64,000 nt of DNA from Oribacterium sp. oral taxon 102 (GTDB lineage Bacteria > Bacillota > Clostridia > Lachnospirales > Lachnospiraceae), in assembly GCF_013394775.1 (NCBI RefSeq), contig NZ_JABXYT010000001.1, forward strand, positions 1,874,501-1,938,500, read 5' to 3'. The position numbers and the translations under genes were made by a program. The notes under the pieces are model-generated. The model did no database searches and was not told the DNA's origin. It saw nothing but the letters and a program-made list of their open reading frames with translations. Every line of letters begins with the position of its first letter. Positions within the stretch are counted from its first letter, which is position 1. Of the stretch, positions 1 to 64,000 are shown in pieces.

Positions 1-72
1 GAACCCTCGCAGTGTCGGCAGGTTTTCGGCAGTCAAATCTCTGTCCGTACGGAATGCTCCTCCGGAGGCAGG

Positions 73-100
73 AAAAGGACTCCGGCGCAGCGCGCTGGAG
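73..100 (-). terminator. Probable terminator of the rpsO-pnp end of the operon
   Basis: On the minus strand, downstream of the pnp stop, a 9-bp stem with one G-T pair and a 3-nt loop (80-100) is followed by a short T-rich stretch (TCCTTTTCC). It is the only plausible stop signal I see after pnp. The T-tract is interrupted, so efficiency is uncertain. Confidence 0.5.
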
Positions 101-124
101 CCCTCCTCTTCCCCTCCCGCAGAT

Positions 125-2215
125 TTATGCGAGATCCTGCGGCCGCATCGTCAGATTGATCCTGCCCATCTTGTCGATCTCCTGCACCTTGACCGTAACC
201 TGATCGCCGATATGCACCACATCCTCGACCTCATTGACGCGTCCGTCGGCAAGCTTCGAGATGTGTACCATGCCGTCCTTGTTCGGGCTGAGCTGCACGA
301 ATGCGCCGAAGTTCATAATGCGGACGACCGTACCCCTCAGGATCTGTCCCGGCTCAATCTCCATCACGATGGACTCTACGATCTCCTTCGCCCTCTGCAG
401 CGCGTTCATATCGATGCCGGAGATAGAAACCATACCCGTATCGTCGATATCAATCTTTGCACCGGTCTCTTCGACGATTCCGTTGATGACCTTGCCCTGC
501 TTGCCGATAACATCGCCGATCTTCTCCGGGTTGATCTGGATCGTGATGATCTTCGGCGCGTACTCGGAGAGCTCCTTCCGCGGCTCCGCGATCGCGGCAC
601 GCATGACTCCGTCCATAATGAAGTTTCTCGCCTCATGCGCACGGCGAATTGCCTCCTCGACGATCGGACGGGTCAGACCGTGGATCTTGATATCCATCTG
701 GATTGCTGTAATGCCGCTGTGCGTACCGGTTACCTTGAAATCCATGTCTCCGAAGAAATCCTCGAGCCCCTGGATGTCAGTCAGGACAATGTAGTCCTCA
801 TCCGTCTCTCCCGTCACCAGACCGCAGGAGATCCCTGCCACCATTTCCCTGATCGGGACGCCTGCCGCCATCAAAGACATGCAGGAGGCACAGGTCGATG
901 CCATGGAGGTGGAGCCGTTCGACTCCATCGTCTCCGAAACCGCACGAATCGCATACGGGAAGTCCTCCACACTCGGCAGCACAGGAAGCAGTGCCTTCTC
1001 CGCGAGCGCGCCATGGCCGATCTCTCTTCTTCCCGGCCCTCTGGATGCCTTTGCCTCTCCTACAGAGTAGCCCGGGAAATTGTACTGATGCAGATAGCGC
1101 TTCTCTGTCTCATACTCATTAAGACCCTCCACCTTCTGCACCTCAGAAAGCGGCGCCAGTGTCGTGATATTCATGATCTGAGTCTGTCCGCGCTTGAACA
1201 TGGCGCTGCCATGTACTCTCGGCAGCAAATCCACCTCTGCCTCCAGCGGACGGATCTCGTCGATCCTTCTGCCGTCCGGACGCTTCCTGTCCTTCAGGAT
1301 CATCTTGCGTACGGTCTTCTTCTCATACTGATAGATCGCGTCCGGCAGAATCGCAAGCGCCTCCGCATCCTCCGCGAAGGCAGCCGTGAGCTTCTCGGTG
1401 ACTGCCGCGACATTGGCGTCTCTCTGCTGCTTGTCGTCGGTAAATACCGCTTCCTCCATCTCCTCCGGAGAAACGACCGCCTTCATCCGGTCGAAGAGCT
1501 CCTGCGGTACCGCATAGGAGGTATAGGCATGCTTCTCTCTGCCGCACTCCGCGATGATGGAATCGAAGAAGCCGATGATCTGCTGGTTCACATCGTGTGC
1601 CAGATAGATCGCCTCGATCATCTTCTCGTCCGAGATCTCATTCGCGCCCGCCTCGATCATGATGACCTTGTCTCTGGTGGAGGCTACGGTGAGGAGCAGG
1701 TCGGAAACCGCCTTCTCCGCATTGCCGGGATTCAGGATGAACTCACCGTTAATCATGCCTACCTGCGTGGAAGCGCAGGGGCCGTCGAAGGGAACATCGG
1801 AAAGGCAGGTCGCAAGCGAGGAGCCCAGCATCGCCAAAAGCTCCGGCGAGCAGTCCTGATCTACGGAAAGCACCACATTGTCCAGCAGCACATCATTCCG
1901 GTAATCCTTCGGGAACAATGGGCGCATCGGTCTGTCGATCACGCGGGAGGTCAGGATCGCATTGTCGCTGGCACGCCCCTCTCTCTTCTTGAAACCGCCC
2001 GGGAACTTGCCGACCGCATACATCTTCTCCTCGAACTCTACAGAGAGCGGGAAGAAGTCGATACCGTCCCGCGACTTCGCGCTGGCGGTGCAGGTCGAGA
2101 GCACGGTGGTGTCTCCATAGTGCAGGAGCGCCGCGCCGTTTGCCTGCGCGCATACTCTGCCGATGTCGATCGTCAGCATCCTGCCGGCGAGCTCCATGGA
2201 ATAACTCTTATACAT
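125..2215 (-). CDS. pnp: Polyribonucleotide nucleotidyltransferase (PNPase)
   Basis: Phosphorolytic 3'-5' exoribonuclease of RNA decay, working as a trimer in the cytoplasm. The roughly 696-residue product has the expected order: two RNase PH-type domains, a KH domain (around residues 550-610, with GxxG as IGKQG) and a C-terminal S1 domain (GTVVRIMNFGAFVQL). Length matches the family. The open frame runs 59 codons further upstream, but the ATG at 2215 is preceded by an AGGAGG site at proper spacing, and the extra stretch crosses the rpsO terminator, so I start at 2215. It is the last gene of the rimP-to-pnp cluster, separated from rpsO by a terminator, as is common for these two genes. Confidence 0.97.
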   Translation of the reverse strand: MYKSYSMELAGRMLTIDIGRVCAQANGAALLHYGDTTVLSTCTASAKSRDGIDFFPLSVEFEEKMYAVGKFPGGFKKREGRASDNAILTSRVIDRPMRPLFPKDYRNDVLLDNVVLSVDQDCSPELLAMLGSSLATCLSDVPFDGPCASTQVGMINGEFILNPGNAEKAVSDLLLTVASTRDKVIMIEAGANEISDEKMIEAIYLAHDVNQQIIGFFDSIIAECGREKHAYTSYAVPQELFDRMKAVVSPEEMEEAVFTDDKQQRDANVAAVTEKLTAAFAEDAEALAILPDAIYQYEKKTVRKMILKDRKRPDGRRIDEIRPLEAEVDLLPRVHGSAMFKRGQTQIMNITTLAPLSEVQKVEGLNEYETEKRYLHQYNFPGYSVGEAKASRGPGRREIGHGALAEKALLPVLPSVEDFPYAIRAVSETMESNGSTSMASTCASCMSLMAAGVPIREMVAGISCGLVTGETDEDYIVLTDIQGLEDFFGDMDFKVTGTHSGITAIQMDIKIHGLTRPIVEEAIRRAHEARNFIMDGVMRAAIAEPRKELSEYAPKIITIQINPEKIGDVIGKQGKVINGIVEETGAKIDIDDTGMVSISGIDMNALQRAKEIVESIVMEIEPGQILRGTVVRIMNFGAFVQLSPNKDGMVHISKLADGRVNEVEDVVHIGDQVTVKVQEIDKMGRINLTMRPQDLA

Positions 2216-2369
2216 AAGAACCTCCTGATACATAAAAAAAACGAGCAGCATTCCAAATCCACTGAGCAAGGCGCGGAAAGCCGTGCCCTCCTCAGTGAGC
2301 TCGGAACATCTGCGTAAAAACCGAAAGTAGTATAGCACAGCCGCGGAATAAATGCCATATACCACCGCG

Positions 2370-2404
2370 AAAAAAAGCCGGCTGCAAAGCACACTGCAGC
2401 CGGC
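2370..2404 (-). terminator. Intrinsic terminator between rpsO and pnp
   Basis: A perfect 10-bp GC-rich stem (2377-2386 with 2395-2404) with an 8-nt loop is followed on the minus strand by seven T residues. It sits directly after the rpsO stop. In other bacteria the rpsO-pnp junction carries a terminator or processing hairpin, so partial read-through into pnp is likely. Confidence 0.9.
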
Positions 2405-2415
2405 CGAAATGCCTA

Positions 2416-2682
2416 TTACTTTCTAAGTCCGAGTCTCTCGATCAGCGCTCTGTAGCTGTCCAGATCCGTATTCTTCAGATAATTCAGAAGACCGCGTCTA
2501 TGACCGACCATCATCAGAAGACCGCGTCTGGAATGGTGATCCTTCGGATTCTGCTTCAGATGCTCGGTAAGCTCCGTGATTCTCTCCGTGAGGATGGCCA
2601 CCTGCACCTCCGGCGAGCCGGTATCTCCCGCCTTACGCCCGTACGCTGCAATAATCTCCGCCTTCTTTTCCTTTGTAATCAT
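2416..2682 (-). CDS. rpsO: 30S ribosomal protein S15
   Basis: Binds 16S rRNA and nucleates assembly of the central domain of the small subunit. The 88-residue product has the family length and the conserved core ([37 protein letters not shown]). An AGGAG-type site precedes the ATG at 2682. It lies between the truB-ribF fusion and pnp, with a strong terminator immediately downstream. Confidence 0.98.
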
Positions 2683-2815
2683 CTCTTTCTCCTTTCACTC
2701 TGTGCTGCCCCTGCGGCAGCCGTTTTGCTTCCGTATAGCCTAATCGTCGGAAGGAGTCCGAACCATCACGCTATCGCGAAGTCCTCTGAAATAGTAGCAG
2801 AAGAATCCCGTCCCG

Positions 2816-4423
2816 TCAATCAGAAATCCGCGGAAACGCAGCCGCATACGCCCGAGCCGCCTCCCGGTCTCGAAGCAGCTGCGCCTTCAGCTCTGCGAGG
2901 GAGGCAAACTTTTTCTGCCCGCGGAGCCGCTTCAGGAAGTCCACCCGGATCTTCTGTCCGTAAAGATCCCCCTCGTAATCCAGGATGTGTGTCTCGATAT
3001 TAACCGGATTGCCCTCGGAGATCGTCGGATTCGTACCGACGCTTGTCACCGCCCAGTAGAGTACGCCGTCCAGGAAGACCCGGCTGACATATACACCAAG
3101 TGCCGGTATTACCTTCCCCTCCGTCGGTCTGATGTTTGCCGTCGGAAAAGACAGCAGCGGCCCGCCGAACCGCCGTCCGTGGATGACCGCGCCGGCAACG
3201 GAGAAGCACCTCCCGAGCCACGCGTTCGCGAGCTCTATCTCTCCTGCTGCGATCTTTTCCTTGATCAGGCTGCTCGAGATTTCCCGGATACTGCCGTCCG
3301 AATCGGCCACGGTCACCTTATCCACGACATAGAGCCGATAGCCGAGCACTGTCTCCCGCTCCCGGAGAAAAGCGGCGCTGCCCTCCGCACGGTATCCGAA
3401 GCTGCAATCCGTTCCAACCACGATCGCCCGGGCGCGCATCTCCCCGAGCAGCACCTCCCTGAGGAAGTCCTCCGCCGGAAGCCGCATCGTCTCCCTCGTC
3501 ATCGGGAACTCAAATACATAGTCGAAGCCGAAGTTCCGAAGTCGGGACAGATGCTCCGGGCCGGGCGAGATCGAGGGCCGGTTCTCACCCCGTACCACGA
3601 CGTCCGGATTCTGCGAGAAGGTCAGAACCGCAGTCTTCAAGCCCTGCTCCCGTGCCGTTTCGAAAAGCTTCCCGAAAATCCGCTGGTGCCCGAGGTGCCC
3701 GCCGTCGAATTTGCCGAAGGTCACCGCCGTGTCCTCCGGAATATAGATCGGCGGCTTCACCGCGGTCCAGAGCGTCCCTGCCTCCTTCCTCTCCAAAAGC
3801 GCCGAAAGCGTGAAGCTGTCCTCCGCCCGAAAACTGCCGACCCTGCTCCTCCGAAGCGCAGACATCACCGCGCCGCAGCCGAGCTTCCTGCCGATCTCCG
3901 CGCAGAGCGTCCGGACATAGGTTCCCTTGCTGCACCGCACCGTGAAGCGTACATACGGAAGGGCGATCCCGTCCGTCCGGATCTCATAGACCGTGATGCG
4001 GCTCGCCCTCCGCTCCACAACCTTTCCTTCCCGCGCGAGCGTATAGAGCCGTTTTCCGTTCTGCTTCTTCGCGCTGTACATCGGCGGGATCTGCCAGCAT
4101 TCTCCCTGCATGGAGTGCACCGCCTCGCGCACTGCCTGTTCGCTGCACACTACCGGAGCAGTTCGGGAAACCTCTCCGGTGATGTCCTCGGTATCCGTCT
4201 CGAGTCCGAGCATGAGCTCCGCCTCATAGACCTTCTCACCGGCGGCGATGCTGTCCACCAGCTTCGTCGCTTTCCCCGCACAGACAACAAGCACCCCTTC
4301 TGCCATAGGGTCGAGGGTGCCTGCGTGTCCGATCTTTCTCTCGGAAAGGATGGAACGGAGCCTGTATGTGACATCGAAGCTCGTCATCCCCTTCTCTTTA
4401 TAAACATTGATGATTCCGTCCAT
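2816..4423 (-). CDS. Fused tRNA pseudouridine(55) synthase TruB - riboflavin kinase/FAD synthetase RibF
   Basis: One 535-residue open frame holds two enzymes that are normally separate neighbours. Residues 1 to about 215 are the TruB catalytic domain (GTLDPMAEGVL with catalytic Asp38; KGTYVRTL). Residues about 228-390 are the FAD synthetase nucleotidyltransferase domain (FGKFDGGHLGH, HxGH at 243-246; SSSLIKEKI). Residues about 403-525 are the riboflavin kinase domain (FPTAN at 426-430). The C-terminal PUA-like part of TruB is missing, and the join is a linker of about ten residues. The gene abuts the nrnA stop with no gap. Functions: U55 modification of tRNA, and FMN/FAD synthesis. No stop codon or frame change is visible at the join. 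Confidence 0.93.
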   Translation of the reverse strand: MDGIINVYKEKGMTSFDVTYRLRSILSERKIGHAGTLDPMAEGVLVVCAGKATKLVDSIAAGEKVYEAELMLGLETDTEDITGEVSRTAPVVCSEQAVREAVHSMQGECWQIPPMYSAKKQNGKRLYTLAREGKVVERRASRITVYEIRTDGIALPYVRFTVRCSKGTYVRTLCAEIGRKLGCGAVMSALRRSRVGSFRAEDSFTLSALLERKEAGTLWTAVKPPIYIPEDTAVTFGKFDGGHLGHQRIFGKLFETAREQGLKTAVLTFSQNPDVVVRGENRPSISPGPEHLSRLRNFGFDYVFEFPMTRETMRLPAEDFLREVLLGEMRARAIVVGTDCSFGYRAEGSAAFLRERETVLGYRLYVVDKVTVADSDGSIREISSSLIKEKIAAGEIELANAWLGRCFSVAGAVIHGRRFGGPLLSFPTANIRPTEGKVIPALGVYVSRVFLDGVLYWAVTSVGTNPTISEGNPVNIETHILDYEGDLYGQKIRVDFLKRLRGQKKFASLAELKAQLLRDREAARAYAAAFPRISD

Positions 4424-5419
4424 CTACTCCTGTTCCCGCGCCGCGTTGCTCACGAAGTCCGCTGCGTCCATCTGGATCGAAAGCTCCCTCGTAATGTTGT
4501 TAATGACGTCGTGCGCAGACCCTGCCAGCGAGCAACCCGCCGCCATCCTGTGTCCGCCGCCGCCGAAATGCGCCGCAATCGCGGAGACGTCCACTCCCGG
4601 ATTGTTGGAGCGAAGACTGACCTTGTAAACCTGATTCGCGATCTCGTAGAGAAAAACCGCCGCATCCACGCCGCGGGTCTCCCGCATCGTCGCCACGATC
4701 CCATCAATATCCTTCGAGCTCACATTATAGAAGCGCATCTCCTTCATCGTGAGCCAGCTTACCAGCACCCGCCGATCCATCAGCAGCATGCTTTCCAGCA
4801 GCACCCTGCCCTGCACCTGCTGCTGCGCATAGGTTCGGAAGTAGAAGCTGTCATCGATGATGTGCCCGAAATCGATGCCCTTCCCCATCAGGAAGCCGGC
4901 AATCTCCATCGTGTGCGGACTCGTTGCGCTGTACTTGAAGACGCCCGTATCGTGGATAATACCGGTATAGAGACAGACCGCGCAGTCCTGATCGATGTTC
5001 TCCCGCTCCATCAGGTCGAAGACGACCTCGCAGGTGCTGGAGGCGTGAGGAAGAATCTGCGCCGTGCCGGATGCCGCATTCGAATTCGTGATATGATGAT
5101 CCGCGATGAAGGTCTGCTTCGCATTCCTTGCGAGTATACCGAAATCGCCGAGTCGATCCAGTGTCGCACAGTCACAGAGGATCGCGAGATCATATTTCCG
5201 ATCGGAGGGGATATGGACAATGCTGTCAAAGCCCGGAAGGTAAGCGAATTTCCGATTTGCCTCCATCAGATAGACATTGACTCTCTTGCCCGGATAGCGG
5301 TTTCGGATATACGCCCTCACTCCAAGCGTCGAGCCCAAACAGTCCCCGTCCGGATTGATATGCCCGAGCACACAGACAGAATCCGCCTCTTCGATCATTC
5401 GGTTAAACTGCTCTTTCAT
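4424..5419 (-). CDS. nrnA: DHH/DHHA1 phosphoesterase, NrnA-type oligoribonuclease/pAp phosphatase
   Basis: Predicted to degrade nano-RNA and 3'-phosphoadenosine 5'-phosphate in the cytoplasm. It has the DHH-family metal motifs (GHINPDGDCLGS near the N-terminus, CDCATLDRLG, then ADHHITN) and the C-terminal DHHA1 glycine-rich motif (GGGGHRMAAG). About 330 residues is normal for the family. Two starts are possible: GTG at 5425, which overlaps the rbfA stop as GTGA, or ATG at 5419. I list the ATG. Position between rbfA and truB is the standard Firmicutes context. Confidence 0.93.
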   Translation of the reverse strand: MKEQFNRMIEEADSVCVLGHINPDGDCLGSTLGVRAYIRNRYPGKRVNVYLMEANRKFAYLPGFDSIVHIPSDRKYDLAILCDCATLDRLGDFGILARNAKQTFIADHHITNSNAASGTAQILPHASSTCEVVFDLMERENIDQDCAVCLYTGIIHDTGVFKYSATSPHTMEIAGFLMGKGIDFGHIIDDSFYFRTYAQQQVQGRVLLESMLLMDRRVLVSWLTMKEMRFYNVSSKDIDGIVATMRETRGVDAAVFLYEIANQVYKVSLRSNNPGVDVSAIAAHFGGGGHRMAAGCSLAGSAHDVINNITRELSIQMDAADFVSNAAREQE

Positions 5420-5421
5420 CC

Positions 5422-5838
5422 TCACTCTTCCTCTGTCTCATACACATTATCCTGATTGACCGGCACACCGACCGGACGCTCCGCATCCTCCCGGGAAACC
5501 CGGCTGATAAGCGCGTCCATCCTCGCACCGTACGATACGGAATGGTCCGAAACGAACTGCAGCTCCGGCGTATGCCGGAGGTTCAGACGCTGTGCCAGCT
5601 CCCGCCGGAGATAGCCTCCCGCCGCACGCAGCCCCTCGATTGTCCTCTCCAGCTGCTCCTCCTCCCCCAGTACGGAAACGTAAACCTTGCAGAACTGGAG
5701 ATCCGACGTCAGGGAGACGCCGGTGACATTTGTCATCGGAGAGACCCTGTAATCCTTGATTTCATCCCGGATGAGGACGGAAAGCTCCCGCCGGAGATCC
5801 TCATTCCTTCTCTGGTTCTTAAAATTCTGTTTTTTCAA
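5422..5838 (-). CDS. rbfA: 30S ribosome-binding factor RbfA
   Basis: Cold-shock ribosome maturation factor acting on the 16S rRNA 5' region. The 138-residue product has the KH-like RbfA core (ELSVLIRDEIKD, SDLQFCKVYVSVLG, LRHTPELQFVSDHS). The start codon is TTG at 5838, overlapping the infB stop as TTGA, with GAGG seven bases upstream, so translation is probably coupled to infB. It lies in the expected infB-rbfA-nrnA order. Confidence 0.95.
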   Translation of the reverse strand: MKKQNFKNQRRNEDLRRELSVLIRDEIKDYRVSPMTNVTGVSLTSDLQFCKVYVSVLGEEEQLERTIEGLRAAGGYLRRELAQRLNLRHTPELQFVSDHSVSYGARMDALISRVSREDAERPVGVPVNQDNVYETEEE

Positions 5839-8597
5839 CGCTTAACCTCTTCCATAACATAGGCCTCGATCTGATCCTCCTCCTGAAGATCCGAGAAGCC
5901 CTCGAAGACCAGTCCGCACTCATAACCGGTACGAACTTCCTTCACATCATCCTTGAAGCGCTTTACGGAAGCGATCGCGCCATCGAAGAGCAGCTCCTCT
6001 CCTCTCCGAATCCGCGCCTTCGCCCCTCTCTGTACCATGCCGTCCAGCACATAGGAGCCGGCGATCGTGCCGACGTCGGAGGACTTGAAGATCATACGAA
6101 CCACAGCGTGCCCGATCACCTTCTCCTCGTAAACCGGGGCCAGCATTCCCTTCATCGCATTCTCGATATCCTCGATTGCCTTATAGATAATGTTGTAAAG
6201 CCGTACATCGACATGCTCTCTGTCGGCGATATCCTTCGCCGTGGTGTCCGGCTTCACATCGAAGCCGATCACGATCGCGTTGGAAGCGATCGCCAGATTG
6301 ATATCCGACTCGTTGATCGCGCCGACGCCGGAGTGGATGACCCTGACCATGACCTCCTCGTTCCGGATCTTCTCGAGAGAGTCCTTCACCGCCTCTACGG
6401 AGCCCTGTACATCTGCCTTGACGATGATCGGCAGCTCCTTGATCTCGCCCGCCTTGATCTGGTCGAAGAGCGCGTCGAGGCTGACCTTCTTCTTGGACTC
6501 CTCGACCATCCTCTGCTTGTTCTCGGAAACGAAGGTCGCAGCATACGCCTTCGCTTCCTTCTCGTTGTCCTTCACCTGGAAGATCTCGCCGGCATTCGGA
6601 ACCGCATTCAGCCCGAGGATCTCTACCGGCATGGACGGCGTCGCCTTCCTGATCCGCTTCCCCTTGTCGTCTACCATCGCACGCACCTTGCCGTAGGCAG
6701 AGCCGACCGCGACGACGTCGCCGACGGAGAGCGTCCCCTTCTGCACGAGCAGCCGCGCCACGGAACCGCGCCCCTTGTCCAGCTCCGCCTCGATAACAAC
6801 GCCGTAGGCAATTCGATCCGGGTTCGCGCGGAGCTCCATTACATCCGCCTCGAGCACGATATTCTCCAGCAGCTCCTCTATGCCCTCTCCGGTCTTCGCG
6901 GATACCGGGCAGCAGATGACATCTCCGCCGTAATCCTCAGAGACGAGGTCGTACTTCATCAGCTCCTGCTTCACCTTCTCAATATTCGCCGTCGGCTTAT
7001 CGATCTTATTGATCGCAACGATGATCTGCGTATTTGCCGCCTTGGCATGATTGATCGCCTCGACAGTCTGCGGCATGATGCCGTCGTCCGCCGCTACGAC
7101 CAGCACTGCGATATCCGTGGACTGTGCGCCGCGCATACGCATCGCGGTGAATGCCTCGTGTCCCGGCGTATCGAGGAAGGTGATCGAACGGTTCTCCCCG
7201 TTCACCTCCACCGATACCTGATATGCGCCGATGGACTGCGTGATGCCGCCATGCTCGCGGCTCGTCACATTGGTATTGCGGATCGCGTCGAGAATGGAGG
7301 TCTTGCCGTGGTCGACGTGTCCCATGACGCAGACTACCGGCGGACGCGGCCGGAGCTCCTCCTCGCTGTCCTCCAGCGAATCCTGCACGAGCTCGGCGAT
7401 CACATCGACCTCTTCCTCTTTCTCACAGAGGATGTCGTACTCTACGGCGATATTCTCCGCCTCCTCGTAGGAAAGCTCCGTATTCAGCGTCACAAGCTTT
7501 CCCTGCAGGAAGAGCTTCTTGATGATGTCCGCCGCCTTCTGCTTCATCTTATCCGCGAGCTCCTGGATTGTGATCAGCTCCGGAATCGTAATGGCCTTGA
7601 TCTGCTCCTCTTCCTTCTTCACGACCTCCGGTCTGATAAACGCACCCTTGCCGGTTCTGCGGCTCTTGTGCTGCATATCGTCTCTCTCGTAGGACTGTGC
7701 AGCACCGTATTTATTCTGCTTCCGGCTGTTACGGTTCCGCTGCGAAAGCGCTGCCTTCTCATTCTCCGCTGCCTTATTGCCATAGGTCTTCCTCTGCGGC
7801 TTCACCGCCTCATGTCTCTGATGACCTCCGCTCTTCTCCGAGAGCTCCAGACCGCCGGAAACGCCGCCGTCCCGTCTGCCGGGCATAGGACGGCCGCCTG
7901 CCGCTCTCTGCGGATCTCTTCCGAACGGCCGTCTCTCTCCGCCCTGCGTGCTGCCGGGTCTTCCTCCGCGGAACGGGCGGTCTCCCTGCGGACGTGCACC
8001 GCGGTTCTCTCTGTCTCCGCGGGAGAGCGGACGCTCTCTCCGCTCCTGCGCCGCCTTCTCCCTCTGCTCCTGCGCCTTCATCTCCGCATATACGTTTCGG
8101 ATCACCGGTCTCGGTGCATTCAGCTCCTTCATGATATCCTGCTTCGGTCTCTCTGCCGCCGGCTTTTCCGGCGCCTTCAGTACCCGTACCGCCGGCTGCT
8201 CCCTCTTCACTGTCTCCGCCGCATTTTCTCTCTTAGGCTCCGGCACAGAATCCCTCTTCGTCATCTCCGCCGCATTTTTCTCCTGCTCCGCTGCGAGCCT
8301 CTCCTGCTCTGCCCTCCGCGCCTGCTCCTCGCGTTTCTGCTGGATCGCGTTCAGCTCCCGAAGCGGCGTCACCCGTGCCGTTCCCGGCGGAAGGGGTCTT
8401 CCGTTCGGTGAGCTCTTCTTCTCTGCACCCCTCGGCGCTGCCTTCCGTGCTGTCTTCGCTCCCAGCGGGTGATCCTTGTGATTGACCGAATTCTGGGAAT
8501 GGAAAACCACCGCCAGCTTTTTCTTTTTCGGCGCGGCGGCGCCCTCCTTCGGCTTCGCGGCCTTCTCTGCCTTTAGATTCTTATTCTCTTCCAACAT
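5835..8597 (-). CDS. infB: Translation initiation factor IF-2
   Basis: GTPase that places initiator tRNA on the 30S subunit. The protein is about 920 residues: a long low-complexity Lys/Glu/Arg/Gly-rich N-terminal region (to about 330), an IF2-N domain (about 340-395), the G domain with GHVDHGKT (428-435, numbered from the upstream ATG), DTPGHE and NKID, then IF-2 domains II-IV. ATGs occur at 8603 and 8597. The GGAGG site is too close to the first (3 nt) and well placed for the second (9 nt), so I start at 8597. It overlaps the end of ylxQ. Confidence 0.97.
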
Positions 8598-8904
8598 TCG
8601 CATTTACCTCCAGTATCCGTTTCATCTGTATCGCAAAGCCCTCATCCTCGATACTGAGTGAAGACCGTTCTTCCTTCCCGATCGCACTGCCCAGCCCCGC
8701 CTTCGTACTGTGCTCGCAGTACGGAACCGAGCGGTATTCGCACATATTTCGGAACTTTTTTTTGGTATTGTCCGAAGCGTCTCCGGCGAGAATCACCAGT
8801 CTTGCCCTGCCCTCCTTGACGGATTTCTCCGTGCCGAATTCCCCGGAGCGAAGCTTCCCGGCGCGCATCGCGAGCCCCAGCATTCCCATGAATTTATCCT
8901 GCAA
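8581..8904 (-). CDS. ylxQ: L7Ae/L30e-family RNA-binding protein YlxQ
   Basis: Small kink-turn-type RNA-binding protein of the nusA-infB operon; its exact role in Firmicutes is not settled. The core is LGLAMRAGKLRSGEF, then LVILAGDASDNTKKK, matching the L7Ae fold. I chose the TTG at 8904 (AGGAG ten bases upstream) because family members usually carry six to eight residues before LGLA. An ATG at 8889 with AGGA is an alternative. The open frame continues far upstream only because of the overlapping ylxR gene. It overlaps ylxR at the 5' end and infB at the 3' end. Confidence 0.85.
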   Translation of the reverse strand: MQDKFMGMLGLAMRAGKLRSGEFGTEKSVKEGRARLVILAGDASDNTKKKFRNMCEYRSVPYCEHSTKAGLGSAIGKEERSSLSIEDEGFAIQMKRILEVNANVGRE

Positions 8905-9160
8905 TCTTCTCAAACTCCTCTCGAAGCGCCTCATAAACCTCGGCGGAAATCGCTTCCCGGAAGGACTTCTCCAGTCCTCTCCGCTTCCATGCCTTCCGGA
9001 GGCATTCCGCATTCCTGCAAAGATAGGCGCCTCTTCCATTTTTTCTGCTGCTCTCGTCCAGCGAAAATTCCCCCTCCGGTGAACGAACGATCCGAATCAG
9101 CTCGTTCTTCCCCTTTTTCTCCCCGCAGCCGATACAGCTTCTCTCCGGCAGCTTTTTCAT
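8894..9160 (-). CDS. rnpM: YlxR family protein (RNase P modulator RnpM type)
   Basis: 88-residue basic protein with the conserved N-terminal RSCIGCGEKKGKNELIRIVR motif and the GRGAYLC motif of the YlxR (DUF448) family, which binds RNA and was described as a modulator of RNase P. The ATG overlaps the nusA stop as ATGA (9157-9160), implying translational coupling. Downstream it overlaps ylxQ. Confidence 0.93.
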   Translation of the reverse strand: MKKLPERSCIGCGEKKGKNELIRIVRSPEGEFSLDESSRKNGRGAYLCRNAECLRKAWKRRGLEKSFREAISAEVYEALREEFEKIAG

Positions 9161-10419
9161 TCCTCTGTGTCTGCCGCCTCCTCTTCTCCATTCCCCTCTT
9201 CACCGGTCTCTACGCCGGTTTCCTCATTGATCCCTTCGTCGGTTTCCTCATCGACCCCTTCGTCGGTTTCGCCATCGTAATCCTCATAAGCATCCTCGTC
9301 CTCCTCGAACTCCAGCTCTCCGCTGTAGTCCTCGAAGCCGCCCTCTCCATGGTAGTCGATCCCCATTTCATCGAAAATTCCCTGCTCTGCCGCCTGCGAC
9401 TCGGACTTGATGTCGATCTTGTAGCCGGTCAGCTTCGCGGCGAGGCGCGCATTCTGCCCCTCCTTGCCGATCGCGAGGGAAAGCTGCGTATCCGGCACGA
9501 TGACCAGCGCGTCTTTATTATCCTGATCCGCGATGACCGCGATGACCTTCGCAGGAGAAAGCGCATTCTCAATCAGGTATGCCGGGTTCTCGTCATAGCT
9601 GATAATGTCGATCTTCTCTCCCTTCAGCTCATCCACCACCGTATTGACACGGGTACCGTTCAGACCGACGCAGGCGCCGACCGGATCGACGTCAGGATCG
9701 TTGGACCATACCGCCATCTTGGTACGGGAGCCCGCCTCTCTGGAAATCGCCCTGATCTCGACGATCCCGTCCCGCACCTCGGTGACCTCCTCCTCGAAGA
9801 GCTTCTTCACAAGCTCCGGGTGCGTTCTGGAAAGCATCACGCGCGGGCCGCGCGGCGCGTCCCTGACCTCCACCACATAGACCTTGATCCTGTCGTTCGG
9901 CGAAAGCCGTTCACCCCTCACCTGCTCATTCTCCGCGAGGTAACCGTCGACCCTGCCGAGATTTACGATCACGGATCTGCCGGTATCCCGATCTACGATG
10001 CCGGTCACGACGGTCTTCTCCATGGAGTAATACTCATTGTAGAGCACTCTCCGCTCCTCCTCGCGGATCTTCTGCACGATCACACCCTTCGCGTTCTGCG
10101 TCGCGATCCTACCAAAGCTCTTGGAATCGATCGGCACCTGCACGATATCGCCGAGCGCATAGCCTGGATCCATCAGCTTCGCCTCCGTGAGGGAGATCTC
10201 CGTGGCCGGATTCTCCGGCTTCTCTACGACCGTCTTGTCTGCAATCACGGAAAACGCACAGCTCTCCTCATCGACCTCCACCCGCACATTGTCCGCAGAG
10301 CCGAAGTGGTTCTTGCATGCCGTCTGCAGGGAGCCCTTGATCGCCTCGATCAGCGCCGATTTGGGGATGCCCTTCTCCCTTTCCAGAATTTCCAATGCCT
10401 CGCGCAGTTCTGTATTCAT
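9157..10419 (-). CDS. nusA: Transcription termination/antitermination protein NusA
   Basis: RNA polymerase-binding elongation factor. The 420-residue product has an N-terminal RNAP-binding domain, an S1 domain (around 135-200) and two KH domains (around 230-345, IGKEGQNARLAAKLTG). After about residue 365 comes an unusual tail of over 50 residues, almost all Glu, Asp, Gly and Thr. An AGGAGG-like site precedes the ATG at 10419. It follows rimP after 32 bases. Confidence 0.97.
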   Translation of the reverse strand: MNTELREALEILEREKGIPKSALIEAIKGSLQTACKNHFGSADNVRVEVDEESCAFSVIADKTVVEKPENPATEISLTEAKLMDPGYALGDIVQVPIDSKSFGRIATQNAKGVIVQKIREEERRVLYNEYYSMEKTVVTGIVDRDTGRSVIVNLGRVDGYLAENEQVRGERLSPNDRIKVYVVEVRDAPRGPRVMLSRTHPELVKKLFEEEVTEVRDGIVEIRAISREAGSRTKMAVWSNDPDVDPVGACVGLNGTRVNTVVDELKGEKIDIISYDENPAYLIENALSPAKVIAVIADQDNKDALVIVPDTQLSLAIGKEGQNARLAAKLTGYKIDIKSESQAAEQGIFDEMGIDYHGEGGFEDYSGELEFEEDEDAYEDYDGETDEGVDEETDEGINEETGVETGEEGNGEEEAADTEE

Positions 10420-10451
10420 CTTCCTCTCCTCCTGTAGGACGTTCCTCTGAA

Positions 10452-10781
10452 TTATTCCGAAGCGCTCTCCGCTTCTGCACCGCTTCCCTCTTCTGTCTCT
10501 GCCGCCCCGATGTCCTCGTTCCCGGGGTTTTCCTTGAAGCCCAAAGAGCAGACCTCCAGCATATATTCCTCCGCGATAAAGTCCTCCTTATCCAGCCACT
10601 TCGACAGCGGCCTCGAAACCCTCACGCAGTCGTTCACAGTCATATCCGCCCCGTCCGTGCGAAAAATGAAGGCACGCAGGTAGTTTATGCCCATTTCCCT
10701 CGTGAATGTCACGCTGTCCAGTCCATAGCCCTGCTCCGGCAGTACCGCGCGCAGATGCTCCTCTACTCTTTTTGTATACAT
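10452..10781 (-). CDS. rimP: Ribosome maturation factor RimP, N-terminal domain only
   Basis: Assembly factor for the 30S subunit. Residues 1-82 form the RimP N-terminal domain (DCVRVSRPLSKWLD, YMLEVCSLGF). Family members then have an SH3-like C-terminal domain of about 70 residues. Here the frame ends after a short acidic tail (residues 83-109, rich in Glu, Ala and Ser). Only 32 bases separate the stop from nusA, so no lost domain can be hiding in another frame. The ATG at 10781 has a GGAAG site. First gene of the operon. Confidence 0.88.
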   Translation of the reverse strand: MYTKRVEEHLRAVLPEQGYGLDSVTFTREMGINYLRAFIFRTDGADMTVNDCVRVSRPLSKWLDKEDFIAEEYMLEVCSLGFKENPGNEDIGAAETEEGSGAEAESASE

Positions 10782-10804
10782 AGCGCTTCCTTTACATTAT
10801 TGAA

Positions 10805-10831
10805 AAGGAGCAAGCGCGGCGCTTGCTCCTT
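10805..10831 (-). terminator. Hairpin terminator after the orphan ABC ATPase gene
   Basis: A 12-13 bp near-perfect palindrome (arms 10805-10817 and 10819-10831, GGAGCAAGCGC type) followed on the minus strand by TTTTC. It separates the ABC ATPase gene from rimP. Confidence 0.7.
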
Positions 10832-10872
10832 CCAACCAGTCAATAAATACGCTAAGAGAGTAACACGAAACA

Positions 10873-11514
10873 CTATACATTGCAAGGGTTTTCCTCATTT
10901 TTCGCAAAAGAAATCGAAGAATCGCCAAGCTCCCAGCATCTTGCATCCGGAAAATACAGAAGCTCCTCCCTGTCATGGGTCACCCAGAAGACCGTCCTGC
11001 CGCAGGTCGTCCGAAGAATCCGCTCCATGACGCGTCTTTTGTTCTCTCCGTCCAGTCCCTGGCATGCCTCATCAAAAATATAGATCTCTGCCGGACAGAA
11101 AAGTGCGCGGAGAATCGCCGTCCGGCGCTTCATGCCGCCGGACAGCGTCGAGACCCTCTGCCCCGCCGTCCCCGGCATCCCGAGCTCTCTAAGCGCCGTC
11201 TCGATCCTCCGGAGGAGGCGCTGCCGCTCCTCCCGCGAGCCCCTAGGAAGCGGACTGCGGATATTCCGGCTCACCGTCAGGCTCTCGCAGAGACGATTCT
11301 CCTGAAAGACGGCAGAAATCCGCTTCCCCTCCAGACCGCGGATACTGCCATGATCCGGCTCAGTCAGTCCCATCAGAAGACGAAGCAGCGTCGTCTTGCC
11401 GCTCCCGGATGCACCGAAAAGAACATGAGTGATTCCCTCCTCGAAGCGGAAGCTCCTCCCGTGAAAGAGCTCCTGCTCCCCGTAACGCTTATACAGCCGG
11501 TCAAGCTCTATCAT
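10873..11514 (-). CDS. ABC transporter ATP-binding protein (SsuB/TauB-like), no permease partner
   Basis: 213-residue ATPase with Walker A GASGSGKTT, signature LSGGM, Walker B IYIFDEACQGLD and a switch histidine (WVTHD). It resembles the small ATPases of nitrate/sulfonate/thiamine-precursor importers. Signature spacing is normal, so it looks intact. The start at 11514 (MIELDRLYKRYG) is chosen because the upstream part of the frame belongs to the ZIP remnant. No permease or binding-protein gene is adjacent; the substrate is unknown. Confidence 0.88.
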   Translation of the reverse strand: MIELDRLYKRYGEQELFHGRSFRFEEGITHVLFGASGSGKTTLLRLLMGLTEPDHGSIRGLEGKRISAVFQENRLCESLTVSRNIRSPLPRGSREERQRLLRRIETALRELGMPGTAGQRVSTLSGGMKRRTAILRALFCPAEIYIFDEACQGLDGENKRRVMERILRTTCGRTVFWVTHDREELLYFPDARCWELGDSSISFAKNEENPCNV

Positions 11515-11518
11515 CCTA

Positions 11519-11630
11519 TCACCCCAGTGCCGCATCCAGTGCCATCATGATCGTGAAGCCGGCGGAATACACATGCCGCGCCCAGCGTCGTGCCGGCAAA
11601 CGGAATCAACAGCCCATAGGCCACCTCCAT
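11519..11630 (-). pseudogene. Deletion remnant of a ZIP-family metal permease
   Basis: The minus-strand ATG at 11630 begins a peptide typical of ZIP/GufA permeases (GLLIPFAGTTLGAACVF). After about 22 codons the frame changes, and the other frame reads AGFTIMMALDAALG then stop (TGA 11519-11521), which resembles the usual C-terminus of the same family. About 230 central codons are therefore missing and the two ends are joined out of frame. The stop lies next to the ABC ATPase start. Confidence 0.75.
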
Positions 11631-11656
11631 AGAATATCCCCTTTCTCCCCGTTCCC

Positions 11657-13390
11657 TCAGCCGTTCAGCCGTTCCAGCTGCTCGGAATACGTTTCCCATT
11701 CCTCATAGAGCCGCGTGAGGCTTTCGTCGTTCGCTTCCTTCTCCCGATGCAGCTCCATCAACCGCCCGATATCCGACGCAATCTCCGGCTTCGCCATATC
11801 CTGATTCAACGCTTCATTCCTTTCCTCGAGACGCTGAATTTCCTTCTCTGCACGGCTGCGCCCGTTCTCCGCCTTTCGGAACGCCGCCTGATACTCCTTC
11901 TGCTGCGCCCAGTCCAGCCTGCCTTGACTGAAATTCTCTGCCGGAGGAAGCGGCTCCGCCTTCTTTCCCTTTCCGGTATTCCCTCTCTGCAGCAGCCCGT
12001 AGCGGCGAACGTCCTCCCGCTTTTCGAGATAATAGTCATAATTCCCGATATAGTCGTCGAAACGGTTCTCGAAAAGCTCCAGTATACGCCCTGCCGTCCG
12101 GTTAATGAAGTAACGGTCATGGCTCACATAGAGCACCGTCCCCTCATAGCTCCGGATTGCGTCCTCCAGCACCTCCTTGCCCTGAATGTCCAGATGGTTC
12201 GTCGGCTCGTCCAGAATCAGGAAATTCGCGTCGGACAGCATCAGCTTCGCGAGGCTCACTCTGCCCTGCTCGCCGCCGGAGAGATCCCCGATCTGCTTAT
12301 AGACATCATCTCCCGTGAAGAGAAACGCCGCCAATACGTTCCGTACCCTCGTATTGTTCATCGTCGGATAGGCATCCCGGATCTCGTCGAAGATCGTCTT
12401 TTCCATATGGAGGACGGCGTGCTCCTGATCGTAGTAGCCGATCCGTACATTCGCTCCGAGACGGAATGCCCCCTGATCTGCCTCCTCCAGACCGTTCAGG
12501 ATCTTCAGAAGCGTCGTCTTTCCCGTCCCGTTCGCACCGATCACAGCGGCATGCTCCCCGCGCTTCAACTCGAAGGAAACCTTCGAGAACAACGTCTTCT
12601 CTCCGAAGCGCTTCGAGAGCTCCCGCACTGAGAGCACATCGTTCCCGGACGGAATGCCCGGTGTCAGCATGAGTCGCATCTCATCCCGGATCTCCTCCGG
12701 TCTTTCGAGACGTTCCACCTTGCCAAGGAGCTTCTCGCGGGACTCTGCCCGCTTGATGGACTTTTCCCGGTTGAAGCTCTTCAGCTTCTCAATGACCGCC
12801 TCCTGCCGCCGAATCTCCTCCTGCTGATTCAGATATGCCCGGAGCTCGGCATCCCGAAGCTGCTTTTTCTTCTCCGCATACTCCGTATAGCTGCCGCGGT
12901 ACATCCGGCAGCGTCCATTGTCCAGATCGATGATCTTCGTCACGACGCGATCCAGAAAGTAACGGTCATGGCTGACGAGAAGCACCGCCCCGTCATAACG
13001 CTTCAGCACCTTCTCCAGCCATTGAATCGCCTCGATATCCAGATGATTCGTCGGCTCGTCCAAAATCAGCAGATCCGGCTTGTCCAGCAGGATCTGCTCC
13101 AGCCGAAGCTTCGTCTTCTGCCCGCCGGAGAGCGTGTCGAAGTCCGAAGCCCCCTGCTCCATATCCGCGTGCTGCTGCGCGAGATATCCTATCCTCTTGT
13201 CCTTCGAAAGGGCAATGATGCCGCTGTCCGGCTCCTCCTCTCCGAGAATACAGCGAATAAGCGTCGTTTTCCCGGAGCCGTTGATCCCGACAATCGCCGC
13301 CTTTTCATGATCCTCGATGTGGAAGGAAACCTCCCTGAGAATCGGCTTTTCCAGAAATGCCTTACTCAAATTCGAAATATTTAAAATCAT
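11657..13390 (-). CDS. ABC-F family ATPase with shortened first ATPase domain
   Basis: Cytoplasmic ribosome-associated type ABC-F protein with two ATPase domains and no membrane segments. Domain 1: Walker A GINGSGKTT (35-43), LSGGQ (87-91), LILDEPTNHLD. Domain 2: GANGTGKTT, LSGGE, LILDEPTNHLD, followed by a charged coiled-coil C-terminus. Between the Q-loop glutamine (about 72) and LSGGQ of domain 1 there are only about 15 residues instead of the usual 70-90, while domain 2 is normal. Total 577 residues versus about 640 for relatives. The true start is the ATG at 13390 (MILNISNLSKAF); upstream codons are read-through of non-coding DNA. Confidence 0.9.
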   Translation of the reverse strand: MILNISNLSKAFLEKPILREVSFHIEDHEKAAIVGINGSGKTTLIRCILGEEEPDSGIIALSKDKRIGYLAQQHADMEQGASDFDTLSGGQKTKLRLEQILLDKPDLLILDEPTNHLDIEAIQWLEKVLKRYDGAVLLVSHDRYFLDRVVTKIIDLDNGRCRMYRGSYTEYAEKKKQLRDAELRAYLNQQEEIRRQEAVIEKLKSFNREKSIKRAESREKLLGKVERLERPEEIRDEMRLMLTPGIPSGNDVLSVRELSKRFGEKTLFSKVSFELKRGEHAAVIGANGTGKTTLLKILNGLEEADQGAFRLGANVRIGYYDQEHAVLHMEKTIFDEIRDAYPTMNNTRVRNVLAAFLFTGDDVYKQIGDLSGGEQGRVSLAKLMLSDANFLILDEPTNHLDIQGKEVLEDAIRSYEGTVLYVSHDRYFINRTAGRILELFENRFDDYIGNYDYYLEKREDVRRYGLLQRGNTGKGKKAEPLPPAENFSQGRLDWAQQKEYQAAFRKAENGRSRAEKEIQRLEERNEALNQDMAKPEIASDIGRLMELHREKEANDESLTRLYEEWETYSEQLERLNG

Positions 13391-13790
13391 ACTGCTTCTG
13401 ATCCTTATCGTCTGCTTTTCCTTCCCTGACTGCCGGAATATCATAGCATACTTTCCGGAATCCTGCCATGAAAGCAGCGTTTTCTTCCCTTTCCCTCTCT
13501 TTGGGAACGCTTTTCCTTTGGAAAACACTGATCCATCGAGGAAGCTGCGTGCCGTCAATGTATCTCTGCTGCTCCGTAACCCCTGCAATTGGATTCGCGC
13601 TTCTACAGGATTAGTCCTAACTATCTCCTATATTTACGCTAGGAATTTCAGAAAGAATGTTCGAAAAAAATACATGATTCCGTGGAGATTTTCTTGTAAG
13701 TCCGGGTAAAATGGTTTAAAATACGGGTAGCTGCACCGGAGGGTGCACACACACTTAGATACTATTTATTTCTATAAGGAGGATTTCGAA
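13391..13790. other. 400-base intergenic region between divergent ABC-F and ferredoxin genes
   Basis: Contains the ferredoxin promoter (13694-13722) and presumably the leftward ABC-F promoter. A TATGAT-like hexamer flanked by two ATTCCGG direct repeats is visible near 13430-13460 on the minus strand, but I cannot assign it firmly. No gene is seen. Confidence 0.5.
13694..13722 (+). promoter_or_regulatory. Sigma-A promoter of the ferredoxin gene
   Basis: TTGTAA (13694-13699), 17-base spacer, TAAAAT (13717-13722), about 70 bases before the ferredoxin ATG. Confidence 0.7.
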
Positions 13791-13961
13791 ATGGCACACG
13801 TTATTAGCGATGAGTGCGTAAGCTGTGGAGCATGTGCTTCTACCTGCCCTGTTGAGGCGATTTCCGAGGGCGAGACCAAGTATGTCGTAGATGCGGATAC
13901 CTGCATCGACTGCGGCGCCTGCGAGGAGGCTTGTCCGACCGGCGCGATCACAGCGGAATAA
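13791..13961 (+). CDS. Clostridial-type 2[4Fe-4S] ferredoxin
   Basis: 56-residue soluble electron carrier with two CxxCxxCxxxCP motifs (CVSCGACASTCP and CIDCGACEEACP). It starts at the ATG at 13791, preceded by AGGAGG; the longer open frame begins in the leader. It is monocistronic, with its own promoter and a strong terminator, consistent with the high expression usual for this protein. Confidence 0.97.
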   Translation: MAHVISDECVSCGACASTCPVEAISEGETKYVVDADTCIDCGACEEACPTGAITAE

Positions 13962-13979
13962 TTCAGGAAATTTCACTGT

Positions 13980-14043
13980 AAGGCAGACATAGAGAAAAGA
14001 GGCACTGACTGCGGTCAGTGCCTCTTTTCTCTATGTCTGCCTT
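13980..14043. terminator. Bidirectional terminator in a 30-bp perfect inverted repeat
   Basis: Arms 13980-14009 and 14014-14043 are perfectly complementary over 30 bp around a 4-base loop. The core stem is flanked by AGAAAAGA on one side and TCTTTTCT on the other, so it can end transcription from the ferredoxin (+) and from the NusG-II gene (-). The arms are much longer than a normal terminator. Confidence 0.9.
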
Positions 14044-14085
14044 CCCTCGCAGAAGGTAATCCCACCTGTCCGAAAAGAAAATCCC

Positions 14086-14517
14086 CTACTCTATCGTAAT
14101 AATCATCCCGTGCGGGAGACATGCGATCGGAATGCCGTCCGTGTCCGCTCCCATCGGGGCGATGTGCACGCAGGTCAGATCAGGACAATTTGCCTCTATG
14201 CAGCGAATCCTGCCGTCCCGGATCTCGAGGACATTGATAGCATGCTCCGACAGCTCCTCCGCGCTGAAATTCGCTGCCATCGTATAATCCATATCCACCT
14301 CTGTGATTTCTCCGTCCTTCAGCAGGTAACGGGCATCCCGCGAGAGTGGTGCCCGCAGCAGCTCCTGATCCCCGAGGCGGATGACCGCCGCCGTCTCCGG
14401 CGTCTTCATCTGCTGATAGATATAGAAGCCGCCCCCGCTGCAAAGCAGCAGGAGGACGAGCAATCCGTAAAAGAGCAGACTCCGCCTCCGACTCTCCCTC
14501 TCTTCTGTTTTTTCCAT
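14086..14517 (-). CDS. NusG domain II-containing membrane-anchored protein
   Basis: 143-residue protein with a charged N-terminus, one transmembrane helix (about residues 15-37) and an extracytoplasmic NusG-II (KOW-like beta) domain ending in ANCPDLTCVH and IACLPHGMIITIE. This family is common in Clostridia, often next to ferredoxin or Rnf-type genes, but its function is not known. Start ATG 14517 is chosen over upstream codons because the membrane anchor follows directly. Confidence 0.85.
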   Translation of the reverse strand: MEKTEERESRRRSLLFYGLLVLLLLCSGGGFYIYQQMKTPETAAVIRLGDQELLRAPLSRDARYLLKDGEITEVDMDYTMAANFSAEELSEHAINVLEIRDGRIRCIEANCPDLTCVHIAPMGADTDGIPIACLPHGMIITIE

Positions 14518-14644
14518 TCCTTTCCTTTCGCCCTCCCGGAATGCCCCTGTATCTGTAAAGGCAGAAAGCACAGTATATCCACTCCGTAAAACGGCAGAGC
14601 ACGCTGCGCTGTGCGAAGCGTCGTCCGTACTGCACCGCCGAGCG

Positions 14645-14872
14645 TCAGGCATCCAGCCGCGCTGCGATCAGCCTGCCGACACGCTGATAGAAGTCCTGTC
14701 TTTTCCGGAGACGTTTCTTTTCCTCCCCCAGCAGATGAAACAGATAGATCCCCAGTCCCAGAAGCGCCAGCCCCAGAATCCGGAACTCAAAAATCGTAGA
14801 AAGTCCCAGAACGAAGCCCACCGCAGTGAGCAGCATCGTCAGCATCCCAAAGGTTCTCAAATTTATCCGCAT
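14645..14872 (-). CDS. Small two-helix membrane protein, function unknown
   Basis: 75 residues with two hydrophobic segments (about 8-26 and 30-47) and a basic C-terminal tail (EKKRLRKRQDFYQRVGRL). The start at 14872 has a GGTAGGA site and a good promoter upstream. The same frame stays open for 150 more codons on the 5' side, but that part is antisense read-through across the promoter. I do not recognise the family. Confidence 0.65.
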   Translation of the reverse strand: MRINLRTFGMLTMLLTAVGFVLGLSTIFEFRILGLALLGLGIYLFHLLGEEKKRLRKRQDFYQRVGRLIAARLDA

Positions 14873-14906
14873 GCTTCCTACCTCTCTTCCATCCTTCGAT
14901 GAAGAG

Positions 14907-14935
14907 AGTATAGCACTGTACAAACGTTTTGTAAA
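14907..14935 (-). promoter_or_regulatory. Promoter with an embedded palindrome upstream of the 75-residue protein
   Basis: On the minus strand TTTACA (14930-14935), 17-base spacer and TATACT (14907-14912). The spacer carries a near-palindrome, ACAAAACGTTTGT, a likely repressor site, though no regulator gene is adjacent. Confidence 0.6.
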
Positions 14936-15081
14936 CACATTTTCGCAAAAATCCGTTCTGGAAATCTGTGTTCTGTCTTTTGTTCCTATACTGCCTGCTT
15001 TCCCGCTTCTACGGGTAAATACATGGCAGAACGGTTCGCAGGGGGCTGTCTGTACGGCAGGATCCCTGCCGCGTGCAGTCC

Positions 15082-16305
15082 TCAGTCCGACAGGCTCTGC
15101 ATATAGCGATCCATGTCGTCCGCGATCTGCTTCGAGCGATGCACCGCCTCCACGACCGTCTTCGCGCCGGTCACGACATCGCCGGAGGCGAAGACGCCGG
15201 GCATCGTCGTCTCTCCATGCTCGTCCGTCTGCAGAGTGCCGTGCTCGTTCAGCTTCAGCTCCCTGTCTCTGCTGACCAGCCTGTCCTTCGGCACCTGCGA
15301 GATCGAGACAATCACGAAATCGCATGGAACCTCCGTCCGCGTGCTCTCGTCCACCTGCATCCTGCCGCCCTCGTCCCAGCTCACATCACAGACTATGACA
15401 GAGCTGTCCCGGATCTCCACTGCGGTCTTCAGGTATTCGAAATGCACGCCGTCCAGCTTCGCATACTCGACCTCCTTCGGAGAGGCAGCGGGGATTTCCG
15501 TGACGGAGTAGACCGTAACCTCCCGTGCGCCATGCCGGATCGCCGTCCGCGCGACATCCATCGCCGCATTGCCCGCGCCGATGACCGCGACGCGGTCTCC
15601 GAGCCGGTATACATCCGGATCATTCAGATAGTTGATCGCATAGGCAACATTGCCGAAGGTTTCTCCCGGAATCATCAGGCGGCGCGGTCTCCATGCTCCG
15701 GTGCCGATGAATACCGAACGGTAGCCGTCATTGAAAAGATCCTGAATGCTGACAGAGCCTCCGATATTGAAGTTCGGCCGAAAGAGGATACCCAGCTCCA
15801 CGAGCTTCTCATAGTAGCGGTCAAGGATGCTCCGCGGCAGGCGGAACGCCGGAATCCCATAGCGCATGACACCGCCGATCTTCTCTCTGCCCTCGAAGAT
15901 CGTGACCTTGTAGCCGCGGGTCGCGAGAATAACGGCAATCGTGATTCCGGCAGGCCCTGCACCGATAACCGCGACTTTCCTGCCGTTCGCGGGCTTCATC
16001 TCAAGTCGGATCCGTTCGAAGCAGGAATCGGAGATATAGTTCTCAATCGCGGAGATGTGCACCGGAGAGCCTTTGATCCCGCGCACGCAGTGCCCCTCGC
16101 ACTGCTTCTCGTGATCGCAGACCAGCGAGCAGACGATGGAGAGCGGATTGTTCAGGAAGAGCATCTCCGCCGCCTCCATGACCTGCTCGTTCAGGAGCTT
16201 CTGTATCATCTCCGGGATATTGGTATGAATCGGGCAGCCCTCCCTGCATCTCGGCTTCTTGCAGTTCAAGCAGCGCTTCGCCTCGTCAATCACATGTACC
16301 GCCAT
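15082..16305 (-). CDS. GltD-like NAD(P)-dependent oxidoreductase
   Basis: 407-residue flavoprotein related to the small subunit of glutamate synthase and NfnB-type proteins. The N-terminal cysteine-rich region binds an Fe-S cluster (CLNCKKPRCREGCP, CDHEKQCEGHC). It has two dinucleotide-binding motifs (VIGAGPAGI for FAD, VIGAGNAAMD for NAD(P)H) and a late FASGDVV motif. It is a stand-alone gene without a large glutamate synthase subunit nearby, so the partner and substrate are open. The ATG at 16305 (MAVHVIDEAKRC) is the start that matches relatives. Confidence 0.9.
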   Translation of the reverse strand: MAVHVIDEAKRCLNCKKPRCREGCPIHTNIPEMIQKLLNEQVMEAAEMLFLNNPLSIVCSLVCDHEKQCEGHCVRGIKGSPVHISAIENYISDSCFERIRLEMKPANGRKVAVIGAGPAGITIAVILATRGYKVTIFEGREKIGGVMRYGIPAFRLPRSILDRYYEKLVELGILFRPNFNIGGSVSIQDLFNDGYRSVFIGTGAWRPRRLMIPGETFGNVAYAINYLNDPDVYRLGDRVAVIGAGNAAMDVARTAIRHGAREVTVYSVTEIPAASPKEVEYAKLDGVHFEYLKTAVEIRDSSVIVCDVSWDEGGRMQVDESTRTEVPCDFVIVSISQVPKDRLVSRDRELKLNEHGTLQTDEHGETTMPGVFASGDVVTGAKTVVEAVHRSKQIADDMDRYMQSLSD

Positions 16306-16344
16306 AAAAAAGTCCCTCCTGCCTGCCATCATTGTATGCAATCA

Positions 16345-16373
16345 TGGTATGCAGAAAGGGCTTCTCTGTCAAC
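16345..16373 (-). promoter_or_regulatory. Promoter of the GltD-like gene
   Basis: TTGACA (16368-16373), 17-base spacer, TACCAT (16345-16350) on the minus strand. The direct repeat GCATAC overlaps the -10 region twice, a possible operator. Confidence 0.6.
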
Positions 16374-16396
16374 AAAAGATATATATTTAACACGGG

Positions 16397-17149
16397 CTAG
16401 GAGATGACGAAGGGTCTTCGGTAGAACGGCAGGATGTCCTTGATGACGGCCTCCGCCTCCGGTGCGCGGGCGGACATGACCGCGACGGGACGCCTCTCCT
16501 TCCGGAAGTCCTGCGCGACCGTCGTGATATTCGCGAAGCTCGGCTGCATGCTGCCGATATGATTCACGATGAAGACATAGCAGAGCTCTCCGCCGATTTC
16601 CGCCTCCCGGAGATATGCCGCGGAAATGTTCCTGTCCTCCCTGATATATTCACGCACTGCCTCGAGCATCTCCGTATACTCGCCGCTCGGCTCCCGAAAC
16701 ATAACCGGCTCTGCCGCAGGCACCGCCTTCTGCCCCATAAGCTCCGCCTGCAGCATCCGGTTCGCATCGGAGAGGAGCTTCCGTCCGAGGATCAGGTTCT
16801 CCGTATTGGCATTGATCACCACACCGGAGATCCGCGGATCTCCCATGCACATGCTCGCGAGCTTCGGGAAATTCACCACTGCGAACTCCTGCTCCGATTC
16901 CCTCCATGCCTGTGCGCGCTCCCTCGAGGTGAAGAGCGCATAGTAATGATGCTTCTGTCCGTCATTTACGACCGCAAATGCAATCTTGGTATCCTCTCCG
17001 TCCTTCGCCTGCTTCACCGGCAGATACAGCTCCGCATGATGAATCAGCTCGTTCAGCAGCCGTTCCTGCGCCCCGGCGCTCTCCTCTGACTGCAGGGCGT
17101 GCATCGCCATCAGCAGGCGGGCGTTCTTCTTCTCTCTCTCGTCTTCCAT
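16397..17149 (-). CDS. SseB-family protein
   Basis: About 250 residues with an SseB N-terminal-like domain (FAVVNDGQKHHYYALFTSRERAQAW, FPKLASMCM, GVVINANTENLILGRKLL) and a C-terminal SseB-like half (VNHIGSMQPSFANITTVAQDF). SseB proteins are small cytoplasmic factors of unclear role; no signal peptide is present. The ATG at 17149 is preferred because GGAGG lies five bases upstream, inside the slightly longer open frame. Confidence 0.75.
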   Translation of the reverse strand: MEDEREKKNARLLMAMHALQSEESAGAQERLLNELIHHAELYLPVKQAKDGEDTKIAFAVVNDGQKHHYYALFTSRERAQAWRESEQEFAVVNFPKLASMCMGDPRISGVVINANTENLILGRKLLSDANRMLQAELMGQKAVPAAEPVMFREPSGEYTEMLEAVREYIREDRNISAAYLREAEIGGELCYVFIVNHIGSMQPSFANITTVAQDFRKERRPVAVMSARAPEAEAVIKDILPFYRRPFVIS

Positions 17150-17262
17150 TGAAACCTCCATCGTCAGCGTCCTGTCGAAGCGGCGGCACGCTCCCGCACC
17201 GGCCCGATCTCACGAACGGATTTCGGATGCAGGACAATTTCATGCCTTCGCCCCGTCCTGCA

Positions 17263-18141
17263 TTACACTCCGGCCTGAGAACGGGTCTTATTGTACCATA
17301 ATACACCTATGCTGACAATGCTGAGCAGCACGAGCAGCAGCGAAAGCGCCTGGGAAACCGCAATCCCCGTGCCGAAGAACAGCAGCGAATCCGCGCGGAG
17401 CCCCTCGATGAAGAAGCGTCCCAGTCCGTAGAGTCCCAGATAAAGAAAGAAGATTTCTCCCTCAAACTTCTTCCGCCGCGAAAAGAAGAGAAGCAGCAGG
17501 AAGACCAGCAGGTTCCAGCAGCTCTCATAGAGAAATGTCGGATGTACCTGAATGTAATCCACCCCGTCGATATGCCGGATATGCTGCATCACATCTCCCC
17601 CGAGCATATTCGGGTTCACGATGCTCTGCCGTATCCGCATCGCGAGAAGCGAATCCGTATAGCCGCCGAACGCCTCCGCATTAAAGAAATTTCCCCAGCG
17701 CCCGATCGCCTGCCCCAGGATCAGCCCGAGTACGCCGCTGTCCGCAATGTCAAAGAAAGAGAGCTTCCGAAGCCTCGTGAACACCGCACAGCTGAGGATC
17801 GCCGCGAGTACGCCGCCGTAGATCGCGAGTCCGCCGTTCCGAATCGCCAGAATCTCCGCCGGATGCTGTGAATAGTAATCCCACTGGAAAATTACATAAT
17901 ACGCCCGCGCGCCCAGCACCGAAAAAATGATCGCATAGAGCGCGAAGTCCTGTATCTCATCCGGATTCCTGCCGCGGCGGCGGTAGTCGAGGGACGCGAC
18001 CAGTATTCCCAGAATCATTCCGATGCCGATGAGGATCCCATAGAAGGCAATCCGGAAGCCGAAGGGGGAAATCGAATTCCGAAGATGCTCGATCCCGATC
18101 CCGAGATGCGGGAAATAGATATCATAATTTGCAAAATCCAT
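17263..18141 (-). CDS. lgt: Prolipoprotein diacylglyceryl transferase
   Basis: Integral membrane enzyme that attaches diacylglycerol to the lipobox cysteine of prolipoproteins. About 292 residues with seven hydrophobic segments, the NGGLAIYGG motif and the RWGNFFNAEAFG signature. The ATG at 18141 has a GAGG site; a GTG lies six bases upstream. It follows ligA by seven bases. One substrate, the lipoprotein at 20986-21723, lies a few genes upstream. Confidence 0.96.
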   Translation of the reverse strand: MDFANYDIYFPHLGIGIEHLRNSISPFGFRIAFYGILIGIGMILGILVASLDYRRRGRNPDEIQDFALYAIIFSVLGARAYYVIFQWDYYSQHPAEILAIRNGGLAIYGGVLAAILSCAVFTRLRKLSFFDIADSGVLGLILGQAIGRWGNFFNAEAFGGYTDSLLAMRIRQSIVNPNMLGGDVMQHIRHIDGVDYIQVHPTFLYESCWNLLVFLLLLFFSRRKKFEGEIFFLYLGLYGLGRFFIEGLRADSLLFFGTGIAVSQALSLLLVLLSIVSIGVLWYNKTRSQAGV

Positions 18142-18148
18142 GCTCACC

Positions 18149-20122
18149 TCACTCCTCTCCCTCCAGCAGCCGGAGAAATTCCTCCTCCGTCACAATCGGA
18201 ACCCCCAGCTCATGTGCCTTCCGGTTCTTTGCGGAGGCGCTGGCGACTTCGTTGTTTACAAGATAGGCGGTCTTCCCGGATACAGAACCGGATACCTTCC
18301 CCCCCGCGGTGCGGATGCGCTCCTCCAGCTCCTTCCGGCTGGAAAAATGCAGGAGTGTGCCGGTAATCGCCACCGTCTTTCCGGCGAGCGTCTGCGCGCC
18401 CTCCTCCCCGGTCAGCTCCTTCTCCAGCCGAAGCTCCGCAAGGACACCCAGAAGCTCCTCTGTCCGCTTCGGGTCGGAAAAGAAGCGCCGCAGATTCTCC
18501 GCCAGCACCTCGCCGATCCCCGAGGCCGCGGTCAGCTCCTCTATCGAGGCCGCGCGGAGCCGCGATATATCCTCCCCGAAATGCCGGCAGAGCTCTCTGG
18601 CATTGGCGAGGCCGATGCCCTCGATCCCCATTCCATAGAGAACACGGGAGAGAGAGCACCTCCGCGCCGCCTCAACCGCAGCGCAGAGCTTCTCATAGGA
18701 GCGCTCCCCGAAGCCCTCCAGTGCGACAATCTCCTCCCTGTGTTGTTCCAGATGGAAGAGATCCCGATAGCTCCGAAGGATGCCGTGCCCCAGCAGCTTC
18801 TCCAGTGTCATCTCGGAGAGCCCGTCGATATGCAGCGCATCGCGGCTCACAAGAAGTGCGAAGTTTTTGAGCCGCTTCGCCGGACAGTCGGGATTCCCGC
18901 AGTAGAGCGTCCTCGCATCCCTGTCCTGCCGGATCTCCGTCTCCATACCGCAGGCAGGGCAGAGATGCGGCGGGATGAGGGTTCCGGAGCCGCTCAGGTT
19001 CTGCGCGATCTGCGGGATAATCATATTTGCCTTGTAAACCGTGATACGGTCTCCGATGCCGAGCCGGAGCTCCTCACAGTAGGAAAGATTGTGGAGGCTC
19101 GCACGGCTCACTGTCGTTCCCTCCAGCTCCACCGGATCAAATACCGCTACCGGATTGATAAGCCCCGTCCGGGATGGCGACCATTCCACCTCGCGGAGCA
19201 CCGTCTCTGCCTCCTCATCCGACCATTTGAAGGCAATGGCATTCCGCGGAAACTTGGCGGTACGCCCGAGTGCGTCCCCGTAGGCGATATCCTCATAGAG
19301 CAACACCAGCCCGTCCGAGGGGAAGTCATTGTCCGCAATGCGGTTCTCGAAGTCCTGCACTGCCGCGGAAACCGTCTCCGCATTCACCCGCCGATGCTCC
19401 ACGACGGTGAAGCCCTGCTCAGAAAGAAACGCAAACTGATGTTCTCTGCTGTTCTCGAAGTCCAGTGCCTCCCCCTCCGGAGAAAGCGCGGAAACGAGGG
19501 CGAAGGCGAGCAGGCGGACATTCCGTTCCCTCGTAATGCGGGGATCCAGCTGCCGTACCGAGCCCGCACAGAGGTTCCGCGGATTCTTGTACTTCGCGTC
19601 CGCCTCCGGCAGCTCCGCATTGATCCTCGCGAAATCCGAATAGCTGATGATCGCCTCCCCGCGAAGCACCAGACTGCCCGGAAACGGGATACGCGCCGGT
19701 ACGTTCTGAAATGCCCGGGCGTTTCCGGTCACGACCTCTCCGATCTCCCCATTGCCGCGGGTAACCGCCTTCACGAGGCTGCCGCCCTCATAGCTGAGCA
19801 CCACCGTCAGCCCGTCCAGCTTCCACGAGAGCAGCCCCTCCTGCGTCCCGAGCCAGCTCCGAAGCTCCTCTCTTTCCTTCGTCTTGGCGAGGGAGAGCAT
19901 CGGCGACTGGTGCCGTTCCTTCGGAAGCTCCGAAAGCACCTCATAGCCCACCTTCTGCGTCGGAGACTGGGAAAGCACAATTCCCGTCTTCTGCTCCAGC
20001 ATGACCAGCTCGTCATAGAGCGCGTCATAGCGGAGATTCGGCATGATCTCCCGTCCCTCCTGATAGTACGCCCTGCCCGCCTCGTTCAGGAGCTGAACGA
20101 GCTCCCGCATTCTATCCTGCAT
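18149..20122 (-). CDS. ligA: NAD-dependent DNA ligase LigA
   Basis: Seals nicks in replication and repair using NAD+. About 657 residues with adenylation motif KLDG (in SWKLDGLTVVL; typical family motif KxDG), an OB domain, a Cys4 zinc finger (CPACG...CGNPDCPAKR), helix-hairpin-helix repeats and a C-terminal BRCT domain (about 580-655). The sequence is divergent from the E. coli type but complete. The ATG at 20122 has GGAGG five bases upstream; the ATG at 20134 has no room for a site. It overlaps the end of the upstream pseudouridine synthase gene. Confidence 0.95.
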   Translation of the reverse strand: MQDRMRELVQLLNEAGRAYYQEGREIMPNLRYDALYDELVMLEQKTGIVLSQSPTQKVGYEVLSELPKERHQSPMLSLAKTKEREELRSWLGTQEGLLSWKLDGLTVVLSYEGGSLVKAVTRGNGEIGEVVTGNARAFQNVPARIPFPGSLVLRGEAIISYSDFARINAELPEADAKYKNPRNLCAGSVRQLDPRITRERNVRLLAFALVSALSPEGEALDFENSREHQFAFLSEQGFTVVEHRRVNAETVSAAVQDFENRIADNDFPSDGLVLLYEDIAYGDALGRTAKFPRNAIAFKWSDEEAETVLREVEWSPSRTGLINPVAVFDPVELEGTTVSRASLHNLSYCEELRLGIGDRITVYKANMIIPQIAQNLSGSGTLIPPHLCPACGMETEIRQDRDARTLYCGNPDCPAKRLKNFALLVSRDALHIDGLSEMTLEKLLGHGILRSYRDLFHLEQHREEIVALEGFGERSYEKLCAAVEAARRCSLSRVLYGMGIEGIGLANARELCRHFGEDISRLRAASIEELTAASGIGEVLAENLRRFFSDPKRTEELLGVLAELRLEKELTGEEGAQTLAGKTVAITGTLLHFSSRKELEERIRTAGGKVSGSVSGKTAYLVNNEVASASAKNRKAHELGVPIVTEEEFLRLLEGEE

Positions 20123-20858
20123 TCTCTCCTCCATCCTCCGCCGATAGCCCCAGCTCCTCCAATGTGATCTCCCGGTATTCTCCCGGACGAAGCTCCTCCA
20201 GGCGAAGCTGAAGAATCCGGATTCGCCGGAGCCGCTTCACCTCATAGCCCAATGCTCCGCACATCCTGCGGATCTGGCGGTTCAGTCCCTCAGTCAGTAC
20301 AATGTGGAACTGGCGCGCGCGGACTGCGGGCGGCAGCGTCCGATCCTGCCAGATCATGCAGGGACGGGTCGTCCGTTCAAGCTCCGGCAGATATACGCCG
20401 TCCGCAAGCCGGTCCAGCGCCGCACGCTGCAGAGGCTTATCCACCGTCACCACATATTCCTTCTCATGAAAATGCCGGGCACGGTTGATGCGGTTCACCA
20501 GCCCGCCCTGATTCGTCAGGAGGATCAGCCCCTCCGACTCCTTGTCCAGCCGCCCGATCGGGTAGACCCGGATCGGATACCGTATCGCCTCTATGATATT
20601 TTTCGCACGGTCCCTCTCCGAGCTCGTGCAGACGATCCCTCTCGGCTTGTAATATGCCAGAAGCACCGGCATATCCCTCTCCCTCGCGAGCACCCTGCCG
20701 TCCAGCTCGACAGTGTCCTCCTCTGTGATCTGCTGTCCCGGCACGGCAGCACTGCCATTGACTGTGATCCTGCCCGCGGCGAGCAGACGATCCGCCTCCC
20801 TGCGGGAGCAGACACCCAGCTCCGAAAGCCGTTTGTTGATTCTCATTCTCTTCTCCAT
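20112..20858 (-). CDS. rluF: RluF-type 23S rRNA/tRNA pseudouridine synthase
   Basis: About 248 residues with an N-terminal S4 domain (MRINKRLSELGVCSRREADRLL) and the RsuA/RluB/E/F catalytic domain with GRLDKESEGLILLTN (catalytic Asp) and LTEGLNRQIRRMCGALGYEV, the motif typical of RluF. Starts at 20858 or 20846 are possible. It is followed by ligA with an 11-base overlap. The upstream leader carries two 21-bp tandem repeats and a separate small palindrome. Confidence 0.88.
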   Translation of the reverse strand: MEKRMRINKRLSELGVCSRREADRLLAAGRITVNGSAAVPGQQITEEDTVELDGRVLARERDMPVLLAYYKPRGIVCTSSERDRAKNIIEAIRYPIRVYPIGRLDKESEGLILLTNQGGLVNRINRARHFHEKEYVVTVDKPLQRAALDRLADGVYLPELERTTRPCMIWQDRTLPPAVRARQFHIVLTEGLNRQIRRMCGALGYEVKRLRRIRILQLRLEELRPGEYREITLEELGLSAEDGGENAG

Positions 20859-20868
20859 CCTGCCTCTC

Positions 20869-20910
20869 CGTTTCCCTGCCGGAGGGGCACGTTTCTCTGC
20901 CGGAGAGGCA
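20869..20910. repeat. Two 21-bp tandem repeats with coordinated stem changes
   Basis: Units 20869-20889 and 20890-20910 differ at two positions only, and the two changes preserve pairing (CCCT/AGGG in one, CTCT/AGAG in the other) around a shared GCCGG loop. Confidence 0.8.
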
Positions 20911-20931
20911 TCGCAGGACAATCCCTGCGAT
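20910..20931. repeat. 22-bp palindrome, related to the copy at 28977-28998
   Basis: ATCGCAGG and CCCTGCGAT arms around a short ACAAT loop. A second copy in the ilvC-ilvA gap matches at 20 of 22 positions. Confidence 0.7.
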
Positions 20932-20985
20932 ACACAGCGCCTGTCCTCCGCGCATCATCCGGATCAGGCATAAATCCGCAGCACT

Positions 20986-21723
20986 TTAGCCGTCAACCGC
21001 GCTCCAGTCCTGTGCCGTGAGCGCCCCCTCCGCAGCAGCGCCGTCCAGCGAATAGGGCTGTGTACCGTCCTTCGTATGCAGCATCGTGCGCTCCCCGTCG
21101 CGGTAGAGGTATCGATCCGCTTCCCAGCCCGCACGGCGGACATGTCCGCCCTGTACGAGCCGCGCCATTGCCTCGCCGAAGTCAAAGACCTCGGCAGCCT
21201 CGCCGGACTCTGCCGGAGCGTCCCCTGCTGCATGAGTGTCCTGCGTTGAAGCATCCTGCGCCGAAGCACCCTCCGCCGAAGCTTCCGCTCCGTTTCCCGT
21301 ACGCTCCGCATTCCGCCTCTCCTGAAGCGCCTGCGCCTCCTCCGGCGTATACTCCGGATCCTCGATCCGAACCTCTTCTCCATCGATATAGTATGCCACA
21401 CCGAAGGAATCCGCGTTCACGTCGAACTTCTTGCTCTGTCCGATCCCCAGCTCCTCCCCCGCACTGTACTTCTGATAGATCGTCTCCGAGACATGTACCC
21501 GAAGCGTGCCGAGATCCGAATTCTCCACAACCAGCACAGGCTCTCCATCCGTATCCGACTTCTCCACGAGCCGGAAGCGCTGCTCCTTATAATTCATGCC
21601 GACATGCAGCCGGTCTCCGGTCGCATTCTGTGTCGTCTCCGTTTCGCTGCGCTTTCCGCATGCCGCCATGGACAATCCCATGCAGAGCAGAAGCACCCGG
21701 CAAAATCCCCTATGAAGCCTCAT
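20986..21723 (-). CDS. Lipoprotein with a C-terminal Tad2/DUF2829-like domain
   Basis: 245-residue predicted lipoprotein: n-region, hydrophobic core and lipobox LSMAAC with Cys22. Residues about 38-120 form a beta-rich domain I do not recognise. Residues 140-178 are a low-complexity Ala/Ser/Glu/Asp linker. Residues 180-245 (FDFGEAMARLV, GGHVRRAGW, LYRDG, TKDG, LTAQDW) follow the pattern of DUF2829, the family of the phage Thoeris anti-defence protein Tad2. The start at 21723 gives the signal peptide directly. Function unknown; the domain assignment is by motif only. Confidence 0.75.
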   Translation of the reverse strand: MRLHRGFCRVLLLCMGLSMAACGKRSETETTQNATGDRLHVGMNYKEQRFRLVEKSDTDGEPVLVVENSDLGTLRVHVSETIYQKYSAGEELGIGQSKKFDVNADSFGVAYYIDGEEVRIEDPEYTPEEAQALQERRNAERTGNGAEASAEGASAQDASTQDTHAAGDAPAESGEAAEVFDFGEAMARLVQGGHVRRAGWEADRYLYRDGERTMLHTKDGTQPYSLDGAAAEGALTAQDWSAVDG

Positions 21724-22036
21724 GAAAATCCCTCTCTCCTCCATCCCGAAAAGGTGCCCCGTGCCGCTTTTGCGGCATCACGCCCCGTTGGCACGCAGCG
21801 TTTCCGACTTAAGCAGCGTTTCTCTGATGATCGCAGGAGCTATATGCGCTCCCCCTGTCTGGTGCTGTCCTCTGAAAGCCGTTCTATTATATTCTTATTT
21901 CAGGAAAATGAAAAGCGGAAAAGCTCCATATAAGCCGGATTCACAAAAGCCGTAATCTCTGATTGCGGAGCGCCGGCCAAATGGGTAGAATAGAGACAGC
22001 AGGTTTCCGCCTGCGACAGCTGAAAGGATTTTATTT
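21724..22036. other. Divergent intergenic region between the lipoprotein and yitT
   Basis: Holds a candidate rightward promoter TTGCGG (21963-21968), 17-base spacer, TAGAAT (21986-21991), and a small GCAGG/CCTGC hairpin in the yitT leader. Another hairpin with TGCCGC arms lies near 21760-21775. No gene seen. Confidence 0.5.
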
Positions 22037-22879
22037 ATGAAGAAAATCGTGAAGGAACTCGTGATCCTGACCTTGGCGACACTCCTCATCGCCGCCGCGG
22101 TCTTTTTCTTTTTGATTCCCAGCCATGCCAGCATTTCCAGCATTTCCGGGCTCGCCATCGTTCTCTCTGCACTGCTCCCCCTGCCGGTTTCCGCGCTCAC
22201 CATGCTGATGAATCTGCTGCTCCTGCTGCTCGCTTTCCTGCTGCTCGGCAGGGAATTCGGCTACAAGACCGTCTACACCTCTATCCTGCTGCCGCTCTTC
22301 CTCGGGCTTTTCGAGCGGCTCTTCCCGGACTTCCGCTCCTTCACAGGCAGTGATATCCTGGATGCTGCCGCCTATGTTTTCCTCGTTTCCATCGGGATTG
22401 CCGTGCTCTTCAACCGGAACGCCTCCTCCGGCGGACTGGACATCGTCGCGAAGCTGATGAACCGTTTCCTGCGCGTCCCGCTCGGGAACGCCATGTCCCT
22501 CTCTGGTATGGCGGTGGCGCTCTCCTCGGCGCTGGTCTTCGGCAGCCGCACGGTCGTGCTCTCCGTCCTCGGCACCTATCTGAACGGCATCGCCATCGAC
22601 CGCTTCATCCTCGGGCAGAATATCAAGAAGCGGGTCTGCATCGTCTCGAAGGACTTCGAGGCGGTTCGCCGCTTCATCATCTCCGAGCTGCACAGCGGCG
22701 CAACCGTCTATGACGCCTGCGGCGCCTACCGCCTCGAGCACCGCCGGGAGATCATCACCGTCGTCGATAAGGCGGAATACCAGAAGCTGATGAGCTGGAT
22801 CGAGCGGCATGACCCGGAGGCCTTCCTCACTGTTTACAATGTCTCGGATATGCGCTATCTTCCGAAGCCGAAATTTTAA
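22037..22879 (+). CDS. YitT family membrane protein
   Basis: 280 residues with an N-terminal membrane domain (about five hydrophobic helices to residue 185, containing the conserved SSGGLDIVA motif) and a cytoplasmic C-terminal DUF2179 domain (VSKDFEAVRRFIISELHSGATVYDACGAY, EYQKLMSWIERHDPEAFLTVYNV). The family is widespread in Firmicutes with no firm function. GAAAGGA precedes the ATG. Monocistronic. Confidence 0.9.
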   Translation: MKKIVKELVILTLATLLIAAAVFFFLIPSHASISSISGLAIVLSALLPLPVSALTMLMNLLLLLLAFLLLGREFGYKTVYTSILLPLFLGLFERLFPDFRSFTGSDILDAAAYVFLVSIGIAVLFNRNASSGGLDIVAKLMNRFLRVPLGNAMSLSGMAVALSSALVFGSRTVVLSVLGTYLNGIAIDRFILGQNIKKRVCIVSKDFEAVRRFIISELHSGATVYDACGAYRLEHRREIITVVDKAEYQKLMSWIERHDPEAFLTVYNVSDMRYLPKPKF

Positions 22880-22983
22880 GGAACAGTTCAGACAAGAAGC
22901 CCCGTCTGACAGACGCCCTTCTTCGCCATTCGCTGAAATTCTATTTCGAGTTCACGGAAATCGCTTCTGCTTCAGCAAATCAC

Positions 22984-23010
22984 AGATAAGCTTATCTAAA
23001 CTGTTATAAT
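22984..23010 (+). promoter_or_regulatory. Candidate promoter/operator of the VOC-MBL operon
   Basis: A perfect 14-bp palindrome AGATAAGCTTATCT (22984-22997) lies just upstream of TATAAT (23005-23010). No clear -35 hexamer is present, which would fit activator or repressor control. The leader would be only about ten bases long. Confidence 0.45.
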
Positions 23011-23027
23011 TTAAAAGGAGAATACAG

Positions 23028-23420
23028 ATGAATTTTTCGTTCAATCACTTCAATTTCAATGTCAGAGATCTGGAGAAGAGCCTCCGTTTCTATCGGGAAG
23101 CGCTGGGACTTCTGGAGCTCAGCCGCAAGGAGACAGCTGACTTCATTATCGTCTTCCTCGGCGATCAGCGCACCGGCTTCCGTCTGGAGCTGACCTGCCT
23201 GAAGGGCAGGCAGGAGGCGTATGACCTCGGGGAACAGGAATATCACCTCGCACTGACTGCGGATGATATTGAGCTCGCGCACAGAAAGCACGCGGAGATG
23301 GGCTGCATCTGCTTCGAGAATCCGGAGATGGGCATTTATTTCCTCGAGGATCCGGACGGCTACTGGATCGAGATCGTCCCGGCGCGGAGCGGCAGCTATA
23401 TGGAGGCGCATACGAAATGA
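23028..23420 (+). CDS. VOC family protein (glyoxalase I-like)
   Basis: 130-residue vicinal-oxygen-chelate fold protein with the paired beta-alpha-beta-beta-beta modules: N-terminal FNHFNFNVRDLEKSLRFYREALG and C-terminal FLEDPDGYWIEIVP, typical of lactoylglutathione lyase-like proteins. Metal ligand candidates are His6 and the late Glu. AAGGAG precedes the ATG. It overlaps the following MBL gene by ATGA, so the two are co-translated. Confidence 0.85.
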   Translation: MNFSFNHFNFNVRDLEKSLRFYREALGLLELSRKETADFIIVFLGDQRTGFRLELTCLKGRQEAYDLGEQEYHLALTADDIELAHRKHAEMGCICFENPEMGIYFLEDPDGYWIEIVPARSGSYMEAHTK

Positions 23421-24109
23421 TCGTACATTCCCTCTTTCACAGCAGCTTTCTCGTAGAGACCGGCTCCGCTTCCCTGCTCTTCGACTACTGGCGGGGGACG
23501 CTCCCGCCTCTCGATCCGGAGAAGCCGCTGCTGGTCTTCGTGAGCCACAGCCACCCCGACCACTATTCGCGGGAGATCTTCCGGCTCTCCCATCCCGCGG
23601 GGCTTCACTACATCCTCTCCGATGAGATCCCGCCCTGCCGCGAGATGGAGGGGAAATGCTGCCACCGCATGAAGCCGCACGAGATGCTCTCGCTCCCGCT
23701 GCCCCGCACGGACTGCGAGATCCGTACGCTCCGTTCCAATGATCTGGGCGTCGCCTTCCTGCTCCGGCTCGGCACGGAACAGCTTTACCATGCCGGAGAT
23801 CTCAACAACTGGTGGTGGGACGGCGATGCGGAGGATCAAGCGCTCGAACGGCAGTACCGCGGGGAGCTCTCCCGGATCCGCGGTACGCACTTCCGGCTCG
23901 CCTTCGTCCCGCTCGACCCGCGGCTCCGCTCTCCCGAGAAGGGAATCCTCGATTTCCTCGACTATGCCTGTACCGACTGCCTCGTGCCGATGCACTTCTC
24001 CGCGGATCCCTCCGTCATCGAACGCTTCCGGGCAATTCCAGCGTTCGCGGAGCTAAATCGGAGGACACGCTTCCTGCCGCTGCGGGAGGGGGTAACAGCG
24101 GAGGTTTGA
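23417..24109 (+). CDS. MBL-fold metallo-hydrolase
   Basis: 230-residue metallo-beta-lactamase fold enzyme of the UlaG-like small type. Metal motif HSHPDH, further candidate ligands in LYHAGDLNNW and a late VPMHFSAD. No signal peptide. It overlaps the VOC gene by four bases. The pairing of a glyoxalase-I-like and a glyoxalase-II-fold protein suggests an aldehyde or ketone detoxification pair, but the substrate is not shown by sequence. Confidence 0.85.
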   Translation: MIVHSLFHSSFLVETGSASLLFDYWRGTLPPLDPEKPLLVFVSHSHPDHYSREIFRLSHPAGLHYILSDEIPPCREMEGKCCHRMKPHEMLSLPLPRTDCEIRTLRSNDLGVAFLLRLGTEQLYHAGDLNNWWWDGDAEDQALERQYRGELSRIRGTHFRLAFVPLDPRLRSPEKGILDFLDYACTDCLVPMHFSADPSVIERFRAIPAFAELNRRTRFLPLREGVTAEV

Positions 24110-24261
24110 TATAGATTTATGAAAATCATTCTCTTCAAAAAAAGTGAAAGTGTTCAAGAGTTTGATTTTTGCGATAAAGACCTCGATTGCCGAAAAAAGA
24201 CTGTTAAACAAAAAAAGACGCCCACTTAGTTTAAAATGAACGCCGTATTTTAATCATAAGA
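24110..24261. other. AT-rich gap between convergent MBL and pilin genes
   Basis: Clearly lower GC than the surroundings. A 36-codon frame (24119-24229, +) rich in Lys is present but has no well-placed ribosome site. It could be degraded foreign DNA; nothing is identified. Confidence 0.3.
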
Positions 24262-24714
24262 TCAATTTTCCCATGCAACTGTTACATACTTTCCGTCAGT
24301 TGCATCAGATTTAATAGTGACTTTTATGAGCTTTCCACTTACATTTCCATCCCAATCGAAGTTACCGTTTACCGGTAAATCACTTGTTGTCTGCTTCCCA
24401 GTAACAGAAGACTTCCCATAGGTCGCAATACCTGCCTTAGTGGCTTTCATATTACCAGAAATATCATAGTAACCAGAATATGTAGAACCCGAAGCAGTAT
24501 AACGATCTATATCCTTATATCCTTCTGTTAAAACATCAACCTGAGCAACAGCATAAGCGGCTCTCATGTTGGAAATATCAACCGACTCTCTGCTCTTCTC
24601 CAGCTGACTTGTAAAAATCGGGATGCTCACCGCTACCAGTACGCCGATGATCGCCACCACCACGAGCAGCTCGGCAAGCGTGAAGCCCTTTTTCTCTTTC
24701 ATCTTCTGAACCAT
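24262..24714 (-). CDS. Orphan type IV pilin-like protein
   Basis: 150-residue prepilin with a short basic leader and the N-methylation site (KKGFTLAELLVVVAIIGVLVAV; cleavage after Gly, Phe+1, Glu+5), followed by a variable C-terminal half rich in Ser, Thr and Gly. GGAGGAG precedes the ATG at 24714. No prepilin peptidase, ATPase or platform gene is adjacent, so it must rely on machinery elsewhere. Base composition switches within the gene: the conserved N-terminal part is GC-rich like the chromosome and the rest is much more AT-rich. Confidence 0.88.
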   Translation of the reverse strand: MVQKMKEKKGFTLAELLVVVAIIGVLVAVSIPIFTSQLEKSRESVDISNMRAAYAVAQVDVLTEGYKDIDRYTASGSTYSGYYDISGNMKATKAGIATYGKSSVTGKQTTSDLPVNGNFDWDGNVSGKLIKVTIKSDATDGKYVTVAWEN

Positions 24715-24962
24715 ATCTTCTCCTCCATTTCATGCACTCCGCCCTCCGGCAGAGAGCCTTCCCGTCCTGCCATGCATCATTTAAAATTCTTATTGTTTTC
24801 TTAAGGCGGTTATGCGGCTATTATAGCATGCCCTGTCGAAATTTCAATGAAATCTTGTATCAATTCCCTGCGCAATCCGCCGGAATAAAACAGCCAATAC
24901 ATCTTATCTCCGAATCCGGCAGCATTTACTGTGAAACCAGCTGACAGAAACCAAGCCCTCAC

Positions 24963-24998
24963 GAAAACCGCCTCCACACATAAAATGTGCGGAGGCGG
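24963..24998 (-). terminator. Terminator of ridA
   Basis: Stem CCGCCTCC/GGAGGCGG, extended through a mismatch by CACAT/ATGTG, with TTTTCG following on the minus strand, just after the ridA stop. Confidence 0.8.
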
Positions 24999-25037
24999 CT
25001 GCCTGATCTTCTGCTGTCTCTTTCCCTTTGCAGTTCT

Positions 25038-25406
25038 TTACAGCTCCACGATGCTCTCGATCTCGCAGAGCACGCCCTTCGGGAGCGTCTTGACCGCCAC
25101 GCAGGAGCGCGCGGGCTTCGAGAGGAAGTGCCTCTCATATACCGCATTGAAGGCGGCGAAATCCGCCATGTCTGCGAGGAAGCAGGTGGTCTTCACGACA
25201 TGCGCCATATCAGAGCCCGCCGCCGCCACGAGCGCCTCCACATTCCGGCAGCTCTGCTCGGTCTGCGCCTCGATCCCCTCCGGCACCGTGCCGTCCGCCG
25301 GATTCACCGGAATCTGTCCGGAGAGGAATGCGAGTCCTCCCGTGATATAGCCCTGCGAATAGGGTCCGATCGCCGCCGGTGCCTTGTCTGTTGAAATAAG
25401 CTTCAT
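25038..25406 (-). CDS. ridA: RidA family reactive intermediate deaminase
   Basis: 122-residue protein that hydrolyses reactive enamine/imine intermediates made by PLP enzymes such as threonine dehydratase. Family signatures APAAIGPYSQG and a late RSCVAVKTLPKGVLCEIE with the conserved Arg are present. The ATG at 25406 follows AAGGAG; upstream codons are leader. It lies next to the ilv locus, where ilvA produces the classic RidA substrate. Confidence 0.95.
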   Translation of the reverse strand: MKLISTDKAPAAIGPYSQGYITGGLAFLSGQIPVNPADGTVPEGIEAQTEQSCRNVEALVAAAGSDMAHVVKTTCFLADMADFAAFNAVYERHFLSKPARSCVAVKTLPKGVLCEIESIVEL

Positions 25407-25555
25407 CCTGTTCTCCTTTCCCTGTAAGAGCCGCTCTTCTTGAAGCAGCAAAAATATTCAGGTTATCTAAATATTATTATGGCGCAAAATCCCGGAGAAT
25501 GCAAGTCATTAAACCTCCCTTAATCCGCAGCTCTGTCGGCGAATCCGCGCTTTCT

Positions 25556-26044
25556 CTAGCTCTCCTGACTGCCGATCTTCAGAAGGGCGAGGGTTCCGGT
25601 GCGGGCGAGCTCCACGATGCTGACGGAGCGGAGGGTGTCCAAAAACATCTGAATGCGCTCCGGGGTATCGCACATCTGTATCGTCATATAGCTCTTACCG
25701 AGATCCACAATCCGCGCGCCCATGATCTGGCAATTCTCCATGATATCCTTCCGGTTATCACGGTTGTAGCGGATCTTCACCAGCACGAGCTCGCGGCAGA
25801 TGCCCTCCTCCTCCCGGAAGGTTCGTACCTTGATAATATCCAGCTTCTTATTGAGCTGCTTCTCGATCTGCTCGAGAGTTCTCTCGTCGCCGCTGGACAC
25901 GATCACCATATTGGAGACGGCATGATCCTCCGTCTCCCCCACCGCGAGGGAGTCAATGTTGAAGCAGCGCCGCCAGAACAGCCCCGCCACCTTCGCCAGC
26001 ACACCGGCGCGGTTCTCCACGAGTACGGAATAGATCCTCCTCAT
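25556..26044 (-). CDS. ilvN: Acetolactate synthase regulatory subunit, full length
   Basis: 162-residue regulatory partner of acetohydroxyacid synthase with an N-terminal ACT domain (YSVLVENRAGVLAKVAGLFWRR) and the C-terminal ALS small-subunit domain (residues about 85-160). It binds valine for feedback control in the family. The ATG at 26044 shares bases with the stop of the large-subunit gene (TGATG), so it is translationally coupled to the ilvB copy at 26044-27678. Confidence 0.93.
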   Translation of the reverse strand: MRRIYSVLVENRAGVLAKVAGLFWRRCFNIDSLAVGETEDHAVSNMVIVSSGDERTLEQIEKQLNKKLDIIKVRTFREEEGICRELVLVKIRYNRDNRKDIMENCQIMGARIVDLGKSYMTIQMCDTPERIQMFLDTLRSVSIVELARTGTLALLKIGSQES

Positions 26045-27678
26045 CACGCCACCTCCGATCTGTCCACATCGCATTGCAGCAGCACGGAGTCCTGCCCCGA
26101 GAGGAAGTCTGCGAGCTTCTCCTCCAGCTCCGCATTGCTTCGGATATGGAGGAAGCGCATTCCGTATGCCTCAGCGATCTTCGAGAGCTCCGGGCTGCCG
26201 TCGAGATCTGTCACGGAGAAACGGTCATGATAGGTAAAATGCTGGTACTGCCGTACCAGACCGAGCACGCCGTTCTTCAGCACGGCGATCTTGACAGGGA
26301 TATCATACTGCCGCATCGTCGCAAGCTCCATGAAGCTCATCTGGAAGGAGCCGTCGCCGCAGACCGCGACGACCTGCCGCCTCGGATCGGCGAGCTTCGC
26401 GCCCATCGCCGCCGGGATGGCGTAGCCCATCGTTCCCATTCCTCCGGAGGTCAGGAAGCGCCCGTTCCGCATCTGATAGCTGGCGCAGGACCAGAGCTGG
26501 TTCTGCCCGACATCCGCGACATAGACGCTGTCCCGCTCCATCTTCATCGAAAGCTTGTAGACGAATTCCTCCGGCGTTACCTGCTCCGCGCACTGTATGC
26601 GTTCGAGCAGCTTCGCAGCGTGCTTCTCCTCCGCTTCCCTTCGGTAGCCCCGCAGCCTCTCGAGCCAGTCATAATAGTCTGTCCGGATTTCCTGCGTATT
26701 GAAGGCGTCGAAGACGCTCGCGATATCCCCTACCAGCGGGATCTCCGGTCCCGCATTCTTCCCGATCTCCGCAGGATCGACGTCGATGTGGACGAAGGTC
26801 TTGTTCTCCGTGATGAGATCGGGCTGGGAAATCGAGCGATCCGCCACGCGCGCACCTACCATGATGATCACATCCGCCTCATTCATGGCACGGTTCCCGT
26901 AGCTCTTGCCGTTGTTGCCGACCATGCCGAAGTAGAGCGGGTTGTTCGTCTCCATCACCCCGATGCCCATCATGGTGCAGACCACGGGGATCTGGTTCCG
27001 ATCCGCGAAGAGCTTGACCCGCTCCGCGGCTCCCGCGAGCTGGACGCCGCCTCCGATACAGATGATCGGGCGCTTCGCCTCCTCCAGCCGCCGGAACATT
27101 TTTTTGATCTGTACGGCATTGCCCTGCACGGTCGGACGATAGGTGCGGAGCTTTACCTCCTCCGGATAAATGAAGTCCTCGACCTGCATCCTCTGCACGT
27201 CGATCGGGATGTCGATGAGCACCGGTCCCCTCCTCCCGGAATTCGCGATATAGAACGCCTCCCGCAGGATCCGCGGGATGTCCGATGCCCGCCGCACGAG
27301 GTAGCTGTACTTCACGAAGGACTCGCAGGCGCCGCAGATGTCCGCCTCCTGAAAGACATCGGAGCCGAGCAGCTGACTGTCCACCTGTCCCGTGAGCACC
27401 ACCAGCGGAATGCTGTCCGCGAAGGCAGTCGCGATCCCGGTGATGATATTGGTCGCACCCGGCCCGGAGGTGACAGCGGCGACGCCGACTTTCCGGCTGA
27501 TCCGCGCGTAGCCGTTCGCCTCATGCGCGGCATTCTGCTCCGTGCGGACGAGGATCGTCCGGATCTCCGTATTCAGGATGCTGTCATAGAAGGGCGCGAT
27601 CGCCACCCCCGGATAGCCGAAGACGTACTCTACCCGCTCCTGCTCCAGACACTTCGCCAGTATATCCGCACCGTTCAT
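26044..27678 (-). CDS. ilvB: Acetolactate synthase catalytic subunit (copy 1)
   Basis: 544-residue ThDP enzyme making 2-acetolactate and 2-aceto-2-hydroxybutyrate. Catalytic Glu in RTEQNAAHEANGYAR, central domain, and ThDP/Mg motif GDGSFQM with the downstream Asn in LKNGVLG. Paired with its own full regulatory subunit. It lies downstream of ilvA in the same orientation, completing the isoleucine branch order. A second catalytic copy lies 3 kb upstream. Confidence 0.93.
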   Translation of the reverse strand: MNGADILAKCLEQERVEYVFGYPGVAIAPFYDSILNTEIRTILVRTEQNAAHEANGYARISRKVGVAAVTSGPGATNIITGIATAFADSIPLVVLTGQVDSQLLGSDVFQEADICGACESFVKYSYLVRRASDIPRILREAFYIANSGRRGPVLIDIPIDVQRMQVEDFIYPEEVKLRTYRPTVQGNAVQIKKMFRRLEEAKRPIICIGGGVQLAGAAERVKLFADRNQIPVVCTMMGIGVMETNNPLYFGMVGNNGKSYGNRAMNEADVIIMVGARVADRSISQPDLITENKTFVHIDVDPAEIGKNAGPEIPLVGDIASVFDAFNTQEIRTDYYDWLERLRGYRREAEEKHAAKLLERIQCAEQVTPEEFVYKLSMKMERDSVYVADVGQNQLWSCASYQMRNGRFLTSGGMGTMGYAIPAAMGAKLADPRRQVVAVCGDGSFQMSFMELATMRQYDIPVKIAVLKNGVLGLVRQYQHFTYHDRFSVTDLDGSPELSKIAEAYGMRFLHIRSNAELEEKLADFLSGQDSVLLQCDVDRSEVA

Positions 27679-27718
27679 GCTTTCCCAACCTTTCTCTGCC
27701 GGAGCGCTGCTCCCGGAC

Positions 27719-28918
27719 TCATACGAGCTTGAAGCCCCTCCGCACGAACTCGCTGCGGATCTCCTCTATATGCTCGAAATCCCTCGTTTCCATCTGTACG
27801 GTGAGGTAGCAGCCGTTGATGTCCGTGTCCTCCTCCGTGCTGTTGTGATCGACTTTCGTCACATTTGCGCCCAGATGTGCAATGATAGAGGACACCTCCT
27901 CCAGCTGTCCCGGCTTGTCGAGGAGCTCCAGCGTGAGACTTGCCTTGCGCCCGGTCTTCATCAGACCCCGGGTAATGACGCGGGAGAGGATGTTTACGTC
28001 GATATTGCCGCCGGAAACGATGCAGACGACCTTCTTGCCCGCGAGCGGGAGCTTATGGAAGAGCGCCGCCGCGACGGAAACCGCACCTGCCCCCTCCGAG
28101 ACGACCTTCTGCTTCTCCAGCAGCGTCAGGATCGCCGCTGCCGTCTCGTCGTCACTGACGGTCACGATCTCATCCACATACTGCGACACCAACGGGAGGG
28201 TCAGATCCCCCGGCTGCTTCACGGCGATGCCGTCCGCGAAGGTGTGTACGCTGTCCAGCGCCTCCATCCTGTGCGCATGGAAGGCGTGCTCCATGGAGGG
28301 CGCGCCCGCCGCCTGCACGCCGTAGACCCTGCAGCGCGGGTTCAGCTTCTTCACTACGAAGGAGACGCCGGAGATCAGCCCGCCGCCGCCGACGGGGACG
28401 AGCACCGCATCCGCATCCGCGAGCTGCTCACAGATCTCCTGCCCGATCGTTCCCTGTCCGGCGATGACATCAATATCGTTGAAGGGGTGGACAAAGACCG
28501 CCCCGCTCTCCTGCTGATACGCCGCTGCGGCATGATAAGCGTCGTCATAAACGCCGTCGATCAGCCGCACCTCCGCGCCGTAGCCCTTGGTCGCCTCGAC
28601 CTTCGAGATCGGCGCGGTCGCAGGCAGGAAGATCGTGGACTTCACGCCTGCCTTCGTCGCCGCGAGGGCGACGCCCTGCGCATGATTCCCGGCAGAGCAC
28701 GCCACTACCCCCCTCTCTCTCTCCTCCTCGCTGAGCGTCGAGATCCTGAAGTACGCGCCGCGGATCTTGAAGGAACCGGTATTCTGGAGATTCTCCGTCT
28801 TCAGATAGAGATCACAGTCCGTATCGATGCGCGTCGCATGTACGAGCTCCGTCCTGTTGATGACCGGACGGAGGGCATGCGCCGCCTGATAAACCCGGTC
28901 AAGGGTTAATTCTGCCAT
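27719..28918 (-). CDS. ilvA: Threonine ammonia-lyase (biosynthetic-locus, ACT-containing)
   Basis: 399-residue PLP enzyme converting threonine to 2-oxobutyrate. PLP lysine in NTGSFKIRGA, phosphate loop GGGGLISG, and a single C-terminal ACT domain (about 325-399). The short form with one ACT domain resembles TdcB-like or Clostridia ilvA; position between ilvC and ilvB argues for a biosynthetic role. Confidence 0.92.
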   Translation of the reverse strand: MAELTLDRVYQAAHALRPVINRTELVHATRIDTDCDLYLKTENLQNTGSFKIRGAYFRISTLSEEERERGVVACSAGNHAQGVALAATKAGVKSTIFLPATAPISKVEATKGYGAEVRLIDGVYDDAYHAAAAYQQESGAVFVHPFNDIDVIAGQGTIGQEICEQLADADAVLVPVGGGGLISGVSFVVKKLNPRCRVYGVQAAGAPSMEHAFHAHRMEALDSVHTFADGIAVKQPGDLTLPLVSQYVDEIVTVSDDETAAAILTLLEKQKVVSEGAGAVSVAAALFHKLPLAGKKVVCIVSGGNIDVNILSRVITRGLMKTGRKASLTLELLDKPGQLEEVSSIIAHLGANVTKVDHNSTEEDTDINGCYLTVQMETRDFEHIEEIRSEFVRRGFKLV

Positions 28919-29065
28919 GGTTTTCCCTCTTTTCCCTATTCTGCCCTAATCTCTGATTGGGAGCGCCACGCGGTTTATCGCAGGACAAGCCCTGTGATAA
29001 ACCTCTGGCGAAGAGCCTTGAGCCGTTCAGAGCAATCGCTTGCGATTGCTTCTTTTTGTCTCCGC
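28919..29065. other. ilvC-ilvA spacer packed with palindromes
   Basis: 147 bases holding at least three hairpins: AGCAATCGC/GCGATTGCT, the 22-bp ATCGCAGG palindrome (28977-28998), and CTAATC/GATTGG near 28950. Part of it (29018-29050) recurs inverted upstream of the second ilvB. Confidence 0.7.
29018..29050 (-). repeat. 33-bp dispersed repeat, copy 1
   Basis: Matches 32482-32514 in opposite orientation with one mismatch in 33. It includes a 9-bp stem with a 2-base loop. Confidence 0.85.
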
Positions 29066-30106
<1,041 letters not shown>

Positions 30107-30319
30107 TTAAAATGGGGGAATCGTTCAGCGCCTTCGCCGTCATACCGCTTCGCGATGCGGCGGCGCTGCACCATTCCTAATAGGGATTTGGGAAAGCGCC
30201 GATTTATCCCTGTCTCACGCGCCGCTGGCGGGCGGACTTTTCGGCAGCATCGGCATTCCCTCGTTAAAAGCATTTTGCCTCATTCAAAGCATTCTGCTTA
30301 AAACTCTGTCTCTCCGGTC

Positions 30320-30568
30320 TCAGGACCGGTCCTCCTTCGTGATCTCCACCTTCCGCACATCATAGAGCTTCTCAAGCTGCGCGACGACCTGCGTCCGCAT
30401 ATAGTCGTCTCCGGTGGATACGATTTCAATGTGGGTCACGCCCGGAATTTCGGTCGGCCCGGCATTGATGGATTCGATATTGTAGCAGCGGCGCGCATAG
30501 AGTCCGGTGATCCGGTTCAGTACGCCGAAGCAGTTATTAACCCAGAGCTCAATGGTGAATTTGCTCAT
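30320..30568 (-). CDS. ilvN: Short acetolactate synthase regulatory subunit (ACT domain only)
   Basis: 82-residue protein consisting of one ACT domain (ELWVNNCFGVLNRITGLYARRCYNIESI). It lacks the C-terminal domain of full IlvN and is probably the partner of the ilvB copy starting 12 bases upstream. Short one-domain subunits occur for IlvM-type enzymes. Coupling and spacing support a dedicated pair. Confidence 0.85.
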   Translation of the reverse strand: MSKFTIELWVNNCFGVLNRITGLYARRCYNIESINAGPTEIPGVTHIEIVSTGDDYMRTQVVAQLEKLYDVRKVEITKEDRS

Positions 30569-30580
30569 ACTTTTCCTCTC

Positions 30581-32236
30581 TCATCCCTTTAAGATAATCG
30601 ATTTGATCGACTGCCCCGGCGGAATCATAGGAAGCACCTTCTCATCCATATCGATATGGCAGTCCAGCAGTGCAGGCCCTCCCGCGCCGTCGATCTCCGT
30701 GAGCACCCGCTCCAGCTCCGAAAGCGTCTCAACGCGGTAGCCCGGCAGTCCGAACGCCCGTGCCAATGCAGGAAAGTCCGTCTTTCGATCCAGCGTTGTC
30801 TGGGAATAGCGTTCTCCATAGAAAATTCCCTGCCACTGCCGCACCATGCCAAGGACATTGTTGTTGAGCAGAATGATGAGGATCGGCAGCTCCTGACTCA
30901 CTACCGTACAGAGCTCATTCAGATTCATCCCGAAGGAACCCTCGGAGGTGAAGAGCACTGTACGTCTCCTTCCGGAGCCGATACAGCCGCCGATCGCGGC
31001 ACCGAGCCCGTAGCCCATCGTTCCGAGCCCGCCTGAGGTCAGCAGCGTGTGCGGCTTCTCGAAATGATAATACTGCACCGTCCACATCTGGTGCTGCCCG
31101 ACATCGGTCGCCACTACCGTGTCATCCTCCGTATGCCGCCGTACCGTCTCAATGATGCTCTTCGGATAGAACTCGCCCGGTCGATCCGGAACCACAGTCT
31201 GCTTATACTCCTCAATTGCCTCCCTCCACGCGGGGTGCCGCACGCCGGAGAGATCCCGGAGAAGATCCCGGAGAATCTCCTTCACATCTCCCTGCACCGA
31301 GAGATCCGGCCGGATATTCTTGCCGAGCTCCGCCTTGTCAATATCAATGTGAATGACGGTGCACTTGCTGCGGTATTCCTCCGGATCTCCGGTCGCCCGA
31401 TCCGAGAAACGGACGCCGACCGCGATCAGCAGGTCGCATTCCGCCTGCGCCTTGCTCGCCGCATAATTTCCATGCATCCCGCATAGCCCCAGATTGTACT
31501 CATAGGAATCGGACAATGCCGTCCTGCCCATCATGCTGAGCCCGACCGGCGCGTCCAGCCGCCGCGAAAGCTCCAGCAGCTCCTCCCCCGCATCCGCCGC
31601 GAGAACGCCGCCGCCGCAGTAGATGAAGGGCCGCTCGGCAGTCCGGATCGCCTCGAGCACCTTGTCCCTGTGATAGGTCAGCTTCGCCTTCTCCGGCATT
31701 CGCGGCACCACGGCAATCCCATACTCACATTCTCCGGTCTGCACGTTCTTCGGAATGTCGATCAGCACCGGCCCCTTCCTGCCCGCATTCGCAATCAGGA
31801 ACGCTTCCTGTATCGTCTGCTCCAGCTCTGTCACATCGCGCACCATGAAGTTGTGTTTCACGATGGGCTGGGTAATGCCGACAATATCTACTTCCTGAAA
31901 GCTGTCCCTGCCCAGCGCCTGCATCGAAACATTACCGGTGATGGCGACCAGCGGCACGGAATCGAGGTTTGCATTGGCGATACCGGTCACGAGGTTCGTC
32001 GCCCCCGGTCCGGAGGTCGCGATCACGACGCCGGTCTTGCCGGAGGCTCTCGCATAGCCGTCCGCCGCATGACATGCGCCCTGCTCATGCGCGCTGATAA
32101 CATGGTCGATTCGATCGCTGCACTTGTAAAGCTCGTCATAGATATTCAGCACCGCACCGCCCGGATAACCGAAGACCGTGTCCACGCCCTGTCGGATCAG
32201 CTCCTCGATCAATATTCTGGCGCCATTCAGTTTCAT
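30581..32236 (-). CDS. ilvB: Acetolactate synthase catalytic subunit (copy 2) with altered ThDP motif
   Basis: 551-residue ThDP-dependent enzyme, first structural gene after the leader attenuator. Catalytic Glu is present (SAHEQGACHAADGYAR). The ThDP/Mg motif normally written GDGSF is here SEGSF (Glu432 in place of Asp), followed by a normal LLNNNVLGMVRQW. The rest of the family core is intact (GDVKEIL, GGLGTMGYGLGAAIG). Glu can coordinate magnesium, so activity may remain, but the substitution is unusual. Confidence 0.9.
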   Translation of the reverse strand: MKLNGARILIEELIRQGVDTVFGYPGGAVLNIYDELYKCSDRIDHVISAHEQGACHAADGYARASGKTGVVIATSGPGATNLVTGIANANLDSVPLVAITGNVSMQALGRDSFQEVDIVGITQPIVKHNFMVRDVTELEQTIQEAFLIANAGRKGPVLIDIPKNVQTGECEYGIAVVPRMPEKAKLTYHRDKVLEAIRTAERPFIYCGGGVLAADAGEELLELSRRLDAPVGLSMMGRTALSDSYEYNLGLCGMHGNYAASKAQAECDLLIAVGVRFSDRATGDPEEYRSKCTVIHIDIDKAELGKNIRPDLSVQGDVKEILRDLLRDLSGVRHPAWREAIEEYKQTVVPDRPGEFYPKSIIETVRRHTEDDTVVATDVGQHQMWTVQYYHFEKPHTLLTSGGLGTMGYGLGAAIGGCIGSGRRRTVLFTSEGSFGMNLNELCTVVSQELPILIILLNNNVLGMVRQWQGIFYGERYSQTTLDRKTDFPALARAFGLPGYRVETLSELERVLTEIDGAGGPALLDCHIDMDEKVLPMIPPGQSIKSIILKG

Positions 32237-32481
32237 CTCCCTCTCCCCCGTCTCCGTTTTCGTGTCCTGCGAATCTCCGCTTTAATTCTTGTCCCGTCAT
32301 ATCGTCAAATGCTTCTGCAAGCAAGCCGGATCCTCTCACTCTTTCTGCATAAGTCCTCGCGGCACTTCGCGGCTTCGCTGCTTTCGTGCCGCTGACAGCT
32401 ATTCGCACTTTCGCGATGCTTCCGCATCGCTTCGTGCGACTCGGCTTCGCCCGGGAGGCTTCAGCCGACCTCCCTCAGTGT

Positions 32482-32514
32482 AGCAATCGCAAGCGATTGC
32501 TCTGAACCGCTCAA
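32482..32514 (+). repeat. 33-bp dispersed repeat, copy 2 (inverted)
   Basis: One mismatch in 33 relative to the copy at 29018-29050, in opposite orientation. The two copies bracket ilvB2-ilvN2-ilvC. Confidence 0.85.
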
Positions 32515-32584
32515 AGCCGCGTGGCTGCCCCGATCTCTGATCGGGGCAGTTGGGAGGCACACCTCTTCGAGATGTGGTCAATTA

Positions 32585-32620
32585 CGCTCCGAGTCTGCCT
32601 GATGGCAGACTTCTACGCTC
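32585..32620 (+). repeat. 36-bp covarying hairpin element, copy B
   Basis: Flanks CGCTCCG and CTACGCTC with arms AGTCTGCC/GGCAGACT around TGAT. Same length and flanks as 44117-44152 and 54571-54606 but with different arms. Confidence 0.75.
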
Positions 32621-32709
32621 TCATACCTGTTGTCCCGTCCGATAAACATGCGTCTGCCCATGCAAGCACGGCATCCGCATGTTTGCCGTCCGGGGACTTA
32701 TGCAGTAAA

Positions 32710-32745
32710 AAACCCTTACAGCGCTGCGCAACGCTGTAAGGGTTT
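32710..32745 (-). terminator. Attenuator terminator of the ilv operon
   Basis: A perfect 14-bp stem (32710-32723 with 32732-32745) with an 8-base loop and a run of six T on the minus strand. It begins 15 bases after the leader peptide stop and lies before the first structural gene, the position expected for an attenuator. Confidence 0.9.
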
Positions 32746-32760
32746 GGAATCCTGCTTTCT

Positions 32761-32859
32761 TTATCTACCCTGAAAAGCGTGACGCAAACAGCCATTACTG
32801 TCCACGACAATAATGTTCACCAGAATCATAATGACGGATAGAATCATGGTAATATTCAC
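32761..32859 (-). CDS. ilv operon leader peptide rich in Ile, Leu and Val
   Basis: A 32-codon frame starting at GTG (32859) after GGGAG. Residues 3-19 hold six Ile, two Leu and four Val, including the runs VIMILV and IIVV; the remaining part is ordinary. The TAA stop (32761) is 15 bases from the terminator stem, and a consensus promoter lies 33 bases upstream of the start. Starved ribosomes would stall at the branched-chain codons and prevent terminator formation, as in known ilv and leu attenuators. No antiterminator pairing was computed. Confidence 0.8.
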   Translation of the reverse strand: MNITMILSVIMILVNIIVVDSNGCLRHAFQGR

Positions 32860-32891
32860 AGCCCTGCGTCTCCCTTTCCTGATTTTTCGTT

Positions 32892-32920
32892 ATTATCCCA
32901 CGGAATATCAGGGCTGTCAA
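32892..32920 (-). promoter_or_regulatory. Consensus promoter of the ilv leader/operon
   Basis: TTGACA (32915-32920), 17-base spacer, GATAAT (32892-32897) on the minus strand. Confidence 0.85.
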
Positions 32921-33023
32921 CAATAAATCGGTTATGGCTCCTATATCGCAATTCTCATGACGCTCTATTTTTTACACCGCTCTTCAAGCTCCACTCCCGG
33001 CAGAATCACCAAACTGCCCGGCT

Positions 33024-33176
33024 CTACCTGACCTCCGTCACACCATCCGTCCGGATCCCGGTGTTCTTCACATGGACAGTCTCCGTCCGGCCATTCACCT
33101 CCACATGGGCGATGCACCGATTGGGACGATCTGTAAATATTCCCGTAGTAATGTTCTCATACCGCAACGCCGTCAC
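33024..33176 (-). pseudogene. N-terminal fragment of sfsA
   Basis: A 50-codon frame starting GTG at 33176, overlapping the nicotinamidase stop, reads RYENITTGIFTDRPNRCIAH then HVKNTG, the start of SfsA (sugar fermentation stimulation protein, about 230 residues). After HVKNTG the similarity ends and a stop follows at 33024-33026. A different frame continues for about 30 codons without recognisable SfsA sequence. Confidence 0.7.
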
Positions 33177-33700
33177 CCGTTTATGATCTGGATCTGGCAG
33201 GAACGCATGGTATCCAGCGCGGCCAGGTGCTTCTCCGGCGTAACCCCGGCACAGCAGGCAGCATCCACGGAAATCTTCACCTCCGGCATGGAAGCCTTAA
33301 GCAAAAGCGCATTGGAAACCACACAAATATCCGTGCAGAGGCCGATCAGCTCCAGCTCAATCTCCTCTCGCGAGGCGATCATCATCAAATCCGCAGCCAA
33401 CGCCAGGCTGCCAAAGGTCATTTTCTCATAGATCTTCGCACCGGCCAAAAGCTCTGCAATCTCCGGACGGATCTGCCAGCCGTCCGAACCTTTGATGCAA
33501 TGCGGCACCGGCAGGTACCTTCCCTCCTGTGTCTCTATGTAATTGGCACCGTGGGTATCCATGGTGGCGATCACATCTGCCGCAGGATAAGACCGGATTT
33601 TCTCCTTCACGGCCTCCACGATAGCGATCGCTTCCTTCGTCCCCAGCGCGGCATCTATAAAATCGTTCTGCATGTCGATGACAACCAGTATTTTTCTCAT
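33173..33700 (-). CDS. Nicotinamidase/isochorismatase-family cysteine hydrolase
   Basis: 175-residue hydrolase, probably deamidating nicotinamide in NAD salvage. Catalytic triad candidates Asp9 (VVIDMQNDF), Lys93 and Cys126 (GLCTDICVVSN), and metal ligands in MDTHGANY. Shorter than many PncA proteins. It sits among gene fragments, so the locus is unstable, but the gene itself is intact. Confidence 0.88.
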   Translation of the reverse strand: MRKILVVIDMQNDFIDAALGTKEAIAIVEAVKEKIRSYPAADVIATMDTHGANYIETQEGRYLPVPHCIKGSDGWQIRPEIAELLAGAKIYEKMTFGSLALAADLMMIASREEIELELIGLCTDICVVSNALLLKASMPEVKISVDAACCAGVTPEKHLAALDTMRSCQIQIING

Positions 33701-33765
33701 CTCTTTGTCCTCATTTTTTTAGTGCTTCGCTCAAGCCACGGGGGGTGCAGCGTTCGTATATCACC

Positions 33766-33855
33766 TTACTTCGCTACCAAATCCAGCAGGCTCTGGTAAC
33801 TGTCCACCACATCATAGACAAGCTCGCCTGAGCCCTCTCGTGTCAGGCGAATGAC
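33766..33855 (-). pseudogene. C-terminal fragment of an unidentified gene
   Basis: A 29-codon tail (includes REGSGELVYDVVDSYQSLLD) ending in TAA at 33766. It has chromosome-like composition and no start. Its upstream part is cut at the border of the AT-rich ATPase gene at about 33860, suggesting insertion or replacement. I do not recognise the family. Confidence 0.45.
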
Positions 33856-33866
33856 ACAAAATATTT

Positions 33867-35162
33867 TTATAAATCTATGATTGCCTCATTAAGCAAAAAA
33901 TCCTCTACTCCAATGTATAAAATACCATCATTATCATGTTTAGGAATAATGTGCTTCCTTACAATAACAATCTTTTTAAATGAATCATCTATTTTCTTAA
34001 GTGATGCCGTTTCTTGTTCTCTTTTCTCTGTACTGTCTACATTCAAAGCTGATTGTATATAGTACCTTTGATGTCCTTTGTTTATGACAAAATCAACCTC
34101 AAGCTGAACCTTTCTTCTGTTTCCGTCTTTCTTAAAATCGTGTTCTACCACACCGACATCTATATTGTATCCTCTACGAAGCAAGTCGTTATAGATGATG
34201 TTTTCCATAATATGTGTGTCTTCTACCTGCCTGAAATTTAATCTTGCATTTCTAAGACCTATATCTGCAAAATAATATTTAAGCGGCGTTGAAAAGTATC
34301 TTGAACCCTTAACATCATATCTGTTGGCATGGTATATAACATATGCCTCCTCAAAGAAACTAAGATATTTGGAAATAGTATTGGAAGATATTTTTATCTG
34401 CTTCTCTGACAAAAATCTTCTTGAAAGTTTAGTCGGATTGGTGAGTGAACCAATGGCGGAAGATGTGAAGTCAAGGAGTAATTCAAGTACCTCCTTCTCA
34501 TTTTGTATGTTATTTCTTTCAAGAATATCCTTTATATATGTTTCCCTAAATAAGTCCTTCAAGTATTGATTTTTTTCCTCATCGCTTTTTAAGCTATAAA
34601 TATACGGCATGCCTCCATATACGGTATAATGTTCAAAAGCTGACTCTTTGTTTTCATGCAAATCGTAAACTTCCGCAAATGATAAAGGATTTACATGTAT
34701 CTCATCACCGCGATCTCTAAACTGTGTCAGCACATCGGATGAAAGCATTTTAGAATTACTGCCTGTTACATAAATGTCCAAATTGCTCTGTTTCATAAGC
34801 CCGAGCAAGACATCAACAAAGGTTACATTCTTTTCTTTACTATCCACATAAGGATTCCTCACCGCAATAGATAATTGAATTTCATCAATGAAAATATAGT
34901 ATTTTGTACTTCTATTTTTAGTTTTTTCCTTAATGTACTCGTTCAATCTGAATGGATTTCTATATTCAAGATTATCTATTTCATCAAGTGCAATAGATAT
35001 AATTTGATTTTCTTTGACGCCTTTAGACAATAGGTACTCTTGGTACAAATTAAATAATAGATATGATTTCCCACATCTTCTTATCCCCGTAATAATCTTT
35101 ATCCTGCCGTTTTCTCTTTTATCTATAATTTTCTTTAGATAATAATCTCGTTCAATTCTCAT
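33867..35162 (-). CDS. ATP-binding protein of the AAA_14/DUF4143 family
   Basis: 431-residue ATPase with Walker A GIRRCGKS (26-33), Walker B IFIDEIQ (90-96) and a C-terminal DUF4143-type region with a restriction-endonuclease-like core (QLEVDFVINKG, YIQSALNVDS). Such proteins are common, patchily distributed and of unknown function. Base composition is strikingly AT-rich compared with both sides, which indicates recent transfer. It is flanked by a truncated gene downstream and paired repeats upstream. Confidence 0.88.
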   Translation of the reverse strand: MRIERDYYLKKIIDKRENGRIKIITGIRRCGKSYLLFNLYQEYLLSKGVKENQIISIALDEIDNLEYRNPFRLNEYIKEKTKNRSTKYYIFIDEIQLSIAVRNPYVDSKEKNVTFVDVLLGLMKQSNLDIYVTGSNSKMLSSDVLTQFRDRGDEIHVNPLSFAEVYDLHENKESAFEHYTVYGGMPYIYSLKSDEEKNQYLKDLFRETYIKDILERNNIQNEKEVLELLLDFTSSAIGSLTNPTKLSRRFLSEKQIKISSNTISKYLSFFEEAYVIYHANRYDVKGSRYFSTPLKYYFADIGLRNARLNFRQVEDTHIMENIIYNDLLRRGYNIDVGVVEHDFKKDGNRRKVQLEVDFVINKGHQRYYIQSALNVDSTEKREQETASLKKIDDSFKKIVIVRKHIIPKHDNDGILYIGVEDFLLNEAIIDL

Positions 35163-35184
35163 ATAACTGCCTCACAAGAATAAT

Positions 35185-35214
35185 TCAGGTGGATTTCCGC
35201 CTTTTTATTTCGAG
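35185..35214 (+). repeat. Hairpin direct repeat, copy 1
   Basis: AGGTGGA/TCCGCCT stem plus TTTTT. 28 of 30 bases match the copy at 35262-35291. Confidence 0.75.
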
Positions 35215-35261
35215 TTTATTCTATCATAAATCGGTAAGCCAATCAATAATAGATAAAAAAA

Positions 35262-35291
35262 TCAGGTGGATTTCCACCTTTTTATTTCAAG
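35262..35291 (+). repeat. Hairpin direct repeat, copy 2
   Basis: AGGTGGA/TCCACCT stem plus TTTTT, 77 bases after copy 1. May mark an insertion border or act as a rightward terminator. Confidence 0.75.
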
Positions 35292-35590
35292 CCTTGTATT
35301 TTTTGCTGAATTCCGTTGTCTTTGGCAAACCCGGCACGACTCACACCTTCTCACACAAATACACCCACTTAATAGTCTGTTGTAGGAAATTCTCATAAGT
35401 CCACCTCGTCCTGCCATGTCTTTGCAAGTTAAAATAATTCAGTCTAAATTATAGCACCTTTCCTCCGATTTCCCGCTACCGGTCTGATTTCCGCTGTGCT
35501 ATACTTCGGGAAAAGCCTGCCGTATCGAAGCATTCCCGCCTTAGGCGAAGAACTACGGGGAAAGAGAGAAAAGAGAGGAAATGGAAGGAA

Positions 35591-36907
35591 ATGAAAGCCT
35601 TATTATCTGAACTGATTCTTTTTGACAGCCTGAAAACAGATCCGGTGCTCCGGCAGATTGCGGAGATCCTTTCCGAAGCAGAATACAGCGCTGCGGAGGA
35701 TGCCGCACATCTCTCCGCGCTCCGTGCACGGCTTTTCTCGGAGGTGCACCATATTCTCGAGACAGCTACCCGCTACGGCTTCCGCGACGACCTCTGGGGC
35801 GGTTACCTTACCTGGCGTATGATGACCGACGAGCATCCGCTGGCTCTCGTCAGCGAGAAACGGGAAATGCCGAACGGCTCCGCCGCGGATCTTTTCGAGA
35901 TGGATCTCAAGAAGATCCATGCTCTCCTGCATTATGATTTTTCCTCCCTCGAGGAGAAGCTCGGAACCGCCGTGCTCTCTACCCTCCGGCATTATCATGC
36001 CGTGCAGAAAAACGAACGAATGTATTTTCGCTCCCTCTCGGAGATCGTCAACAGTCTGAGAGAACGGTTGATGCAGGACTCTGCCGCACTGCCGCAGCTG
36101 ATGCAGGATTTCTACCGGGATTACGGGGTCGGGCTCCTCGGTCTCAATAAGGCGTTCCGCATCCGGGAGCTGCCGGACGGCACGTCGGAGCTGGAGCCGA
36201 TCCACAATCTGGAACAGGTGCACTTCGAGGATCTGCTCGGCTATGAGTCCCAGAAGGCTCTGATCCGCGGAAACGTAGGCGCCTTTCTCGAGGGACGAGC
36301 CTTCAATAATATGCTGCTCTACGGCGATGCCGGTACCGGCAAATCCACCTCGGTGAAGGCGGCGCTGCATGAATTTTATCCGCAGGGGCTTCGGCTGATC
36401 GAGATCTACAAGCACCAGTTCCGACACCTCTCGCAAGTGATCTCGCAGGTGAAGAGCCGGAACTATCACTTCCTCCTCTTCATGGACGACCTCTCCTTCG
36501 AGGAATTCGAGATCGAATACAAGTATCTGAAGGCGGTCATCGAGGGCGGCTTCGAGACGAGACCGGACAATATTATGATCGTGGCGACCTCGAACCGCCG
36601 TCACCTCATCAAGGAGAACCTCTCCGACCGGAAAGATATGATCGATCAGGAGGATCTGCACCACTCTGATACGGTAGAGGAGAAGCTCTCGCTCGTGGAT
36701 CGCTTCGGGCTGAATATCCTCTTCTCCCGTCCGACGCACGAGGAGTATCTCCAGATCGTACGAAAGCTCGCGGCACGTTACGACATCCTGCTCTCCGACG
36801 AAGAGCTGATCCGCCGTGCCAATACCTGGTCAGTTCGAAAAGGCGGCTGTACAGGGCGGATCGCGCAGCAGTTCATCAATTCACTCGCACCGAGGCTGTC
36901 CTTATAG
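35591..36907 (+). CDS. DUF815 family AAA ATPase
   Basis: 438-residue ATP-binding protein. The N-terminal 200 residues are helical and specific to the family; the AAA core follows with Walker A GDAGTGKSTSVK, Walker B LLFMDDLSFE, sensor-1 IVATSNRRHL and a Cys-containing C-terminal arginine motif (KGGCTGRIAQQF). DUF815 proteins occur widely in Lachnospiraceae; their role is unknown. The start codon follows GGAAGGAA. It shares a bidirectional terminator with purA. Confidence 0.9.
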   Translation: MKALLSELILFDSLKTDPVLRQIAEILSEAEYSAAEDAAHLSALRARLFSEVHHILETATRYGFRDDLWGGYLTWRMMTDEHPLALVSEKREMPNGSAADLFEMDLKKIHALLHYDFSSLEEKLGTAVLSTLRHYHAVQKNERMYFRSLSEIVNSLRERLMQDSAALPQLMQDFYRDYGVGLLGLNKAFRIRELPDGTSELEPIHNLEQVHFEDLLGYESQKALIRGNVGAFLEGRAFNNMLLYGDAGTGKSTSVKAALHEFYPQGLRLIEIYKHQFRHLSQVISQVKSRNYHFLLFMDDLSFEEFEIEYKYLKAVIEGGFETRPDNIMIVATSNRRHLIKENLSDRKDMIDQEDLHHSDTVEEKLSLVDRFGLNILFSRPTHEEYLQIVRKLAARYDILLSDEELIRRANTWSVRKGGCTGRIAQQFINSLAPRLSL

Positions 36908-36928
36908 CCTGTGCTTCCCTTTTCCATG

Positions 36929-36960
36929 AAAAAAGCGATTGCCCGTGCAATCGCTTTTTT
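36929..36960. terminator. Bidirectional terminator between DUF815 and purA
   Basis: A 14-bp perfect stem (36929-36942 with 36947-36960) that begins with six A and ends with six T, with a 4-base loop. Confidence 0.95.
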
Positions 36961-36978
36961 ACACTCCCTCTTCCTTCC

Positions 36979-38265
36979 TCAAAGCTTCGGAGTTCTGTGA
37001 AGAATCGCTTCCCGCTCCGGTCCGTTGGAGACCATCGTGATCGGTGTCTCGATGTGCTTTTCGATAAAGTCGATATAGCTCCGGCAGTTCTCCGGCAGCG
37101 CTTCATAGCTTTTGATGCCGCGGATATCGCACTGCCAGCCCGGAAGCGTCTCATAGACCGGCTTTGCGCGGTTCAGCTTCGTGGTGACCGGGAAATCTGT
37201 CGTGATCTCTCCGTCGATCTCATACCCGACGCAGACCTTCAGCTCCGGGAGATAGCCCAGCGGGTCGAGCACAGTCAGTACCGCCTCGGTCGCGCCCTGC
37301 AGCTGGCATCCATACTTCGAGGCGACGGCATCATACCAGCCGACTCTCCGCGGACGCCCTGTCGTCGCGCCGTACTCGCCTTTGTCCCCGCCTCTTCTGC
37401 GAAGCTCCTCCGCCTCCTCTCCGAAGAGCTCGGATACGAAGTCGCCCGCGCCGACTGCGGAGGAATATGCCTTCGTCACCGCAATGATGTCCTTGATCTC
37501 ATAGGGCGGAATCCCCGCGCCGACCGCGCCGTAGGCAGCGAGGGTCGAGCTGGAGGTTACCATCGGGTAGATGCCGTGATCCGGATCCTTCATGGTTCCG
37601 AGCTGCCCCTCGAGAAGTACGGTCTTGCCCTTCCTGAGCGCTTCCCTGAGGAACCTGGAGGTATCCGCGACAAACGGGGCGATCAGATCCCGCTGGGCGT
37701 GCAGCTCGGCGAGCAGCACATCATAGGACAGCGGTTCCGCATGGTAGAGTCCCTCCAGCAGCGCGTTCTTGATCTCGATTACCTTGCGGAGACGCTCTGT
37801 CAGCACCGTCTCGTCGAAAAGCTCCGCCACCTGCAGCCCGATCTTCGCGTATTTGTCGGAGAAGAAGGGCGCGATGCCGGACTTCGTCGAGCCGTAGCTC
37901 TTCCCGGCGAGCCGCGCCTCCTCATAGGCATCCAGCGCCTTATGATACGGCATCATTACCTGTGCACGGTCGGAGACGAGGATCCGCGGCTCCGGAACGC
38001 CGGCCGCAACAATCGCCTGCAGCTCCTCCACAAACTTGCGGATATCCAGTGCCACACCGTTGCCAAGCACACAGGTCGTATGCCGGTAGAAGATCCCGCT
38101 GGGCATCAGATGCAGGGAAAAGCGCCCATAATCATTGATGATGGTATGCCCCGCATTGGCTCCGCCCTGAAAGCGCACCACGATGTCCGAGGTCTCCGCC
38201 AGCATATCGGTGATCTTCCCCTTGCCCTCGTCGCCCCAGTTTGCACCTACGATTGCTCGAACCAT
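36979..38265 (-). CDS. purA: Adenylosuccinate synthase
   Basis: 428-residue GTP-dependent enzyme joining IMP and aspartate. N-terminal GANWGDEGKGKITD (P-loop with catalytic Asp), GGANAGHT, and the late GTP-binding TTKLNRAKPVYETLPGW. Full length, with the purB gene next upstream apart from a small membrane protein gene. Confidence 0.97.
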   Translation of the reverse strand: MVRAIVGANWGDEGKGKITDMLAETSDIVVRFQGGANAGHTIINDYGRFSLHLMPSGIFYRHTTCVLGNGVALDIRKFVEELQAIVAAGVPEPRILVSDRAQVMMPYHKALDAYEEARLAGKSYGSTKSGIAPFFSDKYAKIGLQVAELFDETVLTERLRKVIEIKNALLEGLYHAEPLSYDVLLAELHAQRDLIAPFVADTSRFLREALRKGKTVLLEGQLGTMKDPDHGIYPMVTSSSTLAAYGAVGAGIPPYEIKDIIAVTKAYSSAVGAGDFVSELFGEEAEELRRRGGDKGEYGATTGRPRRVGWYDAVASKYGCQLQGATEAVLTVLDPLGYLPELKVCVGYEIDGEITTDFPVTTKLNRAKPVYETLPGWQCDIRGIKSYEALPENCRSYIDFIEKHIETPITMVSNGPEREAILHRTPKL

Positions 38266-38348
38266 TTTTTTCTCCTGTTTCTCTCCACCTTTTCAGCCTC
38301 CCTTCGAGCGGAGCGCCGGATTCGTGGAGGAGGAATTGTGTGAAAACG

Positions 38349-38534
38349 CTATTTCTTCGTCAGTCCCGCGAACCAGATGAAGATATAGATTACAGAGGGC
38401 ACAACCATCATTCCGAAAAGAATCGCCAGCATGTATTCCTGCGGCGCGCCGGTAAAGGCGAAGAAGAGCAGCAGGAGAAGCAGCAGCCCGATCAGAACCA
38501 GCGCGAGCCGCGCCAAAAGCCTCTTCCACTCCAT
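38349..38534 (-). CDS. Small hydrophobic two-helix protein, function unknown
   Basis: 61 residues, short basic N-terminus, then hydrophobic helices at about 8-27 and 34-56 and a Lys-Lys end. A GGGGGAAGAG site precedes the ATG. It lies between purB and purA in the same orientation. No family recognised. Confidence 0.6.
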   Translation of the reverse strand: MEWKRLLARLALVLIGLLLLLLLFFAFTGAPQEYMLAILFGMMVVPSVIYIFIWFAGLTKK

Positions 38535-38756
38535 CTCTTCCCCCCGTCCTTCTCTGCCGCCCTCTATGAAGCCGCAGGCAGTATTCTGCTGCAGTCCCTA
38601 CATGCCCTCGAATGGATCGTTTTGCATCATGGATGCCCTGCGATTCTCATACCTTCGACCCGCCTTGCACTCTTCGCGCTATTCCCTATCCCCCGGCGCA
38701 GAACCGCTCATATTATACCCTGATTTCCAGCGCTTTTCAAGGAAAGCCGGCATTTC

Positions 38757-40193
38757 TCAGACCCTGATCTCCGCGCGGAGCCCGAGCAGTCCTCTGTTCT
38801 TCTCAAGGATCGGATGAATCACTTCCCTGATGAATTCCTCCGTCTGCTCCGGCGCACGTCCGACATAGCGCTCCGGCTGCATTGCCGCCCGAAGCTGCTC
38901 GAGCGAGAGCTGGAAGGAGGGATCAGCCGCAATCAGCTCGAGGAGATTGTTGTCCTTCCCCTCCACCTTAACATTCCGCCCTGCCTCCATCGAGAGACGG
39001 CGGATGCGCTCATGCAGCTCCTGCCGGTCGCCGCCTGCCTTGACCGCGTCCATCATGATATTCTCGGTCGCCATGAACGGCAGCTCCGCCATCAGATGCT
39101 TCTCGATCACCTTCGGGTAGACCACGAGCCCGTCTACGACATTCAGGTAGAGCTCGAGGATACCGTCGATTGCGAGGAAGCCCTCCGGTACGGACAGGCG
39201 CTTGTTGGCGGAGTCATCCAGCGTCCGCTCGAACCACTGGGTCGACGCCACCAGCATCGGGTTCATCAGGTCGCTCATCACGAAGTCGGCGAGAGAGGCA
39301 ATTCGTTCGGAGCGCATCGGATTCCGCTTGTATGCCATGGCACTGGAACCGATCTGCTGCTTCTCGAAGGGCTCCTCCACCTCCTTCATGTGCTGCAGCA
39401 TACGGATATCATTCGTAAACTTATGCGCGGACTGGGCAATGCCGGAAAGCACGGAGAGCACGCGGAAATCCACCTTGCGGGAATAGGTCTGTCCGGAAAC
39501 CGGATAGCAGCCCGGGAAGCCCATCTTCCTCGCGATTCTGCAGTCGAGCTCCCGGCACTTCGCATGATCCCCGTCGAAGAGCTCGAGAAAGGAGGCCTGT
39601 GTGCCGGTCGTACCCTTGGAGCCCAGAAGCCGGAGACTCTCCAGCACGAAATCCAGCTCCTCCAGATCAAGCAGGAGATCATGCAGCCAGAGTGCCGCCC
39701 TCTTTCCGACCGTCGTCGGCTGCGCCGGCTGGAAATGCGTGAAGGCAAGCGTCGGAAGCGCCCTGTATTTCATCGCGAAATCCGAGAGCTCCTGCATCAC
39801 ATTGAGCAGCTTCTTTCGAAGAAGCTGCAGCCCCTCCCGCATCGTGATGAGATCCGTATTGTCCCCGACATAGCAGGAGGTCGCACCGAGATGAATGATG
39901 CCTCTGGCGTTCGGGCACTGCAGTCCGTAGGCATAGACATGACTCATCACATCATGCCGAACCTCCTGCTCCCGTTTCTCCGCCTCCGCATAGTTGATCT
40001 CGTCCTGATGCGCCCGAAGCTCCGAAATCTGCTCCTCCGTGATGGGAAGTCCGAGCTCCCGCTCCGTCTCCGCCAGCGCGACCCAAAGCCTCCGCCAGGT
40101 GCGGAACTTGAAGTCCTGTGAAAAAATATACTGCATTTCCTCGGAAGCATAGCGTCCGGTAAGCGGACTTGTATAGCGGCTGTGATCTGCCAT
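38757..40193 (-). CDS. purB: Adenylosuccinate lyase
   Basis: 478-residue fumarase/aspartase superfamily enzyme acting twice in purine synthesis. The signature SSAMAYKRNPMRSE (mobile loop with catalytic Ser) and HLGATSCYVGDN are present. Length fits the eukaryote-like, longer PurB subgroup. dapB lies 26 bases upstream (its end at 40219), same strand, so the dap and pur genes may be cotranscribed. Confidence 0.96.
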   Translation of the reverse strand: MADHSRYTSPLTGRYASEEMQYIFSQDFKFRTWRRLWVALAETERELGLPITEEQISELRAHQDEINYAEAEKREQEVRHDVMSHVYAYGLQCPNARGIIHLGATSCYVGDNTDLITMREGLQLLRKKLLNVMQELSDFAMKYRALPTLAFTHFQPAQPTTVGKRAALWLHDLLLDLEELDFVLESLRLLGSKGTTGTQASFLELFDGDHAKCRELDCRIARKMGFPGCYPVSGQTYSRKVDFRVLSVLSGIAQSAHKFTNDIRMLQHMKEVEEPFEKQQIGSSAMAYKRNPMRSERIASLADFVMSDLMNPMLVASTQWFERTLDDSANKRLSVPEGFLAIDGILELYLNVVDGLVVYPKVIEKHLMAELPFMATENIMMDAVKAGGDRQELHERIRRLSMEAGRNVKVEGKDNNLLELIAADPSFQLSLEQLRAAMQPERYVGRAPEQTEEFIREVIHPILEKNRGLLGLRAEIRV

Positions 40194-40218
40194 GACTCTT
40201 CTCCTTCTTCGTCTGTAA

Positions 40219-40974
40219 TTACGCGAGCGCGTCCTGCATACTATAGAGCCCCGGCGCCTGCCCCTGCAGGAACCTCGCCGCCGTCAATGCCCCCTGTGCA
40301 AAGATTGCTCTGGAATAGGCGGTATGATTCAAAGTGATGACCTCATCCTCTCCGGCAAAAATCACATCATGCACGCCGGCGATGCTTCCGCCGCGTATCG
40401 AGCTGATGCCGATCTCCTCTCTCGGACGCGCCATCCGCCGGTCGGCTCTCCCATAGACATAGCGCATCTGACCGGCAAGCGCCGCATTGACTGCGTCAGC
40501 AAGCGCCATCGCCGTCCCAGAGGGAGCGTCCGTCTTGCGCCGGTGATGCTGCTCTGCGATCTCGATGTCAAAGCCCTTCTCAAAGAGCTTTCGCGCCGCA
40601 GTCTGTACCAGCTCGAGCAGCAAATTTACGCCGATGGACATATTCGCACTGCGGAGAATCGCTGTACGCTTCGACAGCTCCTCCACTCTCCTAAGCTGCA
40701 GCTCCGAAAGCCCTGTCGTACAGAGCACGAGCGGCTTTCCGCTATGCTCCATGAAGTCCAGCAATCCATCAACCGCAGCGGCGGCGGAGAAGTCGACGAC
40801 GACATCGAAATCCTCCCTCACCCTCGAGAAATCATCATAGACCGGAAAGCCCTCCGTCGAAGAGGCGATGCGATCCACGCCTGCGACGATCTGCACGCCC
40901 GCATCCCCTTCGACGGCACGCGCAACATTACCTCCCATCACCCCCAGCGCACCATGCAGTAAGATTTTCAGCAT
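40219..40974 (-). CDS. dapB: 4-hydroxy-tetrahydrodipicolinate reductase
   Basis: 251-residue NAD(P)H enzyme of lysine/diaminopimelate synthesis. N-terminal GALGVMGGNVARA dinucleotide motif, catalytic EQHHRRKTDAPSGTA with the HH pair and Lys. dapA lies 292 bases upstream in the same orientation. Confidence 0.96.
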   Translation of the reverse strand: MLKILLHGALGVMGGNVARAVEGDAGVQIVAGVDRIASSTEGFPVYDDFSRVREDFDVVVDFSAAAAVDGLLDFMEHSGKPLVLCTTGLSELQLRRVEELSKRTAILRSANMSIGVNLLLELVQTAARKLFEKGFDIEIAEQHHRRKTDAPSGTAMALADAVNAALAGQMRYVYGRADRRMARPREEIGISSIRGGSIAGVHDVIFAGEDEVITLNHTAYSRAIFAQGALTAARFLQGQAPGLYSMQDALA

Positions 40975-41266
40975 TTTCTCTCCCTACCTCTCTTGAATGC
41001 TATATACTTATGCGACGAATCAGCAGCAGCTCAGGTAAGCCATTCATAATCCGCCGAAGCGGAAACGATTGCTATAAATTCGAAGCTCCATGCCGAAAGC
41101 TTCGGCACTGCCAATCGTATCCGTCCTGCGCGCCGCTTCTCTGAACTGCTGCATGTATTATGAACACAGCGGCTCTCCCGCCGTACCGTCCGATGCGCTG
41201 CCGGCGGGCAGTGCTGTCAGCAGAAGAGAGCAGCCCTCAAGAACTGCTCTCTGCCGAAACAAGGCA
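40975..41266. other. Spacer between dapA and dapB
   Basis: Contains a 9-bp AGAGCAG-type hairpin after dapA (41225-41252) without a good T-tract and a few short palindromes (CCGCCGAAGCGG; TGCCGAAAGCTTCGGCA). No gene or known riboswitch seen. Confidence 0.4.
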
Positions 41267-42151
41267 TCAGAGGATGCCGTACTTCTTCATCTCTTTTTCC
41301 AGAACCTCCCGGTTCTTCTCCTCCATATCCGTCAGCGGGAGGCGGAGGGAGCCGACTTCCATCCCCATCAGATTCGCCGCTGCCTTGACCGGGATCGGAT
41401 TGACCTCGGAGAAGAGCGCGCGGATCAGCGGCAGCGCGCGGAGCTGTTCCCTGCGGGCACCCGCGATATCGCCGTCGAACCAGCGCTGACAGATCTCGTG
41501 GGTCTGCCGCGGCGCGATGTTGGAGAGGACGGAAATCACACCGGAGCCGCCGATGGAGAGCAGCGGGACGATCTCGTCGTCATTGCCGGAGAAGAGCTCG
41601 AAGCGCTCATCCACGAGCGCCATCAGAGCAGAGCTCATCGCGATGTTGCCGGTCGCATCCTTCACGCCGACGATGTTCTCCACCTCATGATAGAGCCTCG
41701 CCATCGTCTCCGGCAGTATCGTCATACCGGTACGGGACGGCACATTGTAGAGGATGCACGGGATCCGCACCGATTCCGCAATCTGTGCGAAATGGCGGAA
41801 CAGCCCGTCCTGCGTCGCCTTATTGTAGTACGGCGTCACGAGCAGCAGTCCGTCCGCGCCTGCCGCCTCTGCCTCCCGTGAAAGCTTCACGGCGGTAGCT
41901 GTACAGTTCGATCCGGTGCCTGCGATTACAGGGATCCTATGGTTCACCACCCTGACACAATAACGGATCACTTCGCTGTGCTCCTCTTCAGAGAGCGTCG
42001 CCGCCTCCGCCGTCGTGCCGCAGGCGATGATCGCATCAGTACCGCCCGCGATCTGCTCCTCGAGCAGCTCGGCAAGCTTCTCATAGTTCACGGAACCGTC
42101 CGCATGGAACGGCGTAATCAGCGCCACGCCGGCGCCCTGAAATACAGCCAT
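41267..42151 (-). CDS. dapA: 4-hydroxy-tetrahydrodipicolinate synthase
   Basis: 294-residue TIM-barrel aldolase condensing pyruvate with aspartate semialdehyde. GTTAEAATL phosphate/substrate motif, YYNKATQDGLFRHF, and Schiff-base lysine in GVKDATGNI. Catalytic Tyr lies in YNVPSRTG. Complete. Confidence 0.97.
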   Translation of the reverse strand: MAVFQGAGVALITPFHADGSVNYEKLAELLEEQIAGGTDAIIACGTTAEAATLSEEEHSEVIRYCVRVVNHRIPVIAGTGSNCTATAVKLSREAEAAGADGLLLVTPYYNKATQDGLFRHFAQIAESVRIPCILYNVPSRTGMTILPETMARLYHEVENIVGVKDATGNIAMSSALMALVDERFELFSGNDDEIVPLLSIGGSGVISVLSNIAPRQTHEICQRWFDGDIAGARREQLRALPLIRALFSEVNPIPVKAAANLMGMEVGSLRLPLTDMEEKNREVLEKEMKKYGIL

Positions 42152-42235
42152 GTGAAATCCTCCTCTTCTGCTTACCTGAACTGTTGTAAATTCGTCGATT
42201 CCGATACCCGCGCCTCTAAGTGTCTCAGCTCCCGT

Positions 42236-44074
42236 TTATCCCTGCTTACGGGCGAAGCCTGCTCTCTTCCGAAGCGTCGGATCCAGAATCTTCTTACGGA
42301 TGCGGAGACTCTCCGGCGTCACCTCCAGAAGCTCGTCATTGTCAATGAAGTCGATACACTGCTCCAGTGACATGAGCTTCTTCGGAACCAGCTTCAGCGC
42401 CTCGTCGGAGCTGGAGGTACGGGTATTGGTCAGATGCTTGGTCTTGCAGACATTCAGCTCGATATCCTCCGACTTCGGGCTCTGCCCGATCACCATGCCG
42501 CTGTAGACCTTCTCTCCCGGTCCGATGAAGAGCGTACCGCGGTTCTGTGCCTGGAAAAGACCGTAGGTCACCGCCTCGCCCTGCTCGAAGGCGATCAGCG
42601 AGCCCTGATGCCGGTATGCAAGCTCCCCCCTGTACTCTCCGTAGCCGTCAAATTCCGTATTCAGGATACCGTTGCCCCTGGTATCGGTCATGAACTCGCC
42701 GCGGTATCCGATCAGTCCGCGGGACGGAATCTCGAATTCCAGCCGCGTATAGCCGGTTGCGAGCGGGCTCATTCCATTGAGTGTCCCCTTTCTCTGCGTC
42801 AGCTTCTGGATAACTGCGCCGGTGCAGTCGTCCGGAACATCAATATAGGCGATCTCCATCGGCTCCAGCTTTCTGCCCGCCTCATCGGTACGGAAGATAA
42901 CCTCCGCCTTGGAAACCGCGAACTCGAAGCCCTCGCGCCGCATCGTCTCCACAAGCACCGAGAGATGCAGCTCGCCGCGCCCGGAAACCTTGAAGCAGTC
43001 CGGCGTATCGGTTTCCTCTACACGAAGCGAAACATCTGTATTCAGCTCCCGGAACAGACGGTCGCGGATATGGCGGGAGGTCACGAACTTCCCCTCCGTG
43101 CCCGCGAGCGGGGAATCATTGACCATGAAGTCCATGGAAATGGTCGGCTCGGAGATCTTCTGGAACGGGATCGGCTCCGGGTTCTCCGGACTGCAGATCG
43201 TATCTCCCACATGAAGATCCTCAATGCCGGAAACCGCCACGATATCGCCGAAGCGCGCCATATCTACATCGGCCTTCTGCAGACCGTTGAATTCATAGAG
43301 CTTCGTGATCCGAACCCTTTTCTTCTTGTCCGGATCGTGATGGTTCACGACGACCGCATCCTGATTCACGCGGATCGTACCGTTCTCCACCTTACCGATC
43401 CCGATCCGTCCCACGAACTCATTGTAGTCAATCGTGGATACCAGAAGCTGCATCGGCGCACTCTCCGAGCCCTCCGGTGCCGGGATGTAATCGAGAATGG
43501 TCTCATAGAGCGGCTTCATATCCGTCTCCGGATCCTCCAGATTTCTCTTCGCATAGCCGTTCTTGGAGGAGGCGAAGAGGAAGGGGCAGTCCAGCTGCTC
43601 ATCGCTGGCATTCAGATCCATCATCAGCTCCAGTACGTCGTCCACGACTTCCTTCGGACGTGCCATCGGCTTGTCGATCTTGTTGATGACAACCAGCACC
43701 GGGAGCCGCAGATCCAGCGCTCTCTGGAGCACGAAGCGGGTCTGCGGCATCGGGCCCTCATAGGCATCGACGAGCAGGATCGCGCCGTTCACCATCTTCA
43801 GGATGCGCTCTACCTCTCCACCGAAATCCGCGTGCCCCGGCGTATCGATAATGTTGATCTTCGTGCCGTTATAGGAAATGGCGGTATTCTTGGACAGAAT
43901 CGTGATGCCTCGTTCCCTCTCCAGTGGGTTGGAGTCCATGACGCGGACGCCGACCTCCTGATTCTCACGAAACGCGCCGGACTGCTTCAAAAGCTCATCC
44001 ACCAGCGTCGTCTTGCCGTGATCGACATGGGCAATGATCGCCACGTTTCTGATATCTTCTCTTCTCTCTGACAT
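42236..44074 (-). CDS. typA: Translational GTPase TypA/BipA
   Basis: 612-residue ribosome-associated GTPase used in stress and cold growth. G1 AHVDHGKTTL, G3 DTPGHADFGGE, G4 NKIDKPMARP, then EF-G-like domains and the family-specific C-terminal domain. The ATG at 44074 (MSERREDIRN) has a GGAAG site; the upstream codons of the frame cross a hairpin element. Confidence 0.96.
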   Translation of the reverse strand: MSERREDIRNVAIIAHVDHGKTTLVDELLKQSGAFRENQEVGVRVMDSNPLERERGITILSKNTAISYNGTKINIIDTPGHADFGGEVERILKMVNGAILLVDAYEGPMPQTRFVLQRALDLRLPVLVVINKIDKPMARPKEVVDDVLELMMDLNASDEQLDCPFLFASSKNGYAKRNLEDPETDMKPLYETILDYIPAPEGSESAPMQLLVSTIDYNEFVGRIGIGKVENGTIRVNQDAVVVNHHDPDKKKRVRITKLYEFNGLQKADVDMARFGDIVAVSGIEDLHVGDTICSPENPEPIPFQKISEPTISMDFMVNDSPLAGTEGKFVTSRHIRDRLFRELNTDVSLRVEETDTPDCFKVSGRGELHLSVLVETMRREGFEFAVSKAEVIFRTDEAGRKLEPMEIAYIDVPDDCTGAVIQKLTQRKGTLNGMSPLATGYTRLEFEIPSRGLIGYRGEFMTDTRGNGILNTEFDGYGEYRGELAYRHQGSLIAFEQGEAVTYGLFQAQNRGTLFIGPGEKVYSGMVIGQSPKSEDIELNVCKTKHLTNTRTSSSDEALKLVPKKLMSLEQCIDFIDNDELLEVTPESLRIRKKILDPTLRKRAGFARKQG

Positions 44075-44116
44075 TTTCTGACTTCCTTCTTTATCCTCTC
44101 CGCCGGGACGCAAGTT

Positions 44117-44152
44117 CGCTCCGGATTTCCCTGATGGGAAATCTCTCCGCTC
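44117..44152 (+). repeat. 36-bp covarying hairpin element, copy A
   Basis: Flanks CGCTCCG and CTCCGCTC with arms GATTTCCC/GGGAAATC around TGAT, lying between yigZ and typA. Confidence 0.75.
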
Positions 44153-44156
44153 AAAC

Positions 44157-44771
44157 TCACAGAGTATACCACTGTGTTCTTTCTATTTCAAGTGAAATGC
44201 CGCCGTGTCCGAGCTCCTCAAGCTGTTTTTCGAAGGACGGGAGCGCCTCCTCCGGAATCAGCCAGCTCACCCGCACCTTGTCTGTATAGTCGGTGCTCTC
44301 CTCTCGGATAGACAGCCGCTCCGTGAGATAGCGCAGCCTCCCCAGCAGCGTATAGTCAAACTCGGCGGTTCCGCGGTAACCGCACACCGCCTCCATAAGC
44401 ACAGCGTTCCGCACTGCCTCCTTCGCGGCTGCAGTATAGGCGCGCACCAGTCCGCCGGTTCCGAGCAGGGTTCCGCCGAAGTAGCGCGTCACGACCAGAA
44501 GCGCATCCCGGAGCTCTTCCCCCTTCAGGACGCCGAGGATCGGCAATCCCGCCGTCTGCGAGGGCTCTCCGTCGTCCGACTGCTTCTGCGTCTCACAGTT
44601 CCGTCCCAGCACATAGGCATAGCAATGGTGCCGCGCGTCATAGTAGCGCTTCCGCACGGAGGCAAGCCGCTCCTCTGCCTCCGTCTCCGAAGAAATCGGA
44701 AAGAGCTCCGCGAAAAAGCGTGACTTCTTCTCCTCATATTCTCCGGTGGACTTTTCCCTTACATACTTCAA
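44157..44771 (-). CDS. yigZ: YigZ/IMPACT family protein
   Basis: 204-residue cytoplasmic protein with the IMPACT (UPF0029) N-terminal domain (KKSRFFAELFPI, RHHCYAYVLG, SDDGEPSQTAGLPILGVL, VTRYFGGTLLGTGGLVRAY) and a C-terminal ferredoxin-like domain. Function in bacteria is not settled. It lies between the PBP gene and typA on the minus strand. Confidence 0.93.
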   Translation of the reverse strand: MKYVREKSTGEYEEKKSRFFAELFPISSETEAEERLASVRKRYYDARHHCYAYVLGRNCETQKQSDDGEPSQTAGLPILGVLKGEELRDALLVVTRYFGGTLLGTGGLVRAYTAAAKEAVRNAVLMEAVCGYRGTAEFDYTLLGRLRYLTERLSIREESTDYTDKVRVSWLIPEEALPSFEKQLEELGHGGISLEIERTQWYTL

Positions 44772-44830
44772 ATCCGCTTCCCCTCTCTACTGCCGCCGGA
44801 GCTCTGCGACGGATATCCCTGCGGAACCCT

Positions 44831-47413
44831 CTACGCACCGCTGATGATCGGGCTGCCGTCATGGTTGTTTGTCGGGCCCTCTCCGATGATTACGCTGTCA
44901 CCCTCTTCTCCGGAGGGCTTCTCCTCTGTCTCCGGCTCCGGCTCGAAGTACCTGTCATCCGTATACTTCCCCTCCTCGCCCCGCGGCGGAAGGACAGCAC
45001 CCCAGCTCGTATGGACATCACAGTGCAGCTTCGGCTCGGTACCGGCAGCGAACAGCTCTGTGATTACCGCGCTGCCGCGGTAATCTCTGTAACAGCCCTC
45101 TGTCGGCATAAGCCCCGACTTCCGGCAGACCCGTGCCTGCACAATCCCCTCCGGCTCCGGGAATCCCGGATCGGACAAGCCTTCATGTACGCGGCTCATG
45201 ATCTTCCGCCAGATGTCCTTGTGGTAGCCTGTGCCGCCATTATACTCTCCGGTCTTCGCATCGCGGAGGGACTGGTTCTCATCGCAGCCGCCCCAGATAC
45301 CGCCGATATAGTAGGGAGAGAAGCCCACAAACCAGATATCCCGGTTATTTGTTGTGGTGCCTGACTTCCCCGCAAGGCTCATCCCGTCGAAATGGGCTCT
45401 GGTCGAAGTCGAGCTGACACTTAGCGAGGCGGCGAACGCCCGGTGCGGCAGCATGGAATCCTTCATCGCATCCGTCAGGAGGTAGGCAGAGCTCTCCTGC
45501 ATCACCTGCTCCGGAGCATCCTCTGTCGTATCAATCAGTACCTTCCCGTCCTGATCCACGATCTTCGTGAAAAACTTCGCCCGATTGAGCTTCCCGTCGT
45601 TCGCGATCGCACTGTACGCCTGCGTGAGTTCCAGATTGGAAACCCCTCTCCGCAGTCCGCCGAGTGCCAGTGCACCGCTCTCGTCCTCATCCGTCAGAGA
45701 GGTGATCCCCAGCGACTCCGCGTAGGCTCTGCCGTTCTTCGGCTGCACCGTCTCCATCAGCGTGCGCACCGCTACGATATTCAGCGAATAAATAATGCCG
45801 TCCCGAATGCTCTGATAGCCCAGATATCCGCCGGAATACCAGTTCCGAAAGGTCTTCTGTCCGAGCGTATACTCGCTGTCATAATAGGTCGTGGCGAGCG
45901 TTGCGCCGTATTTGTCGATCGCCGGAGCGAAAGCGCTCACGACCTTGAAGGTCGAGCCCGGCTGCCGCAGCGTATTGGTCGCACGGTTCAGCGAGAGGCT
46001 CGCCCGTTTCTCTCCCCGTCCGCCGGAAATCGCCAGCACCTCCCCGCTGTGCGGATCCATCAGCACGAAGGATACCTGCGGCTCCAGCGTCGTATCGAAG
46101 CGCTCGCCGAGAACGCGGTCGTCCGAGAGGAGCAGACTCTCCCTGTACTGCTCCACATAGCTTTCGGCTTCCTCCTCCGACTTGTAGAGCCCGTTGAAGG
46201 AGATGCCCCGCACCTCGGTGATATAGCGGAGCAGATCCTTCTCCGAATAGTTGACCACCGTTCCGTCGCTGTGCGAAATCGTCAGTCTCCAGCTCAGGGA
46301 ATATTTCTTCGTATCGTAGTTGTCCGGATTGTTGACCTCCTCGTCTACGATCGCCTGTATCTTCGGATCCTGCGTCGTATAGATGCTGAGGCCGCCGGAA
46401 TACAGGAGCTTCGCCGCCTGCTCCTTCGTATAGCCGAGACGCTGCTCCAGCGCCTCCATGACCTGCTCCGTCAGCTCGTCCGTGAAGTAGGAATAGGTGC
46501 TGCCCCGTTCCCGGATCTGGGTATTGACATTCTGTATCCGTGTGTAAACATCATCCGCCAGCACCGCCTCATACTGCTGCTCTGTGATATAGCCCTGCTC
46601 CAGCATATTTTTCAGCACCTGCTTCCGTCGCAGTGCATTGTTCTCCGGATGCGTGATCGGGTTCAGGCGGGAGGGATTCTTTGTGATCGCGGCAATGACA
46701 GTACACTCGGAGAGGGTCAGTTCAGATACCTCCTTATTGAAGTAGCGGCGCGCCGCCACCTTGACTCCCAGCGTATTGGCGCCGAGGTTGATCGTGTTCA
46801 GATACTCTGTCAGGATGCTCTCCTTCACCGTCTGCTTCGAAAGCTCCGGCTGGTTCTCGATCTCCAGCGCGAGATACTGCTCCTGAAATTTTCGAACATA
46901 ACGCTGGAAGCCGCTCTCGTGGAGCCCGCCGCCGAAGACATTATTCTTCAGGAGCTGCTGGGTCAGCGTAGAGCCGCCGCCGGCTCCCTCGTCATTGGAG
47001 AGCACGCCCTTCGCCGCACGCAGAATAGATTTCAGGTCGATACCGTTGTGCTGCCAGAAGCGCTCGTCCTCGATGGCGACGAAGGCATTGACCAGATCCT
47101 TCGGAATCTCCTCATAGCTGACCCGTTCCCGGTTAGAGCCCTCCGTCACCAGCGTCGCCACCAGATTTCCGTCCCTGTCGTAGGTCTTCGTCGCATAGGC
47201 GGTCGGCCCGATGTGTATCGTATGGATATCCGGCGCCGAATCCAATATCCCGCGGAACATCCCGAAGCCCAGCGCTCCGGCGAGCAGGATCGATACGATC
47301 ACACCCATGAGGAGGGCTGCGCCCAGAAAACCGGTAAAGCGGTGCCAGATCCGGATCCATGGGCTCTCCATCTCATAGAGCGTGTTTTCGATATGGTAAC
47401 GGGTATATTTCAT
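44831..47413 (-). CDS. Class A penicillin-binding protein (PBP1a type)
   Basis: 860-residue bifunctional peptidoglycan glycosyltransferase/transpeptidase. Short cytoplasmic N-terminus, one membrane helix (about 28-52), glycosyltransferase domain with EDERFWQHNGID (catalytic Glu) and GGSTLTQQLLKN, then the transpeptidase with QPGSTFK (active Ser), SLN-type motif in YSLNIVA and KSGTT. The C-terminal tail past about 800 is Glu/Pro-rich. Own promoter at 47459-47487. Confidence 0.95.
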   Translation of the reverse strand: MKYTRYHIENTLYEMESPWIRIWHRFTGFLGAALLMGVIVSILLAGALGFGMFRGILDSAPDIHTIHIGPTAYATKTYDRDGNLVATLVTEGSNRERVSYEEIPKDLVNAFVAIEDERFWQHNGIDLKSILRAAKGVLSNDEGAGGGSTLTQQLLKNNVFGGGLHESGFQRYVRKFQEQYLALEIENQPELSKQTVKESILTEYLNTINLGANTLGVKVAARRYFNKEVSELTLSECTVIAAITKNPSRLNPITHPENNALRRKQVLKNMLEQGYITEQQYEAVLADDVYTRIQNVNTQIRERGSTYSYFTDELTEQVMEALEQRLGYTKEQAAKLLYSGGLSIYTTQDPKIQAIVDEEVNNPDNYDTKKYSLSWRLTISHSDGTVVNYSEKDLLRYITEVRGISFNGLYKSEEEAESYVEQYRESLLLSDDRVLGERFDTTLEPQVSFVLMDPHSGEVLAISGGRGEKRASLSLNRATNTLRQPGSTFKVVSAFAPAIDKYGATLATTYYDSEYTLGQKTFRNWYSGGYLGYQSIRDGIIYSLNIVAVRTLMETVQPKNGRAYAESLGITSLTDEDESGALALGGLRRGVSNLELTQAYSAIANDGKLNRAKFFTKIVDQDGKVLIDTTEDAPEQVMQESSAYLLTDAMKDSMLPHRAFAASLSVSSTSTRAHFDGMSLAGKSGTTTNNRDIWFVGFSPYYIGGIWGGCDENQSLRDAKTGEYNGGTGYHKDIWRKIMSRVHEGLSDPGFPEPEGIVQARVCRKSGLMPTEGCYRDYRGSAVITELFAAGTEPKLHCDVHTSWGAVLPPRGEEGKYTDDRYFEPEPETEEKPSGEEGDSVIIGEGPTNNHDGSPIISGA

Positions 47414-47458
47414 CTTCTGCCTTTCGCATCCGGGAAACGAACATATTTTTTCGTATAA

Positions 47459-47487
47459 AGTATAGCGAAGTTGAAAACCCTTTGCAA
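47459..47487 (-). promoter_or_regulatory. Promoter of the PBP gene
   Basis: TTGCAA (47482-47487), 17-base spacer, TATACT (47459-47464) on the minus strand. Confidence 0.75.
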
Positions 47488-47536
47488 TAAAAAAGGGGGA
47501 TATGGCAAAACGATTTGTCGTTTTCCCCTATCCCCC
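47488..47536 (-). terminator. Terminator of the rpiB transcript
   Basis: Two-part stem: GGGGGATA/TATCCCCC (47495-47502 with 47529-47536) and an inner 7-bp AAAACGA/TCGTTTT, followed on the minus strand by a run of at least six T. Confidence 0.9.
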
Positions 47537-47597
47537 GGCTCCCTTCCCGGTTTTCGTCGAATGTTCCGCCTGGAATTGCTTCTCTGTTCGCGATGCG

Positions 47598-47708
47598 AGA
47601 GCTTCGAAGAAGCGGAGCAGCGCGCAGAACCTCAAAGATGCGGAGCAGCACACAAAACTTCGAAGAAGCGAAGCAGCTCGAGAGCTTCGAAGAAGCGGAG
47701 CAGCTCGC
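47598..47708. repeat. Four tandem copies of a 27-28-bp unit
   Basis: Units at 47598-47625, 47626-47653, 47654-47680 and 47681-47708 share CTTCGAAGAAGCGGAGCAGC with a few changes; the second is the most diverged. They lie in the 3' untranslated part of the rpiB transcript. Confidence 0.85.
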
Positions 47709-47781
47709 AGGACTTATATGATTGATGGTGCCGAAGCCTCCGACATGGAAGTAATCAGTGCCCCCCTGCTTCCCCCGCACC

Positions 47782-48420
47782 TCAGAGAATGGAGCGGATA
47801 TAATCGCCGATCTCTGCGTCCTTGCAGTGCGCAAAGAAGAGCTCGGAGAATTTCTCTCCTGCGAAGGCACCTCTGACAAGCTCCGGATCGAGCTCGCGGA
47901 AGATCTCCACGAGATTCTGGCGGTAGCTGTGCTTCTTCACCTCATCGAGGATCTTCTTGTTCCTCTGCTCCGGCACGACTCTCTCCTTCGGGTATCCGCC
48001 GCCGAACGGCTCGGAGAAGAGCTTCTCGAAAATGTATTCGAGATTCAGGTCGCCGCCCCAGCCGAAGCCGAGCGCGAACGGAAGCGCAATCGCATTGCCG
48101 TCATTGATCTGCGCAAAGGTATACGCATCCAGTGGAGACTCGACATGTCCGCAGATCACGCCCGGAAAGGAATTCAGCGCGAGCATCGCGCCCTCTCCCG
48201 TGCCGCAGCCAGTCACGACAAAGTCCGCTGCGCCCGCATTCAGGATCGCCGCCGCGAGGATTCCGTTCTGCACATAGGTAAGCTGCGCGCTGTCCTCCGC
48301 GCTGTACATCCCGTAGTTGTCCACCTCATAGCCCAGTCTATCCGCAACCTTCCGGAGCGCCTGATAAATCAGCGGATTTTTCGCTGCCTGACTATTCTCG
48401 TTGATTAGTGCAATTCTCAT
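47782..48420 (-). CDS. RpiB/LacA/LacB family sugar-phosphate isomerase
   Basis: 212-residue protein with the RpiB-type N-terminal domain (MRIALINENSQAAKNPLIYQAL, VTGCGTGEGAMLALNSFPGV) including the active-site Cys of the GCGTG motif. An additional C-terminal segment of about 60 residues (QRNKKILDEVKKHSYRQNLVEIF) extends beyond classic RpiB. The exact sugar phosphate is not clear; family members act on ribose 5-phosphate or allose/galactose 6-phosphates. Confidence 0.87.
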   Translation of the reverse strand: MRIALINENSQAAKNPLIYQALRKVADRLGYEVDNYGMYSAEDSAQLTYVQNGILAAAILNAGAADFVVTGCGTGEGAMLALNSFPGVICGHVESPLDAYTFAQINDGNAIALPFALGFGWGGDLNLEYIFEKLFSEPFGGGYPKERVVPEQRNKKILDEVKKHSYRQNLVEIFRELDPELVRGAFAGEKFSELFFAHCKDAEIGDYIRSIL

Positions 48421-48483
48421 CTTCTCTACTCCTTTATAAACCAGTTTACCAACTGTAAGACATTTTACTGTATCCGCAAGAAA

Positions 48484-48531
48484 AAAGCAAGAGCGGAGCC
48501 CGAGGGCAGAGGATGCCCGGAGGCTCTTAAA
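48484..48531 (-). terminator. Terminator of the M20 peptidase gene
   Basis: An imperfect stem (AAGAGCC...GGGCTC with inner GGGCA/TGCCC) followed by GCTTTTTTC on the minus strand. Confidence 0.75.
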
Positions 48532-48669
48532 AGCAAAGGAAAAGCCCTGTACTTATTGCCCGGGGCATCGATTCTACACGATATTTCAAGTAAATCAAGG
48601 AAAATCAGCAATAAATGAGAGCGGACGGGCAATGGAGGAACGGCACGGAGCCCGCCGCGGAAGAGCTGC

Positions 48670-49899
48670 TCAGCGGAGCGGTTCCCTCAAAAGACAGCGG
48701 AGCACCCGCATTACCCTGCGGATATCGGAAATATCCACATACTCATTCGGCTTGTGTGCCAGTCTGAGCTTCCCCGGCCCGTAGGACAGACAGTTTTCAT
48801 TCCCAAGCGTTCCCGCAATGACCGCCGTATCCGTATAGCCCGGAAACAGCGACACCACTGCCTCTTCTCCGGTCGCCTCCCGCACGGCTTGCCGAAGGCT
48901 CTGCAGGAGTCTGCTCTTTGGACAGGGCGGGATGCTCTGCCGGTCTCCGGTCAGAAGGATCCGGAATTTGCTTCCCGGCACTTTCTCCGTTGCCGCGCGC
49001 TCCGCTCTGCCGAGCAGCTCCCGCAGCATCCGGCTGTCCGTCGGCGGCACAGTCCGCAGATCGATCCATACCTTCGCATGATCCGGTACGACATAGGGAC
49101 GATAGCCTCCTGTGATCTGCCCGAAGGTAATGGTGGTTCTCCCCATCCTCTCATCCTCGGGAAGCTTCGCTACCTCCTCACGCAGAGCACAAATGAAGTA
49201 AGACAGCGCCAGTATGGCATCCGTTCCCTGCTCCGGCATACTCGCATGCGCAGTGACGCCCTCCGCCTCTGCCTCGAACCAGACTCTTCCCTTGTGACAG
49301 TTCTGTATTCTGCCATCCGTCGGCTCCAGATCCATAACCCAGTCCGACGCGCTGACCCAGCCATCCCGGATCACGCGCTCCGCTCCGCGCATGAAGTCCT
49401 CCTCGTCCACACTTGCAATAAAGCGGAGGGTTCTGTACTTTTCCGGAGCCTTCTCTCCCTGCCGCAGCCTTCTCTCCCCGGCTTCCCGGCAGAATGCAGT
49501 CAAAGCGCAGGCAAGTCCGGACTTCATATCGCAGGAGCCTCTCCCGTAGATGCGCCCATCCCGCTCCGCCGCGGAGAACGGGCCTCCCGTTTCTTCGCTC
49601 CAGCCCTCTCCCGCCACGACGGTGTCCATGTGGCAGATCAGAACGAGAGCAGGCTCCTCTTTGCCGGAGCCTGCCGGAGCCGAAGAGCCCGGAAGCTCTG
49701 CGAGAAGGTTCCGCCTCCCCGTCAAAACCTCCGAACGGCAGAGTCGCACGCCGTCCGCTCCGAGCTCCTGCCGGAGCGTTTCATAGATATATTCCGAAAT
49801 ACGTCCCTCATAGCTTCCGGGATCCGTGCTCTCGATCCGTACCAGTTCCTTGCAGAGCCGTATCGCATCTTCCTCTCCGTAATCGGTAAACCGAAACAT
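48670..49899 (-). CDS. M20 family metallopeptidase (ArgE/DapE type)
   Basis: About 409 residues, cytoplasmic dizinc hydrolase. Metal motifs ICHMDTV and GRGSCDMKSGLA, catalytic Glu pair in VDEEDFMRGAERV, dimerisation domain, and a late YGPGKLRLAHKPNEYV with the last His ligand. Likely an acyl-amino-acid or succinyl-diaminopimelate desuccinylase-like enzyme. The ATG at 49899 (MFRFTDYGEED) follows a GAGG site; it lies 26 bases after the rpoD stop. Confidence 0.9.
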   Translation of the reverse strand: MFRFTDYGEEDAIRLCKELVRIESTDPGSYEGRISEYIYETLRQELGADGVRLCRSEVLTGRRNLLAELPGSSAPAGSGKEEPALVLICHMDTVVAGEGWSEETGGPFSAAERDGRIYGRGSCDMKSGLACALTAFCREAGERRLRQGEKAPEKYRTLRFIASVDEEDFMRGAERVIRDGWVSASDWVMDLEPTDGRIQNCHKGRVWFEAEAEGVTAHASMPEQGTDAILALSYFICALREEVAKLPEDERMGRTTITFGQITGGYRPYVVPDHAKVWIDLRTVPPTDSRMLRELLGRAERAATEKVPGSKFRILLTGDRQSIPPCPKSRLLQSLRQAVREATGEEAVVSLFPGYTDTAVIAGTLGNENCLSYGPGKLRLAHKPNEYVDISDIRRVMRVLRCLLREPLR

Positions 49900-49924
49900 C
49901 TCTCTGTCCTCTATCCCCTTTCTT

Positions 49925-51124
49925 CTATACGTCCTCGAGGAAGCCTGCAAGGGCATTTTTATATTTCGGGAGGCTGATCTTCTTCAATGCCTTCGCCTCG
50001 ATCTGCCGGACACGTTCCCTCGTGACGCCGAACATCTGCCCTACCTCCTCCAGTGTGTGGGACTCCTCCCCGTGCAGTCCGAAACGGTAGATCAATACAT
50101 CCCGCTCCCGATCCTTCAGATTTTCGAGCAGCTTGTCGATTTCCTCCTTCAGCATCACGTTCGCCGCGTTCTGCTCCGGAGAAACCATCTTCTCATCTGC
50201 CACGAAGTCGGAAAGATTGGAATCCTCCTCATCTCCAACCGGCGTCTCCAGCGAGGTCGGCTGCTTCGAGACATCGAGAATCTCCTTCAGCTTTTCCTCG
50301 CTCAGCTCCAGTGCCTTCGCGAGCTCCTTCACCGAGGGCTCGTAGCCGAGCTCCAGCGTCAGCCGCCGCTGCATCCGGGTCACCTTGTTAATACTCTCCA
50401 CCATGTGTACCGGGACACGGATCGTCCGAGACTGGTCTGCGAGTGCTCTCGTGATGCCCTGCCGTATCCACCAGGTCGCGTAGGTCGAGAGCTTGAAGCC
50501 TTTGTCCGGTTCAAACTTCTCAACGCCCTTCATGAGTCCGAGATTGCCCTCCTGTATCAGATCCAGGATGCTCATGCCGCGTCCGGTGTAGCGCTTCGCG
50601 ATAGAAACGACCAGCCGGAGATTGGATTCCACCAATCTCTGCCGCGCTGCCATATCTCCATCCCGGCTCCGCTTCGCGAGCTCCAGCTCCTCTTCCGGTG
50701 TCAGCAGAGAGATCGTACCGATTTCCTTCAGATAAAAGCGAACCGGATCGTCCGTGTCAATGCCGCTCAGCAGGTTCAGAGACTCGAGGTCAACATTATC
50801 GTCATCCTCCTCTTCCTCGAAGTCCTCGTCCTCCTCCAGAATCGCGCTGTCCGCCTTGTCCCCGCCTGATTCGATCCGCTGCAGGCTCTTCTCATCTACG
50901 TCCGGATTGATCTCGATTCCTCTTTCCTCAATATATTTTATGATATATTCCATCTGCCCGCTTGCCAGCTCATAGCCGCGAAAGGCATAGGCAAGCTCAC
51001 TCTCGTCGACAGCGTTTTTATTGCTCTTTCCCTTACGGATCAGCTCCTCCACGATTTTCAAAAGTGCCGGTCGATCGAGCTGTTTTCCGCTGTCGCTGCC
51101 ATCCTTTTTTGTTGTATTCTGCAT
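49925..51124 (-). CDS. rpoD: RNA polymerase primary sigma factor
   Basis: 399-residue sigma-70 with region 1.1 (to about 80), an acidic non-conserved linker ([13 protein letters not shown]), region 1.2 ([21 protein letters not shown]), regions 2.1-2.4 (the core [18 protein letters not shown]), region 3 and region 4 helix-turn-helix ([23 protein letters not shown]). Recognises the TTGACA/TATAAT promoters seen in this window. The gene upstream is the AAA-like protein rather than dnaG, which is the usual neighbour in Firmicutes. Confidence 0.98.
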
Positions 51125-51208
51125 TTCTCACCCTAAACGAACAGGATTCGTCCAAAGACGAATCGCCACCATGCCGCAAAGCCGTATTTTAGCCTATTTC
51201 ATGGAAAA

Positions 51209-52915
51209 TCACAAGTCCCTTAAACGAAAACCCATCGGATATTTTTTGACCTCTCTCTGGTTCAGCTGCGCAATGTCGCGAGACATCGCCGGACGGAAAT
51301 CCGCGGGGCAGATCATGAGTCCGTCATTACCGTAGAGCTCCGCCCGAAGCGCCGCCTTGCTTTTCGTCCGTTCGAAAAGATTGCGTACAAAGCGGCCGTT
51401 GGCGAATTCCTCCTGCCGGAGCACCTCCTCCGGCAGCTCGGAAAAATAGCGCGCAAGCTCCCTCTCTGCATCCTCCCTAAGATGCATTCCCGCCTTCTGC
51501 ACCATATCTCGGTAGAGCGCCAGCAGCTCCTCCTTCGTATAGTCCGGGAACTCCACGCTGTAGGGCAGAAGCTCCTGTATTTCCGGATATTCCGCAGAAA
51601 GCTCCTGAAGCTCCTGTCCGGTTCCGGCGAGAATCAGCAGGAATGCGCCCGTCTCCTGCCGAAGCTGGGCGAGCAGCGTCTCGATCGCTTCCCTTCGGTA
51701 GTCCGCCCCTGTACCCGTCTCCTCCTTCTCCCGGAGCGAGAAGCCGTCAATGAAGAGGACGCAGCCCTCCGCATCCCGGCAGATCACCATGACCTTCGGC
51801 GAGGTCTCACCGGGAACCGCGCCGAGCAGCTCCTCTCCGCGATACTCGAGGAAGCCGCTGCGCGTCAGCATTCCCCGCTCCCGCAGCATTGCACCGAAGA
51901 GTCTCGCCGCTTCCGTCCTGCCCGTCCCCGGGTTCCCGATAAAGCGTATATTATAGAAAGCATTTTCCCGGCTTCCCTGCTCCATCTCCGCGAGAATCCC
52001 TTTTAATTTGCGGCAGATCTCCGCCATCCCCACTCTCGAAGCGAGCTCCTCCTCCGGGTTCCGCCGCTCTGTCTGCTCCTCCGCGAGGATATTTTCCAGA
52101 TCCGCGGCGTAGATCAGCGTCTGCTCCTCCCCGGGGCTCCGCCGTCTGAGCTTCTCCACTACCATCTCACGGACGACCTTCTCCACAGTATTGATCCCAT
52201 AGAAGCGCCCGTCCGAGCGTTCCTCGAAGAGCCGTCTCTCGAAAAGCTCCATTGCCTCCTCTGTCGCCGTATAGCCGTACTCTGAGAGCCGTGCCGCGGC
52301 GGTTTCACGGATATCCTGGTAGCGGATCGGCGGCAGGGAGATCGTATCCACCGTGAAGATATCGCTCAGGATCGCCGCGACGCGCTTCACCATCCGCTTC
52401 TCCAGATACGGGATGCGGAAAACATAGCGGAAGCCCTCTGCCTGTGAATATAGAAAAAGCAGGAACTCCCGAAGCTCCGGGCTCTCGAGCCGCTCCACCC
52501 ACTCGGTCAGATCGATGGAAAACATGGCACCGCCGGATTCCAGCACGAAGCGCTTCGCCTCTGCGAGTGTAAGTCCCTGCCCCTCTCCCTCATTCAGGCG
52601 GATCTCCGCCCCGCCACCCTCTCCCGGCAGCAGCCCCTCCTCCGAAAGGAAGTCGAAGTACATGGCAGAGAATCCATTCACCCCCGCCCCGAGATTGACC
52701 GCCAGCAGCACGACCCGATCCGTCATCAAATCGAGAAAGAGCGCCCTATCCAGCCCCTCCGCGATACGCTGCAGCTCTGCACAGTAGCGGTACAGCGGCT
52801 GCAGCTCGCGCCGTCGTTCCATGCGGCGCAGCGCCTGCTTCTCCGGCGCATTCTCTGCGCCGCGCTCCGTAAGCTCTGCCGCATTTCTCTCTGTCGTTTC
52901 CCCTCTCTCCTCCAT
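51209..52915 (-). CDS. CbbX/SpoVK-like double AAA protein with degenerate catalytic sites
   Basis: 568-residue protein. Residues about 290-528 follow the CbbX-type AAA fold: Walker A GNPGTGRT (327-334, Arg333 where Lys is expected), Walker B VLFIDG (386-391, Gly391 where Glu is expected), no clear arginine finger, but an intact sensor-2 region (NGRFVRNLFERT). Residues about 55-260 look like another, more eroded AAA module with a recognisable lid. The N-terminal 35 residues are charged. Predicted to be a catalytically dead scaffold. It lies 84 bases upstream of rpoD on the same strand. Confidence 0.75.
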   Translation of the reverse strand: MEERGETTERNAAELTERGAENAPEKQALRRMERRRELQPLYRYCAELQRIAEGLDRALFLDLMTDRVVLLAVNLGAGVNGFSAMYFDFLSEEGLLPGEGGGAEIRLNEGEGQGLTLAEAKRFVLESGGAMFSIDLTEWVERLESPELREFLLFLYSQAEGFRYVFRIPYLEKRMVKRVAAILSDIFTVDTISLPPIRYQDIRETAAARLSEYGYTATEEAMELFERRLFEERSDGRFYGINTVEKVVREMVVEKLRRRSPGEEQTLIYAADLENILAEEQTERRNPEEELASRVGMAEICRKLKGILAEMEQGSRENAFYNIRFIGNPGTGRTEAARLFGAMLRERGMLTRSGFLEYRGEELLGAVPGETSPKVMVICRDAEGCVLFIDGFSLREKEETGTGADYRREAIETLLAQLRQETGAFLLILAGTGQELQELSAEYPEIQELLPYSVEFPDYTKEELLALYRDMVQKAGMHLREDAERELARYFSELPEEVLRQEEFANGRFVRNLFERTKSKAALRAELYGNDGLMICPADFRPAMSRDIAQLNQREVKKYPMGFRLRDL

Positions 52916-52957
52916 TAGGCCAAGCTCCCTTCTGACTATGGATAAAATTTCAGACTT

Positions 52958-52987
52958 TTGACACTGAAATCATTTTAATGCTATACT
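52958..52987 (+). promoter_or_regulatory. Promoter of the HAD phosphatase gene
   Basis: TTGACA (52958-52963), 18-base spacer, TATACT (52982-52987). Confidence 0.8.
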
Positions 52988-53022
52988 ACAGAAAATGCAA
53001 ACCAAGAGGAAAAGGAAAAAGC

Positions 53023-53847
53023 ATGGCATATCACTTTATTGCTCTTGACCTCGACGGAACGCTGACGAACTCGAAGAAGGAGGTCAGCCCGCACACCGTC
53101 GAGGTTCTTCGCCGGGCGGCGAAAAGGGGTGTCCGCATCATCCTCGCCTCCGGACGCCCTGAGGCGGGGATCTTCCCTGTAGCAGAGACGCTCGGGCTTC
53201 GGGAGCTCGGCGGCTATATTCTCGCCTATAACGGAAGCCGCATTATCGACTGCAAAACCGGACAGGATATTCTCCGGCGAAGCATCTCTGCTGCGCTCTA
53301 CCCGAACATCTGTGAGAGCTATCACCGTTTTTCGGTCGAGCTTCTCACCTATGGGCAGGGCGGCGTCATTACAGAGAATCCTGACGATCCCTATGTCCGG
53401 CTCGAATGCCGCATCAACCGGATTGAGGCGCACAGGGTCGCAGCGCTCTATCCTGCAATAGAGGGCACGGTCTGCAAATTCCTCGCTGTCGGTGTGCATG
53501 AGAGACTGCGGGAATTTCAGCGTTACCTTCGAGAACACTATCCGAAGCAGCTGAATGTCTTCTTCTCCGAAACCTACTTTCTGGAGATCGTCCCGCCGGG
53601 GATCGAGAAGGCGGCGAGTCTCGAAACACTGCTCCATCTTCTGGGCGGTGACCGTTCCGAGCTGATCGCCTGCGGAGACGGGCTCAATGACATTACAATG
53701 ATCGACTACGCCGGTCTCGGCGTGGCGATGGAAAATGCCCAGCCATCCCTGCGGGATCGCGCCGACTATATCACAGATACCAACGACAATGACGGTGTCG
53801 CGCAGGTGGTAGAGAAATTCCTCCTGCGGGAGACCCCCGCATTTTGA
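53023..53847 (+). CDS. Cof-type HAD-IIB family phosphatase
   Basis: About 274 residues with HAD motif I (LDLDGTLTNSKK), motif II (LASGRP), a C2B cap and motif IV (GDGLNDITMIDYAG). Cof-type enzymes hydrolyse sugar or cofactor phosphates; the specific substrate is not evident. The ATG at 53023 follows GAGGAAAAGG. The zinc-ribbon gene starts 12 bases downstream and is probably in the same operon. Confidence 0.92.
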   Translation: MAYHFIALDLDGTLTNSKKEVSPHTVEVLRRAAKRGVRIILASGRPEAGIFPVAETLGLRELGGYILAYNGSRIIDCKTGQDILRRSISAALYPNICESYHRFSVELLTYGQGGVITENPDDPYVRLECRINRIEAHRVAALYPAIEGTVCKFLAVGVHERLREFQRYLREHYPKQLNVFFSETYFLEIVPPGIEKAASLETLLHLLGGDRSELIACGDGLNDITMIDYAGLGVAMENAQPSLRDRADYITDTNDNDGVAQVVEKFLLRETPAF

Positions 53848-53858
53848 AAGGAGAATCA

Positions 53859-54425
53859 ATGAAAACCTGCATAAATTGCGGACAAAACAATCCGGACGGC
53901 GCAAAGTTCTGCATCAACTGCGGCGTCGTGCTCCCTGCCGTAAAGCAGAAGCCTGCGTCCGCCGAGGAGGCGGCCCTCTCCGAGGAATCCGCCGAAGCGA
54001 CGCCTGCTGAAGAGGCAGAGGACAGCATCGGCGCAGAAGCGCCGGAGACAGCACAGCCAGCCGGGTATTCCGACACAGCCCCCGCGGGAAACGCTGCGCC
54101 GGATCCTGTAGCGGATTTCAATGCCTATTATCAGGCGCAGGGCAGCTGCACGCCGCAGCCGGGCATTCCCGCAGGCGGACAGCCGGGCATGCAGCTTCCG
54201 GAGGCGCTCCGCCCGCTCAGCACACTGGAATACTTCTGCTACCTCTTTCTCTTCTCGATCCCGCTGATCGGCTTCATCTGTATGATTGTTTTCGCGGCAG
54301 GCGCCAGCCAGAATCAAAACCTCCGGAACCTGAGCCGCGCCTATCTTCTGCTGGTCGTGCTCGCCTCTCTCGCCGCCATCCTGTTCTTCGGCTGCGGCAT
54401 ATTGGTTTCCCAGACCATTTTCTGA
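53859..54425 (+). CDS. Zinc-ribbon membrane protein
   Basis: 188 residues: an N-terminal zinc ribbon (CINCGQNN...FCINCG), an acidic Ala/Glu/Pro-rich linker (about 28-110), and two hydrophobic helices (about 128-150 and 160-185). A GAAAGGAG site precedes the ATG. Domain architecture is common in Lachnospiraceae, function unknown. Confidence 0.8.
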   Translation: MKTCINCGQNNPDGAKFCINCGVVLPAVKQKPASAEEAALSEESAEATPAEEAEDSIGAEAPETAQPAGYSDTAPAGNAAPDPVADFNAYYQAQGSCTPQPGIPAGGQPGMQLPEALRPLSTLEYFCYLFLFSIPLIGFICMIVFAAGASQNQNLRNLSRAYLLLVVLASLAAILFFGCGILVSQTIF

Positions 54426-54475
54426 GGAGGCATCGGATAAATTCATAAAGCCATGTGCCAAGGAAAGGAAATGTC

Positions 54476-54509
54476 ACAAATGCGCCGCGGAAATCCGCGG
54501 CGCATTTGT
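54476..54509. terminator. Bidirectional terminator between zinc-ribbon gene and SCIFF maturase
   Basis: A perfect 15-bp GC-rich stem (54476-54490 with 54495-54509) with a 4-base loop; weak T-tracts on both sides. Confidence 0.75.
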
Positions 54510-54524
54510 ACATAAAACACGATT

Positions 54525-55964
54525 TCAGTGAATCCGGCTTTGCCGGACGCAGACTTTGTCTGCGCCAGATCGCTCCGCAGTTTCCTTTATGGAAACTGCT
54601 ACGCTCTCTGCCACCTTCAGCATGACGGCGCACTCCATGCGCTTCCGAAAGATCTCGCAGCCGTATTCATAGGTACCGTGAATGTCTCCCGTAGAATGCA
54701 GCGAGTTCGCCGCGCATCCCCCCGCGCAGTAAAGCCGCGCCCAGCAATCCTTACAGTCCGGACGGGAATAGACATTGCACTCCTTGAATTCCTCCCGGAG
54801 CTCCGTTTTCGTAATGCCCTCCCAGACATTCCCCATTTTGTACTCCGGGTCGTTCACGAACTGATGGCAGGGATAGAGATCACCGGAGGCAGTCACCGCA
54901 AGGTATTCCGTACCGGAGCCGCAGCCGGAGACTCTCTTATAGATACAGGGTCCCTCTGTGAGATCGAGCATATAATGATAAAAGGTGATCGGCTTCCCGT
55001 CCCTCTGCCTGCGGATCATGTCCTTCGCGAGAAGCTCATACTGCTCGAAGAGCTTCGGCAGATCCTCCGCAGTCAGCGCAGACGGCTCCGACGGATCGCT
55101 CACCACCGGCTCCATCGAGAGCTCCGTAAAGCCAAGCTCGTCCGCCATATGGAAAATATCCTCCGTAAAGTCGGTATTGTAATGCGTGAAGGTGCCCCGC
55201 ATATAGTAGCCCTGTCCGTTCCGCTTCTCCACCAGCTTCCGAAATTTCGGCACGATCCGATCATAGCTGCCGCGCCCTGCGAGATCGACGCGGAAGCGGT
55301 CGTTGACCTCCCTCCGACCGTCGAGGGACAGCACGACATTGTAGCACTCCCGGTTCGCCCAGTCGATCACCTCGTCCGTAAGCCCGATCCCGTTCGTCGT
55401 CAACGTGAAACGGAAATTCTTATTGTGCGCCTTCTCGACAGAACGCGCATAGGCGACCAGCTGCTTGCAGACCTCGAAATTCACGAGCGGCTCTCCGCCG
55501 AAGAAGTCAACCTCGAGGTTTCTCCTCGTGCCGGAATTCTCGATCAGGAAATCCAGCGCCCTCTTCCCTGTCTCGAAATCCATAAGCCCATGCTCACCCT
55601 TGAACTTGCCCTGCGCCGCGAAGCAGTAGGAGCAGTTCAGGTTGCAGGTATGCGCAACAAGCAGGCAAAGCGCCTTCACGACCGTATTCCGCTTCTTCAG
55701 CGTCCCCGCAATATTCTGATAGATATCCTTCGCGAAAAGCTTCCGCTGCGCGATCAGCTCCCGGATATCCTCGAAGCAGTCCCGGATGTCCTCCGCGCCT
55801 GCCTCCGGATGAAGAGCATGGAGCAGCGTCTCCGCCTCCTCCATGCTCTTCCCCTCGTCCAGCAGGTGAATCGCATCATAGGCGAGCTCGTCCGTGACAT
55901 GCACGCTCGCGCTGAATACATCGATCACGATATGGTAGCCGTTTAGTTTATACTGATGAATCAT
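54525..55964 (-). CDS. Radical SAM SCIFF peptide maturase
   Basis: 479-residue enzyme that installs thioether cross-links in the SCIFF precursor peptide. Radical SAM motif CNLNCSYC (Cys107, 111, 114), GGEPLVNFEV for SAM binding, and a C-terminal SPASM/twitch domain with clusters in CGSGTEYLAV, DLYPCHQF and CKDCWARLYCAGGC. The N-terminal region (1-90) is the RRE-like peptide-binding part of the family. The last 25 residues (about 455-479) are encoded by a string of small palindromes and are not family-like. The SCIFF gene lies 142 bases upstream. Confidence 0.95.
   Translation of the reverse strand: MIHQYKLNGYHIVIDVFSASVHVTDELAYDAIHLLDEGKSMEEAETLLHALHPEAGAEDIRDCFEDIRELIAQRKLFAKDIYQNIAGTLKKRNTVVKALCLLVAHTCNLNCSYCFAAQGKFKGEHGLMDFETGKRALDFLIENSGTRRNLEVDFFGGEPLVNFEVCKQLVAYARSVEKAHNKNFRFTLTTNGIGLTDEVIDWANRECYNVVLSLDGRREVNDRFRVDLAGRGSYDRIVPKFRKLVEKRNGQGYYMRGTFTHYNTDFTEDIFHMADELGFTELSMEPVVSDPSEPSALTAEDLPKLFEQYELLAKDMIRRQRDGKPITFYHYMLDLTEGPCIYKRVSGCGSGTEYLAVTASGDLYPCHQFVNDPEYKMGNVWEGITKTELREEFKECNVYSRPDCKDCWARLYCAGGCAANSLHSTGDIHGTYEYGCEIFRKRMECAVMLKVAESVAVSIKETAERSGADKVCVRQSRIH
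54571..54606 (+). repeat. 36-bp covarying hairpin element, copy C
   Basis: Flanks CGCTCCG and CTACGCTC with arms CAGTTTCC/GGAAACTG around TTTAT, lying in the 3' coding end of the maturase gene and followed on its left by two more small palindromes (54532-54562). Confidence 0.75.
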
Positions 55965-56045
55965 TGTTCTCCCTGAAAAAAAACCTTATAGGATACATCA
56001 CGCTGCGCTCATTCTTCTACGTGCAGCGTATTCCCGACACATAAA

Positions 56046-56077
56046 CTGTGCCGGAACGCTTGAGCGCCCCGGCACAG
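56046..56077 (-). terminator. Hairpin between the SCIFF precursor and its maturase
   Basis: A 9-bp CTGTGCCGG/CCGGCACAG stem followed by TTTATGTG on the minus strand, 28 bases after the SCIFF stop. Probably a partial terminator that keeps precursor levels above those of the enzyme. Confidence 0.6.
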
Positions 56078-56105
56078 TAGATCTCCCTCTTGCGTGCAAG
56101 TAAGC

Positions 56106-56252
56106 TTACCTGTTCTCGTTCTCGCACTGCTGATTCGCAATACCGCAGCTGGTCTTGCAGGCGGACTGGCAGGAGGTCTGGCACTCACCGCAGCCGCCGT
56201 GCTCCATGGACTTCTCCATATCGCGGGTTCCTAAGGTCATGATGTGCTTCAT
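56106..56252 (-). CDS. SCIFF ranthipeptide precursor
   Basis: 48-residue peptide with the N-terminal leader (MKHIMTLGTRDMEKSMEHGG) and six cysteines (Cys21, 24, 28, 32, 36, 43) in the last 28 residues, matching the six-cysteine-in-forty-five family. The ATG at 56252 follows AGAAGGG. Modified by the neighbouring radical SAM enzyme to a thioether-linked ranthipeptide; reported roles concern quorum sensing and metabolism. The frame stays open upstream, but only this part is conserved. Confidence 0.96.
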   Translation of the reverse strand: MKHIMTLGTRDMEKSMEHGGCGECQTSCQSACKTSCGIANQQCENENR

Positions 56253-56400
56253 AGATTTTCCCTTCTTTCTATCTGAATAAACGTTTCTGCCGAGATCTCC
56301 GGCATCACATTCTGCATAAGTCCGCATCCAATGTCCCAATGCTTGTGCATGCAGACATTCCCCGCATTCGACTGCCTGCCGGGGGGACCTATATAAATAT

Positions 56401-56428
56401 ATTATACGGAGCGTCCCTCTGTTGTCAA
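56401..56428 (-). promoter_or_regulatory. Promoter of the SCIFF operon
   Basis: TTGACA (56423-56428), 16-base spacer, TATAAT (56401-56406) on the minus strand. The resulting leader is about 140 bases long and contains short hairpins. Confidence 0.8.
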
Positions 56429-56476
56429 GCAAAGCCGAACTCCGGCGCTGCACGGAAGCTTATATAGAAAACCTGC

Positions 56477-57244
56477 CTACAGCGCCATCTCCCTAAGCGG
56501 ACAGATCTCCACGCCTTTCCTCTCGAGCGCTGCACGGATCCTCTCTACGAAGAGGAGCGCCTTTTCCCCATCTCCATGAACGCAGATGGAATCCGCGCGG
56601 ATGGGGATATCCTGCCCGTCGACAGCGGTGAGCCTTCCCTCTGTCACCATTCGTACGACCCGGGCAATAGCGAGGGTCTCATCCGTAAGCATCGCGCCCG
56701 GCTTACTACGGGGCACCAGCGTCCCGTCCGCCTCATAGGCTCTGTCCGCGAAGACCTCCGATGCCGTCCGGAGCCCCAGCTCCTTCGCCGTCTGATAAAG
56801 CGCACCGCCGAAAAGCGCCAGCACGATCAGCTCCCGGTCGAAAGCAAGCACCGCCTCACAGATGGCGCGGGCAAGCACAGGATCCTTCGCTGCCATATTG
56901 TAGAGCGCGCCATGGGGCTTCACATGCTGCATCCTCTGCCCTCTTACCCGGAGGAAGGCGTCCAACGCCCCCAGCTGATATAGCACATACGCCTTTGCCT
57001 CTGCGGGACTCAGCTGCATATTCCGTCTTCCGAAGCCCATGAGATCAGGAAAGCCCGGGTGTGCCCCTACCGCCGCCCCGGCTACAGCAGCCCGCTCTAC
57101 GGTTTTCTCCATAACGCAGGGATCTGCGGCATGAAAGCCGCAGGCGGCATTGACAGAGCTGACCAAAGGAATGATTCGCTCGTCCATTCCCAGCGTATAG
57201 CGTCCGAAGCTCTCTCCGATATCACTATTCAGATCTACTCTCAT
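56477..57244 (-). CDS. pxpA: 5-oxoprolinase subunit PxpA (LamB/YcsF family)
   Basis: 255-residue subunit of the ATP-dependent 5-oxoprolinase complex. Family motifs VDLNSDIGESFG, VNAACGFHAADPCVM, GAHPGFPDL and a late CVHGD with a metal-binding His. It overlaps the preceding accC gene by 20 bases. Last gene of the six-gene cluster. Confidence 0.95.
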   Translation of the reverse strand: MRVDLNSDIGESFGRYTLGMDERIIPLVSSVNAACGFHAADPCVMEKTVERAAVAGAAVGAHPGFPDLMGFGRRNMQLSPAEAKAYVLYQLGALDAFLRVRGQRMQHVKPHGALYNMAAKDPVLARAICEAVLAFDRELIVLALFGGALYQTAKELGLRTASEVFADRAYEADGTLVPRSKPGAMLTDETLAIARVVRMVTEGRLTAVDGQDIPIRADSICVHGDGEKALLFVERIRAALERKGVEICPLREMAL

Positions 57245-58595
57245 CCGCCCGTCCTCCCTGCATGAATGCCTCTACGAAGCCGGTATCTGCCCTTCCCTCC
57301 CGGAAGGCGTCCGCCTGCATGATCTTGTACTGGAAATCCAGATTGGTATTTACGCCCAGTATCACTGTCTCATCCAGCGCCGCCCGCATCTTCCGGATCG
57401 CCGCCTCACGGGTATCCGCATAGACCATAAGCTTCGCGATCATGGAATCATAGTCCGGAGGAATCACATAGCCGGTATACAGTGCCGTATCTACCCGCAC
57501 GCCGTTCCCACCCGGCAGGTGCAGGTGCGTCACCCGCCCCGGGCTGGGCATGAAGTTCTGCTCCGGGATTTCCGCATTGATCCGGCACTCGATGGCATGC
57601 CCCCGGAGCAGCACCTGCTCCTGTGTGAAGGAAAGCGGCTCCCCCGCCGCCACCCGGAGCTGCTCCGCTACGAGATCTATGCCGCTGACCAGCTCCGTCA
57701 CCCCATGCTCCACCTGGATTCGGGTATTCATTTCCATGAAATAAAATGCCCCGTCCTGATCCACGATGAACTCAATGGTACCTGCTCCGGTATAATGAAC
57801 CGCCTCCGCTGCCCGCACCGCCGCGGAAAGCATTTCCTGCCGCCTCTCCTCCGTCACCGCAGGAGAGGGAGACTCCTCAATCAGCTTCTGATGGTTCCTC
57901 TGCACAGAGCAGTCCCGTTCGCCCAGTGCTGCCACATGCCCCTCGCTGTCTCCCAGAATCTGCACCTCCACATGCCTCGGGTGGAGAATCAGCTTCTCGA
58001 TATACATAGCGTCGTCCCCGAAGGCATTGGCGGATTCCCGCTGCGCTGTGATGAACTCATTTTCGAAGTCCTCCGCAGCATAGCATTCCCGCATTCCCTT
58101 GCCCCCGCCGCCGGAGGATGCCTTGATCATCACCGGAAAGCCGATCTCCTCCGCGATCCGCTGTGCCTCCGCCGCATCATAAACCGCCTCTCTGCTGCCC
58201 GGCACCACAGGCACTCCCGCACGCCTCATCATTGCCCGCGCTGCGGATTTATTGCCCATGCTGTCGATCACCGACGGCTCCGGTCCGATAAATATCAGCC
58301 CGTTTTCTCTGCATTTTTCCGCGAAGCGGCTATTCTCCGACAGAAAGCCGTAGCCGGGATGCACCGCGTCGCAGCCCATATTTTTCGCCGCGGTGATCAA
58401 TGCGTCCATATTCAGATAGGTATTCCGTGCTGCGCCCTCCCCGATGCAGACCTTGCTGTCCGCGAGCCGGATATGGAGGGAATTCCTGTCCTCTCTGGAA
58501 TAGACCGCGACAGAGGGAATCTCCATTTCCCGAAGCGCCCGAATGATGCGGACCGCGATCTCCCCACGATTTGCAATCAAAACCCGTTTCAACAC
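57225..58595 (-). CDS. accC: Biotin carboxylase (AccC-like)
   Basis: 456-residue ATP-grasp enzyme that carboxylates biotin on the carrier protein. Motifs NRGEIAVRIIRA, KASSGGGGKGMR, MNTRIQVEHGVTE and the C-terminal domain. It is accompanied by accB, but no carboxyltransferase subunits are present nearby, so it probably serves the pxp proteins rather than fatty acid synthesis. Confidence 0.95.
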   Translation of the reverse strand: MLKRVLIANRGEIAVRIIRALREMEIPSVAVYSREDRNSLHIRLADSKVCIGEGAARNTYLNMDALITAAKNMGCDAVHPGYGFLSENSRFAEKCRENGLIFIGPEPSVIDSMGNKSAARAMMRRAGVPVVPGSREAVYDAAEAQRIAEEIGFPVMIKASSGGGGKGMRECYAAEDFENEFITAQRESANAFGDDAMYIEKLILHPRHVEVQILGDSEGHVAALGERDCSVQRNHQKLIEESPSPAVTEERRQEMLSAAVRAAEAVHYTGAGTIEFIVDQDGAFYFMEMNTRIQVEHGVTELVSGIDLVAEQLRVAAGEPLSFTQEQVLLRGHAIECRINAEIPEQNFMPSPGRVTHLHLPGGNGVRVDTALYTGYVIPPDYDSMIAKLMVYADTREAAIRKMRAALDETVILGVNTNLDFQYKIMQADAFREGRADTGFVEAFMQGGRADESRSE

Positions 58596-58608
58596 AGCGA
58601 CCTCCTGC

Positions 58609-59073
58609 TCAAAGCTTCTTCACACGGAACAGCGGCTGTCCGTACTCCACCTTCTGCTCATTGGAAACCAGCACTGCCTCGATCTCGCAGTCATAGTCCG
58701 CCGTGATCTCGTTCATCATCTTCATTGCCTCCACGATGCAGACGGTGTCTCCCGCCCGCACACGGTCTCCCACCTTTACATAAGCGGGAATGTCCGGGCC
58801 CGCAGCGGAGTAAAAGGTTCCTACGATGGGGCTCGTGATATGAAATTCCAGATCCTCCTGCTCCTCTCCCGCTGCAGCGCTCTCCTTCCCCTCCGCTGTC
58901 GCGCTTCCCGCTCCGCTGTAGCCCGGAAATGCCGGAAGCCCCGGAGATGCAAGTACCGGCGCATTGTCCAGCTTGCTCATGCTGATTTCGAATTCTCCGT
59001 CACGGAGCTTCATGGTCTTCAGGGAAGAGCCCTCCATGATTCTCACCAGTCCCTCAATTTTCTCCAGATCCAT
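58609..59073 (-). CDS. accB: Biotin carboxyl carrier protein
   Basis: 154-residue protein with an N-terminal region, an acidic/Ala/Gly-rich linker (about 45-80) and a C-terminal biotinyl domain with the biotinylated Lys in VEAMKMMNEI. It starts after pxpC and just before accC. Confidence 0.95.
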   Translation of the reverse strand: MDLEKIEGLVRIMEGSSLKTMKLRDGEFEISMSKLDNAPVLASPGLPAFPGYSGAGSATAEGKESAAAGEEQEDLEFHITSPIVGTFYSAAGPDIPAYVKVGDRVRAGDTVCIVEAMKMMNEITADYDCEIEAVLVSNEQKVEYGQPLFRVKKL

Positions 59074-59163
59074 CTGTCTTCTCCTCCGTCTTATTCCCTT
59101 CCGTACACCGCAGGCCGCCCTCGGGGTCTTCCCCTCGGCTGCCCTCCGTTTCCGTATCCGGCG

Positions 59164-60174
59164 CTATGCCGGGAAGAGCTGCTCCAGACGCTTCGCCGTG
59201 AGCCGAACCGCCAGCACCTCCCTGCAGGGTTTGTGGATCTGATTCCGCATCTCCTGCAGGCTGTTCTCCTCCTCCCGAAGCAGCGCCTGTGCCTCCTCCA
59301 CCGTGATCCTCCGGAAACGAATCCGGTCGTCCGTCCGGCACTGCGCCAGCTTCGGCAGATCCACGCTGGCTACCGTAGCGATCTTCGCATATCCCCCCGT
59401 AGTCTGCCGGTCGGCGAGCAAAATGATCGGCTTGCCGTGGGCGGGCACCTGCACCGCTCCCAGCGCAATACCGTCGGAAATGATATCCGAGCCCCGCTTC
59501 GTCTCAATGAAGCTCCCGTCCAGCCGGACGCCCATACGGTCGAAATTGCCGGATACCGTGAACTCGCTGTTCAGGAAGCGGTCTATGCCGCGGTGGGTAA
59601 ACATCTGCTCCTGCGGTCCCATAATCACCCGGAGCGTCACCGCACTATCCTCGTATTCCCGGATCGGAAGCGTGCGGGAAAGGAAATAGGGCAGGTATAC
59701 TCTCCGCTTGATCCGCATATCCAGGAAATCGCCGTCCATGAGCTTTCTTCCCTTGAAGCCGCCGATCCCGCATTTCAGGTTGGTGGAGCGGGAGCCCATC
59801 ACCACCGGAGCCTGCAAATAATTGGAGAAGGCAATGTAGCAGCTGCGCCCCGTCCTCGCGCTCCCCAGCTTCAGCACATCTCCCTTGTTGACATAAATCG
59901 CCGTATACATGGGAACGGGCTCGTCATTCAGCTCCGGACGGAAATCGCCTCCCGTAATGGCGATGATCTGCGCCGCGGTAAACTCCAGCGTCGGCCCGAT
60001 GAGGGTACACTCCAGCACAGCTTCATTCTCCGGATTGTCCAGAAGGAGATTCGCGATGCGGAAGGAGCGGACGTCCATCACGCCGCCCACATTGAAGCCC
60101 TGGCTCTGGTAGCCGCTGCGTCCCAGATCCTGCACCGTGGTCAGCATGCCGCCCTTTATCACTCGGAATCCCAT
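59164..60174 (-). CDS. pxpC: 5-oxoprolinase subunit PxpC (KipA-like)
   Basis: 336-residue AHS2/KipA-domain protein ([62 protein letters not shown]). It pairs with PxpB to form the second half of 5-oxoprolinase, and is homologous to half of the carboxyltransferase domain of urea carboxylase. Overlaps pxpB by 16 bases. Confidence 0.94.
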
Positions 60175-60902
60175 TCGTCCTCCCCCTCATATACCCTGCA
60201 TTGATAGTTTCCTGTCTCCACCGCGCGCTGCAGCTCCCGGTACTCCTCCGGGGAAATCGGCAGGAAGCGGATATAGTCTCCCGCCTCCACCAGAATCGGC
60301 TTCTCTCTCCCGGGATCATAGGTTCTGACCGGCGTCATGCCCATGAGCTGCCAGCCGCCGGGAGAGTCCAGCGGATAAATACCGGTCTGGGAGCCGCCGA
60401 TCCCCACGGAGCCCGCAGGGATGCGCACTCTGGGATTGGCAAGGCGCGGCGTGTGAAGCCGCTCGTCCAGCCCGCCGAGATACGTGAAGCCCGGCAGGAA
60501 GCCCAGCATATAAATGAGGTAATCGCGGGAGCTGTGAAGAGAGACGACCTCCTCCTCGGAGAGCCCCGCATGGGCTGCGATGCTGCCGAGATCCGGACCG
60601 TATTCCCCGCCGTAAACCACCGGAATCTCATAGATCCTGCGGTGCAGGCTGTCCACCTGCGTATCCATCCGGACAATGCTGCCGATCCTGCGATAGATCT
60701 CCGAATAGGAGATCACCAGGGGATTATAGTTGATGAGGAGTGCGCAGTAGGTGGGGATCATGTCTACGATTCCCTCGATCTGCTGCTGGCGGATCAGCTT
60801 CACCACCGCCGCGATCCTCCGGTTCACCTCCGGGCGGATCGTCTGTTCAAATACAATCAAGAGGGAGGAATCTCCCTCTGCTAAAACCTTGATATTCTGC
60901 AT
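60159..60902 (-). CDS. pxpB: 5-oxoprolinase subunit PxpB (KipI-like)
   Basis: 247-residue AHS1/KipI-domain protein ([81 protein letters not shown]). Acts with PxpC. It starts 18 bases after the transporter gene. Confidence 0.94.
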
Positions 60903-60920
60903 CTTCGTTTCCTCAGCCCC

Positions 60921-62123
60921 TTATGCGAAAAGGCTCGCGAGATTCCCGAGAGAGCGGACGCCCACATAGGCGGACAGCAGCACCACCAGTCCTCCCAGCA
61001 GCAAAAGCCACACAGGATGCCGGTAATTCTCTCCCATGATGCTCTTCTTCTGCGAGGCGATCAGGGAAATCCCCAGCGTCACCGGCAGGATCAGCCCATT
61101 CAGCGCGCCGGCTACCACGAGGAGAGCCGCCGGACTGCCGGACACTGCCATGATGAGGGTAGAGAACGCGATAAAGCCGATGATCCAGTAGTTCTCATTC
61201 TTCGCAATGGAGGAATGGAAGGTCTTCAGGAAGGATACGGAGGTATAGGCAGCTCCGATGATGGAGGTGATCGCCGCGCAGAGCAGCACCAGTCCCGCAA
61301 AGCGGTAGCCCAGCTGTCCTGCTCCCCGCAGGAAGGCGTCCGCCGCAGGATTGGACTTATCCAGCGTTACGCCCTTCGCCACGACGCCCAGTACTGCGAG
61401 GAAGAGCAGGATTCTCACCAGCGCCGCTACGAAAATACCGATAACAGAGCTGTACAGGATCTTGCCCTCATTTTCCTCTCCGGTAATGCCGGCATCGATC
61501 AGTCGGTGCGCGCCCGAGAAGGTAATGTAGCCGCCTACCGTACCGCCCAGCAGGGTCAGGATCGGCGTGAAGAGCGTTCCATAGCCCGCCTCCGGCACAA
61601 AGCTGTTTTTGAGCGCCTCCCCTGCCGGCGGCTGCACTACGAAAATCACTGCCAGAATCACGACGATCATGACTGCGCCCAGCACCTTCACCAGCTTATC
61701 CATGATCCCCTTGGCATCCTTCGAGAGGAAGATCAGGATCGCGATGCCGCCGGCGAGGAAGTACCCCGCCATGGTGGGAATGCCCAGCAGAGTATTGAAG
61801 CCCAGCGCACCGCCGCCGACATTTCCGATATTGAACACCAGTCCTCCCAGCACGATCAGCGCGGAGACGATATAGCCCAGTCCGGGAAGCACCCGATTCG
61901 CCACCTCCTGTCCCCGAAGCCCTGTGGTGCAGAGCACCTTCCAGATGTTAAGCTGGGCGATCGCTGCCAGCAGCACAGAGGAAAGAATGACGAAGCCGAA
62001 GCTGGCCTGATAGTCGTTGGTAAACTTCGCCGTCTGGGTCAGAAAGCCCGGCCCGATCGCCGAGGTCGCCATCAGAAATGCCGCCCCCAGCAGCGCCCCG
62101 CTGTTTTTCCTTTTCTCGCTCAT
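60921..62123 (-). CDS. Nramp-related membrane transporter of the pxp operon
   Basis: 400-residue integral membrane protein with about 11 hydrophobic segments and the overall Nramp (APC) layout. Canonical Nramp has DPGN in helix 1 and MPH in helix 6. Here the helix 1 segment reads IGPGFLTQT and helix 6 GGYITFSGAH, so the metal ligands are absent. This is the YcsG-like branch, found with pxp genes elsewhere. It may import a non-metal solute, possibly 5-oxoproline. Confidence 0.88.
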   Translation of the reverse strand: MSEKRKNSGALLGAAFLMATSAIGPGFLTQTAKFTNDYQASFGFVILSSVLLAAIAQLNIWKVLCTTGLRGQEVANRVLPGLGYIVSALIVLGGLVFNIGNVGGGALGFNTLLGIPTMAGYFLAGGIAILIFLSKDAKGIMDKLVKVLGAVMIVVILAVIFVVQPPAGEALKNSFVPEAGYGTLFTPILTLLGGTVGGYITFSGAHRLIDAGITGEENEGKILYSSVIGIFVAALVRILLFLAVLGVVAKGVTLDKSNPAADAFLRGAGQLGYRFAGLVLLCAAITSIIGAAYTSVSFLKTFHSSIAKNENYWIIGFIAFSTLIMAVSGSPAALLVVAGALNGLILPVTLGISLIASQKKSIMGENYRHPVWLLLLGGLVVLLSAYVGVRSLGNLASLFA

Positions 62124-62157
62124 ACCATTTCTCCCTTCTTCCGCTCGGGCTCGAATA

Positions 62158-62191
62158 GAGACTTTATATTTGAGTCCGATATTTATGTCTC
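62158..62191. promoter_or_regulatory. Candidate operator of the pxp operon
   Basis: GAGAC (62158-62162) and GTCTC (62187-62191) with AT-rich similar inner halves, just downstream of the predicted start site. Confidence 0.4.
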
Positions 62192-62202
62192 ATATTATCC
62201 TC

Positions 62203-62230
62203 ATTATAAAGGGATTTGGAGATTCGTCAA
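62203..62230 (-). promoter_or_regulatory. Promoter of the transporter-pxp-acc operon
   Basis: TTGACG (62225-62230), 16-base spacer, TATAAT (62203-62208) on the minus strand. Confidence 0.75.
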
Positions 62231-62443
62231 GCGAAATCCCCATTACTTTTCGGCATTTCTCCCATTTCCTGCGCTTCTCTCATAGAAATTGCCCATAAGA
62301 TGCTTACGCCGCGGGAGCTGTGCCGTACTGTCTGATGCGATACGAAAGCCGGAAATCCCACGGAAATGCGCTGAAGAAATACTGATCTATTCATGACTTA
62401 CATGCCATGGACGTGTGCCTTTTCCGATTTAACCAGCGTTTCG
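62231..62443. other. Spacer between the decarboxylase-like gene and the pxp promoter
   Basis: No gene, RNA or clear terminator recognised. With the promoter and operator just downstream (62124-62230), the whole gap is 320 bases. Confidence 0.4.
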
Positions 62444-63997
62444 CTAAAGCAGTACAGAGATCGTCCGACTGTCCCGTCCGGATTCCGAGAAATGAAGGGT
62501 GACGCTCCGCTCCCGCAGCGCTTCCATATAATGGAGCTGCACCGGACGAATCCGCTCTCCGGGGAGCAGCAGCGGGATCCCGGGCGGATAGAGGTAGACA
62601 TATTCCCCCGCGATCCGCCCCGCTGCCTCCATGAGCCGGACAGACCGCCGTTCCTTTTCCGCTGCCTCGGAGAGACGGAGGCAGCTCTCCGGGAGACTGG
62701 CGCCGATCGTCCGAAGCAGCTCCCGGACAGGCTCCTCCCCTGCCTCTCTGCGTTCCGCCTGTTCGTCGTCCGCCCCTGCTTCCCGCTTCCTCTTTTCTGC
62801 CTCTCTGTCCAGAGCGAGCAGCGCCGCCGCCAGTCTCTGATACCCCTCCCTATCGTCCGTCATGGCACTCATGGCGAGCACATTGCTGCCGGCGCTCATC
62901 TCGAGCTCCAGCGAGAAGCGCTCCCGGAGCATCCTTAGCAGCTCCTCCCCGTACCATCCGCTGTCTCCCGCATTCACCAGAATCTTCGAGGCATCACAGT
63001 CGAAAATCGCGCGCGCACCCGCGGCGCGCCCCTTTTCCCGCAGAAAAAACGGATAGAGGAGACGAAAATGCCGAAGTCCCCGAAGCTTTCGGTAGAATTC
63101 TCCGAGCTGCTTCTGCCAGCGCCGAAAATATGCGCTTCCCTCCTCCAGCAGGAGCTCCGTGCAGCTGTCCAGAGAAAGCAGCAGCGGGTAGGAGGGCGAG
63201 GAGCTCTCAAAAATCCCCAGCATTTCCTCCACCCGCTTCGCCTCCACCCGCTCTGTGCATAAATGAAGCCACCCTGTCTGCGTCAGGCTGGGAAGGGTCT
63301 TATGCGGGCTCTGTATCACGAGATCCGCTCCCAGCTCCGCTGCCGATCCGGGAAATCGACGAGGCTCCCCGTTCTTCTCCGCCGTCTCTGCCGGCATTTC
63401 CCTCGAGAGAAAGCCCTCCAGAGAAAAATGCGCGCCATGCGCCTCGTCCACCAGAAGCGGTACGCCTGCCGCATGGCAGCGCGCCGCGATCTCCCGGATG
63501 TCGGAGACCACACCCTCGTAGGTCGGACTGGTCAGCACTACTGCCTCCGTCCCCGGGTACTGCCGGAGCAGCTCCGAAACGCGCGCCGGAAGAATACTGC
63601 CGAAGATTCCGAACGCCTCCTCATATTCCGGCAGCAGCCAGTGTACCCGCAGCCCCCTGAGCTGAATCGCATGAAAGACGCTCCGGTGGCAGTTTCTCGC
63701 GCAGAGGATCTCTCCGCCCTGCCGTGTCACGGCAAATATCCCCGCGAGGTTGCCGCAGGTGCTCCCGTTCACGAGGTACCAGCAGCGCCTCACACGATAC
63801 AGCGCCGCCGTCCGTGCCATTGCCTCGCGCAGTATCCCCTCCGCCGCATGCAGATCGTCTGTCGCCGGAAGCTCCGTCAAATCCAGCTCATACGGGAGGG
63901 CTGCGCCGGTCACGTTCCGCCGCTTATGCCCCGGCATATGAAAGGGATACCTCCCCTCCCGAAGATAGTCCCGCAGCTGCCGCTCCAATCTCCCCAT
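62444..63997 (-). CDS. Orn/Lys/Arg decarboxylase-fold PLP enzyme
   Basis: 517-residue fold-type I PLP enzyme of the arginine/lysine decarboxylase family short form (no N-terminal wing domain). N-terminal FHMPGHKRRN, VNGSTCGN, Asp/His pair in LVDEAHGAHF, and PLP-binding Lys in IQSPHKTLPSLTQTGWLH. A C-terminal domain of about 120 residues follows, with an inserted Glu/Arg-rich stretch (about 405-425). The ATG at 63997 begins three bases from the window edge. Substrate (lysine, arginine or ornithine) cannot be chosen from the motifs. Confidence 0.9.
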   Translation of the reverse strand: MGRLERQLRDYLREGRYPFHMPGHKRRNVTGAALPYELDLTELPATDDLHAAEGILREAMARTAALYRVRRCWYLVNGSTCGNLAGIFAVTRQGGEILCARNCHRSVFHAIQLRGLRVHWLLPEYEEAFGIFGSILPARVSELLRQYPGTEAVVLTSPTYEGVVSDIREIAARCHAAGVPLLVDEAHGAHFSLEGFLSREMPAETAEKNGEPRRFPGSAAELGADLVIQSPHKTLPSLTQTGWLHLCTERVEAKRVEEMLGIFESSSPSYPLLLSLDSCTELLLEEGSAYFRRWQKQLGEFYRKLRGLRHFRLLYPFFLREKGRAAGARAIFDCDASKILVNAGDSGWYGEELLRMLRERFSLELEMSAGSNVLAMSAMTDDREGYQRLAAALLALDREAEKRKREAGADDEQAERREAGEEPVRELLRTIGASLPESCLRLSEAAEKERRSVRLMEAAGRIAGEYVYLYPPGIPLLLPGERIRPVQLHYMEALRERSVTLHFSESGRDSRTISVLL

Positions 63998-64000
63998 TAC

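Follow-up and report, generated by a model that had tools for sequence, protein, structure and literature searches.

How the synthesis of branched-chain amino acids (BCAAs) is controlled at the ilvB operon of Oribacterium sp. oral taxon 102 is a question raised by a short leader on the minus strand of the window, i.e., the whole stretch of 64 kb that was analysed, in which a promoter, a small frame crowded with Ile, Leu and Val (I/L/V) codons and a hairpin followed by a T tract precede ilvB. A preliminary description of this DNA had read the arrangement as classical ilv/leu attenuation and had set it against the T-box control for which the branched-chain operons of Clostridia are better known. 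The question is therefore whether the leader is an attenuator read by a translating ribosome, whether it carries the alternative pairing that such a device needs, and how it stands to the T-boxes of the same genome and class.

Architecture of the locus

The presence of a promoter, an I/L/V-rich frame and a terminator upstream of ilvB is confirmed (Table 1). The promoter is near consensus, with 11 of 12 positions matching in the –35 and –10 boxes, a spacer of 17 nucleotides and a TG before the –10 box, and in the 32-codon frame 12 of residues 3 to 19 are Ile, Leu or Val, which agrees with the preliminary description; six of the 12 are Ile. Among the frames of 15 to 50 codons on both strands of the 64 kb it is the sole one with at least 12 I/L/V per 17 residues, and no frame with 12 or more in 17 arose when the window was regenerated 60 times as a first-order Markov copy, so that the observation is correct and not a product of chance. 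The 192 nt of the leader fold with a better energy than 200 of 200 shuffles (z –5.4). Two features of the window leader, its GTG start and the loose spacing of its Shine-Dalgarno sequence, count against the attenuator reading.

The six Ile codons of the leader are all ATT, a codon used for 58 of the 257 Ile residues in ten genes of the window. A partial explanation for this usage may lie in the P1 hairpin, which is formed within the Ile-Ile-Val codons; across the leaders of relatives described below, 92.5% of its cells are paired, both partners vary at 2 of 10 pairs, and it is presumably an RNA polymerase pause hairpin.

The intrinsic terminator, located between the leader frame and ilvB as the first gene, begins 15 nt past the leader stop codon and has a run of six T, as originally described, whereas the stem of 14 bp given with it has to be corrected, since the fold yields 16 pairs closed by a 4-nt loop (–25.0 kcal/mol). 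The six-T run is partly consumed by outer A-U pairs, and it is probably because these shorten the free T run that a consensus terminator scan, which listed none in 32000-33500 on either strand, missed the hairpin at 32745-32707. Across the leaders 96.0% of the terminator cells are paired, and changes on both sides are seen at 5 of 11 pairs.

Table 1. Features of the leader and of the operon that follows it, in window coordinates.
Feature	Position	Strand	Details	Basis
Promoter, sigma-70 type	32892..32920	–	TTGACA-17-GATAAT, extended –10 TG	consensus scan, 11/12 matches
Leader ribosome-binding region	32865..32880	–	AGGAAAGGGAGACGCA	sequence
Strand 1	32870-32865	–	GACGCA, 3' end of the leader ribosome-binding region, complementary to part of strand 2	fold
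Leader peptide frame	32761..32859	–	32 codons, GTG 32859 to TAA 32761, I/L/V cluster at residues 3-19; peptide VNITMILSVIMILVNIIVVDSNGCLRHAFQGR	sequence; frame conserved in relatives
P1 hairpin (presumed pause hairpin)	32793..32815	–	in Ile-Ile-Val codons, CATTATTGTC-GTG-GACAGTAATG	conserved pairing
Strand 2, antiterminator 5' half	32768..32785	–	GCGTCACGCT...AGGG, overlaps the end of the leader frame	complementarity, covariation
Strand 3, antiterminator 3' half and terminator 5' arm	32726..32742	–	CCCTTACAGCGTTGCGC	complementarity, covariation
Intrinsic terminator 3:4	32707..32745	–	stem 32745-32710, plus T tract	fold; conserved pairing
ilvB	30581..32236	–	acetolactate synthase large subunit, first gene past the terminator	TIGR00118, Pfam
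ilvN-like	30320..30568	–	short small subunit, 82 aa	TIGR00119
ilvC	29066..30079	–		TIGR00465
ilvA	27719..28918	–		TIGR01127
Second acetolactate synthase pair	25556..27678	–	large subunit 27678-26044, small subunit 26074-25556	TIGR00118, TIGR00119
Rid family deaminase	25038..25451	–		TIGR00004

About 470 nt separate the terminator from ilvB, and the operon of ilvB, ilvN, ilvC and ilvA makes the very amino acids that the leader would sense. From their order and strand, the genes of the second acetolactate synthase pair are probably cotranscribed with them, and the gene of the Rid family deaminase is possibly the last of the operon. The stretch from 32238 to 32520 is repeat-rich, giving 53 matches across the genome when it is counted too, and a sub-threshold match to Clostridiales-1 RNA at 32349-32473 falls inside this repeat stretch between terminator and ilvB; in another Oribacterium (L006) a different stretch is repeated in tandem in the same interval.

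Conservation in Oribacterium and Lachnospiraceae

The genus sample comprised 17 Oribacterium genomes, the own one included, and an ilvB was counted as being of this type at an identity of at least 67%. The leader frame and the terminator lie before ilvB in all 12 genomes (own included) that have a full-length ilvB of this type. Of the remaining ones, G003 is cut by a contig end, G005 has only a relative of 35% identity, G001 and G002 have none at E 1e-100, and G007, with a divergent ilvB (52% identical), has no leader within 700 nt. A species-wide pattern scan found 11 stretches, ten from Oribacterium and one from 'Lachnospiraceae bacterium JC7', and in each of the 11 the ilvB signature GYPGG follows 156-586 nt past the motif.

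In the family sample (397 genomes of 334 genera; cut-off for the ilvB type 66% or more) this ilvB occurs in eight genera outside Oribacterium, seven of which have the leader frame and the terminator (G048, G072 with its congener G393, G163, G259, G300, G311 and G314; the G163 leader lies in two pieces at contig ends), and the eighth (G324, ilvB identity 74%) has no frame of this kind in the 500-700 nt adjoining ilvB. The peptides of the other genera are recognisably related (VVIRIIVSIIVVDGNAYLRYA) but differ in sequence and length, and 16 of the 17 aligned leaders hold 13-18 I/L/V residues, with 8 in the remaining one. The frame and the stem singled out by the preliminary description are thus kept before ilvB in relatives.

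An antiterminator that excludes the terminator

Strand 2 has its complement in the terminator, in whose 5' arm and loop strand 3 lies, and the 2:3 antiterminator thus formed is exclusive with the terminator and is kept by compensatory change. Its core is paired in 150 of 170 cells across the 17 leaders and in 98 of 110 when only the 11 distinct rows are counted; when strand 3 was re-dealt among these rows, the mean was 88.2 paired cells and 3 of 5000 trials reached 98, and slid strand 3 partners gave just 15-49 paired cells of 110. One antiterminator pair is found as C-G, A-U and U-A among the leaders. On six antiterminator pairs, three of five covariation measures beat every shuffle: the pairs are 90.6% paired against a shuffled mean of 75.4%, and their covariation score is 0.361 against a shuffled mean of 0.089, in both cases with 0 of 500 shuffles as high. 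The other two measures on the same six pairs are no better than shuffles (474 of 500 for both-side changes and 421 of 500 for pair types). The duplex energy of strands 2 and 3 in the window is equalled by none of 1000 shuffles, and in the 16 other leaders by 1-45 of 1000. An alternative to the terminator therefore exists and covaries, and the classical ilv/leu architecture that had been proposed for the locus is supported both by the conserved frame and stem and by this covarying, mutually exclusive pairing.

Ribosome position and the choice of structure

The effect of the ribosome on this choice was modelled in two ways. In a downstream-only model the RNA behind the ribosome front is barred from pairing with the RNA ahead, which is a reasonable assumption and not a result, and in an unrestricted model the whole nascent RNA is folded with the ribosome masked, re-pairing across the ribosome being allowed. 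A switch by ribosome position is predicted by one of the two. With the downstream-only model the predicted probability of the antiterminator in the window is 0.82-0.99 at every I/L/V codon from 3 to 19, and passage beyond codon 24 abolishes it, the value being 0.00 at codon 25 and at all later ones up to the stop. In 17 of 17 leaders it drops to 0.06 or less at some codon between 23 and 27. A few codons within the cluster have values below 0.5, namely codons 14-16 of G048, codon 15 of G311 and codon 5 of G314.

With the unrestricted model, the window leader forms the antiterminator only when the ribosome is stalled at codon 3 (0.97), the value being at most 0.12 at the other I/L/V codons. Three leaders (G011, G013 and G004) hardly form it (0.11 or less), in three (G048, G072 and G314) its values are poor at many codons of the cluster, and with the ribosome at the stop codon it persists in G072 (0.53) and G314 (0.30). 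The antiterminator is weakened in this model because the leader ribosome-binding region largely takes strand 2, and a trailing ribosome seated on the leader binding site would remove the re-pairing problem. Three Oribacterium leaders (L002, L004 and L006) have a one-base insertion which shifts the stop codon into strand 2, so that the peptide ends in NSAFFV; the downstream-only switch model still works with them despite the shifted stop codon.

T-boxes of the same genome

No Rfam family reached the gathering score in the window, and at E up to 5 the region 32200-33000 gave three matches and no T-box. Two of these, the sub-threshold Clostridiales-1 RNA mentioned above and a group II intron piece, are outside the leader, and the third is a sub-threshold microRNA over the terminator. 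With no RF00230 match here, the earlier remark that the leader has no T-box is borne out, and as a positive control the same family finds three T-boxes elsewhere in the genome. Their specifiers, by our own reading of the RF00230 alignment position, would be AUC (Ile), UGG (Trp) and UUC (Phe). The T-box read as AUC (L072 1-3044, minus strand) precedes a gene for an SBF family transporter and then ilvD, the one read as UGG an ABC transporter substrate-binding gene, and the one read as UUC pheST, the latter two targets being named by eye from their translations. The genome also has a gene identified by eye as leuA-like (PF00682), and the stretch read there shows no I/L/V leader. One genome thus apparently places a transporter gene and ilvD under a T-box and ilvBNCA under a leader peptide, so that within one pathway the same amino acid would be read by RNA in two different ways.

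Leader peptides elsewhere in Clostridia

For the class sample, the region upstream of the best ilvB match was taken from 80 of the 97 further genomes of the class in which there was a match. Of these 80 regions, 12 carry a T-box oriented like the gene, and 3 an I/L/V-rich frame with a terminator by a strict rule, under which the reverse strand gave 0 of 80 and five shuffled sets gave 0. The same rule also picks out G465 and G566 of this sample, giving 5 of 82, and G629, G673 and G532 of another class sample. By eye, the peptides before ilvB in other clostridial families are unrelated to that of the window, and candidate leader peptides before ilvB occur in no fewer than five families of the class, counting that of the window. 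Such candidates are rarer than T-boxes in the clostridial sample, and the antiterminator has support in only some of them. The contrast with T-box control drawn in the preliminary description holds in part: a T-box read as Ile-type precedes the transporter gene and ilvD of this very genome, and the sampled ilvB regions give 12 of 80 for the T-box against 5 of 82 for the leader with terminator.

A generic antiterminator test, applied to 16 other leader-plus-terminator cases with 500 shuffles each, had an uneven outcome: 2-7 of 500 shuffles were as good for L082, L084, L087, L090 and L195, 29-49 for L193, L194, L199 and L200, and 108-458, i.e., no support, for L086, L088, L133, L145, L185, L186 and L182. 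One shared cassette is not claimed as shown. A weight matrix of strand 2 gave no signal in 8 of the same 16 (104-395 of 500); the counts were 13-37 of 500 for L084, L133, L145 and L195, and 0-6 for L182, L193, L194 and L199, all of which are picks of the RNA model and thus a biased choice.

The RNA model of the element was applied to 397 genomes of the family and 391 of the class; just eight candidates of each genome were scored, under stricter filters, so that the counts are lower bounds. Weak matches (E about 1e-4 to 1e-3) were set aside as including leaderless terminators or repeats (e.g., L188, L189, L197 and L205). The best match outside the family (L193, 1478-1632; E 1.1e-14 in its genome) is an Ile-rich leader, MNNIYFVIISIILISIIIIRDTAVLRCAKIKG, with a terminator before a GerA spore germination gene, and could represent an ilv leader displaced by rearrangement or by misassembly. 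Ile-rich leader frames (e.g., MTANFNTLALIIYIIISIIIIGYASLCMNMLPVSRKIEIQS) with a terminator also stand before the gene of an OmpR-type response regulator in L194 and L195, in the latter directly behind a frame identified by eye as ilvD-like.

In five clostridial genomes (L182, L185, L186, L199 and L200) short frames rich in Phe and Tyr, together with a terminator, lie directly before the gene of DAHP synthase (PF00793), near 1.4-1.6 kb on the gene strand; the start codon of L185 is ambiguous and antiterminator support is uneven among them. These frames are candidate aromatic amino acid attenuators, and a uORF before aroF has been reported in Acholeplasma, according to the available part of that study (PMC8632094). 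It is conceivable, if on balance rather doubtful, that leader-peptide attenuation forms a common and largely unrecorded second layer beside the T-box in Clostridia, in which similar attenuator bodies are joined to sensing codons that vary with the gene controlled: Ile/Leu/Val for ilvB in several families, Phe/Tyr for DAHP synthase and Ile for the OmpR-type regulator. A pathway could then be divided between the two mechanisms within one genome.

Proposed mechanism and alternatives

The element very probably belongs to the ilv/leu type of ribosome-mediated attenuators of transcription and would control ilvB-ilvN-ilvC-ilvA and probably the later genes. Transcription would start just downstream of 32892 and the RNA polymerase would copy the leader. 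When charged Ile, Leu and Val tRNAs are plentiful, the ribosome would reach the stop codon and block strand 2, leaving strand 3 to pair with strand 4 as the terminator. By contrast, a shortage of these tRNAs, and above all of tRNA-Ile, which is called for by six codons of the leader, would stall the ribosome within codons 3-19; strand 2 would remain free, strands 2 and 3 would pair, no terminator would form and the operon would be transcribed. In a leader that is not translated, strand 2 would tend to pair with strand 1, with the terminator as the default. We infer that termination takes place in vivo, that it depends on amino acid supply and that the default state holds when translation does not occur.

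A different use of the same parts would be an attenuator that reads mainly the initiation of translation, in which strand 1 is the leader's own ribosome-binding site, general translation capacity is sensed and codon stalling is secondary. The 1:2 pairing is indeed present in the minimum-energy fold of the window leader, in 14 of 17 leaders the ACGCA core of strand 1 directly adjoins the start codon on its 5' side, and the results of the unrestricted model, in which strand 1 may re-pair, point the same way. However, this pairing beats shuffles at <5% in 12 of 17 leaders and does not do so in the other 5, the window included (32 of 500 shuffles as good), and the frame remains rich in I/L/V through sequence change, so that we give initiation sensing as the main function very little credence.

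Were the frame to encode a small functional membrane peptide, with a promoter and terminator of its own and unrelated to ilvB control, its hydrophobic product, with an I/L/V core that would fit a membrane helix, and the terminator after it would be accounted for; against this, all 11 species-wide pattern matches sit just before ilvB, the complementarity of the antiterminator covaries, I/L/V-rich peptides that are unrelated by eye occupy the same place before ilvB in other clostridial families, and three of the peptides have no NCBIfam family at E up to 1, which together make it highly improbable. A leader acting as a T-box or as a riboswitch for a metabolite or ppGpp, with a frame present by coincidence, might be suggested by the T-boxes elsewhere in the genome, one of them before the transporter gene and ilvD, and by those in 12 of 80 sampled clostridial ilvB upstream regions; but with no Rfam family at gathering score in the window, and with the weak matches at E up to 5 either sub-threshold or outside the leader, its probability is close to nil.

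Comparison with known systems

The attenuator of ilvB places trp-style classical attenuation of branched-chain synthesis in Lachnospiraceae, with covariation as evidence; the Ile-read T-box and the leader peptide, being in one genome, allow their sensitivity and speed to be compared directly, and the survey points to more candidates of this kind in other clostridial families, with leader peptides upstream of ilvB and of DAHP synthase. In the attenuators of Escherichia coli, strand 1 lies within the control codons. The ilvGMEDA, ilvBN and leu attenuators of E. coli and Salmonella resemble the Oribacterium element in their BCAA-rich leader, in the alternatives of terminator and antiterminator and in the control of ilvBN, but the present host is a clostridium, strand 1 may here lie in the leader ribosome-binding region, and the comparison is one of layout. 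The E. coli leader peptides have 32 aa each, with 11 BCAAs for ilvBN and 15 for ilvGMEDA, as given in the available part of PMC6123439.

The mechanism, ribosome-mediated ilv attenuation, is thus known, and its instance in Oribacterium and the Clostridia is new within the literature searched: the available parts of the open-access papers covered (PMC6123439, PMC8632094, PMC9413887, PMC10272879, PMC11109978, PMC5794164) mention no leader attenuator for BCAAs from Oribacterium, from Lachnospiraceae or from any other clostridium. Attenuators with leader peptides are described by comparative genomics for his operons of other Firmicutes, namely in Peptostreptococcaceae, Erysipelotrichales and the Bacillus cereus group; unlike the Oribacterium element they serve the histidine operon, and the available part of that work has no BCAA leader among them (PMC9413887).

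Among low-GC Gram-positives, ribosome-mediated control of BCAA synthesis is shared with the ilv-leu attenuators of Bacilli, which are described for Staphylococcus aureus and Listeria monocytogenes and predicted in Lactococcus and Streptococcus in the accessible portions of PMC6123439 and PMC5794164. The S. aureus element, as characterized there, stands before ilvD, is Leu-rich with three Ile and works beside CodY, whereas in the Oribacterium leader Ile is the commonest residue and the gene that follows is ilvB, with ilvD situated downstream of a distinct T-box. A BCAA-rich uORF before ilvB is also the common feature of the present leader with three motifs in the available text of PMC10272879, i.e., ilvB-II, which has a terminator and is reported there from Corynebacterium only, and the ilvB-OMG and Leptospira ilvB motifs, both proposed attenuators. 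For ilvB-OMG, 41 members 'from various bacterial phyla' are given, whose peptides are enriched in threonine as well as BCAAs (PMC10272879), and, compared by description only, this motif may overlap with the Oribacterium element.
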